37,517 bases of DNA from Clostridiales bacterium (GTDB taxonomy: Bacteria; Bacillota; Clostridia; Mahellales; Mahellaceae): NCBI GenBank assembly GCA_030156435.1, contig JASGMM010000011.1:1-37517 (forward strand). The letters are read 5' to 3'. The translations under genes were made by a program, and so were the position numbers. The notes under the pieces are model-generated. The model was not told where the DNA came from, ran no database searches, and was given only the letters and a program-made list of their open reading frames with translations. Below, piece after piece: positions 1-37,517 of the stretch (its first letter is position 1; every line of letters starts with the position of its first letter).

Positions 1-359
1 GGCAACATGCCTTTTATAAGGTCAACCTTTTCCCGCATGTCCAAAGCCGCAAAGTCCATATCAGTACCCTGATTGAATTCCAATATTATTATAGAACTGC
101 CCTCTGTCGATATAGAGCGCACTGAATTAACATTGGATACCGTACCCAATACACTTTCCAATGGCTTTGTTACCATAGTTTCTATCTCTTCAGGACCGGC
201 ACCCGGATAAGAGGCTGTTACCGCTGCTATCGGCAGATTTATATTCGGCAAAAGATCCAAACCTAATCGACTTAAAGACACGACTCCAAGCACCAATACT
301 ATAGCTATTATCATCCATGTCATGACAGGCCGCTTTATAGAACCTTCCCATATCTTCAA
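1..359 (-). CDS. RND-family efflux transporter, N-terminal part (runs off the window)
   Basis: This is the first 119 codons of a large inner-membrane efflux pump of the AcrB/MexB/CusA superfamily. Just after the start lies the hallmark WEGSIKRPVMTWMIIAIVLV segment, the first membrane helix. It is followed by a porter-domain start of the usual type (LDLLPNINLPIAAVTASYPGAGPEEIE, split here only by the reading). No ATG is in frame. I chose a TTG start at 359 because GAGGTGAT stands six bases before it and the resulting protein begins like family members. The gene follows the adaptor gene by 13 bases, so the two are co-transcribed. The substrate cannot be told from this part. The family call is certain; the start codon is inferred. 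Confidence 0.9.
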   Translation of the reverse strand, partial: MKIWEGSIKRPVMTWMIIAIVLVLGVVSLSRLGLDLLPNINLPIAAVTASYPGAGPEEIETMVTKPLESVLGTVSNVNSVRSISTEGSSIIILEFNQGTDMDFAALDMREKVDLIKGML

Positions 360-372
360 TTCGACATCACCT

Positions 373-1695
373 CTATTCAGCTATAGTGATGTCAGCGCCG
401 TCGGTCAGATGCTGCTGACCCTCTACTACGATATCTTGGCCTACATCCAGCCCTTTCTTTATTTCTACCATTTTGCCATCATCCATGCCAATCTCAACCT
501 GACGCTTTTGAGCCTTTCCGCCGTCAGCTACATATACAACTTTGATGCCGTTTTCATCAAGCACTGCTGTGCTAGGCACTGCTATAACATCCGTTTTCTT
601 ATCCACAGCCAATTCAGCGCGAGCGAACATACCGGCCTTCAAATAATTACCTTTATTATCAATTTGTATGCAAACCGGATAATTCTGTGAACGCGGATCC
701 GGTGTCGGCGATATCATGGTCACCGTACCATTATATGTTTGATCTGGCACTGCATCGACCTTGATATTTACACTTTGACCTTTTTGTATCTTGGATATAT
801 CAGCCTCGGCAACCTGTATGTCCAGGAGCAATTTGCTCACATCTATAACATTCATAGGCGGCGCGGTTTGGGACACCATCTCGCCCTCATCCACATTGAC
901 GGAAGCTACTATACCATCTATAGGGGCATATATCTTGGTATTGGTCAATTGATGTTTGGCAAGATTTAATGCAGCTTCAGCTTGCTTGAGTTGCGCGTTA
1001 AGCAACTCGTCGCTAGGTATCTGCATTTTAGATGTAGCTATAGAGCTAATCTGCGTCTGCACCGCTTTTAACGCTTCGTTTACAGAATTCAATCCGTCCT
1101 GGGCCTTGGAAAGCTGAGACTCTAGAGCATCTATAGTGCTTTGAAGCTGGGCTTTTACCATTTCATCCGGAGCAGATGCCAATTGTTTTTTAAGATCGTT
1201 TATCTGTGACTGTAATTGTTTTACTGTATCATTTAATTGCTTTTGTTGCGATGTCAAGGAATTTTGCTGATCTTTAAGCTTTTTTTCCATGTCGTCCAGA
1301 TCTTCTTTTTTCTTTTTAGTATCATTTACATTTATTTTAGCTACATCATAAGCCGCTTGAGCCTGATCTATTTGCGGCTGTATATCTGATGTATCAAGTT
1401 CTAAGAGTAAATCTCCCTTTTTTACTTCATCACCTGTTTTAACCGGTATAGCAGTTACCTTACCAGGTAGTTTAGGGATTATCATTATATCCTGTACTGG
1501 TTTCAGCCTGGCAGTATATTCCTTGCTGTTACCAACACTACCTAAAGCTACTTTCTGCACCGATACTGCAACAGCAGCGTTTTCTTGTTGATTCTGATCC
1601 GAGGGCTGCGGTTGATCACTACAGCCTACCATCAATAGACCTGCCATAATTAGAGTTGCGGCTGCTATTGACACCCGCTTTATGTGATTATTCAA
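373..1695 (-). CDS. RND efflux periplasmic adaptor (membrane fusion) lipoprotein, HlyD/AcrA type
   Basis: The 440-residue adaptor couples the RND pump to the cell exterior. The first 25 residues form a lipoprotein signal with lipobox LMVGC, lipidated at Cys25. Residues about 60-100 hold the first half of the lipoyl-like domain (VKTGDEVKKGDLLLELD). About 100-240 form a long alpha-helical coiled-coil hairpin rich in Gln, Lys and Asp. The second lipoyl half (IYAPIDGIVASVNVDEGEMV) and a beta-barrel and membrane-proximal domain follow. The TTG start has AGGAGGTG seven bases before it. It is the first gene of the operon, and the pump gene follows after 13 bases. A TetR-type operator sits over its promoter, so it is probably induced by a small-molecule ligand. 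The regulator itself is not in the window. Confidence 0.93.
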   Translation of the reverse strand: MNNHIKRVSIAAATLIMAGLLMVGCSDQPQPSDQNQQENAAVAVSVQKVALGSVGNSKEYTARLKPVQDIMIIPKLPGKVTAIPVKTGDEVKKGDLLLELDTSDIQPQIDQAQAAYDVAKINVNDTKKKKEDLDDMEKKLKDQQNSLTSQQKQLNDTVKQLQSQINDLKKQLASAPDEMVKAQLQSTIDALESQLSKAQDGLNSVNEALKAVQTQISSIATSKMQIPSDELLNAQLKQAEAALNLAKHQLTNTKIYAPIDGIVASVNVDEGEMVSQTAPPMNVIDVSKLLLDIQVAEADISKIQKGQSVNIKVDAVPDQTYNGTVTMISPTPDPRSQNYPVCIQIDNKGNYLKAGMFARAELAVDKKTDVIAVPSTAVLDENGIKVVYVADGGKAQKRQVEIGMDDGKMVEIKKGLDVGQDIVVEGQQHLTDGADITIAE

Positions 1696-1731
1696 GTAAG
1701 TACACCTCCTGATAAATTAACAACTTAAATT

Positions 1732-1749
1732 GACCGACCGTTCGGTCGA
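1732..1749. promoter_or_regulatory. TetR-type operator overlapping the efflux-operon start site
   Basis: The sequence TGACCGACCGTTCGGTCGAC contains overlapping inverted repeats: CGACCG-TT-CGGTCG (1735-1748) and the arms GACCGA/TCGGTC. The style is that of TetR/AcrR family operators. It lies directly downstream of the -10 box of the minus-strand efflux promoter, where a bound repressor would block initiation. The motif is seen directly; the regulator family is inferred from the motif and from the efflux context. Confidence 0.7.
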
Positions 1750-1757
1750 CATCGTTT

Positions 1758-1786
1758 ATTATATATCAGCATCATTTTATTGTAAA
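1758..1786 (-). promoter_or_regulatory. Sigma-A promoter of the RND efflux operon
   Basis: Read on the minus strand, TTTACA (1786-1781) and a perfect TATAAT (1763-1758) are separated by 17 bases. Transcription should start near 1750, inside the inverted repeat described as a TetR-type operator, about 55 bases before the adaptor start codon. Confidence 0.8.
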
Positions 1787-1880
1787 GCACAATATTTTAT
1801 CTTTGGCTTAGCAGAAAGCCGCGCCATTTATAACTGGGATGAATGCTCGTGGCCGGAAGAAGTCGAGTGCGACTCATCTA

Positions 1881-1909
1881 TTGACATATTACAAGCACAT
1901 TGGTATACT
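1881..1909 (+). promoter_or_regulatory. Sigma-A promoter of the riboswitch-cobT transcript
   Basis: TTGACA at 1881-1886 and TATACT at 1904-1909 are 17 bases apart, which puts the start near 1916, just ahead of the cobalamin riboswitch. A small inverted repeat, AGTCG-AGTG-CGACT (1861-1874), lies immediately upstream of the -35 box. Its meaning is unknown. Confidence 0.8.
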
Positions 1910-1929
1910 GGAAACATAAAATAACTAGC

Positions 1930-2085
1930 ATAAGCAGGTGCTCCGAAAGGAGATAATAGGGAACCGTGTGTAATTCTCGGGCGGTCCCGCCGCTGTATGC
2001 GGGGAATGTTTCTCATAATGCCACTGGCCATAGTGCTGGGAAGGCGGGAAATATGTTGATCCGCGAGCCAGAAGACCTGCCTGTT
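1930..2085 (+). ncRNA. Cobalamin riboswitch upstream of cobT
   Basis: The conserved core blocks appear in order. There is GCAGGTGCTCC at the 5' end, then GATAATAGGGAA, then GCGGTCCCGCCGCTGT. These are followed by the B12-box segment TGCCACTGG, GGGAAGGCGGGAA, and a 3' AGAAGACCTGCC. The terminal GCAGGT (1934-1939) pairs with ACCTGC (2075-2080) to close stem P1. A terminator hairpin begins 26 bases later, so control is most likely premature termination when adenosylcobalamin or another corrinoid is bound. Confidence 0.93.
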
Positions 2086-2110
2086 TATAATAAAACACAA
2101 GGATGATGGT

Positions 2111-2154
2111 AAAGTTCTTGAATGCAGTTGATCTGCGTTCAAGAACTTTTTATT
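2111..2154 (+). terminator. Rho-independent terminator (riboswitch expression platform)
   Basis: A 17-bp stem is formed by AAAGTTCTTGAATGCAG (2111-2127) and CTGCGTTCAAGAACTTT (2133-2149) with one G-U pair and a five-base loop. A T-rich run follows. It stands between the cobalamin aptamer and the cobT ribosome binding site, so it serves as the switchable off-structure. Confidence 0.93.
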
Positions 2155-2187
2155 TTATAAACCTGTAAAAATGAAAGGAGTCTTTTT

Positions 2188-3240
2188 ATGACACTATTGC
2201 AAAACACTTTATCCTCTATATCCTCAATAAACGAGGATGCCGTAGCCCATGCCCAGCAAAGGCTGGATTCGCTTACCAAGCCGCCCGGCAGTCTCGGAAT
2301 ATTAGAAGATATAATAAAACAATTGGCTGGTATCACGGGGCAAGCTATACCCAAAATCGGCAAAAAAACCGTAATCATAATGGCTGCCGACCACGGTGTT
2401 GTAGAAGAAGGTGTCAGCGCTTTCCCTCAAGAGGTCACACCGCAAATGGTGATGAATTTCTTAAACGGCGGCGCTGCCATAAATGTGCTAGCACGACATG
2501 CCGGAGCTGATATAGCATGCTGCGATATCGGGATAGCTGCTGATATAAGCCATCCAAATCTTATAGTAAAAAAGATAAAATACGGTACCGACAATATGGC
2601 TAAAGGCCCGGCCATGAGCCGCAATGAGGCCATAGCTGCTATAGAAGCCGGTATATCTGTGGCCACTGCTCAGATATCTAATGGCTCGACGTTATTGGCT
2701 ACAGGAGAGATGGGCATAGGCAATACCACCGCTAGCAGCGCCATATTATCTGCTTTCTCCAATCTGCCTTTACGCCAACTTATAGGCCGCGGCACCGGTA
2801 TAAACAACCGTGGGCTATCGGCAAAGGAGATCGCGATACAAAAAGCCGTAGATATAAATAAACCTGACCCTGCTGACCCCATAGATGTGTTGCACAAAGT
2901 CGGGGGATTGGAAATAGCCGGGCTAGCAGGTACTATTCTGGCCGCTGCTGCTCATAAAGTACCCGTGGTCATAGATGGTTTCATATCCACAGCCGCCGCT
3001 TTAATAGCCGGTAAATTAGAGCCAAAAGCCGCACAATACATGATAGCTTCCCATGTATCGGAAGAACCGGGTCATAGCATAATGTTGGATATGCTAGGAT
3101 TGCATCCCGTGCTCCACATGAGGATGAGGCTGGGCGAAGGCACAGGCGCAGCGCTCGCTTTCCATATTATAGATGCTGCCACGCATATACAGGCCGAAAT
3201 GGCCACCTTCGAATCGGCCGGGGTATCCACCGCACTCTGA
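2188..3240 (+). CDS. cobT: Nicotinate-nucleotide--dimethylbenzimidazole phosphoribosyltransferase
   Basis: This cytosolic enzyme transfers phosphoribose from nicotinate mononucleotide to dimethylbenzimidazole or another base. The product, alpha-ribazole phosphate, supplies the lower ligand of cobalamin. The 350-residue protein has the family length. It shows TKPPGSLG near residue 30, AADHGV near 70, GEMGIGNTTASSA near 175, and the catalytic-base motif RLGEGTGAAL near the C-terminus. Glu317 in that motif matches the catalytic Glu317 of the Salmonella enzyme. An AAAGGAG site stands before the ATG. It is the only cobalamin gene in the window, and its riboswitch makes it responsive to corrinoid supply. 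No other cob genes flank it, so it may serve salvage or remodelling of imported corrinoids (inference). Confidence 0.96.
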   Translation: MTLLQNTLSSISSINEDAVAHAQQRLDSLTKPPGSLGILEDIIKQLAGITGQAIPKIGKKTVIIMAADHGVVEEGVSAFPQEVTPQMVMNFLNGGAAINVLARHAGADIACCDIGIAADISHPNLIVKKIKYGTDNMAKGPAMSRNEAIAAIEAGISVATAQISNGSTLLATGEMGIGNTTASSAILSAFSNLPLRQLIGRGTGINNRGLSAKEIAIQKAVDINKPDPADPIDVLHKVGGLEIAGLAGTILAAAAHKVPVVIDGFISTAAALIAGKLEPKAAQYMIASHVSEEPGHSIMLDMLGLHPVLHMRMRLGEGTGAALAFHIIDAATHIQAEMATFESAGVSTAL

Positions 3241-3269
3241 TTGCCGCCTATGAAAAGCAACGAGGCCTT

Positions 3270-3956
3270 TTACCCTCTTATAACAATCGATGGCAAAAGA
3301 TCGATTATATCAGCTTTAACCCGCTTTAAAAAACCCGGATCGCACGGCTTAGTACCGCAGATATGTTTGTTAAGCACGCCATCGCTATACTTGTATGGCT
3401 GGAGCACATACTTACGTGCTCCAGCTATGCAATTTGCTATATCGATGAAATCTTCCACGCACATAATGTTTTGATTAACAGTGGTGCGGAATTCATATTC
3501 TATACCGGATTCCATAATTATATTGATGCTCCTTTTTACATTGAATATATCCTCCTGTCGCACCACAAAGTCGCCATATTTAGTCAAAGGCGCTTTTATG
3601 TCCATGGCTATATAGTCTAAAAACCCTTTGTTCAACAAGTCAGTCAATACATCTGGCCTGGAACCGTTCGTATCCAGCTTTACTGCAAGCCCTTCATCTT
3701 TAACGGAAATTATAAAATCCTCCAAACCGTTCCATAGCGTTGGCTCACCACCAGTAATACATATGCCATCCAGCAAATGACGGCGATGACTTAAATATGC
3801 TAAAATATCATTGACCGCCCTAAGAGGTGGTTGTACCTTTATAAGCGAGCTGTTATGGCAATATGGACATCGAAAATTGCAACCACTGATAAATACAGTG
3901 GCTGCTACTTTTCCCGGGTAATCGGCCAATGTTACCGGCATGAGGTCGTATATCAT
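3270..3956 (-). CDS. nrdG: Anaerobic ribonucleotide reductase activating protein, radical SAM
   Basis: The protein generates the glycyl radical on NrdD by reductive cleavage of S-adenosylmethionine at a [4Fe-4S] cluster. The cluster ligands are Cys26, Cys30 and Cys33 in the motif CNFRCPYC. ITGGEPTL near residue 90 is the GGE motif that contacts SAM. At 228 residues it belongs to the longer NrdG subgroup found in anaerobes, not the roughly 155-residue enterobacterial form. Its ATG overlaps the nrdD stop codon by four bases (ATGA), so the two are translationally coupled. It converges on cobT with only 29 bases between the two stop codons, and I see no clear terminator there. Confidence 0.94.
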   Translation of the reverse strand: MIYDLMPVTLADYPGKVAATVFISGCNFRCPYCHNSSLIKVQPPLRAVNDILAYLSHRRHLLDGICITGGEPTLWNGLEDFIISVKDEGLAVKLDTNGSRPDVLTDLLNKGFLDYIAMDIKAPLTKYGDFVVRQEDIFNVKRSINIIMESGIEYEFRTTVNQNIMCVEDFIDIANCIAGARKYVLQPYKYSDGVLNKHICGTKPCDPGFLKRVKADIIDLLPSIVIRG

Positions 3957-6028
3957 ACCACGAATTCCTTGCGGTCAGAGAATTCCTGGCGTTTACCCTT
4001 GTTCCAGCATTGCACCGGCCTGTAGTAACCCACCACTCGGCTGTATACCTCGCATTCTCCACCGCAATGCGGGCACGTGAAGTGTTCGCCCGACACATAT
4101 CCATGGTCAGGGCATATCGAAAATGTCGGCGTTATCGTATAATACGGTATCCGGTAATTATAAGCTATCTTCCTTACTAGAGCTTTGCACGAATCCACAT
4201 CGCTTATGCTTTCACCTATAAAACCGTGCAATACCGTACCGCCCGTGTACTTGCACTGCAATTCTTCCTGGAGATCCAAAGCGGTGAATATGTCATCGGT
4301 GAAGTCAACCGGCAATTGAGTTGAATTTGTATAGTATGGCTCTTTGTCGCCGCATGTTATTATATCCGGATATAATGCCTTGTCCTTTTTAGCCAGACGA
4401 TAGGATGTACCCTCAGCAGGCGAAGCTTCCAGATTGTATAGTATATCGGTCTGCTGTTGATATTCTTCCATTCTTTCGCTCATGAAATCCAATACCTTCA
4501 AAGCGAATTGACGGCCATCTTCCGAAGTTATGTCACAACCCATAAAATTGAGAAGCGCTTCATTCATACCGATCAGTCCTATTGTATTAAAATGGTTCTG
4601 CCAATATGACCCAAACCTTTCATATACATCCCTCAAATAGAAACGTGCATATGGATAAAGGCCTTCTTCTGTCATCCTTTCGAGCACTTCGCGTTTTATA
4701 TCAAGGCTAGTCTTAGCTATATCCATCATACGGCCCAATCTGCCAATGAATTCATCTTCGCTTTTGGAAAGATAGCCTATGCGCGGCATGTTTATCGTAA
4801 CCACACCGATGGAACCGGTGAGTGGGTTAGCGCCGAACAAACCACCGCCGCGTTTTTGTAACACACGATTATTAAGGCGCAAACGACAACACATACTTCT
4901 TACGTCCTCGGGTTTCATATCGCTATTCACGAAATTACTGAAATATGGAAGGCCATACTTGGCTGTCATTTCCATAATTTTCTCCACTACTGGACTATCC
5001 CAATCAAATTCCTTGGTAATGTTATATGTAGGTATTGGAAATGTAAATATGCGACCACTGGCATCGCCTTCCATCATAACCTCAGCAAAAGCGGTATTTA
5101 TCATATCCATTTCATACTGGAATTCTCTGTACGTTTTATCCATCAGCTTGCCGCCGATTATAACGGGTTCATCGGCCAATATACTAGGCACTACCAGGTC
5201 CATTGTAATATTGGTGAACGGCGTCTGAAATCCGACACGCGTAGGAACATTTATATTAAATATAAATTCCTGCAACGCCTGTTTTACCTCATTATAACTT
5301 AATCCGTCGTAACGTACAAACGGCGCTAAATATGTATCAAAGCTGGAGAATGCCTGGGCACCGGCTGCCTCTCCCTGCAATGTGTAGAAAAAGTTTACTA
5401 TCTGACCTAAAGCCGTCCTGAAATGCTTGGCCGGGCGGCTGGCTACTTTTCCATCCACACCGGTAAAACCGCTTATTAATAAATCTTTAAGATCCCAACC
5501 ACAACAGTAGGCTGAGAGCAAGCCGAGGTCATGTATGTGCAAATCACCGTTGACATGGGCATCGCGCACCTCCATCGGATAGATTTTGTTAAGCCAATAG
5601 GACGATGTCACAGTAGTGGATATATGGTTATTTAATCCTTGGAGCGAATAGCCCATATTGCTGTTCTCATTGATACGCCAATCCATTTTGCCTATATATT
5701 GGTCCACCAAATCTTCCACATCAAGCAACGCTTTCTTTATCTCGCGTATATCTTGATGTTGTTTGCGGTACAATATATAGGCTTTGGCCGTTCTAGCATA
5801 ACCCTCTTCTATAAGGACTTTTTCCACTATATCCTGGACATCTTCCACCGAAGGCATGCCACCGCCAAATCTTTGAAGCAGCATATCCACCACTTTATCG
5901 GTAAGGCGTACCGCTATACTGCGATCGCTACCGCCCACCGCTTGTGCAGCCTTGAATATAGCATCCTCTATCTTACCGCGTTGAAATTCCACGATACGAC
6001 CATCGCGCTTTTTTATAGATGTTATCAT
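3953..6028 (-). CDS. nrdD: Anaerobic (class III) ribonucleoside-triphosphate reductase
   Basis: This enzyme makes deoxyribonucleotides from ribonucleoside triphosphates without oxygen, using a glycyl radical. An ATP-cone regulatory domain fills about the first 90 residues (KKRDGRIVEFQRGKIEDAI). The barrel core follows (NFFYTLQGEAAGAQAFSSFD, FPIPTYNITKEFDWD). Near the end there is a zinc site built by Cys-x2-His and Cys-x2-Cys pairs (CPDH, CPHCGGEC), then the radical-site motif RVVGYYRPVQCWNKGK with Gly667 as the radical residue. I chose the ATG at 6028, giving 691 residues. GGAGG stands eight bases before it, and the upstream in-frame ATG at 6079 would add 17 poorly conserved residues inside the operator region. 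Expression is probably repressed by NrdR. Confidence 0.96.
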   Translation of the reverse strand: MITSIKKRDGRIVEFQRGKIEDAIFKAAQAVGGSDRSIAVRLTDKVVDMLLQRFGGGMPSVEDVQDIVEKVLIEEGYARTAKAYILYRKQHQDIREIKKALLDVEDLVDQYIGKMDWRINENSNMGYSLQGLNNHISTTVTSSYWLNKIYPMEVRDAHVNGDLHIHDLGLLSAYCCGWDLKDLLISGFTGVDGKVASRPAKHFRTALGQIVNFFYTLQGEAAGAQAFSSFDTYLAPFVRYDGLSYNEVKQALQEFIFNINVPTRVGFQTPFTNITMDLVVPSILADEPVIIGGKLMDKTYREFQYEMDMINTAFAEVMMEGDASGRIFTFPIPTYNITKEFDWDSPVVEKIMEMTAKYGLPYFSNFVNSDMKPEDVRSMCCRLRLNNRVLQKRGGGLFGANPLTGSIGVVTINMPRIGYLSKSEDEFIGRLGRMMDIAKTSLDIKREVLERMTEEGLYPYARFYLRDVYERFGSYWQNHFNTIGLIGMNEALLNFMGCDITSEDGRQFALKVLDFMSERMEEYQQQTDILYNLEASPAEGTSYRLAKKDKALYPDIITCGDKEPYYTNSTQLPVDFTDDIFTALDLQEELQCKYTGGTVLHGFIGESISDVDSCKALVRKIAYNYRIPYYTITPTFSICPDHGYVSGEHFTCPHCGGECEVYSRVVGYYRPVQCWNKGKRQEFSDRKEFVV

Positions 6029-6050
6029 AAGTCCAACCTCCAGCATATGT

Positions 6051-6098
6051 ATACTATATATAGTATATTGTATTAACATACTATACTATATATTCTAT
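6051..6098. promoter_or_regulatory. Tandem NrdR boxes upstream of nrdD
   Basis: Box 1, ATACTATATATAGTAT (6051-6066), is a perfect 16-bp palindrome. Box 2, ATACTATATATTCTAT (6083-6098), is a degenerate copy. They are separated by 16 bases, 32 bp centre to centre, or three helical turns, as known for NrdR sites. Box 2 overlaps the -10 element and predicted start site of the nrdD promoter. No nrdR gene is in the window. Confidence 0.8.
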
Positions 6099-6125
6099 TG
6101 TAGCACCTTATACTGCGGTTGGCAA
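6097..6125 (-). promoter_or_regulatory. Sigma-A promoter of nrdD-nrdG
   Basis: On the minus strand TTGCCA (6125-6120) and TACAAT (6102-6097) are spaced by 17 bases. The transcript should start near 6090, inside the NrdR box pair. The leader of about 60 bases is AT-rich. Confidence 0.7.
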
Positions 6126-6248
6126 GAACAATTTTTCAATGCAGCTTCGCTTCGCTAAGTTTCACTAGCATCCTATCACAAAATCGCCTTGAAAATAATC
6201 GTTACCTTCGCCTGCATAACAACTGCGGTCATAGCACGAATTGCAGTT

Positions 6249-6548
6249 TCAATGCAGATATGTCCTTATGAATTCAGGAATCGCTCCCCATAATACGAAT
6301 ATACCTATAACTACAAATAAGCCGCCGGCAATAAGTTGCAAAACGGCTTGAGGTACATATTTTGCCACAACATCTCCGAACAATGCTCCTATAAGGGTTA
6401 CCACTACCAGTGCCGCAGATGCCCCGAGAAATATGGGCAAAGGCTGCTTATGCTGTGTCACCAGCGTAAATACAGCTAATTGTGTTTTGTCGCCCATTTC
6501 AGCTAAAAACAACATACCAAAGGCTATAAGAAACAATCTCCAATTCAT
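6249..6548 (-). CDS. Half-size GDT1/UPF0016 (TMEM165) family manganese transporter
   Basis: This is a small, very hydrophobic membrane protein of 99 residues with three predicted helices. The conserved family motif E-x-G-D-K-T occurs as LAEMGDKTQLAVF near residue 20. Members export Mn2+ (or exchange Ca2+/Mn2+ in eukaryotes). Full-length homologues carry two copies of this unit; this gene has one, so it probably works as a dimer. The ATG at 6548 has AAAGG nine bases upstream. An ATG three codons earlier (6557) sits too close to that site. The preceding leader contains a yybP-ykoY type Mn2+ riboswitch and a terminator, which supports manganese as the substrate. Confidence 0.88.
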   Translation of the reverse strand: MNWRLFLIAFGMLFLAEMGDKTQLAVFTLVTQHKQPLPIFLGASAALVVVTLIGALFGDVVAKYVPQAVLQLIAGGLFVVIGIFVLWGAIPEFIRTYLH

Positions 6549-6573
6549 ATGTATCATCCTTTCAAGTTTATGT

Positions 6574-6618
6574 AAACAAAAAGACTTTTAGCAGAATCAT
6601 TCATCCTGCTAAAAGTCT
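6574..6618 (-). terminator. Rho-independent terminator in the manganese riboswitch leader
   Basis: The perfect 13-bp stem AGACTTTTAGCAG/CTGCTAAAAGTCT (arms 6606-6618 and 6582-6594) has an 11-base loop and is followed on the minus strand by TTTTTGTTT. It lies between the aptamer and the transporter gene, so metal-dependent folding can decide read-through. Confidence 0.9.
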
Positions 6619-6619
6619 C

Positions 6620-6705
6620 ATTCTCGGTATACCGATCGATGGAACCAGGCATAAGCCAGTATGTTGACTCCATCGGCCCTATTAAGAGCAACTACTCCCT
6701 TTTAA
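6620..6705 (-). ncRNA. yybP-ykoY (manganese) riboswitch
   Basis: On the minus strand the leader begins AAAGGGAGTAG, the diagnostic first loop of this family. A strong CGATGGA/TCCATCG stem then encloses GTCAACATACTGGC, the second conserved loop region. The family senses Mn2+ and usually allows transcription of Mn2+ exporters when the metal is in excess. The order aptamer, terminator, then a UPF0016 exporter fits this exactly. I assigned it by eye from motifs, and the 3' limit is approximate. Confidence 0.78.
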
Positions 6706-6712
6706 CAAATTT

Positions 6713-6741
6713 ATTTTACATTATTGCTCGTATAATTGCAA
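6713..6741 (-). promoter_or_regulatory. Probable promoter of the Mn riboswitch transcript
   Basis: TTGCAA (6741-6736) and TAAAAT (6718-6713) are 17 bases apart on the minus strand, placing the start a few bases before the GGGAGTAG loop. The boxes are imperfect, so confidence is moderate. Nothing else is recognisable between here and the end of the glycoside hydrolase gene at 6788. Confidence 0.5.
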
Positions 6742-6787
6742 TAGCAAATTGGACATCTGCAATAATAAAAAGCCTCATTTCACCCTG

Positions 6788-8785
6788 TCAAAAGCCTACT
6801 CTTTCTATTTCTTCGGGATAAACATTGTACATGGTTTTTTTGTCATCCATCACTTCATATAAGTCTGAAGAAGTGCTTTTTATACCATCTATAAATTCAT
6901 CATAGGGCCTGTAACATACATCCACTGCTCCCATTTGAAAATTTTCCCCATCAAAGCGTCCTAATACAGGCTGATCATTTAGTGAAAAATAATGCGTGCC
7001 AACACAATATTCATTAGCCGCTCCAGTTTCAACATAATACTTAAAAGCCAGTCCCCTTTGCCTCTGATCAGTAACGGCTCTAAGTCCCGTAGACAAAAGC
7101 CCGCGATCCAGCGCCCCAAAATGGAATTCGCCCACCAGCACGGGCATATTTATGATCTCGCCTATATAGTTAACATCAGAAGTAGGCGACATCTTATAGC
7201 AGTTGATCGAAAACACGTCAAAATTCTGATAACCGGCTAATAATTTGTCTTGAGATATATATGCGTATCTCATGCCTAGATTCAGGTGATTGGGATCTGC
7301 TCTTTTTGCTTCCCTGCTGGGTATAGCAACATAGCGTTCTATCATTATTTCAGAGAAGTCATCCAGGTCTGAAAGAGCTTTATCGGACAAAGCAGATGTA
7401 TCTTTAATGCCATTTTTTAGCTGATCAAAAGATAAAAAGCTCATATCCCATTCTTTCGAAAGCCTTTCTACATCGCCGTCATAACGTTTCGCCAAAAATT
7501 TTATAAGCGCGTCCTTCGATGCTGAAGACCTATCGTCTTCCAACAATATTTTTGCCAGATTAAGATCTTGTATAAAAGCCCATTGAGGTTCATTTCTTAA
7601 AAAATATCCTATCATATATCGATCCTCTTTAAAATCTTCCAACTGTTCAGCAAACTTTCTGGCATTGTCCTCATATTCCTTAGAAAACACGTCTGGAAAA
7701 TCCCTGAATATCTTATATTCAGTATCAGGAAAACCTTCAAGCGGCCATACATAAGGCATCTGAGCATATTTTATAAATTCCAGCGAAGACCAATTGCCTA
7801 TGGTATTTATGCCCCATTCCGATAATCTCCTTTTGGTAATCTGTGCCCATTTTCCCCACCAATCAGTTCCAAAAGCTCTGATAAAATTAGCTATAGTGAA
7901 ATTGAAATATTCTCCATCGCTGTGAGAGTTTCTGGTAGTCCACGCCTCTTTGAAAACACCTTCTCGGTCCGGCAACCATCGGAAAAACTTCTTTATCCCA
8001 TTAACCCATGCGGCTTCACCTGGCCAAATACAATCCATGCCCAGGCTATAAAATCCATGACCTTCAGGATCGACTAACCACCATCTTCTCCCATCGTGTT
8101 CCGTGCGGAAAAAACCGCTGGCTTCAAAACCCTTATTCCGCCATCCACCATATTGGCTTAATGAATGCTCTGTTGGAATACCGATCATCTTATTGGCCTC
8201 ATCGTTCAAATAAGATCTTAATTCATCTTCTCCATGTGTTTTTCCCTGCCACTCTTTTGTAATCAGCTGACCAAATTCATCGACTAAAACAGCATCAGGT
8301 AGGGGATAATCCGGTTCTTCTTTTGCAATATGCAGATCAAACACTTCAAGCTTTTGAGGAGCAAAACATTTCATGCTGCCTATAGAGAGTTTGCAAATCC
8401 TCGATGGATCAACTCCCTGCCCCATAACAACTGTCTTTAATTTCCCAGGCGTCCTAGGCAAAAACATATGCTGAGAATCTAGAGTTTTAATAGGCAAACA
8501 TAACCTTGTCTTTATACTAGGAAGCACGCCCATTGTAACGGTTAAATCAGGTTCAGATTTATCGCTTTCCCAAAATTTTATAACTACTCCCATAACCCAT
8601 TGCTCATGATTTAAGACATCGAGTATTAAATAACCTTCATCGTGCCACCAATGCTTCAGAGCATCCCCTTCACAGATCAGATCTCCGCCATTTTTATCGA
8701 AATCCAAGACGACGCTTTTATCATCTTTAGAAATGCTGACTTCACATTTATCAGCCGAAAAACGCAGTAGATCAGAAATCGCCAT
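6788..8785 (-). CDS. Clan GH-A glycoside hydrolase, agarase/GH50-like
   Basis: The protein has 665 residues and no signal peptide, so it probably acts inside the cell on imported oligosaccharides. The first 200 residues look like a beta-rich accessory domain. From about 230 comes FFRTEHDGRRWWLVDPEGHGFYSLG, the entry to the TIM barrel seen in agarase-like enzymes. The acid/base glutamate is likely the one in FLRNEPQWAF (near residue 400), and the nucleophile the one in VLVGEFHFGALDRG (near 550), both typical of clan GH-A. I chose the ATG at 8785, which has AGGAGG upstream; the upstream in-frame start has none. The gene stands alone between the exporter operon and the Mn transporter. The substrate cannot be told, and the GH50 assignment is a resemblance, not a proof. 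Confidence 0.75.
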   Translation of the reverse strand: MAISDLLRFSADKCEVSISKDDKSVVLDFDKNGGDLICEGDALKHWWHDEGYLILDVLNHEQWVMGVVIKFWESDKSEPDLTVTMGVLPSIKTRLCLPIKTLDSQHMFLPRTPGKLKTVVMGQGVDPSRICKLSIGSMKCFAPQKLEVFDLHIAKEEPDYPLPDAVLVDEFGQLITKEWQGKTHGEDELRSYLNDEANKMIGIPTEHSLSQYGGWRNKGFEASGFFRTEHDGRRWWLVDPEGHGFYSLGMDCIWPGEAAWVNGIKKFFRWLPDREGVFKEAWTTRNSHSDGEYFNFTIANFIRAFGTDWWGKWAQITKRRLSEWGINTIGNWSSLEFIKYAQMPYVWPLEGFPDTEYKIFRDFPDVFSKEYEDNARKFAEQLEDFKEDRYMIGYFLRNEPQWAFIQDLNLAKILLEDDRSSASKDALIKFLAKRYDGDVERLSKEWDMSFLSFDQLKNGIKDTSALSDKALSDLDDFSEIMIERYVAIPSREAKRADPNHLNLGMRYAYISQDKLLAGYQNFDVFSINCYKMSPTSDVNYIGEIINMPVLVGEFHFGALDRGLLSTGLRAVTDQRQRGLAFKYYVETGAANEYCVGTHYFSLNDQPVLGRFDGENFQMGAVDVCYRPYDEFIDGIKSTSSDLYEVMDDKKTMYNVYPEEIERVGF

Positions 8786-8952
8786 GATAATTCTCCTCCT
8801 AGCTATCTTAATATTCTGATTTATCATACTCTTGATTGCCCTTCCGCTCTCTCTACCTGCACTAATGCCTGCATATCGACTATGCCCCTACACTACGTAT
8901 AATAGTTGGTACACCATTATTACGCTGTTTGGCATTCATGCAACACATCATT

Positions 8953-10152
8953 TCATTCATAATGCAGCCTCGCCAACCCCAGAGCAAAGAATACTCCGGC
9001 AAAAGCCAGCAATATGCCTATGGAAGGCCATAGCGCCGATAGCGATGCGTTTAAAACCGTAGCATCGGTAAAGCCTCGTATAGCCCAATATTGGGGCATA
9101 AACTTTGCAATGGCGTGCATGGTGGGAGAAACTACCTCCACAGGATAGAAGCTGCCGCCCAGCATGCTGGTCGCTATAATGATAAATGCCCCCATGCCCT
9201 GCAATTGAGCGGAGGTTTTGACCATGGTGGACAAAAACAGCCCCATTCCGGTGATGGCCAGCATAAAAACAGCGATGACCACCAGGGAACCCGTCACATT
9301 GCCTTGAAGCTTTACCCCTAAAAGCAGCGTTCCAAAGCCCAGCAATATAGCCAACTGAGCTATCCCCACAGCGTATGCTCCTGCCAATTTCCCTACCATG
9401 ATTGAAACCTTGCCTGTGGGCGTCGTCAGCAACCTGTCCCACGTACGATACTTTTTCTCGTCCAATATATCAGCGGCGGCATAGGTCAGCGTGAACATGA
9501 CGAACATGACTAGAAAGCCGGAAAATGTACGGTTTATGCCTAGCAACGCTTCGTCGGTTTTCTTCTCCTCCAAGGTTACATCGGTATATTTTACTTGAAC
9601 AGGAGGATCAACCTCAAAGCGTTTTTTCATATCGTCGAAGGCTTGCTGCTTTGCGTCCTTGCTGTTTGTGTATTCTTCAGCCATGGCGGCTGCCTCCACT
9701 GCCGTGATATGCTGCTGTGTGCGTGTGACCGCTATCTTCATGACGCTCATGCTAATGTTGGATATATCCAAAGCCACTACATTGGCTTTTTTAGGTTTAT
9801 CGGTGGTTAATGATGTTTCAAAGCCCTGAGGCAGTATAACGCCCACATTGTAGTCCCTATTTTTAACAGCGGTGCGCAAGGCGTCATCATCCGTCGGCTT
9901 CACTACATAACGCTCATGACCATCTATCCCCTCGATTATGCTCTTAGAAAGGGTTGAGCCATCCTGATCGGCCACCAATATGGTTATATCGTCCTTTGGC
10001 GGTCCATCGCCGCCTTGCCCCGACATAAGCGAGCCGAAGATAAAGCTTAAGGCTATGGGCGCCGCTATCATCCATATCAGGCTGCTCTTGTCCTTCCATG
10101 CCTGAAGCAACATCAACCTCATTATCTCGAGAATCTTTAGCCCTGTAAACAC
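8953..10152 (-). CDS. ABC-2 type exporter permease (second subunit)
   Basis: The 399-residue membrane protein has one N-terminal helix (near residues 22-40), a large extracytoplasmic domain to about residue 210 (DITILVADQDGSTLSKSIIEG), and then five or six helices. This is the ABC2_membrane_3 layout of YhaP/YbhR/DrrB-like drug or sodium exporters. It is the last gene of an ATPase-permease-permease operon and follows the first permease by 16 bases. It starts with GTG at 10152, preceded by GAAAGGACGGA. It probably pairs with the upstream permease as a heterodimer. No clear terminator follows. The 167 bases between it and the glycoside hydrolase start show no recognisable feature. Confidence 0.88.
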   Translation of the reverse strand: MFTGLKILEIMRLMLLQAWKDKSSLIWMIAAPIALSFIFGSLMSGQGGDGPPKDDITILVADQDGSTLSKSIIEGIDGHERYVVKPTDDDALRTAVKNRDYNVGVILPQGFETSLTTDKPKKANVVALDISNISMSVMKIAVTRTQQHITAVEAAAMAEEYTNSKDAKQQAFDDMKKRFEVDPPVQVKYTDVTLEEKKTDEALLGINRTFSGFLVMFVMFTLTYAAADILDEKKYRTWDRLLTTPTGKVSIMVGKLAGAYAVGIAQLAILLGFGTLLLGVKLQGNVTGSLVVIAVFMLAITGMGLFLSTMVKTSAQLQGMGAFIIIATSMLGGSFYPVEVVSPTMHAIAKFMPQYWAIRGFTDATVLNASLSALWPSIGILLAFAGVFFALGLARLHYE

Positions 10153-10168
10153 ATTCAGTCCGTCCTTT

Positions 10169-11371
10169 CTAGTCCAATCGCAGCGCCAGTATGCCTATAG
10201 TCAAGCCGGCGATCCCTATGGAGACCAGCACAACGATGGGAAGGTATATTACCGATATGGCATCTTTGCTCATAAGGCTTAAAAACCCTTGCAATGACCA
10301 GTAATTTATGGTACCTTTGCTGGCAGTGAGCATAAAGCCTGAAAATGTATATATAGGGAACATACTGCCCCCTATGGCGCTCATAATGTTTATGACGGCA
10401 GGAGCCAGTCCGCCGGCAGCCTTGGACGTACGCGTTATGGCAGCTATTATCATGGCGATGCCGGTAGCCGCAAACACCGTAGCCGCGGCCACCCCCAGCA
10501 CAGCCGGGATATTATCGCCCCAGTCGACGCCAAAGACATACGCCGTAAATGCCATCAGTATCAAGGCCTCGATAAAGGCACTGAGCCATGTGCTCGCCAA
10601 TTTGGTGCTCATTATCTCCCATTTTGGGATACCCGCGCCGTACATACGTTTTAGGGTGTAATTCTCCCTTTCCTGCAGCATAGAAGTGACACCGGTGATA
10701 GCCATGAACATGGAGAACATTGCCAGCATGGCGGCGGCATAGTATTGCATCGATGTGGGGATCTCCTTTCCCCCTGTCTGGCGGCTGAAGGCTATGGCGT
10801 TTACGGCTTTTCCCTGTATTCCCGCCAGCCTCTCTGTGGTCTCTGCGGCCACCTCCTGAGGATTTGCGGCTATTCCCACCTCGTTTATCAACCTAATTAT
10901 TATGTCGGTGGCCGAGGTTATCGAAGATATGGCGACGGCATAGCTTTCGGCTGCCTGCTGCACTATGCCTCCGCTTATATTTGAATGGGGGTTGGTTATC
11001 ACGCGAAATTCTGTGGCTATTCCTTCTTTTATATTTCGCGTAAAGCCTTCGGGTATGATTATGGCAGCAGGGGTTTCGTCTTTGACCATCGCTACGGCCT
11101 CGTCTTCTGAGACCTCCTCCACATCCACTATATCGGCCAAATCCTTTTTGAGCACATCGTCCACCAATTCCCTGGCCATCTCGCCTTTATCATAGTCTAC
11201 TACGGCTACGGGAAATTTGCTTATATTTGCCCCGAGGTCCTCAAACGATGAGTTGAAGGAAACCCCCAATATACCCACCAGCGCTATTGGCATGACCAGG
11301 TTTATAAGCAGCGCTGTCCAATCCCTGATATATATGCGCATATCCTTCAATAGCATATGTATTGCCTTCAT
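10169..11371 (-). CDS. ABC-2 type exporter permease (first subunit)
   Basis: This 400-residue permease has the same architecture as its downstream partner. An N-terminal helix (LLINLVMPIALVGILGVSF) is followed by an extracytoplasmic domain (FPVAVVDYDKGEMARELVDD) and a C-terminal bundle of about five helices (MLAMFSMFMAITGVTSMLQE, AVLGVAAATVFAATGIAMII). The ATG at 11371 is preceded by GAGGTGG; an in-frame GTG three codons earlier overlaps that site. It begins ten bases after the ATPase stop codon, so the genes are co-translated. The substrate is unknown; relatives move drugs, sodium or lipids. Confidence 0.88.
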   Translation of the reverse strand: MKAIHMLLKDMRIYIRDWTALLINLVMPIALVGILGVSFNSSFEDLGANISKFPVAVVDYDKGEMARELVDDVLKKDLADIVDVEEVSEDEAVAMVKDETPAAIIIPEGFTRNIKEGIATEFRVITNPHSNISGGIVQQAAESYAVAISSITSATDIIIRLINEVGIAANPQEVAAETTERLAGIQGKAVNAIAFSRQTGGKEIPTSMQYYAAAMLAMFSMFMAITGVTSMLQERENYTLKRMYGAGIPKWEIMSTKLASTWLSAFIEALILMAFTAYVFGVDWGDNIPAVLGVAAATVFAATGIAMIIAAITRTSKAAGGLAPAVINIMSAIGGSMFPIYTFSGFMLTASKGTINYWSLQGFLSLMSKDAISVIYLPIVVLVSIGIAGLTIGILALRLD

Positions 11372-11381
11372 AGATACCACC

Positions 11382-12314
11382 TCAATCCCTCAACTGGCGT
11401 CCTGTCAAATGCAGGAATACCCCTTCGAGATCAGGTTCTTCAACCTTTATCGAGGCTATATCGTTGCCGGCACCAACCACAGCCGAGATGAGCTCAGGCA
11501 GGTGGGCCTTGGCATCATGCACCAGTATCTCGGCAGTGTTATCGGTCACCATAATATTTTCGACGTAATCAAGGACCGATAACCGCTGCTTTATATCGCC
11601 AAAAACCAAACCTATTTCCATTATGACCTTATCGGCGTCGCCCACCATGGCTTTAAGCTCCTCCTTGGTGCCCAAGGCGATGACCTTGCCATAATCCATA
11701 ATGGCCACCCTATGGCATAGATACTCTACTTCCTCCATATAATGGCTCGTATATATTATGGTCATCCCTTGCTGGTTGAATTGCCTTACCGATTCCAATA
11801 TATGATTGCGGGATTGAGGGTCTATGCCAACCGTAGGTTCATCCATAATCAACAGTCTCGGCCTGTGCATAAGCGCTGCAGCTATATTGATGCGGCGTTT
11901 CATGCCTCCGGAATATTTATCTATCCGCTCCTTGGCCCTGTCGGATAAGCCCATGATATCCAGCACCTCTTTTACCCTTTGATCCAGCTCCCTGCCCGAA
12001 AGGCCGTACATGCGCCCCCAAAAATAAAGGTTTTCATTGGCGGTCAGCATAGGATATAAGGCGATGTCCTGAGGCACCACGCCCATGACCCGCTTCAGGA
12101 ACATACTGTCTTTCACCGCGCTTTTGCCTTCGAAGAGAATATCGCCGCCGTCGGGTTTCAACAGGCCGCATATCATAGATATAGTAGTGGTTTTACCCGC
12201 CCCATTGGGCCCCAGAAGGCCGAATACCTCGCCTTCTTTTATTTCCAGGTTCACATGATCTACCACAATCTTGTTGCCAAATGATTTAACCAAATCCTTT
12301 GTTTGAAGAAACAT
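11382..12314 (-). CDS. ABC exporter ATP-binding protein
   Basis: The 310-residue ATPase drives the two following permeases. It shows Walker A GPNGAGKTTT (near residue 35), a Q-loop (VVPQDIALYP), the signature YSGGMKRR, Walker B LLIMDEPTVGIDP, and the switch histidine in YTSHYMEEVEYL. A C-terminal extension of about 80 residues is typical of the DrrA/CcmA exporter subfamily. AAGGAAGG precedes the ATG. The 15 bases directly upstream of this gene join a truncated brxL, so its original promoter seems lost and the gene now lies downstream of the BREX operon on the same strand. Codon use, rich in ATA, is host-like and unlike the BREX genes. Confidence 0.93.
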   Translation of the reverse strand: MFLQTKDLVKSFGNKIVVDHVNLEIKEGEVFGLLGPNGAGKTTTISMICGLLKPDGGDILFEGKSAVKDSMFLKRVMGVVPQDIALYPMLTANENLYFWGRMYGLSGRELDQRVKEVLDIMGLSDRAKERIDKYSGGMKRRINIAAALMHRPRLLIMDEPTVGIDPQSRNHILESVRQFNQQGMTIIYTSHYMEEVEYLCHRVAIMDYGKVIALGTKEELKAMVGDADKVIMEIGLVFGDIKQRLSVLDYVENIMVTDNTAEILVHDAKAHLPELISAVVGAGNDIASIKVEEPDLEGVFLHLTGRQLRD

Positions 12315-12529
12315 TTTTCCTTCCTTTCAATTATCTTTGGATCGTCGGATGAGCAATACTGCCCAAGCAAAAACTCCAAGACATAGACAGGTACGTTTGC
12401 GCCTTCTTTAATAGCCTTAGTTAAGTCCTTGCGTACAATCTTGCCGTCAAAATGCTCATGCAGTTTACGATAGATGACCTCATTCGTATCATCCGTATCT
12501 GGCTTGTATTGGGTTAATTCTAAGTCCAT
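12260..12529 (-). pseudogene. brxL: Truncated brxL (BREX type 1 Lon-like protein), N-terminal 67 residues only
   Basis: After an AAGGAGG site and ATG, the reading frame gives FDGKIVRKDLTKAIKEGANV followed by PVYVLEFLLGQYCSSDD. This is the start of BrxL, the Lon-like AAA+ ATPase that closes type 1 BREX operons and normally has about 700 residues. Recognisable BrxL sequence ends after DDPKII at position 12329. The next bases are the ribosome binding site and then the start codon of the ABC ATPase gene, read out of frame to a stop at 12260. The whole AAA+ and protease-like part is missing, and no other copy lies in the window. The pglZ gene ends 20 bases upstream. The fragment cannot have normal BrxL activity. 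Confidence 0.85.
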
Positions 12530-12549
12530 CGCGGAATCCTCCTTGTATG

Positions 12550-15141
12550 TTACAGATCAAAGCCGAAATCATCGGCAAACGCTATGTCAATGCGGAACTC
12601 GATTTCTTCGGGAACGTCGGTGTCATTGGCAATGACAAGCCGATAGATTTTATTGCGGTCGTACTTCATCTGCTTAAGCGTAAACCTCACATGGAACACA
12701 CGGTCCGAAGCGTTGTTGCTCGCTCTGTCGGCAATTACCGTCTGGAAGTCGCTGACTGGAACACCCTCGTCGTTGATAAAATGAAGGCTGTAACTGCACG
12801 GCTGGACCTTATCGCCCACGGGCTGCTTTTGCAGAAAGTCAAGTGAGAACATCAGGTTAGAAACCTTACGACTTTCGCTGATAAGCAACAGTCCAGGATT
12901 CTGCACTTCCACATAGTTCTTATAGCTCGCCCGCATACCCTTATAAACGATAACGGGTACGACCATTTCCTGCAGGCTTATACCGCCGTGAACATAGTTC
13001 TCACCGCCGCCCTGCACCTTGATACGGACAGTATCCTCGGGTGCGTAGCCTTTCATCGGAGTGCCGCCAATCGTCCGATCTGTCTTGACGGGAAGGAGAT
13101 AATCGGCGATCGTTTCGGGAGATACGAGAGCGTAACGCCGACCGAGTTCCAATATATCGCCATTAAAGGCCTGACGGCTGATTTTTTGGCTTTCCTCAAG
13201 CGGTTTATATGTATACAGGAAACCGTGGTCAGAGGTGATTAGGATGTTGGTGCCGCTCAGGTCGTTGACGATAATCTTCACTATGGCGGTCAATTCGTCG
13301 ATTGCATCGTTGCACGCCTCGAACACCTTTGTCTCGGTGGGGGCTTTATCGCCGGCAGCATCTATAGCATTGTGATAGATATAGATGATCTCCTTACCGG
13401 TAATCAAATCACGCCTTTCCTGTTTTTTCATCTGGAGCAATCCTTTATAGGTTACGGCTATGCTGTCAGGATTGGCATCGCTCAATATCACGCCACGTTG
13501 AGCCGTGCTAACGGTAGGATTTCCGTCTACAAGCACGTCCATTTTGTTATTCACCGACACTTCTTTGCCTGGTAGCAGTGCCGCCATGCCAAACTTCGTT
13601 ATACCCGGAAAGGTCGCCTGCATCGCTTCAAGCGTCGCCTTGCCTCTGGTATTGTGGTTAAGAGCTTCGGAGAGTTCGGCGGCCACCTCATAGCGCAGTG
13701 CATCGGAAATTATCACAAACACCCGGTTGCCTTTGCTCACATTCGGAGAAACATAACGGCTATAGAATCTGCGCTGTTCATTTATCTCCGAAACATAGCC
13801 AAGCGAATCCAAATCGTCCGCTATGGCTTTTGTCCATGCCGAGGTGAGCTCCTTTAAGAACCACTCACAGTATAAACCCTCCACCACATCGGAACATTTC
13901 TTTAGAGCATCCTCCAAGATGCTGTTCGGATATTTCAGTGTACGGCCGAAACGATAATGGAAGTGCCTGTAATGGCTGTCCATTTCATAAGCGTCGGTCG
14001 TATAGAGTTTCCAGATCTTCGCAGGTTCGACAATATGGAAGCCGTCAATATGCGCCAGATAAAACTCCCGCATCCTGGCGATATAATAAAGACTTTCCAT
14101 ATAGTCCTCTGTCAGGGCATACCAAGTGGCGGTGCGTCGGTTCTTTACCGCAACGATGATGTCCTCCGCCCTGATAACATTTTCGCCAATCTCGGTAAAG
14201 AAACGTTTAAGTATGCTTTCATCGATTGCAGGGAAAGTATCGCTCTTCAAAAGGATATTTATCTCCGTCTTATCAAAGCGGTCGGCAAGATGCAGTTCGT
14301 GTTCAACAGAGCGACAAATCTCGATCAAGCCGTCGCTTCTATCCCCACGTTGCCATTCATGCACAAGCTGATAGCAGTACGCTTTACATGGATCGGAAAT
14401 AAACCGTTCCAAGCCACGCAGAGCGGAAGCGGGCAACGTTTGCGACAAGGCGGTGATGAGGATATGTGCGGCAAGGTCGGAAAGCGGGCGATCATCTGCG
14501 TTTGTATAGCCTGTATACCTCTGCACAAGCTGCCAAAACGCGTCGATGTTGCCGAATTTCTCAATCGCCGTCAGCGCAGTGTTGTTTTCCTTCTCCATGC
14601 CCGCTGTCAACACGGCGATAATCACGTCCTGTGCTGAACCGCCGTTTATTCCGCACAGCACCGCCATAATGTCGATGTGCAGCTGGAGCGGAGTTTGGTA
14701 TGTTCGACCAATACGGCGCAATTTTGCCTTTCGGTCTTTGTTATCGAGGAATTTAGCATACAGTTTCATAGTCTTTCTCATCGCCGGAGACGGCTCCACG
14801 GACAGTTCCTCCATTTGCAGGGATACAAGGTCGGCGCGGAATTCCTCGCTGTAAAGTTTGATGTCCAGCAACCAGTCGTCACGACCGTCCTTTTCATAGG
14901 CAAGAGGGTCGTAAACCAGGTAATCGCCCGTAAGGTCGTCCGACGAGAGCAGCTTCTTAATGGCAAAGTTGTTTCTGCCCGTGAGTTTAACAATACTCAC
15001 TCCGGGCAGATCAAGCTCATCAATCGCATCCGCAAACTCGCCATCCTCGTCGCGCCAGAAGACGATTCGGCGTTTATGAAATTCCGGCAACGGCGCGGCA
15101 AACCGTTCCGCCAGCCTTTGTTTTATTGTTTCCGACAGCAT
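12550..15141 (-). CDS. pglZ: BREX system phosphatase-like protein PglZ (type A)
   Basis: At 863 residues the protein has the length of type 1 BREX PglZ. It carries an alkaline-phosphatase-like core in the second half: FVIISDALRYEVAAEL near residue 480 supplies the first metal-binding aspartate, and ITSDHGFLYTY near 638 supplies the Asp-His pair. The first 400 residues hold the PglZ N-terminal region (RIVFWRDEDGEFADAIDEL). In studied systems PglZ is essential for both methylation and defence and works with PglX, BrxB and BrxC. AGGAGGG precedes the ATG. It follows pglX by nine bases. All key residues I can identify are intact. Confidence 0.95.
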   Translation of the reverse strand: MLSETIKQRLAERFAAPLPEFHKRRIVFWRDEDGEFADAIDELDLPGVSIVKLTGRNNFAIKKLLSSDDLTGDYLVYDPLAYEKDGRDDWLLDIKLYSEEFRADLVSLQMEELSVEPSPAMRKTMKLYAKFLDNKDRKAKLRRIGRTYQTPLQLHIDIMAVLCGINGGSAQDVIIAVLTAGMEKENNTALTAIEKFGNIDAFWQLVQRYTGYTNADDRPLSDLAAHILITALSQTLPASALRGLERFISDPCKAYCYQLVHEWQRGDRSDGLIEICRSVEHELHLADRFDKTEINILLKSDTFPAIDESILKRFFTEIGENVIRAEDIIVAVKNRRTATWYALTEDYMESLYYIARMREFYLAHIDGFHIVEPAKIWKLYTTDAYEMDSHYRHFHYRFGRTLKYPNSILEDALKKCSDVVEGLYCEWFLKELTSAWTKAIADDLDSLGYVSEINEQRRFYSRYVSPNVSKGNRVFVIISDALRYEVAAELSEALNHNTRGKATLEAMQATFPGITKFGMAALLPGKEVSVNNKMDVLVDGNPTVSTAQRGVILSDANPDSIAVTYKGLLQMKKQERRDLITGKEIIYIYHNAIDAAGDKAPTETKVFEACNDAIDELTAIVKIIVNDLSGTNILITSDHGFLYTYKPLEESQKISRQAFNGDILELGRRYALVSPETIADYLLPVKTDRTIGGTPMKGYAPEDTVRIKVQGGGENYVHGGISLQEMVVPVIVYKGMRASYKNYVEVQNPGLLLISESRKVSNLMFSLDFLQKQPVGDKVQPCSYSLHFINDEGVPVSDFQTVIADRASNNASDRVFHVRFTLKQMKYDRNKIYRLVIANDTDVPEEIEFRIDIAFADDFGFDL

Positions 15142-15150
15142 AGTGCCCTC

Positions 15151-18100
15151 CTATATCTTCGCCAGAACATCGGCGAAAAGCTCGTAATTTTTCTTCACGC
15201 CATCGTCGAGGTCTATTGCAATATTCATATCGGCGAGATGATGTACCTTTTCCTCGAAAACAGTTATTTCTTTCAGTTGCTCTGACAGCTTATCCTGCTG
15301 CTTCAAGAGCCGCGCACGTTCCGATCCCGTAGCAGTGTTTAGAACGGTAACAATATGGGAAAGCTGGGTACGGTAACGCTCCTGCTGTTCGTGAACGTAA
15401 TCTGTCCGCAGTTTAGCGAGAAGGTCACGCGAATAGCGGTGCAGATAAATGAGAGCCTTGAAACCGTTCTTCTTACCGCTGTCAAACAGCCAGTAAATGG
15501 GGCGTTTCTTGTATATTCTGCAGTGGTCGGCGTAGAAATCGTTTAGGAAGTAGTTCCGGATTACCTCGCGCGGTGTACCCTTGCCGCCGAGTGCATCGGC
15601 GATGAATTTCAGATTTTCCTCCAAGGTTTCCGCGCCATAGACGACACGGACAAAATCTACAAACCGGCCCACAATATCGTCGTCGAAATACTCGTCGTCG
15701 CAGATGGGAAGGATATTATCCTTATCGGGGACAAACGCTTTATACTTGTCCGCATCCCATTCGCCGCCCGCATAGGCAAGCCCTTCCACATCAAGCGAGT
15801 AGCGCCCGAACATGCATCCCACAGCATAGCTGATAAAGGATTTGATGACGTCCTGTTTGGTCAGCGCGTATTTACTCCCCGACATGGATTCCGGTATATC
15901 ATCTCTGCTGTCGTAAATGCGGTAGACAGTCACATCTTTATCCTCGACCTCCGGCGTCAGCTCGTCCTGCAAGCCGTAGATATCGATGAAGATGCGATTT
16001 AATTCTTCTTCGTTGGCTTTGAGCGTATCGAACCGCTCCTCGGTTTCACGCTTCCACATGGCAAACGCTGCCGCGGTCGTCCGCTCACCACAAATCATCG
16101 GATGCCGCTTGAAATCCCATGAGGTTTCAAAGGAATCCCAGTCTGATTTGCTAATATCGACACATATTTTGACCAATTCATCAACTCTATCCTTATGGCT
16201 AACCTTGAATGGCAAGGATTCAAGATAACCAGAAGGAAAGTTAATTGTTGGATTTATTACAGAGAAAATATATTCGGCTACTTTCGTCGTTAGGAAGCCA
16301 AGTACAGTCCAAAGATAACCATCTTTTGTCACTTCGCACAGCGGTCCCGCAGCATCATAAGTAAAGCCAATCGGTGAATACCTACAGTGAAATTTAGATG
16401 CAGAGATGCTATTCCAAGTGATTCCGTCCTTAAACTGCTGACTTCCGTTGTAATTGTGAGAACGAACTCGTTTACCCATATAATTATCAAATTTCATCTC
16501 ATACCCATCGTTCGCCCAATTGACGACATAGGACATGTTTCCATACCACTTTCGGAAATCACCACCTTTTTGAAGTGGATACCAAGTTTTCTTCATAGGG
16601 TCTGAGTTTGGATTAGCACAAAACTCAATATTATCATTTGATACTTCAAACCACAGACGCAAGAAACGGTCATTATCTCCTGATACCATTCCGATACGAG
16701 CATCTATGACTTTTTTTAGACTTGGATAATCAAAAATATCCAAATTCTTAAGCCAATACGCTATCGGCTGCCCCGGTATCTTTAGGAAAACATCTTGCGA
16801 AGTATAGTTCAAACCAGTATGTTCAAAGAATGCCTTTTCGCGTATATCGGGCGTTTCCACGTCTCCTTGTTTGGCAAAAAGCCGTAAATAAGTGCCTACA
16901 TATTTCCTCACAGGCTTCTTGCAAACAACAAATGTTGTTGACCCAAAATCCGACCCGAATATTCCTCTGCCCAGATGCACCATTGAAACAATTCGATTAT
17001 TGTTAATAATGTTCTTTCTGAGTTTCTCGTAACTCGAAATAAACATCCAAACCGGAATGTTAATCATAGCCATAAAACCAGTTGGATTACAGAGATAAAT
17101 AGTCTGTTCCATAAAAGCGGTACTAAGGTCACTTTTGCTGTCGGGGTAGTTCTTTTTCACAAAGTTCGACAGCTTTGTACTCATACCCGAACTGCCCATA
17201 TAAGGCGGATTGGTGACAACCACATCGTACTTCTGCGCCAAAAGACGTTTGAAGTTCCACACGCGCAGAGCCGTTTCATCATCAGTCTGTTCCAAAGTCA
17301 TCTGCCCCAATTTAGGTTCCGGCCTCGGCGGGAGCGCATCAACTTTAAGCAGGCTGCCGTATTCCTCGCCGTCGCTCCAACCCGTCGGGTGGTAGACCTG
17401 CGGCCTGACGTTTTCCGTGAGAATGCGGCGGTTGTATCGCCGCGCTTTCATCATCAGTGAGAAATACGCAAGCTGATAAGCCCTACGGTCGATGTCCAGA
17501 CCGTACAGGTTCTTTTCCAGTATCAATTTCGCCGCGTCGCGGGGATTATAGCCTTCGCTCTCGTATATCTGCATCAGCACGTCAAAGGCGTACGCCAAAA
17601 TATGCCCGCTGCCCATGCAGGGATCGATCAGACGGATGTCTTCGGGCCTCATACTCTCATATTCCTTGCGGATGGCTTCCAGTTTGACCGCGACTTCAGG
17701 CGTTTGCTCCGCTTCATCGATGTAATATTCCCAATTCGATTTTAGTGCGTCGTTCGGATGTCCCTCAATCCACAGCCTGCCAAGGGAATTCTCCACCATA
17801 TACCGCACAATCCAGTCCGGCGTAAAAAGCTGTGTGGCTGCGGGGATTTTCTCTTTCGTGATTTTAACGTTCTTTTTCAGTCCGTCAAATACTTCCTGTT
17901 TCGGCTCGGTGTTATAATACTGGTACAGCCAGCCGATAATCTGTACAGCATTGTGCCGATTATCTTCGTCGTGCCAATTACCTTCGTCGCGCCAATCATC
18001 TTCGGGAATGTCGGTCACGAGCCTTCCGATGACGCCATCGGCTTTGAGGATATTACCCGGCAGGAGCATTTCCGTGTAACCGCCCAGCCGCTCGAACATC

Positions 18101-18579
18101 TCCGGCAGCACGGCGTTTAAGGCGTTGCACTGTGTCAGTAGCAGATAGCGGTAGAGTTCGTCGGTTTTGTTTTCATTCAGCAGTTTGGCCACTTTTGCCT
18201 TATCCAGCCCTTCCAGCTCAAGGTGCAGTGCGTCTTTGAGAATTTCGGGCTTGAATGCTCCGCTCGAATCCGAGAACACGCGTACATGGGTAGGCAGATA
18301 GTCGTTAACCTCCATAAAGCGCAGAGCGGCAAAGCGGTTAAACCAAGTGTAGGCAACCTCCTCCACTGCCTGCTGAAAACCGAGGCTTTTGATACGGTTG
18401 ATAAAATCCTTGCGCTGATTGATCTCGCCCGGCGTGAGGACACGGGAGTTCACGGTCACGGCATTTTCGTCGCCGTATCCATTTTCGTCTATACCATAGA
18501 GGTAGGCGCGCTGTTTTACCTGCGCTATCAGTTCATTCCGCGCCCATACCGCATATTTTTTAATGGCGTTTTTGTCCAT
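15151..18579 (-). CDS. pglX: BREX adenine-N6 DNA methyltransferase PglX
   Basis: This 1142-residue enzyme methylates an adenine in a short non-palindromic site to mark self DNA and supplies target specificity for BREX. Seen in order are TQLFTPDWIVRYMVENSLG (near residue 255), the SAM motif LIDPCMGSGH (near 320), and the catalytic motif NPPYMGSSG (near 456). A target-recognition region follows (about 600-850) with a C-terminal helical part. The reading frame is intact. Near residues 190-208 the DNA holds three degenerate 18-bp tandem units. The gene begins 12 bases after brxC, with GGGGTAAGAG before the ATG. Codon use favours ATC/ATT over ATA, unlike flanking host genes. Confidence 0.96.
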   Translation of the reverse strand: MDKNAIKKYAVWARNELIAQVKQRAYLYGIDENGYGDENAVTVNSRVLTPGEINQRKDFINRIKSLGFQQAVEEVAYTWFNRFAALRFMEVNDYLPTHVRVFSDSSGAFKPEILKDALHLELEGLDKAKVAKLLNENKTDELYRYLLLTQCNALNAVLPEMFERLGGYTEMLLPGNILKADGVIGRLVTDIPEDDWRDEGNWHDEDNRHNAVQIIGWLYQYYNTEPKQEVFDGLKKNVKITKEKIPAATQLFTPDWIVRYMVENSLGRLWIEGHPNDALKSNWEYYIDEAEQTPEVAVKLEAIRKEYESMRPEDIRLIDPCMGSGHILAYAFDVLMQIYESEGYNPRDAAKLILEKNLYGLDIDRRAYQLAYFSLMMKARRYNRRILTENVRPQVYHPTGWSDGEEYGSLLKVDALPPRPEPKLGQMTLEQTDDETALRVWNFKRLLAQKYDVVVTNPPYMGSSGMSTKLSNFVKKNYPDSKSDLSTAFMEQTIYLCNPTGFMAMINIPVWMFISSYEKLRKNIINNNRIVSMVHLGRGIFGSDFGSTTFVVCKKPVRKYVGTYLRLFAKQGDVETPDIREKAFFEHTGLNYTSQDVFLKIPGQPIAYWLKNLDIFDYPSLKKVIDARIGMVSGDNDRFLRLWFEVSNDNIEFCANPNSDPMKKTWYPLQKGGDFRKWYGNMSYVVNWANDGYEMKFDNYMGKRVRSHNYNGSQQFKDGITWNSISASKFHCRYSPIGFTYDAAGPLCEVTKDGYLWTVLGFLTTKVAEYIFSVINPTINFPSGYLESLPFKVSHKDRVDELVKICVDISKSDWDSFETSWDFKRHPMICGERTTAAAFAMWKRETEERFDTLKANEEELNRIFIDIYGLQDELTPEVEDKDVTVYRIYDSRDDIPESMSGSKYALTKQDVIKSFISYAVGCMFGRYSLDVEGLAYAGGEWDADKYKAFVPDKDNILPICDDEYFDDDIVGRFVDFVRVVYGAETLEENLKFIADALGGKGTPREVIRNYFLNDFYADHCRIYKKRPIYWLFDSGKKNGFKALIYLHRYSRDLLAKLRTDYVHEQQERYRTQLSHIVTVLNTATGSERARLLKQQDKLSEQLKEITVFEEKVHHLADMNIAIDLDDGVKKNYELFADVLAKI
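17955..18008 (-). repeat. Three degenerate 18-bp tandem units inside pglX
   Basis: The units at 17955-17972, 17973-17990 and 17991-18008 share about two thirds of their bases or more; the first two differ at four positions. They encode the six-residue near-repeats PEDDWR, DEGNWH and DEDNRH. Changes in copy number would keep the frame. Confidence 0.75.
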
Positions 18580-18591
18580 GCTCTTACCCCT

Positions 18592-21500
18592 TTAGTTGAT
18601 CTGGATTCCGTCGCATGTTTCCAAGATGTCATATAGTTTCTTTCGGATACCGTCAAGATAGACGTCTACATCCTCGCGGGAGGTCAGCCGCTTAACTGGA
18701 AATACATCGTAGCGGCGCATATGTGCGATTTCCTGCGGTTTCCGTTCTTCATCCCCCGGCAGAAGCGGGGAATCGTCCATAATGATTTCTATCCGCCTGC
18801 ATACTTGGTCTTTATAGTTCAACAGCTGCGTAATCATCGCGTCGAGGACAGTCAGGCTCTCGGCACCGGCAACCTTCTGCTTGTATTCAGTAAAGCGATC
18901 GTCGGCTTTCCTGACCTCGCCGGTCGCGCGGCTTCCCACACCCGCAAGGGTATGCACATCGCCCATACACTGGGTGATAATGCCGAGCACTTCTTCTTTT
19001 TTCTGTTCGAGCAGCACCCCGTGAGCGGCCTTGATATCCTGCATCAACTCCGGCAAATCCTTAATCCTGTCGTAGGGCCTGGGTGCATTGAGAATGGAGG
19101 CAATCTCCGTTATCCTGGCATCAGTGTCAGGGTCGGTGGCAAAGTAGTCGCGCTCGTTCATCAGGTCGTTTTGCAGTTTGCGAGCCGCATCAAATATCGT
19201 CCGCTGGGACTTGAAGAAGGTTTCGATTTCCTCCATATCCTCGGTAGCATCGCGTAAGAGGTCTTGTTTTTGTACAAGACAAGTTAGTAGCGCGACATTA
19301 TCCTTTTTCTGAGATAGAATGTCGTCCATCAAGTCGCGGGCTCGGATTACCACTTCCTTTTGCGGGTAGCCTTCGCGGATGCATTCCTCAACATAGCGGC
19401 CGTAGCGTTCTTTCTTCTGCATTAGGGTATCCACCACAAAATGGATTAAGCGGTCCTCGTCTTCGGGTATGCCCATCTGGCCGAGCCAGTCGCGCAGGAA
19501 CCTGACCGTTTTGCGCATTAGGTCCTCAGACGGAGCGATGCGGCGGCTTACGCTCGCCTTGTCAATTTCGGACTTCATACGGAGGTAGCGCACGAGGTTC
19601 TTGTCGTCCTTGCCGATCGCCGCGCCGCCGTAGCGAATTTCAACTTTCTGCGAAACGATAAGCCTTGCGATAATAGCCGCGATGTCAATCTCGCGCCAAC
19701 CGTAGGGTATCGCCTGATAACGCCGCTGCACGTCGCCCATCGACACGGGAACGTGGCTGTAATACCGCTCTTCGAGCCATTGACTGACTTCCGCAACGGC
19801 AAATTCGTTGTTCGAGCCGCTGCCGGCAAAGCCACCCTGTTCCGGCTCGCCATTGAGGATGGAAAGAATGTCCGCGTCGCTCTCGCTGAAACGATTCACA
19901 AAGTTCAACTTTGAATAGACGCTCTCTATAAGCTGCTTCAGGGCTTCGTCAATTTTCGCCTTAGCATCGCCATAATTGATTTCAATCTTTTCGCCGTAGA
20001 CATAGAATGTTCCTTCGGCGATGGCCTTTTCTATCTGCTTTCTGGCGTTCTCTTCGAGTATCCGCGCCTGCGCCTGTTTGCCGCGTATGATGTCCTGTAT
20101 GCTCTCCGGCAACTGCGACACGTTCCTTTGCCTCATGTACTTGCGTATTTTGGCGGCGGTTTCGAGCTCCTCAAAATACTGCGCCTGACTGGATAGCAGG
20201 ATAATAGCCTCGTTGTTGGCCTGCGAGTCCATAATCAGCTTAGCTTCAGGAGCATTGTAGTAGTCGCTCGCCACGGTCACGAAACGCAGGCGAACCCCTC
20301 CCGTAGCAGTACCAATGAGGGTTTCGTCGATGTACTGGTCATAAGCAAAGTCATATTTGTTGTATTTGTATTTCTTTGACGGGTATATCTCGCTGAAAAT
20401 AGTCTGCCCTATGCTCTGGACGATGGCCGCGCTGTCCACGGATGTGTTGCGGATATCGATGGCGATTTCCTGCTCCTCATCGGTAAGAAACGAGTAGGTG
20501 TCGCCATTTCTGGCAACATAGTTCTGCTTTTCCAGGCGTTCCAAGCTCTCGGCAATTTCGCGCCGCAAAGATATCTTGTCCGCACGTATATCATCTATCA
20601 TAAGCACGGCTATGTTATCAATGTTCGCCTTGATATCGTCGATATAACGGATGAGGTAGAGCAGTTTTAAGACCGAAACATCTATCTGCTCCAAACCATC
20701 GTGCTCGTCGGCGGCATTTTGGCAGCGGTCAATCACCCGGCGTATCGGGCTTTCAAGAAAGGTATGCACTGTGTCATAGAACTGTGAGAACGGCACAAGC
20801 GCATTCTCGTCTTTGTCCTGCACCTTTTGTGCCGCCTCTTGGAATCCGGAAAGCATCGAGCGCTCACCGCCTGATAAGTGCTTGCCGGAATTACCGTGCT
20901 TGCGGATTTCGGCGAGCACCTTCTGGATGATGATGAATTGGTAGGGCACGAACGGATAGGTTGCGGAGAACTCGGCACCGTCGGCATAACCCTTGATGTC
21001 CAGTACAGCCTCGTTGAATGTGAATAGATTCTTTAATACGGCGTGTTCCCTGTCATAAACCATACGCAGGAGCGCATCCGCATCCTCGGTCTTTTCAAGG
21101 ATACGTTTCTTAATGACCTCGTCCACCGAAGCGGAGGACAGAGACAGCCGCGTGTCGAAACGGCTCTGAATCTTTGAAAAATCGTCTCCGCTGATTTTAA
21201 CCACTGAGTCGATGGCTTCCTGGCTTGTGACTATCACCCAGACTTTGCCACGACACCTGCTGCCGATTTCTTCAACGATGGACTGGAGGTTAAGCAATAG
21301 GTCGCCATCGTCGCCGATGTACTGGCCTACCTCGTCAACACAGAACAAGAGCCTGAAGTCTTTGCCTTTTGAATCTACGTATTCTTTTATTTCCTCAACA
21401 AGCTGCTTGATACTCATGTTCACACTCTCTTCGCCATTAAACCAGTTGCGGGCAGCTGTTTCGCTCATGCCGAGAACACTTTGCAGAACGGACACAATGT

Positions 21501-22110
21501 CGTCCTCAAAGAAAGCATATGAATCTCTGGCTTCTATCCACGGCACGCCGTTGATCTCCTCAAACTTCTCACGGAAAACGCCGGTCTTGCCGCACTTATC
21601 CACGAAACGTTCCAGTTTCGCAACCTTCAAGTCTTCACCATAAAAACCGAGATGGTTGTAGAACATCTTGGCAAAAACCCTCAGGACTGCAGTTTTATCT
21701 TTGTTAATGGGCCCCTCGATATCGATATTGAACAATATCGACTCTGTGGGGATATTTGTACAACGGACAACCGTGGCATACATCATCGGGTCATCGAACT
21801 TATCTTTGAAAAAATCCACGGCACGTCTGCCTGCAACTTCATGATTGGACAGCAAATAAGACAGCATTTTAAGTAAATGGGATTTACCGCTTCCGAAGAA
21901 ACCCGAAATCCAAACTCCAATTTTATCGGTTGGATGGTCAATGGCTTTAGAGTAATTATCAAAGAAAGTATTAAAGTGGCGGTGGAGTTCTTTAGTTATG
22001 ATATATTCGCTAAGTTCCTGTACAAGGCTCTGCTTGTCATCCTGCGCCACCTTGATAACGCCGTTAATATCACGGTTTATGTCCTTTTTGAACATCCTTT
22101 GAATCTTCAT
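18592..22110 (-). CDS. brxC: BREX ATPase BrxC
   Basis: The 1172-residue protein is the large P-loop ATPase of type 1 BREX (formerly PglY/DUF6079 type). Walker A is FFGSGKSHLLKML near residue 72, and a Walker B-like LLFCVDEVGQY lies near 255. The N-terminal MFKKDINRDINGVIKVAQDD is characteristic of the family. The C-terminal third is helical and charged, with coiled-coil character. It is needed for both methylation and defence in studied systems and probably remodels or recruits the other subunits on DNA. AGGA is correctly spaced before the ATG, 15 bases after the brxB stop. The frame is intact over its whole length. Confidence 0.95.
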   Translation of the reverse strand: MKIQRMFKKDINRDINGVIKVAQDDKQSLVQELSEYIITKELHRHFNTFFDNYSKAIDHPTDKIGVWISGFFGSGKSHLLKMLSYLLSNHEVAGRRAVDFFKDKFDDPMMYATVVRCTNIPTESILFNIDIEGPINKDKTAVLRVFAKMFYNHLGFYGEDLKVAKLERFVDKCGKTGVFREKFEEINGVPWIEARDSYAFFEDDIVSVLQSVLGMSETAARNWFNGEESVNMSIKQLVEEIKEYVDSKGKDFRLLFCVDEVGQYIGDDGDLLLNLQSIVEEIGSRCRGKVWVIVTSQEAIDSVVKISGDDFSKIQSRFDTRLSLSSASVDEVIKKRILEKTEDADALLRMVYDREHAVLKNLFTFNEAVLDIKGYADGAEFSATYPFVPYQFIIIQKVLAEIRKHGNSGKHLSGGERSMLSGFQEAAQKVQDKDENALVPFSQFYDTVHTFLESPIRRVIDRCQNAADEHDGLEQIDVSVLKLLYLIRYIDDIKANIDNIAVLMIDDIRADKISLRREIAESLERLEKQNYVARNGDTYSFLTDEEQEIAIDIRNTSVDSAAIVQSIGQTIFSEIYPSKKYKYNKYDFAYDQYIDETLIGTATGGVRLRFVTVASDYYNAPEAKLIMDSQANNEAIILLSSQAQYFEELETAAKIRKYMRQRNVSQLPESIQDIIRGKQAQARILEENARKQIEKAIAEGTFYVYGEKIEINYGDAKAKIDEALKQLIESVYSKLNFVNRFSESDADILSILNGEPEQGGFAGSGSNNEFAVAEVSQWLEERYYSHVPVSMGDVQRRYQAIPYGWREIDIAAIIARLIVSQKVEIRYGGAAIGKDDKNLVRYLRMKSEIDKASVSRRIAPSEDLMRKTVRFLRDWLGQMGIPEDEDRLIHFVVDTLMQKKERYGRYVEECIREGYPQKEVVIRARDLMDDILSQKKDNVALLTCLVQKQDLLRDATEDMEEIETFFKSQRTIFDAARKLQNDLMNERDYFATDPDTDARITEIASILNAPRPYDRIKDLPELMQDIKAAHGVLLEQKKEEVLGIITQCMGDVHTLAGVGSRATGEVRKADDRFTEYKQKVAGAESLTVLDAMITQLLNYKDQVCRRIEIIMDDSPLLPGDEERKPQEIAHMRRYDVFPVKRLTSREDVDVYLDGIRKKLYDILETCDGIQIN

Positions 22111-22125
22111 AGTAATTTCCTCCCG

Positions 22126-22683
22126 CTAAAGTAGATTGAACGCCCTGTAATAATTCCCGTCGTGGAATTTATCGAACAGGATTAGGCTTTGCCCGTTAAA
22201 CTCCCCTGGATAGAACATCACAATCGGTACATCTGAGAATGCCTGCTGCATACTGTCGAGCATTTTGTGTGATCTCATAAATGGGTACACTTTACCTACG
22301 CCCGTCAGGAACAGCACATCGCCGAGTTGGTGCGGCTCATATTTCATCTTGGCGAGGAACGCCGCCGGCGTGGCTATCTTTTGAAGCTGAGCGAGAATGT
22401 AGTCCTTGCCTTTCTTTTCCTCCAGAGACGGCACGGTGGCAAGCACTCGCTTCTCCTCCAATATTTCGAGCAGTATCTTGTACATATCTCGCTCGATGAT
22501 CCTGTAGTCGTCAGACGGCGTATTTACAAGCCGCTCAACGTAGTCGCGGACTATGAGTTCGTACTGCGGCTCGTATTTGAAGACGTGAATCCCCACCTCG
22601 TTAGAAAGCCCCTTGTTGGCGAGGAAATTCGCGTCGGAAATGCGCTCTTTAATCCTATCAAGTTCTTGTTTAATGTCTGCCAT
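22126..22683 (-). CDS. brxB: BREX protein BrxB (DUF1788)
   Basis: This 185-residue cytoplasmic protein is of the DUF1788 family, always found next to brxC in type 1 BREX. Features include VGIHVFKYEPQYELIVRDYV near residue 30 and VGKVYPFMRSHKML and VPIVMFYPGEFNGQSL in the C-terminal half. It is required for methylation and restriction, though its biochemistry is unresolved. I chose the ATG at 22683 because GGAG stands seven bases before it. Upstream in-frame ATGs at 22689 and 22719 overlap the site or the brxA end. It follows brxA by ten bases. Confidence 0.93.
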   Translation of the reverse strand: MADIKQELDRIKERISDANFLANKGLSNEVGIHVFKYEPQYELIVRDYVERLVNTPSDDYRIIERDMYKILLEILEEKRVLATVPSLEEKKGKDYILAQLQKIATPAAFLAKMKYEPHQLGDVLFLTGVGKVYPFMRSHKMLDSMQQAFSDVPIVMFYPGEFNGQSLILFDKFHDGNYYRAFNLL

Positions 22684-22693
22684 AATCATACTC

Positions 22694-23299
22694 CTACCTA
22701 AAACAATTGAACGCGGCAAGCGCGGTCAAGTCATTGTTTTCGCGGATGCCTGCCTCCAATTCCGCGCTGATGAAGATAGGGTTCAACGTAGTATCCCTCG
22801 CGCTGTCCAGCATCCCGGTTTCAATCAGACATTTGGTAAGTACTTGTTTTAATTTTATTATTGTCTGTTCGCTCCAGGCCGCCACGTCGTCGTTCTGCTC
22901 CTGTAAGCGGGAGAAGAACAAATTAATATCTTTCTTGGTATAGGAAAAATCCTGTTGGCGGTACTTTTCACCGATTAGGCCCTCCATAAACTCACGGACA
23001 AGGCGGTTGTAACGCATCATAGCATAGAGGTTAATCTGTTTAGCTACCTCAACGGGCGCATTCGCCAGCTCATAGACCAGTTTCTCGTTGTCAAGCGCAA
23101 CCAGCCGCTTGTAACAAGCGCGAGCTATTCTTGTCACCATGCGTTCTGTCGGGTATTGGAATAAGTTGTCTCGCTTAACATATTCAATTATATCTTCAAC
23201 GGATTTGCCCTCCAGATACTGTTTCGACACAATCCTCATCTCGTAAAAAAGGAATTGCTCAGCAGTCAGGGTTCCGTTATAAGGCATGTAAATATCCAT
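22694..23299 (-). CDS. brxA: BREX protein BrxA (DUF1819)
   Basis: The 201-residue protein is of the DUF1819 family. Its fold in studied members resembles RNA-polymerase-binding and DNA-binding helical proteins. Family traits are LTAEQFLFYEMRIVSKQYLE at the start and QFPTERMV-like sequence (here LFQYPTERMVTRIARACYKR) near residue 50, followed by YAMMRYNRLVREFMEGLIGE near 115. In other hosts BrxA is partly dispensable. AAAGGTGAT lies upstream of the ATG. It is the first large gene of the operon, 52 bases after the regulator gene. Confidence 0.93.
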   Translation of the reverse strand: MDIYMPYNGTLTAEQFLFYEMRIVSKQYLEGKSVEDIIEYVKRDNLFQYPTERMVTRIARACYKRLVALDNEKLVYELANAPVEVAKQINLYAMMRYNRLVREFMEGLIGEKYRQQDFSYTKKDINLFFSRLQEQNDDVAAWSEQTIIKLKQVLTKCLIETGMLDSARDTTLNPIFISAELEAGIRENNDLTALAAFNCFR

Positions 23300-23351
23300 A
23301 ATATTATATCACCTTTTCACGCCTCTCTGAGCTTAAATCGCCATCGACAGC

Positions 23352-23522
23352 TCATTCAATCTCGGCACTCTTGCCGCTGTCGACCCAAGCGTCGACTTCC
23401 GAAATTTTGGACTTATATTGTTTACCAATCCGGCGGTACGGGATTGCGCCTTTTTTAATCCAGTTGCGGATCGTATCTTTGCTCACGCCGAGATGCTGGG
23501 CGATCTCTTGAGGCTTGACCAT
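23352..23522 (-). CDS. Small HTH (excisionase/MerR-like) DNA-binding protein, probable BREX regulator, likely frameshifted at its 5' end
   Basis: This 56-residue reading frame contains a helix-turn-helix of the excisionase/HTH_17 class: VKPQEIAQHLGVSKDTIRNW, then IKKGAIPYRRIGKQYKSKIS as the wing, then EVDAWV. The ATG at 23522 has only a poor ribosome binding site and follows an in-frame stop. Another ATG at 23542, behind AGGAAAGG, reads MSIEPEKW in a different frame. That is the usual start of such proteins (EKW then the HTH). Adding one G to the GG at 23519-23520 would join the two frames into a normal protein of about 63 residues. So either one base was lost, or translation restarts at 23522. 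It probably controls the BREX operon. Confidence 0.75.
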   Translation of the reverse strand: MVKPQEIAQHLGVSKDTIRNWIKKGAIPYRRIGKQYKSKISEVDAWVDSGKSAEIE

Positions 23523-23584
23523 TTCTCAGGTTCGATAGACATTTGCCTTTCCTGCTAATATTACCCTGTGTTTAAGACTCAACC

Positions 23585-23613
23585 ATTATAGCATATTCAA
23601 CCCTGCCTTACAA
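23585..23613 (-). promoter_or_regulatory. Promoter of the BREX operon
   Basis: On the minus strand TTGTAA (23613-23608) and a perfect TATAAT (23590-23585), with an extended TGC before it, are spaced by 17 bases. A partly symmetric ATATCA-ttgatt-TGATAT at 23617-23634, just upstream of the -35 box, is a possible site for the HTH protein (weak). Confidence 0.72.
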
Positions 23614-23667
23614 CGAATATCATTGATTTGATATGAATTAGTGCGAGCTGATGTAATGTCAACTTTA

Positions 23668-23696
23668 TTGACAATCTCATGGCAATATGGTATTCT
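23668..23696 (+). promoter_or_regulatory. Promoter of the ribokinase gene
   Basis: TTGACA (23668-23673) and TATTCT (23691-23696) are 17 bases apart. The leader of about 130 bases before the ribokinase ATG shows no structure I can name. This promoter is divergent from the BREX promoter; together they fill the 293-base gap. Confidence 0.72.
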
Positions 23697-23835
23697 GCGA
23701 AAATAAGATGCATATGGCATAATTGATCATTTTTATAAGCGATAAATTAGCATACAAGCTCATAGGTTGCAGAGATGCCGGATAGCTACTAAATGAGTTT
23801 TTATATTGTATATTTACAATGGAGGTAGGGGAAGG

Positions 23836-24789
23836 ATGTATTCCGAACGATTAAGTATAGTTGTGATAGGCAGCATAAATGTAGACCTGGTCATAGAAAC
23901 GCCAAGGGTGCCGTTAGCTGGAGAAAGCTTGATAGGTTATTCTCTCGAACAATTTCTCGGAGGCAAAGGCTCCAATCAGGCTATCTCGCTCAAGCGCCTG
24001 GGCGGCGATGTTATATTTTCAGGCAAGACCGGAAATGATGCCTTTGGGAACTACGCGGTCGATAACCTGCGTGAAGAGGGTTTAGACACATCTTATATAT
24101 TTACGGACAACAAAAGCGCCACGGGAATAGCGTTTATCATTGTCGAGCCCTCTGGAGAAAACCGTATCATAGCTATCCCAGGAGCAAATGGCAAATACGG
24201 CATCGCTGAAACGAATTCTATGGAGGCTGTTATACACGGTTCGTCGTTAGTCCTGTTGCAATTAGAAATACCTTTGCATTCTATAAAACGGATTTCAAAT
24301 ATAGCCAAAGAGAATAATATACCTGTATTGATAGATGCCGGGCCTGCGCAAGCCGCTCCGCTTGAATTGTTTAATGGCGCAACTATTGTCAGCCCAAATG
24401 AGAGCGAGGCCTTAGCCCTCACAAATATAATGGTAAATGATATTTCATCCGCTAAGAATGCTGCACGGATATTGCTTAATTCGGGAGCGAGAAATGTTGT
24501 AATGAAACTCGGAGCAAACGGCGCTTTGATCGCAAATGATTCAGATTTCAGGCATGTTCCCGCTTATGATATTGAACCTGTAGATACTACGGCTGCAGGG
24601 GATGCGTTCACGGCCGCGTTGGCGCTTAAATATGCGCAAGGAGCCTCTATAGATGAGGCGGTATCGTTTGCGAATGCCGCCGGGGCTTTAACCGCCTTAA
24701 AAAAAGGCGCCCGGCCTTCACTGCCTTATAAAAAAGATATTGAAGCGTTTATAACAGAAGATCACCCGAGGAGAACAGCATGGATATAA
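23836..24789 (+). CDS. rbsK: Ribokinase-like PfkB family sugar kinase
   Basis: The kinase phosphorylates ribose or a related sugar with ATP. At 317 residues it has ribokinase length. The N-terminal motif FLGGKGSNQAISLKRLGG binds the sugar, PSGENRIIAIPGAN belongs to the lid region, and DTTAAGDAFTAALAL near residue 250 is the second PfkB signature with the catalytic aspartate (GD). The ATG at 23836 follows GGAGG and GGGAAGG; an upstream in-frame ATG at 23806 precedes these sites and is less likely. The stop overlaps the start of a broken epimerase gene, so it was once coupled to it. No sugar transporter is adjacent. The true sugar may be ribose, allulose or a nucleoside-derived pentose. Confidence 0.9.
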   Translation: MYSERLSIVVIGSINVDLVIETPRVPLAGESLIGYSLEQFLGGKGSNQAISLKRLGGDVIFSGKTGNDAFGNYAVDNLREEGLDTSYIFTDNKSATGIAFIIVEPSGENRIIAIPGANGKYGIAETNSMEAVIHGSSLVLLQLEIPLHSIKRISNIAKENNIPVLIDAGPAQAAPLELFNGATIVSPNESEALALTNIMVNDISSAKNAARILLNSGARNVVMKLGANGALIANDSDFRHVPAYDIEPVDTTAAGDAFTAALALKYAQGASIDEAVSFANAAGALTALKKGARPSLPYKKDIEAFITEDHPRRTAWI

Positions 24790-24875
24790 AGATTGCGCCT
24801 TCGCTCATGTGCGCCGATCCCCTCAGGCTGGAAACGCCATGGAACAGTTGCAGCTCCCCGGGGCCGATACGTATA
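24780..24875 (+). pseudogene. Remnant of a ribulose-/allulose-phosphate 3-epimerase gene
   Basis: An ATG overlapping the ribokinase stop reads MDIKIAPSLMCADPLRLE, which is the N-terminus of pentose-5-phosphate 3-epimerases. After this, similarity continues only in another frame as AMEQLQLPGADTYI, matching the usual second strand. So there is a frameshift near 24830 and the gene ends abruptly near 24875. The family normally has about 220 residues. The loss explains the lone ribokinase. Confidence 0.72.
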
Positions 24876-24923
24876 TTTATATACCTGGAATTTTTGGGCA
24901 TCTTCTGTAACTTATAGTTGCGC

Positions 24924-25757
24924 TTACAGCTGTATGCCGATATTTTTAGCCGCTATGCGAATATAATCGGCAGCCTGCATGCATTCGTCGTCGGACGATA
25001 AATGTTCTATGATGAGCGGCATATCACCGTCCAATGCATCGAGATGTTGCAAAAGAACAGAATAATTCAAATATCCCAAGCCGGCACGCACCTCGTCCAG
25101 ATGTACCGTAAGCCTGCCCGAAAGCAATGTATCCTTTGCATGACAACTTTTTATATACGGCCCAAGTTTATCTATAAAATCGCATATAAATGTGCCATTA
25201 TTATAATAACGAGCCGGACTGTTTATAAGGTTCACAGGGTCAAAATGCACAGCAAACCGAGGTCGATCTATAGCGCGCAATAGTTCTAAATAACTTTCAG
25301 CCGAATCAGGATATATCCAGGGCATAGGCTCCAGCGTATAAAAAGTATGCGATGGTTTTACAGCATCTATTATCTCTCTGACTGTATCCACTATCATGTC
25401 AAACGTTTCTTGCGTCAAATTATCGGGATGAGGGCCATCCCATTGTTCGCCACGCGAACCGGCAATATTTACACAGCAGCGCGCTCCGACCCTGTCGGCT
25501 AAATCCAGTTGTCGCTGGCATAAAGCTATAGCATCACGACGTTCGGTCTCATCTCCGCTCAATGGATTGCTCCATGCTCCTACTTCGGCTATAACTATAT
25601 CGGCACGAGCCGCAGCTTCTACATACGCCTCCAGCTTCTGTTCTTCGGCATCGGCGGCAAGAGGCCAAAGCGCAGCTCTGTACCCATGACGCTTCAGCGC
25701 TTGTATCCAATTTTCAGGGTCGTAATAATCATCAAATATAGGACCACCTAAACGCAT
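24924..25757 (-). CDS. Sugar phosphate isomerase/epimerase family protein (AP-endonuclease-2 TIM barrel)
   Basis: This is a soluble TIM-barrel protein of 277 residues, related to xylose isomerase-like and IolE/hydroxypyruvate isomerase proteins. Likely metal ligands are the glutamates in VIAEVGAW and YTLEPMPW, the aspartate-histidine region AVHFDPVN, the histidine in SCHAKD, and the glutamate in LIIEHLSSDDE. I chose the ATG at 25757, which has GAGGAGG eight bases upstream; the open frame extends 29 codons further without a site. It is the last gene of the sugar operon, 107 bases after the GH27 gene. It could interconvert a keto-sugar made by the dehydrogenase of the same operon (inference). 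Between its stop and the epimerase remnant nothing else is seen. Confidence 0.83.
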   Translation of the reverse strand: MRLGGPIFDDYYDPENWIQALKRHGYRAALWPLAADAEEQKLEAYVEAAARADIVIAEVGAWSNPLSGDETERRDAIALCQRQLDLADRVGARCCVNIAGSRGEQWDGPHPDNLTQETFDMIVDTVREIIDAVKPSHTFYTLEPMPWIYPDSAESYLELLRAIDRPRFAVHFDPVNLINSPARYYNNGTFICDFIDKLGPYIKSCHAKDTLLSGRLTVHLDEVRAGLGYLNYSVLLQHLDALDGDMPLIIEHLSSDDECMQAADYIRIAAKNIGIQL

Positions 25758-25864
25758 GATAAATTCCTCCTCGATTTTTATTCGCTCAAATGCTGGTGCA
25801 ATACCGGGCAAGGCATAGAGCATATAGCCGTGCCCCCAAATCATACCACGGCATTATACTCATT

Positions 25865-26998
25865 TTAGTTTTTTACCAACTCTGCTCTAAATACTTTACA
25901 ATGATGCGGTTTCAAATTACACGTGTAATTTTCCTTATAAACCCCGATATTTTCATGTTCCCACAGATCTCTCATCTTAAAGCCATAACCGGTTAGAGAT
26001 GGTAACCCGATATCCCAAAATTGCAAGGAACCTCTGCCATCTGTATCTCCCATATTGAAGAAACCAATTCCAAAGCTGCCATCGGAAATAGGCTTAACAA
26101 GCACTTTAACGTTATTATAAGCTGCATTGCCGCGATCGATAAGATAAGCTTGACGCCCTTCAGGATCTTGATTTAAGGCAATCAGTTCTTTATTGGTTAA
26201 AATATTTAATGTTTCCTGACCCATCTTGCGTATATCACACCCTATCATTAAAGGGGAATTCATCATGCACCAAAGCGAGAAATGTGTTCTGTATTCCTCA
26301 TCGTTGCAGCCACCACGACCCACATTTCCTTTGCCGTACATGCCGACTACCAGCATATCCATATCATTATAACAGTGCGAGGCATTATAACAATCTTTAT
26401 CCATTTGACTCAGTGCAATATCTCTGATCGATTCCCACTTATCCTCAATATCCCCAGTAGAACGATACATATGTGCACCTGTCGAACGAATCCATGCATA
26501 TACATCATCAGCACCCCAGTTACAAGCACTGAAAAGGATATCCTTTTGGCAGTTTTTTAAAGCCATTCCCATCCTTTTATAAAGTATATGCCCGGGAATA
26601 TGATGAGGTTTATAGCAATAATCATATTTAAGGTAATCTACACCCCAGCTTGCAAAGGTCTCCGCATCTACAAATTCATGTTCAAAACTGCCTGGATATC
26701 CCGCACAAGTCATAGTGCCCACACAAGAATACATGCCGAATTTTAATCCTTTAGAGTGGACATAATCGCTAACCGCTTTCATGCCGTTAGGGAATTTACT
26801 GTGATCAGGTACTAATAAACCGTCTTTATCCCTCGTTTTTTCCGCCCAGCAATCATCGATTACAAGATATTGATAGCCTGCATCTAATAATCCCAGCTCT
26901 ATCCAGTCATCCGCTGTTTCTTTAATCAATTCCTCAGATATATTCTCTCCGAATGTATTCCATGAATTCCAACCCATGGGCGGTGTATGTGCTAACAT
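25865..26998 (-). CDS. GH27 alpha-galactosidase-like glycoside hydrolase
   Basis: The 377-residue enzyme removes terminal alpha-linked galactose (or a related sugar) with retention. It begins with the family signature PPMGWNSWNTFG. It continues with YLVIDDCWAE near residue 45 and has its nucleophile Asp126 in YLKYDYC and its acid/base Asp183 in YRSTGDI. A C-terminal beta domain follows (ALNQDPEGRQAYLI). There is no signal peptide, so it should act in the cytoplasm on imported oligosaccharides. It lies 14 bases after the dehydrogenase gene in a four-gene operon. The family also includes N-acetylgalactosaminidase and isomaltodextranase-like activities, so the exact substrate is open. Confidence 0.92.
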   Translation of the reverse strand: MLAHTPPMGWNSWNTFGENISEELIKETADDWIELGLLDAGYQYLVIDDCWAEKTRDKDGLLVPDHSKFPNGMKAVSDYVHSKGLKFGMYSCVGTMTCAGYPGSFEHEFVDAETFASWGVDYLKYDYCYKPHHIPGHILYKRMGMALKNCQKDILFSACNWGADDVYAWIRSTGAHMYRSTGDIEDKWESIRDIALSQMDKDCYNASHCYNDMDMLVVGMYGKGNVGRGGCNDEEYRTHFSLWCMMNSPLMIGCDIRKMGQETLNILTNKELIALNQDPEGRQAYLIDRGNAAYNNVKVLVKPISDGSFGIGFFNMGDTDGRGSLQFWDIGLPSLTGYGFKMRDLWEHENIGVYKENYTCNLKPHHCKVFRAELVKN

Positions 26999-27012
26999 TT
27001 TATCTCCTCCAC

Positions 27013-28107
27013 TTAGTTTATTTGCAGATCTGATGCAAGCGGTTCAGGACGCTCACATTTGCTTATAGGCCAATAATGAGTCCCATTTTTTGAAGCATCG
27101 TGGATACCCTGCATGATATCCAATACATGGAATGCCATCTCGCCGTTAGCCCTATGCGGTCGGCCCTCCAATACGGCATAAGCCATATCAGCCACCCCGA
27201 TGCCGCGGCTGTTATCGGAAAAACCATAAATCAGCGGTATCTCTTTCCAGTCATCCGTATCTTTTCTTTTCAGCAGCACAGGGCCTCCAAATGTATTAGG
27301 ATCAGGCACTATAAGCGTGCCCTCACTGCCGTATATCTCCATTCTTGGCGCTTGTGATGCCCACACATCAAAGCTTGTCACAATAGTAGCTATCGCTCCG
27401 CAATCAAAATCCAGTATACCCGCTACATGGGTCGGCACTTCAACATTTATTTTCTTACCGTATTTGGGTTGACTGGTAATAACTCTTTCATCGAAAGTTA
27501 TCCGAGCTGAGCCAGTCACCCTGCGCACATGACCCAGCATAGCTATAAGGGCGGTAAGGTAATAAGGGCCCATATCGAACATAGGCCCTCCTCCGACCTG
27601 ATAATAAAACTCTGGATCAGGATGCCAGCTTTCATGTCCATGACAGAGCATAAAAGCAGTTGCAGCCACCGGTTTGCCTATCCAACCATCATCGATGAGC
27701 TTGATGCAGGTCTGTATACCGCCTCCGAGGAAGGTATCGGGTGCATTGCCTACAAGCAATCCCCTGTTTTTTGCCATATCAATGATCCTTTTACCATCCT
27801 CGCGTGAGATAGCCAGTGGCTTTTCGCTGTAAACGTGCTTTCCGGCCTCCAAAGCCTTCATTGCTACTTCAGCATGAGAACCAGGAGTGGTAAGATTAAG
27901 GACAATCTGTATATCAGGATCGGCCAGGAGTTCTTCAACTGTACAGTATTTAGGAATACCAAATTTTTGAGCTTTCGTACAAGAGCGCTCAGGTACCATA
28001 TCTGCACAAGCTACTACATCGGTAACATCAAATACGGTGGTTAAATTTTTTATGTAAATATCAGAAATATTTCCGCAGCCAATAACGCCTACTTTAACCT
28101 TGTCCAT
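27013..28107 (-). CDS. Gfo/Idh/MocA family NAD(P)-dependent oxidoreductase
   Basis: The 364-residue protein has an N-terminal Rossmann domain starting [18 protein letters not shown] and the family motif [12 protein letters not shown] (the EKP lysine is catalytic) near residue 95. A C-terminal alpha/beta domain contains [20 protein letters not shown], whose GxxxDxGxH-like stretch has tyrosine in place of the usual histidine. Members oxidise or reduce sugars, inositols and glycosides, often at C3. The ATG at 28107 has AAGGGG upstream; the frame is open to 28155 without a site. It begins 14 bases after the ThuA-like gene. With GH27 it could act in an oxidation-assisted glycoside cleavage pathway (inference). 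Confidence 0.9.
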
Positions 28108-28121
28108 CGGTTTAACCCCTT

Positions 28122-28796
28122 CTATCTTACAACTTCCTTGCCTTCGGCCGCCCATAAGAAACCTCGCCTCATTATTTCACGAGGCTCTTTCATTTCAAAC
28201 ATATCGGCGTGGTGGCCTAAAGAACAATAAAATACCCTGCCCGCTCCCCAACGTTTAGTCCATACTACCGGAGCGTCCACCTGGCCATTGGCCGCATGGT
28301 AACCATCTACTACCGGAAAACGAGTGGTTGCAAGCACTTCAACGGCCGGATCTACATGTAGATAATATTGTTCGGATTTGACTACAAAGTCATCTATTCC
28401 TTCAACTATAATGCTGGAGCCTCTTTTGATATTGACGGTATATTCCACACCGTCATTCCCAGGATGCGCAACCCAGTTGCCGCCTGTCATAAATTGCCAC
28501 TCAACGCATTCCCTGAATGCATCACACATACCGCCATGACAGCCGGCAAGACCAACCCCATTTCCTACGGCTTCTATTACCGGATTGACTTGTTCCTGCT
28601 TAATACTCCCCATAGTCCATATAGGTATTATTAAAGACAAATCCATCAATTTTTCCTTGTCCAGGAACGAATCCAATGTATCAGACACTTCCACCTCAAA
28701 ATTCTCGCCTACCAGTATCTCTCGAAATACATCAGCGAGCTGAGTTGGCTGATGTCCTTCCCACCCACCTTGTACAATCAACGCTTTCTTAACCAT
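28122..28796 (-). CDS. ThuA-like domain protein (class I glutamine amidotransferase-like fold)
   Basis: The 224-residue cytoplasmic protein is of the ThuA/trehalose-utilization family, which has a glutamine-amidotransferase-like fold. Seen are [20 protein letters not shown] at the start, [15 protein letters not shown] near residue 85 (the nucleophile-elbow region), and [13 protein letters not shown] near the C-terminus. ThuA proteins recur with Gfo/Idh/MocA enzymes and are thought to help modify 3-keto sugars. The ATG at 28796 has GGAGG seven bases before it. It is the first gene of the sugar operon. A 9-bp inverted repeat lies upstream (28826-28872) and no clear promoter boxes were found. 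Confidence 0.87.
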
Positions 28797-28825
28797 TACA
28801 AACCCTCCAAATATAAATTCACGCG

Positions 28826-28872
28826 TATAGCTTACTATATGCATACTACAAATACAATCGTTATAAGCTATA
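28826..28872. repeat. Spaced 9-bp inverted repeat upstream of the sugar operon
   Basis: TATAGCTTA (28826-28834) and TAAGCTATA (28864-28872) are exact reverse complements separated by 29 bases. They lie 30 to 76 bases before the start of the ThuA-like gene. This could be a regulator site pair; the sequence is AT-rich, so chance cannot be excluded. Confidence 0.4.
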
Positions 28873-28952
28873 AACAATTTGGCAATTATTTATGGCTGCG
28901 GTATTTTATCTTGCAATTGATCGGCAAACGCCGTCTCAAATCGTTTCTGTTC

Positions 28953-30485
28953 TTATCCCCAAAACTGCCTGTCGAGATTTCTGTATTGTACGGCTTCGGC
29001 TATATGCGCTTCGGTTATATTGTCCGAACCGTCCAGATCGGCTATAGTCCTGGCCACCTTCAATATACGATTATATGCCCTGGCGCTTAGGCTTAATCTC
29101 TCAAAGGCTTGATTCATAAGCTTTCTTTCTTTGATGCCGAGATGACAATACCGACTGATATGCGCTCCGGACAATTGCGAATTGAAGTATATGCCGCTGT
29201 CCCTATAACGTTCCAGTTGTATAGCTCTGGCTGCTTCCACCCTCTTTTTTATATCAGCCGAGCCTTCTGCTAACGTGGAGTCATCGAGGTCGTCATAGCT
29301 GACCGGCTGCAACTCCACATGCAGGTCTATGCGATCAAGAAGCGGGCCAGACACCTTGCTGAGATAATTCTTTATCTGAAGCGGCGTACACGTACATTTA
29401 GATATGTCCGGATAAAATCCACAAGGGCATGGATTCATAGAGGCAATCAATAAAAATTTAGCAGGATAGCTTATGGTAGCGCTTACACGCGATACCGTGA
29501 CCCTCTCATCTTCCAAAGGCTGGCGCAGGGCCTCCAGTGCATCCCTGCGGAATTCCGGCAGTTCATCCAGAAATAGCACACCGTAGTGAGCAAGCGATAC
29601 CTCGCCTGGCTTTGGAATCCTACCACCCCCGATGAGGGCAGCATTTGATACCGTATGATGCGGGGAACGGAATGGTCTATTTGTGACCAATCCGCTCTTG
29701 GCATCTATAAGACCAGCTATACTGTGCAATTTAGTAATTTCCATAGCTTCGTCGAATGTAAGGTCAGGCAATATGGTAGGCAAACGCCTGGCAAGCATGG
29801 TCTTACCTGCCCCTGGCGGACCTATAAGCAGAACATTATGGCCGCCGGCTGCTGCGATCTCCAATGCACGTTTAGCTTTGTGCTGGCCTTTTACATCGGC
29901 AAAGTCAACATCATAATTTATACGGTGGCGCATGAAAATATCATCCACATCGCAACGAAAGGGCGATATAGGCATTTCGCCGTTCAAGAAAGCAACCACA
30001 TCAGCCAGGGAGGATATACCGTAAATGTCGATGCCGTCTACTACGGCAGCCTCCTGAACATTTTCATATGGCACTACCGCTGATGCAAAACCCAATTGCT
30101 TAGAGGCTATTATCATCGGCAATATACCTTTTATAGGTTTTAAGGCTCCCTCCAACGACATCTCTCCCAGAAACACAGTATTCTCCAAAAGTTCCGGTAC
30201 TATAGCGCCTGTGGCAGCCAGTATGCCGATAGCTATCGGCAGATCATATGAAGCACCTTCCTTGCGTGTATCAGCCGGTGCCATGTTTATGGTTATGCGT
30301 TTTAACGGAAACTCCATGCCGCTGTTTTTTATGGCTGTGCGCACCCTCTCCTTGGATTCTTTGACAGCCGTATCCGGTAAGCCGACTATGTCGAATACGG
30401 GTAATCCGTTGGATACATCGGTTTCAATGTCCACGGCATAACCGTCTATGCCCATCAACGCACAGCTCTTCACTTTAGAAAACAA
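28953..30485 (-). CDS. YifB/ComM family Mg-chelatase-like AAA+ ATPase
   Basis: This 510-residue protein has an N-terminal Lon-protease-like S5 domain (SCALMGIDGYAVDIETDVSN, residues 1-170). A central AAA+ domain has Walker A GPPGAGKTML near residue 221 and Walker B VLFLDELPEF near 300. A C-terminal Mg-chelatase-like domain contains cysteines (NPCPCGFYP, CTCTPLQ). ComM homologues are helicases that aid branch migration during natural transformation. It starts with TTG at 30485, with AGGAGG eight bases upstream. It follows yraN by 25 bases and is the last gene of the conserved block. Confidence 0.94.
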   Translation of the reverse strand: MFSKVKSCALMGIDGYAVDIETDVSNGLPVFDIVGLPDTAVKESKERVRTAIKNSGMEFPLKRITINMAPADTRKEGASYDLPIAIGILAATGAIVPELLENTVFLGEMSLEGALKPIKGILPMIIASKQLGFASAVVPYENVQEAAVVDGIDIYGISSLADVVAFLNGEMPISPFRCDVDDIFMRHRINYDVDFADVKGQHKAKRALEIAAAGGHNVLLIGPPGAGKTMLARRLPTILPDLTFDEAMEITKLHSIAGLIDAKSGLVTNRPFRSPHHTVSNAALIGGGRIPKPGEVSLAHYGVLFLDELPEFRRDALEALRQPLEDERVTVSRVSATISYPAKFLLIASMNPCPCGFYPDISKCTCTPLQIKNYLSKVSGPLLDRIDLHVELQPVSYDDLDDSTLAEGSADIKKRVEAARAIQLERYRDSGIYFNSQLSGAHISRYCHLGIKERKLMNQAFERLSLSARAYNRILKVARTIADLDGSDNITEAHIAEAVQYRNLDRQFWG

Positions 30486-30510
30486 TTCCTTGGCCTCCTG
30501 CTCTTACCTT

Positions 30511-30894
30511 CTAATAATATCTGTTGTCTCCCACTTCAAAGGCGTTTTTTATGTGATTTATATTTTGTGTATCGTTATTCGGCAAATAGACTTCGATAAT
30601 ATCGAATCTGCAATTAAGATCGGCATATTGTGGATGGCTTGCCCTATAAAAAGCTGATATCCTGTAATAGCGCTGCTGCTTTCTATAGTCCACTGCTTGA
30701 TAAGGATAACCGTAACGCAACGATGTGCGCGTTTTGACCTCAACAAATACCAGTTCATCACCGTCAAAGGCCACTATATCCATTTCTCCTATAGGACAAC
30801 GGTAATTGCGTTCCGATATCTTATAGCCATGTTCCAGGAGATACGCTGCGGCCATGTTCTCGCCCGCGTTGCCGAGACTACGCCCACTGCTCAC
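30511..30894 (-). CDS. YraN family (UPF0102) nuclease-fold protein
   Basis: The 127-residue protein is predicted to have a restriction-endonuclease-like fold. The family motif GYKISERNYRCPIGEMDIVA runs into FDGDELVFVEVKTRTSLRYG, which gives the D-x-E-x-K type residues. The cellular role is unknown; a DNA repair or recombination role is often proposed. It begins with GTG at 30894, which overlaps the rnhB stop by four bases (GTGA). This rnhB-yraN-yifB order is common in Firmicutes and supports the call. Confidence 0.93.
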   Translation of the reverse strand: MSSGRSLGNAGENMAAAYLLEHGYKISERNYRCPIGEMDIVAFDGDELVFVEVKTRTSLRYGYPYQAVDYRKQQRYYRISAFYRASHPQYADLNCRFDIIEVYLPNNDTQNINHIKNAFEVGDNRYY

Positions 30895-31466
30895 GGCCGC
30901 GCCTCTGATATGAACTTTTTTGTAAAAGTTATTCTATGTATGGGGCATATACCGTATTTCCTTATAGCTTCTATGTGTTTTTGAGTGCCATAGCCTTTAT
31001 TATGTATAAAATCGTATTGGGGATATTTATCGTGATATTGAACCATAAGGCGGTCCCGCGTTACTTTAGCTACCACAGATGCTGCCGATATACAAGCTAT
31101 AAGGTCATCGCCGCCTATCACGGCTTGCTGAGGTATTGTTATATCCAGCATATCCCTACCATCCACCATAACCCTATCAGGTTGTATGCTCAGCGACAAC
31201 ACCGCCTGTTTCATGACTTCTAAAGCTGCCCTGCGTATGTTTATTTCATCTATACGCTTATGATCAACCGATGCTATCGCTACCGCCAATGCCTTATCCA
31301 ATATAATATCGTGCAGATATTGGCGTTGTTTCGGCGTGAGTTTTTTTGAATCCCTCAGCCCATCTATATGCAATCCAGCAGGCAATATGACCGCTGCAGC
31401 CATGACCGGTCCTGCCAGCGGCCCTCTGCCCACCTCATCTACTCCTGCTACATAAAGCTTTTGCAT
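30891..31466 (-). CDS. rnhB: Ribonuclease HII
   Basis: This endonuclease cuts RNA in RNA-DNA hybrids and excises single ribonucleotides left in DNA. The 191-residue protein carries the catalytic carboxylates Asp10-Glu11 in GVDEVGRGPLAGPV, a further aspartate in VMVDGRD near residue 100, and the conserved SVVAKVTRDRLM block near residue 135. Its ribosome binding site GGAGGG lies in the end of the upstream GTPase gene. It sits between rbgA and yraN as in other Clostridia. Confidence 0.96.
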   Translation of the reverse strand: MQKLYVAGVDEVGRGPLAGPVMAAAVILPAGLHIDGLRDSKKLTPKQRQYLHDIILDKALAVAIASVDHKRIDEINIRRAALEVMKQAVLSLSIQPDRVMVDGRDMLDITIPQQAVIGGDDLIACISAASVVAKVTRDRLMVQYHDKYPQYDFIHNKGYGTQKHIEAIRKYGICPIHRITFTKKFISEARP

Positions 31467-31470
31467 TATC

Positions 31471-32304
31471 TTAACCCTCCGCAGGTGGCATTTCCAACGT
31501 TATAGGTCCTATGGCTCCTTTGCGAAAGTCATCTATCAAGGCGGCGGCACCGCGGTGGATATCCGCTTCCCCGCCGCTTTTCAGCCAGCCTTTATTCATA
31601 CATATGGCACTTAATAACTCATAAGAGTTCTCTCGCTTATCAGTTATTGAGACACCATATCTTTGAGAAAGTCTGTCAAGATATCTCGACTGCAATATAT
31701 CCAAAAGGCCAACGGCTATTTCCTCTATATCGACGGCAGCATCATCTATTGCTCCTATACAAGCCAAATGCAACTTTACGATTTCATTTTTAAGATTAGG
31801 TTTTAATATGCCGGGCGTATCCATTATCTGAAATTCATCCACTTTGAACCACCCCACCTGACGCGTTATACCTGGACGTGCACCCACTTGCGTCCGCCGA
31901 CTTTTAGCCAATGCATTTAATATAGTAGATTTCCCCACATTGGGAATACCCACTATCATCGCATTCTTTACCCTTCTATCTTTATGCCGGTTTTCCACGC
32001 TCCTCATTATATCTTTGAGCTTGCTTATATCTGCACCTGATTTAGCATTTATGGCCGTAGCTTTTACATCTTTGCTTTTTAAGTATTTAAGCCACGTATC
32101 TACCGCTCGTTTATCGGCAAGATCAGCTTTATTAAGCACTATTATTCTAGCCTTATGCCCTATCATTTTATCCAACACCGCATCACGGCTGCTTATAGGT
32201 GCCCGGCTGTCCACAACCTCTATCACTATATCAACCAACCTTATAAATTTCTTCATATCCTCTAGTGCTCTGGCCATATGCCCCGGATACCATGACTTAT
32301 TCAC
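31471..32304 (-). CDS. rbgA: Ribosome biogenesis GTPase YlqF/RbgA
   Basis: The 277-residue GTPase is needed for late 50S subunit assembly. It has the circularly permuted order of this family: VVDSRAPISSRD first, G4 as NKADLAD near residue 58, then G1 GIPNVGKSTI near residue 120, then G3 DTPG near 160. The C-terminal RNA-binding domain follows (RYGVSITDKREN). It begins MNKSWYPGHMARA, matching homologues. The start is GTG at 32304, with GAGGAGGAG upstream. It lies three bases after the lepB stop. Confidence 0.95.
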   Translation of the reverse strand: MNKSWYPGHMARALEDMKKFIRLVDIVIEVVDSRAPISSRDAVLDKMIGHKARIIVLNKADLADKRAVDTWLKYLKSKDVKATAINAKSGADISKLKDIMRSVENRHKDRRVKNAMIVGIPNVGKSTILNALAKSRRTQVGARPGITRQVGWFKVDEFQIMDTPGILKPNLKNEIVKLHLACIGAIDDAAVDIEEIAVGLLDILQSRYLDRLSQRYGVSITDKRENSYELLSAICMNKGWLKSGGEADIHRGAAALIDDFRKGAIGPITLEMPPAEG

Positions 32305-32307
32305 GCT

Positions 32308-32892
32308 TTACTCCTCCTCAGAAGCACTGGCCGCACCGTTGGCAAAGCGGTATGTGGTATCAAGTGCCCCGATACGGTTTACAGGCCAGATCCGCAGCAC
32401 TGCTTTGCCCACTATGTTATCTACGGGCACAAATCCAACCTGCGGGTCTCTGCTGTCCTTGCTGCCATTCCTATTATCGCCCAACACAAATATAGTACCT
32501 TCTGGCACTACGCTGTCTTCAAAGCCAACTAGTGGTTGGGCGGCTATATAGTCTTCCAACAATTGTTGGCCGTTGACATATACATCGCCGTTTTTAACCT
32601 CTATCTCATCGCCGCCTAAAGCAATTATGCGCTTTACGAAATTCTCCTTCATATCCCCTGGGTACTTAAATATAACGATATCGCCGCGTTGAGGCTCATT
32701 AAATCTATAGCTTATCTTATCGACGATAAGCATATCACCGTCATTCAGCGTCGGAACCATAGAACTGCCTTCCACCGTTATCGGCTCGAATATAAAATAA
32801 CGTATTAAAAATGCGGCCACAAATGCTATAACTATGGCCTCTATCCATTCCACAGCTTCATTGCCGCCCTTGCTCTTGCGCTCGTTATCCAT
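32308..32892 (-). CDS. lepB: Signal peptidase I
   Basis: The enzyme cleaves signal peptides from secreted preproteins at the outer face of the membrane. The 194-residue protein has one N-terminal membrane helix (WIEAIVIAFVAAFLIRYFIF) after a short charged tail. It has the catalytic serine Ser44 in GSSMVPTL and the general-base lysine Lys87 in FVKRIIALGGDE. The C-terminal family box FVLGDNRNGSKDSR is present. This is the short Gram-positive form. It lies between rplS and rbgA as in many Clostridia. The ATG has AAGGAG eleven bases before it. Confidence 0.96.
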   Translation of the reverse strand: MDNERKSKGGNEAVEWIEAIVIAFVAAFLIRYFIFEPITVEGSSMVPTLNDGDMLIVDKISYRFNEPQRGDIVIFKYPGDMKENFVKRIIALGGDEIEVKNGDVYVNGQQLLEDYIAAQPLVGFEDSVVPEGTIFVLGDNRNGSKDSRDPQVGFVPVDNIVGKAVLRIWPVNRIGALDTTYRFANGAASASEEE

Positions 32893-32911
32893 ATTTGTCT
32901 ATTCTCCTTGC

Positions 32912-32949
32912 AATAAGTAAAGGACTGTCCAGACAGTCCTTTACTTATT
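32912..32949 (-). terminator. Perfect 18-bp inverted repeat at the rplS stop codon, possible terminator or processing hairpin
   Basis: AATAAGTAAAGGACTGTC (32912-32929) and its exact reverse complement (32932-32949) are two bases apart. The rplS stop codon (32941-32943) lies inside one arm. No long T-run follows, so full termination is unlikely. Partial attenuation or RNA processing between rplS and lepB is more plausible. Confidence 0.6.
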
Positions 32950-33291
32950 GATCCCTTCTTCTTTGATCTTAGCAGCCTTTCCGGTCAAACCGCGCAGATA
33001 ATAAAGCTTGGCTCTTCTTACTTTGCCACGCCTTAATACTTCTATATGGTCTATTTTGGGGGAATGTAAGGGAAACGTCCTTTCCACGCCCACACCATAA
33101 GATACACGGCGCACTGTGAAGCTTTCCCTTATGCCGCCATGCTGCCTTTTAATAACCACGCCTTCAAAGGCCTGAAGTCTTTCGCGGTTTCCTTCAACAA
33201 CTTTAACAAAAACCTTTACCGTATCTCCTACCTTAAATTCCGGTATATCGGTTCTAATTTGTTCTGCCTCTAACGTCCTTAATATATCCAA
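32941..33291 (-). CDS. rplS: 50S ribosomal protein L19
   Basis: L19 lies at the 30S-50S interface. From a TTG start at 33291 the protein has 116 residues, the usual family length, beginning [20 protein letters not shown]. The TTG is preceded by AAAGGAGG at seven bases. An ATG at 33309 would place that site inside the coding region, so it is rejected. Conserved sequences include [39 protein letters not shown] and [17 protein letters not shown]. It begins one base after the trmD stop. Confidence 0.96.
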
Positions 33292-33292
33292 T

Positions 33293-33994
33293 TTATATCC
33301 TCCTTTCATTCATATCGTTTAATAAATCCGGCCTGCGACAAGCCGTACGTTTTAATGCCATCTTATTGCGCCACTCCTTCACTGCAGCATGATCACCCGA
33401 TAAAAGAACGTCAGGAACGCTCATGCCCTTGTAATTGTATGGACGCGTATACTGCGGATATTCCAGCAATCCCGAAGAGAAACTCTCATCCATATAAGAT
33501 TCATCTTTATGGAGAACACCGGGTACCAAGCGGCTGACCGCATCTACTATTACCATAGCCGGCAATTCACCGCCTGTCAAAACATAATCCCCTATAGATA
33601 TCTCCTCGTCTATTAACGCATCTATTATCCTCTGATCTATGCCTTCATAGTGACCGCATAATATTACTAAATGATGATGCCCGGATAATCGATAAGCCGT
33701 GGCTTGATCAAAGCGCCTACCCTGCGGCGACATATATATTCTATGCAATTTATCGTCGGGATAACGCTGTTTTATATAATCAAAAGCATCGAATACGGGC
33801 TGCGGAGTCAGTATCATACCTGCCCCTCCACCATAAGGATAATCATCTACTTTACCATGTTTATTCCGCGAAAAATCCCTTATATCATATAAATTCACCG
33901 TCAGTATACCGTTTGCTATAGCCCTGCCAAGCACGCTGTGCGTAAACGCCGGCATAAACATTTGAGGGAATAGCGTTAATATGTCTATGATCAT
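33293..33994 (-). CDS. trmD: tRNA (guanine-N1-)-methyltransferase TrmD
   Basis: TrmD methylates G37 of tRNAs with SAM and so prevents frameshifting. The protein begins [13 protein letters not shown], the normal family start. It has the knotted SPOUT core: [15 protein letters not shown] near residue 55, [14 protein letters not shown] near 110 and [15 protein letters not shown] near 130. Length is 233 residues from the ATG at 33994. A TTG three codons upstream overlaps the rimM stop and is an alternative. No strong ribosome binding site is visible, so translation is probably coupled to rimM. Confidence 0.95.
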
Positions 33995-33999
33995 CTTTC

Positions 34000-34506
34000 T
34001 CAATCCAACAAACCTTCCATCGGCTCTATAACTATACGTTCTCCTTCGATATCTATAGTTTTAATGACATCCTTAATGGCGGGTATAAGTACCTGCTTTT
34101 GGCCATCCACTACATCATACACATCGTTGCTGCCGGTGGGTAAAACCTCTTTGACTTCACCCAGATATACACCATCTACTGTGTATACTCTGCAGCCTAT
34201 TATATCGCCCACATAATATGAACCTTCGGGCAATGGTGCGGCATGCTGCCTATCCACCCACAGATGCTTATTTACTAGCTCTCGGGCAGCATTCATATCA
34301 TCTATGCCGTCAAGCTTTATATAAACGACATCATTACCATATTTCACATGCTCCACGCGATATGGAAACATACAATCTTTATCTTTTATATAAGCGCATT
34401 TCAAGTCATCGAAACGCCTTATATCGTCGGTAAGCGGTTGTATCTTCATTTCACCGCTAACGCCGTGCGGTTTAAGTATTCGGCCGATTATAAGGTACTC
34501 TTGCAT
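34000..34506 (-). CDS. rimM: 16S rRNA processing protein RimM
   Basis: RimM binds S19 and helps assemble the 30S head. The 168-residue protein has the N-terminal RimM domain (IIGRILKPHGVSGEMKIQPL, residues 5-80) and the C-terminal PRC barrel (YVGDIIGCRVYTVDGVYLGE and VLIPAIKDVIKTID). It starts with ATG at 34506, four bases after khpA, with no clear ribosome binding site of its own. The small ylqD gene found here in some Bacillales is absent. Confidence 0.95.
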   Translation of the reverse strand: MQEYLIIGRILKPHGVSGEMKIQPLTDDIRRFDDLKCAYIKDKDCMFPYRVEHVKYGNDVVYIKLDGIDDMNAARELVNKHLWVDRQHAAPLPEGSYYVGDIIGCRVYTVDGVYLGEVKEVLPTGSNDVYDVVDGQKQVLIPAIKDVIKTIDIEGERIVIEPMEGLLD

Positions 34507-34510
34507 ATCG

Positions 34511-34738
34511 TTAAACTATATCCACCGTTACGCGCTTTTTTTGCCTACCGGCTGCTGACCTGACCACTGTCCTTATGGCTTTGGCTATATGTCCTTGCTT
34601 GCCGATAATTCTTCCCATATCATCAGGAGCAACCCTTAATTCAATGATTACGGAATCCTCATCCTCTTTCTCTGTGATCATAACCTGATCCGGATGGTTT
34701 ACCAGCGCCTGAGCTATAAATCTAACCAATTCACCCAT
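34511..34738 (-). CDS. khpA: KH-domain RNA-binding protein KhpA (YlqC)
   Basis: The 75-residue protein consists of one KH domain with the RNA-binding GxxG loop as IIGKQGHIAKAIRTVV. In other Firmicutes it forms a dimer with KhpB and binds many RNAs, affecting cell division and envelope control. AGGAGGG stands before the ATG. Its place between rpsP and rimM is the standard one. Confidence 0.94.
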   Translation of the reverse strand: MGELVRFIAQALVNHPDQVMITEKEDEDSVIIELRVAPDDMGRIIGKQGHIAKAIRTVVRSAAGRQKKRVTVDIV

Positions 34739-34758
34739 AGTTTATCCCTCCTATTTCT

Positions 34759-35004
34759 TTATGAAATAGTGCCACTCTGTTTCAACAGAGCTCTGACGGT
34801 ATCCGACGGTTTAGCTCCCTTTTTGATCCACTCCAATGCCTTCTCATTATCTATCTGAACCACTGCCGGTTGGACCATAGGATTATAATAACCTATCTCT
34901 TCTATAAACCTCCCATCCCTGGGCGATCTGGAATCCGCCACGACTATCCTGTAAAAAGGAGCCTTCTTAGCGCCCATGCGCTTTAGCCTCATACGTACAG
35001 CCAC
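34759..35004 (-). CDS. rpsP: 30S ribosomal protein S16
   Basis: S16 is a 30S assembly protein. From the GTG at 35004 it has 81 residues and begins [20 protein letters not shown], as in all bacteria; [20 protein letters not shown] and YYNPM follow. AAGGAGGTG is six bases before this GTG. Another GTG three codons earlier (35013) overlaps the site and is rejected. It follows ffh by 24 bases. Confidence 0.97.
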
Positions 35005-35028
35005 AAAATTCACCTCCTTTCAAGTGCT

Positions 35029-36360
35029 TTAAAACGGCAGCTTCAGCATGCCTCGACGTCCAGATTTTTCCATGCTGGTAAATTGCCTCATCAAACGTTT
35101 GGTTTCTTCAAATTGCTTTAATAAGCGGTTGACCTCCTGTATGGTAGTGCCGCTCCCTTTGGCTATACGCCTTCTCCGGCTGCCGTTTATAATAGCCGGT
35201 TCACGGCGCTCCTGTTTAGTCATGGAATTTATTATAGCTTCTATACGGCCTAATTCCTTGTCATCGACCTGTATCTTACCCATCTTCTTAGCATTAATGC
35301 CGGGTAACATGTCCATTATCTGACTCAATGGCCCCATCTTTTTAATCTCATGGAGTTGGTCAAGGAAATCCTCCAGCGTAAACTGCTGGTTACGCAGCTT
35401 ATTTTCCAGCTCCATGGCTTTTTTTTCGTCTACGGCGGCCTGGGCTTTTTCTATGAGAGTGAGCACATCTCCCATACCGAGTATACGCGATGCAATCCTG
35501 TCCGGATGAAACGGTTCTAAATCGTCGAGCTTTTCACCCATACCGACGAACTTTATCGGCTTGCCAGTTACCGCCTTGACAGACAACGCCGCGCCGCCTC
35601 TAGTATCTCCATCAAGTTTGGTCAATACCACGCCGTCTATAGCCAGCCGTTCATTGAAATTTTTTGCTACATTCACAGCATCCTGCCCTGTCATGGCATC
35701 CACTACAAGCAATATCTCATCGGGATGTACAGATAATTTGATATTCTCTAATTCCTGCATCATCTCATCATCTATATGCAACCTGCCAGCCGTATCCAAT
35801 ATCACGACATCGTTGGAATGCTTTTTGGCATATTCCAGTGCCTGCTGACTTATAGCCACAGGGGATGCTCCCTCTAATGAGAATACCGGTATATTAACCT
35901 TTTGGCCTACTATCTGTAATTGTTTAACAGCAGCAGGCCTGTATATGTCGCAGGCAACCAATAACGGATTTTTACCCTGCTTTGCCAAGTATCCGGCTAA
36001 CTTGGCCGATGTGGTTGTTTTGCCCGAGCCTTGGAGGCCCACCATCATTATGACCGTAGGCGGCGCAGAAGCCCATTTTATCTTGCTTTGGCTGCTGCCC
36101 ATCAGCTCTATCAATTGTTCGTTTACTATCTTTATAACCTGTTGACCAGGCGTTAAACTTTCCAGCACGCCCTGTCCTATAGCTTTTTCTGTTACCTTGT
36201 TTACAAATTCTTTGACGACAGTATAGTTGACGTCCGCTTCAAGCAACGCCATACGCACATCGCGCATAGCCTCTTTTACATCACTTTCAGACAATTTACC
36301 CTTGCCGGTAAGTTTTTTAAAAGCCGACTGAAGCTTCTCGGTCAATCCTTCAAAGGCCGT
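35029..36360 (-). CDS. ffh: Signal recognition particle protein Ffh, apparently with an ACG start codon
   Basis: Ffh binds signal peptides on ribosomes and 4.5S/scRNA and delivers them to FtsY. The N domain is followed by the GTPase domain with [31 protein letters not shown] and [11 protein letters not shown] methionine-rich M domain ends the protein ([33 protein letters not shown]). The conserved N-terminus [13 protein letters not shown] is present, but the codon where ATG is expected (36360-36358) is ACG. It has GGGG eight bases upstream and a stop-free leader without any ATG. The next candidate, TTG at 36345, has no well-spaced site and would lose the conserved residues. Length is 443 residues with ACG, close to 446 in Bacillus. 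Confidence 0.93.
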
Positions 36361-36364
36361 ATGC

Positions 36365-36697
36365 TCATCCCCTTTCGTCAGACAAAGTTTTTATCAGCGC
36401 GCGCATATCATCCAAACGGCACTGCATGATATCCATCTGCGCTAATATATCGTCTAAGTATTTTTTCTGTTTCATATGCTGCTCCAACAGGTGCAGTTTG
36501 CCGTCCAGTTCGTAAAGCTGAGCCTCTCCGCGTTTTATATTATCGTGTACAGCCTGACGCGTTACTCCCATTTGCTCGGCTATCTCAGCAAGCGAAAGGT
36601 CGTAATTATAGTGCAAATCCAACATATTGCGTTCCTTATCGGTTAATAAAGAACCATACAGATCCAACAACAATCCTACTTCGGCTATCCTATCCAA
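36365..36697 (-). CDS. ylxM: YlxM family (UPF0122) putative DNA/RNA-binding protein of the SRP operon
   Basis: The 110-residue protein is helical and carries a sigma-70 region 4-like helix-turn-helix: [27 protein letters not shown], preceded by [13 protein letters not shown]. YlxM accompanies ffh/ftsY in Firmicutes and Mollicutes and may regulate or modulate the SRP pathway. It starts with TTG at 36697, with AAGGTGGAG upstream. It is the first gene of the transcript and ends four bases before the ffh start. Confidence 0.94.
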
Positions 36698-36740
36698 AGC
36701 ACTCCACCTTGCCGTAAAGTATTTTTGCTTGTCACCAACT

Positions 36741-36770
36741 ATTATAGTATAACCTACATAGTTTTGTCAA
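36741..36770 (-). promoter_or_regulatory. Sigma-A promoter of the ylxM-ffh operon
   Basis: TTGACA (36770-36765) and TATAAT (36746-36741) on the minus strand are separated by 18 bases. The start should be near 36734, some 37 bases before the ylxM TTG. This gives the SRP/ribosome block a promoter independent of whatever lies upstream. Confidence 0.8.
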
Positions 36771-36885
36771 TCAATATCTAGCAGCGCCATAGGTGAAGCA
36801 CGAATTTAAGATGAGCAATAAATCGGGCTTAGAGGGACACTGAAAATAAATTTTTTCTCAAATAAAAGCTGGATTAATTTTTGCC

Positions 36886-36951
36886 CATATGTTATGATAG
36901 TATTAGGAAGGTAGGGATAATCATCAATGAACGATACTATCATAACATATG
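36886..36951 (+). repeat. Perfect 18-bp inverted repeat enclosing the start codon of the DUF4338 gene
   Basis: CATATGTTATGATAGTAT (36886-36903) and its exact reverse complement (36934-36951) flank a 30-base loop that holds the GGAAGG stretch and the ATG at 36927. In RNA this would be a very stable hairpin whose 3' arm is codons 3 to 9. It is not a typical terminator, because no T-run follows. Confidence 0.85.
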
Positions 36952-37517
36952 CTGGAAGAATCTTCACCAGCGAAGATATAGAGCTCATTAGATGGGCTGC
37001 AAAAACATATCCATCATTATCAAGACAAGAATTAGTCAGCACAGTGTGCGAATTCTTGGGTTGGACGACACCTGCAGGGCGGCCCAAAACAATACAATGC
37101 AATTTATTACTCGAAAAGCTCGAAACCGAAGGGATTATTCAGTTGCCTCCGGTTAGACATTTTATGAAAAGAAAACTTTCTACCAAAAATCAGAATATGG
37201 AGTTTAACACAAATCTGATAGAAGGAGAAAGCCGAGAATTTGAGCCTGTATATCTGGAAATCGCCAAAGCGGGTGAATCTATCAACCGGTGGAAAGCATA
37301 TGTAAATCAGTATCATATGCTCGGCTACAAGAATGTGTTCGGCTCTCAACTACATTATTTCATAAAATCAGGAGACAAAGAACTGGGGTGTTTGCAATTT
37401 TCAGCATCGGCATGGGCTCTCGAGCATAGAGACCGATGGATCGGCTGGAGTATACAAGACAAGAAAGAACGTTTGCACCTTATCATAAACAACAGCCGCT
37501 TTCTTATCTTCCCATGG
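36927..37517 (+). CDS. DUF4338 (DruA-like) protein, N-terminal part (runs off the window)
   Basis: The first 197 residues are present and intact. Residues about 15-75 look like a winged-helix DNA-binding region (SRQELVSTVCEFLGWTTPAG, RPKTIQCNLLLEKLETEGII). From about 120 comes the DUF4338 core: YHMLGYKNVFGSQLHYFIKS, then LGCLQFSASAWALEHRDRWI, then LIINNSRFLIFPW. This family is DruA of the Druantia anti-phage system, but single genes of this kind also recur in genomes in mobile-element settings, so the family does not prove defence. It is divergent from ylxM. Its start codon lies in the loop of a strong hairpin. The ribosome binding site is poorly spaced. No partner gene is visible in the window. 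Confidence 0.8.
   Translation, partial: MNDTIITYAGRIFTSEDIELIRWAAKTYPSLSRQELVSTVCEFLGWTTPAGRPKTIQCNLLLEKLETEGIIQLPPVRHFMKRKLSTKNQNMEFNTNLIEGESREFEPVYLEIAKAGESINRWKAYVNQYHMLGYKNVFGSQLHYFIKSGDKELGCLQFSASAWALEHRDRWIGWSIQDKKERLHLIINNSRFLIFPW

Follow-up and report, generated by a model that had tools for sequence, protein, structure and literature searches.

A hairpin over the start of a druA-like gene as a candidate translational lock of an insertion sequence

Analysis of the window, the whole 37,517-nt stretch of contig JASGMM010000011.1 from a Clostridiales bacterium, suggests that a hairpin over the start of a druA-like gene is the built-in translational lock of an insertion sequence (IS) with a druA-transposase operon, directed against transcription from outside; we assign this reading a probability of roughly 0.7. 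The druA-like gene is the first gene of a multicopy IS, as identified by its ends, target duplications and transposase. The features of the window copy, all on the + strand, are as follows.

36788..36805, +: left terminal inverted repeat CATAGGTGAAGCACGAAT, a diverged form of CAG...TGAAGCATGAAA
36870..36875, +: -35-like hexamer TGGATT, 17 bp before the -10 (TG[G/A]AC[A] in relatives)
36886..36903, +: hairpin 5′ arm, overlapping the -10 and discriminator
36890..36898, +: extended -10 element TGT-TATGAT, a conserved signature
36906..36916, +: ribosome binding region GGAAGGTAGGG in the loop, kept in relatives as a GGAAAGGTAGG block
36927..37517, +: druA-like gene (PF14236), incomplete, with the contig ending at 37517 inside it
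36934..36951, +: hairpin 3′ arm, in codons 3 to 9 of the druA-like gene

The hairpin encloses the start codon and overlaps a promoter

The two arms of the inverted repeat are 18 nt each and 100% complementary, and the ATG at 36927 sits in the 30-nt loop between them. The first-pass annotation had described a perfect 18-bp inverted repeat bracketing the start of a DUF4338 (DruA-like) gene and including its codons 3 to 9; both arms were located as described, the 3′ arm begins at the second base of codon 3 and ends at the first base of codon 9, and the gene identity was confirmed by the PF14236 match, which scored 72 bits (E 5e-20) for the partial gene of the window and 154 bits for the second copy of the element on contig C49, against a gathering score of 27. 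The whole window contains only one other perfect 18-bp repeat with a loop of ≤60 nt, and by a hand estimate ~4e-5 such repeats are expected by chance. This second repeat, at 32911-32950 with a loop of 4 nt, is probably an ordinary terminator. The RNA fold of the hairpin region gave z = -3.7, with 0 of 200 shuffles as good, and a tighter region around the hairpin gave z = -4.1 (p 0.002). An Rfam search returned no match.

The copies share a promoter-like block consisting of TG[G/A]AC, a 17-18 bp spacer, TGn-TAnnnT, the discriminator and GGAAAGGTAGG. Across 15 relatives, the TG and TA...T of the extended -10 are nearly invariant while the spacer drifts, and the -35-like hexamer is kept at 17-18 bp spacing. 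This hexamer is weak in the window copy, where the promoter scan did not call the copy's own TGGATT; in the related copy L064 the scan calls TGAACA-18-TATGAT with the TG. From these signals, transcription would start at ~36904-36906, about 7 nt past the -10. As the 5′ arm coincides with the -10 and discriminator, it would be missing from transcripts of the element's own promoter and present in read-through RNA.

A multicopy insertion sequence carries the druA-like gene

A DNA search of the same genome located a second element copy on contig C49, 73% identical to the window copy over the shared part. The C49 copy is a complete IS of 2773 bp with the ends CAGGGGTGAAG.../...CTTCACCCCTG, flanked by the 9-bp target duplication GCGATGCTC. 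It carries a 302-aa DruA-like gene and then, after a short gap, a 482-aa transposase gene with DDE_Tnp_1_assoc, and its hairpin is 17 bp long with the third pair changed on both sides, from T-A to A-T. With respect to the druA-like gene, the left terminal inverted repeat of the window copy is placed like the left end of C49; the right end of the window copy is off the contig. Matching terminal inverted repeats were found in C49 and in the relatives L053, L054, L056, L057 and L060; the right ends of the L051, L052, L055 and L059 copies were searched for and not found. Further 9-bp target duplications were identified for L060 (TCCATAAAA) and L054 (ACTATTTGT), and none was found on inspection of L057. 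DDE_Tnp_1_assoc was detected in C49, L053 and L056, and DDE_Tnp_1 in L056. In most relatives the stop of the druA-like gene and the start of the transposase gene overlap (GATGAGTAA or similar). In Syntrophomonas, a 1299-bp copy (L054 3864-5162) with terminal repeats and a 9-bp duplication holds the druA-like gene only, without a transposase gene. The ends of six further contigs of the Clostridiales genome (C96, C89, C85, C67, C37 and C7) share one 96-bp sequence, identical in all of them, which is the left end of a related element, and the element family is therefore multicopy in this genome; the interior belonging to this left end was not found in the assembly.

By contig scan and genome searches, element copies were found in Clostridia, Syntrophomonas, Clostridium bowmanii and other Firmicutes MAGs, and a search of viral contigs yielded distant DruA proteins only. 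Two near relatives of the Clostridia element, L053 and L057, stand in MAGs labelled Desulfobulbaceae and Chitinophagaceae, either through horizontal transfer or through a binning error. In its 9-bp duplication and CAG-type ends the element resembles the ISAs1 family. It is not assigned to ISAs1, since the NCBIfam ISAs1 model NF033564 (cut-off 70) scored 17 bits for L053 and gave no match for C49. On a Thiodictyon plasmid, a single reading frame (L148 2908-4242) consists of a partial DruA domain fused to an ISAs1 transposase. In the papers searched on DUF4338/DruA in connection with transposases, ISs or ISAs1, no description of this druA-transposase IS was found.

In the window, the IS left end lies ~18 bp upstream of the -35 of a perfect 12/12 promoter (TTGACA-18-TATAAT; 36741-36770, minus strand) that serves the leftward ylxM-ffh genes. 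These genes are transcribed away from the element, and thus no read-through is expected from them here.

DruA-like genes are best known from the Druantia defence system, and the gene order described above puts them at the head of an IS operon that looks active. In C49 the place after the druA-like gene is taken by a transposase gene instead of DruE or another Druantia partner. The PADLOC DruA profile matched the present protein weakly, at 18 bits. A structure model of the protein, only moderate in view of its mean pLDDT of 67, has structural matches to GNAT acetyltransferases and weaker ones to Mom of phage Mu; the Pfam Mom profile gave E 6e-4, below the Mom cut-off. A GNAT assignment for DUF4338 has already been published (PMC10853773).

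Pairing of the arms is maintained across relatives

A hairpin at the gene start was predicted in 18 of 18 aligned copies, and its 5′ arm is formed by the -10 and the discriminator in every one of them. In shuffle tests 14 of the 18 copies reached p < 0.02, with z from -7.1 to about 0; the Desulfobulbaceae copy, Gx485 and two C. bowmanii copies did not reach p < 0.05. The 3′ arm takes one of two alternative placements, an outer one in codons 3-7 or an inner one just before or over the ATG. The outer type comprises the window copy, C49, Syntrophomonas, Ruminiclostridium, Gx485, C. bowmanii, G916 and G828, and the inner type comprises Mahella C30, UBA4882, UBA4874, SRR1561995 and Desulfobulbaceae; UBA4821 and Chitinophagaceae combine parts of the outer and inner forms, and UBA3567 has a shifted form. 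The discriminators AGTATT, AATATT, AGTCTT and AGACTT each occur with a matching 3′ arm, and in Gx485 the pairing is kept even with GKSV at codons 2-5 in place of the usual DDTI. Hairpin evolution can thus be seen, in which the promoter-bound 5′ arm takes new 3′ partners and pairing is retained. Among more distant DruA-like genes, G002 and G025 have no such hairpin, and G050, G132 and YP3 are doubtful.

Selection on the pairing was assessed in three ways. In a covariation set of 8 divergent outer-type sequences with 17 pairs, 91.2% of cells were paired, compared with ≤60% in slid registers; none of 500 shuffles reached the native percentage or the native covariation score, and 2 of 500 reached the count of pairs changed on both sides (6 of 17). 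When 5′ and 3′ halves were swapped among lineages, the native total was better than that of all 200,000 permutations, both for 14 and for 10 representatives; the protein tree of these lineages is nearly unresolved and star-like, and the lineages are therefore largely independent. Among synonymous recodings, the native pairing fell in the best 0.5-2.4% for 7 of 8 outer-type members and at 8.9% for the remaining one, G828. The inner-type Mahella copy, an internal control because codon pairing is not expected there, stood at 46%. Collectively, the comparative sequence evidence strongly supports pairing of the arms in RNA. The first-pass annotation had proposed an alignment of homologues for compensatory changes, and the 6 doubly changed pairs are such changes; its option of translation gating gains support from them, from the pairing-favouring codons and from the predicted closure of the ribosome site described below.

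Predicted closure of the ribosome site in read-through RNA, and alternative readings

In the proposed mechanism, the extended -10 promoter of the element would start RNA at ~36905, just beyond the 5′ arm, so that native mRNA would form no hairpin and would be translated. RNA from a flanking host promoter would carry both arms, fold and close the ribosome site of the druA-like gene. The transposase would presumably be shut as well, by translational coupling, because its start overlaps or closely follows the end of the druA-like gene. In the window copy, the predicted cost of opening positions -20 to +19 is 22.6 kcal/mol for read-through RNA versus 6.1 for RNA with the native start. Opening of this region was costlier in read-through than in native-start RNA in 17 of 17 tested copies, and in 15 of 17 the read-through cost exceeded that of the arm-scrambled control by >2 sd. 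The narrower region -15 to +4 had been tried first, before the wider 30S footprint, and its opening alone was not costlier in read-through RNA of outer-type copies; with the start codon in the loop, the lock would therefore have to act through the wider 30S footprint. In C. bowmanii-type copies an intrinsic terminator lies between left end and promoter: it was called by the scan in L064 (3882-3908) and noted also in L065 and L136, with similar stems in L065 and G916. The C. bowmanii terminator may constitute a second shield against read-through.

Selected pairing would fit any RNA-level use, and the hairpin might instead form in the normal mRNA of the element and act as a brake on druA-like translation, whether constitutive or regulated (by temperature, antisense RNA or protein). 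An inhibitory 5′ UTR structure of this kind, thought to be opened by antisense RNA, is known from ISPpu9 (PMC8450116). Nevertheless, the brake is unlikely: the 5′ arm contains the conserved extended -10 and would be missing from RNA made from that promoter, and no conserved promoter was identified further upstream. A farther-reaching reading, beyond the read-through lock, holds that the IS type is widespread, that its transposase has an obligate partner in the DruA-like protein, with a GNAT fold and a distant likeness to Mu Mom, and that the start hairpin is a switch read by this protein or another factor. We consider it distinctly unlikely; if true, druA-only copies with intact ends would be mobilised in trans.

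An operator function of the repeat at the DNA level is very unlikely; the dimeric repressor could then be the DruA-like protein itself, with its predicted N-terminal helical (HTH-like) domain. The overlap with the predicted promoter and the perfect dyad of the window copy would suit an operator. However, relatives differ in the sequence of the arms, in the length of the loop and in where the 3′ arm lies (codons 3-7 or just before the ATG) and yet retain the pairing, and the tolerated G-U pairs suit RNA rather than an operator; the dimeric repressor site named in the first-pass annotation is disfavoured on account of this variation. We give hardly any credence to the 3′ arm being an inverted -10 copy from which an antisense RNA is transcribed leftward, in the manner of IS10 RNA-OUT: on the minus strand the window 3′ arm does read TGTTATGAT, but by sequence inspection Gx485 and G828 keep the pairing and lose the reverse -10. 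Just as little credence goes to a DNA structure recognised in transposition or a functionless by-product of promoter and protein constraints, which the location within a mobile element would allow, given that ordinary terminal inverted repeats ~100 bp away and 9-bp target duplications speak against the recognition hairpin for mobility suggested earlier, and that the results on synonymous codons, covariation and half-swapping go beyond what promoter and protein constraints acting separately would yield.

Comparison with known systems

The read-through lock proposed here has its closest counterpart in IS10/Tn10 and IS50/Tn5, for which protection from external promoters was reportedly described by Davis, Simons and Kleckner in 1985. 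The likeness lies in a hairpin over the translation start of the first gene, formed only in RNA from outside promoters, as is predicted here. The present hairpin differs in that it would protect a druA-like gene at the head of the operon, before the transposase gene, in that its 5′ arm serves at once as -10 and discriminator of the element's own promoter, and in that its 3′ arm has moved between lineages. An IS10/IS50-like working of the hairpin is well supported by the sequence comparisons, and we infer a role in read-through; that it acts as an actual lock of this type is a prediction, which includes a predicted start site and a predicted translation block. A classical mechanism of IS self-restraint would thereby be extended to a druA-transposase element, for which no description was found in the literature searched.

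Repression of the IS200 transposase by RNA secondary structure is said to have been described by Beuzon in 1999. IS200 likewise hides the ribosome site of an IS gene in a 5′ RNA structure, in an unrelated element and sequence; unlike the structure proposed here, that of IS200 also belongs to its own mRNA. Precedents in IS10, IS50 and IS200 for RNA structures covering the start are cited in PMC2965389. Class 1 'mobile attenuators' are 5′ terminators of ISs (PMC2965389), which likewise limit expression of an IS in a transcribed region, and the C. bowmanii copies have such a terminator; the start hairpin differs in not being a terminator, as it encloses the start codon and is followed by no T-run. 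Finally, ISPpu9 resembles the present element in that an IS gene start is closed by a 5′ UTR fold, and differs in that its fold forms in native mRNA and that two small RNAs are involved (PMC8450116).
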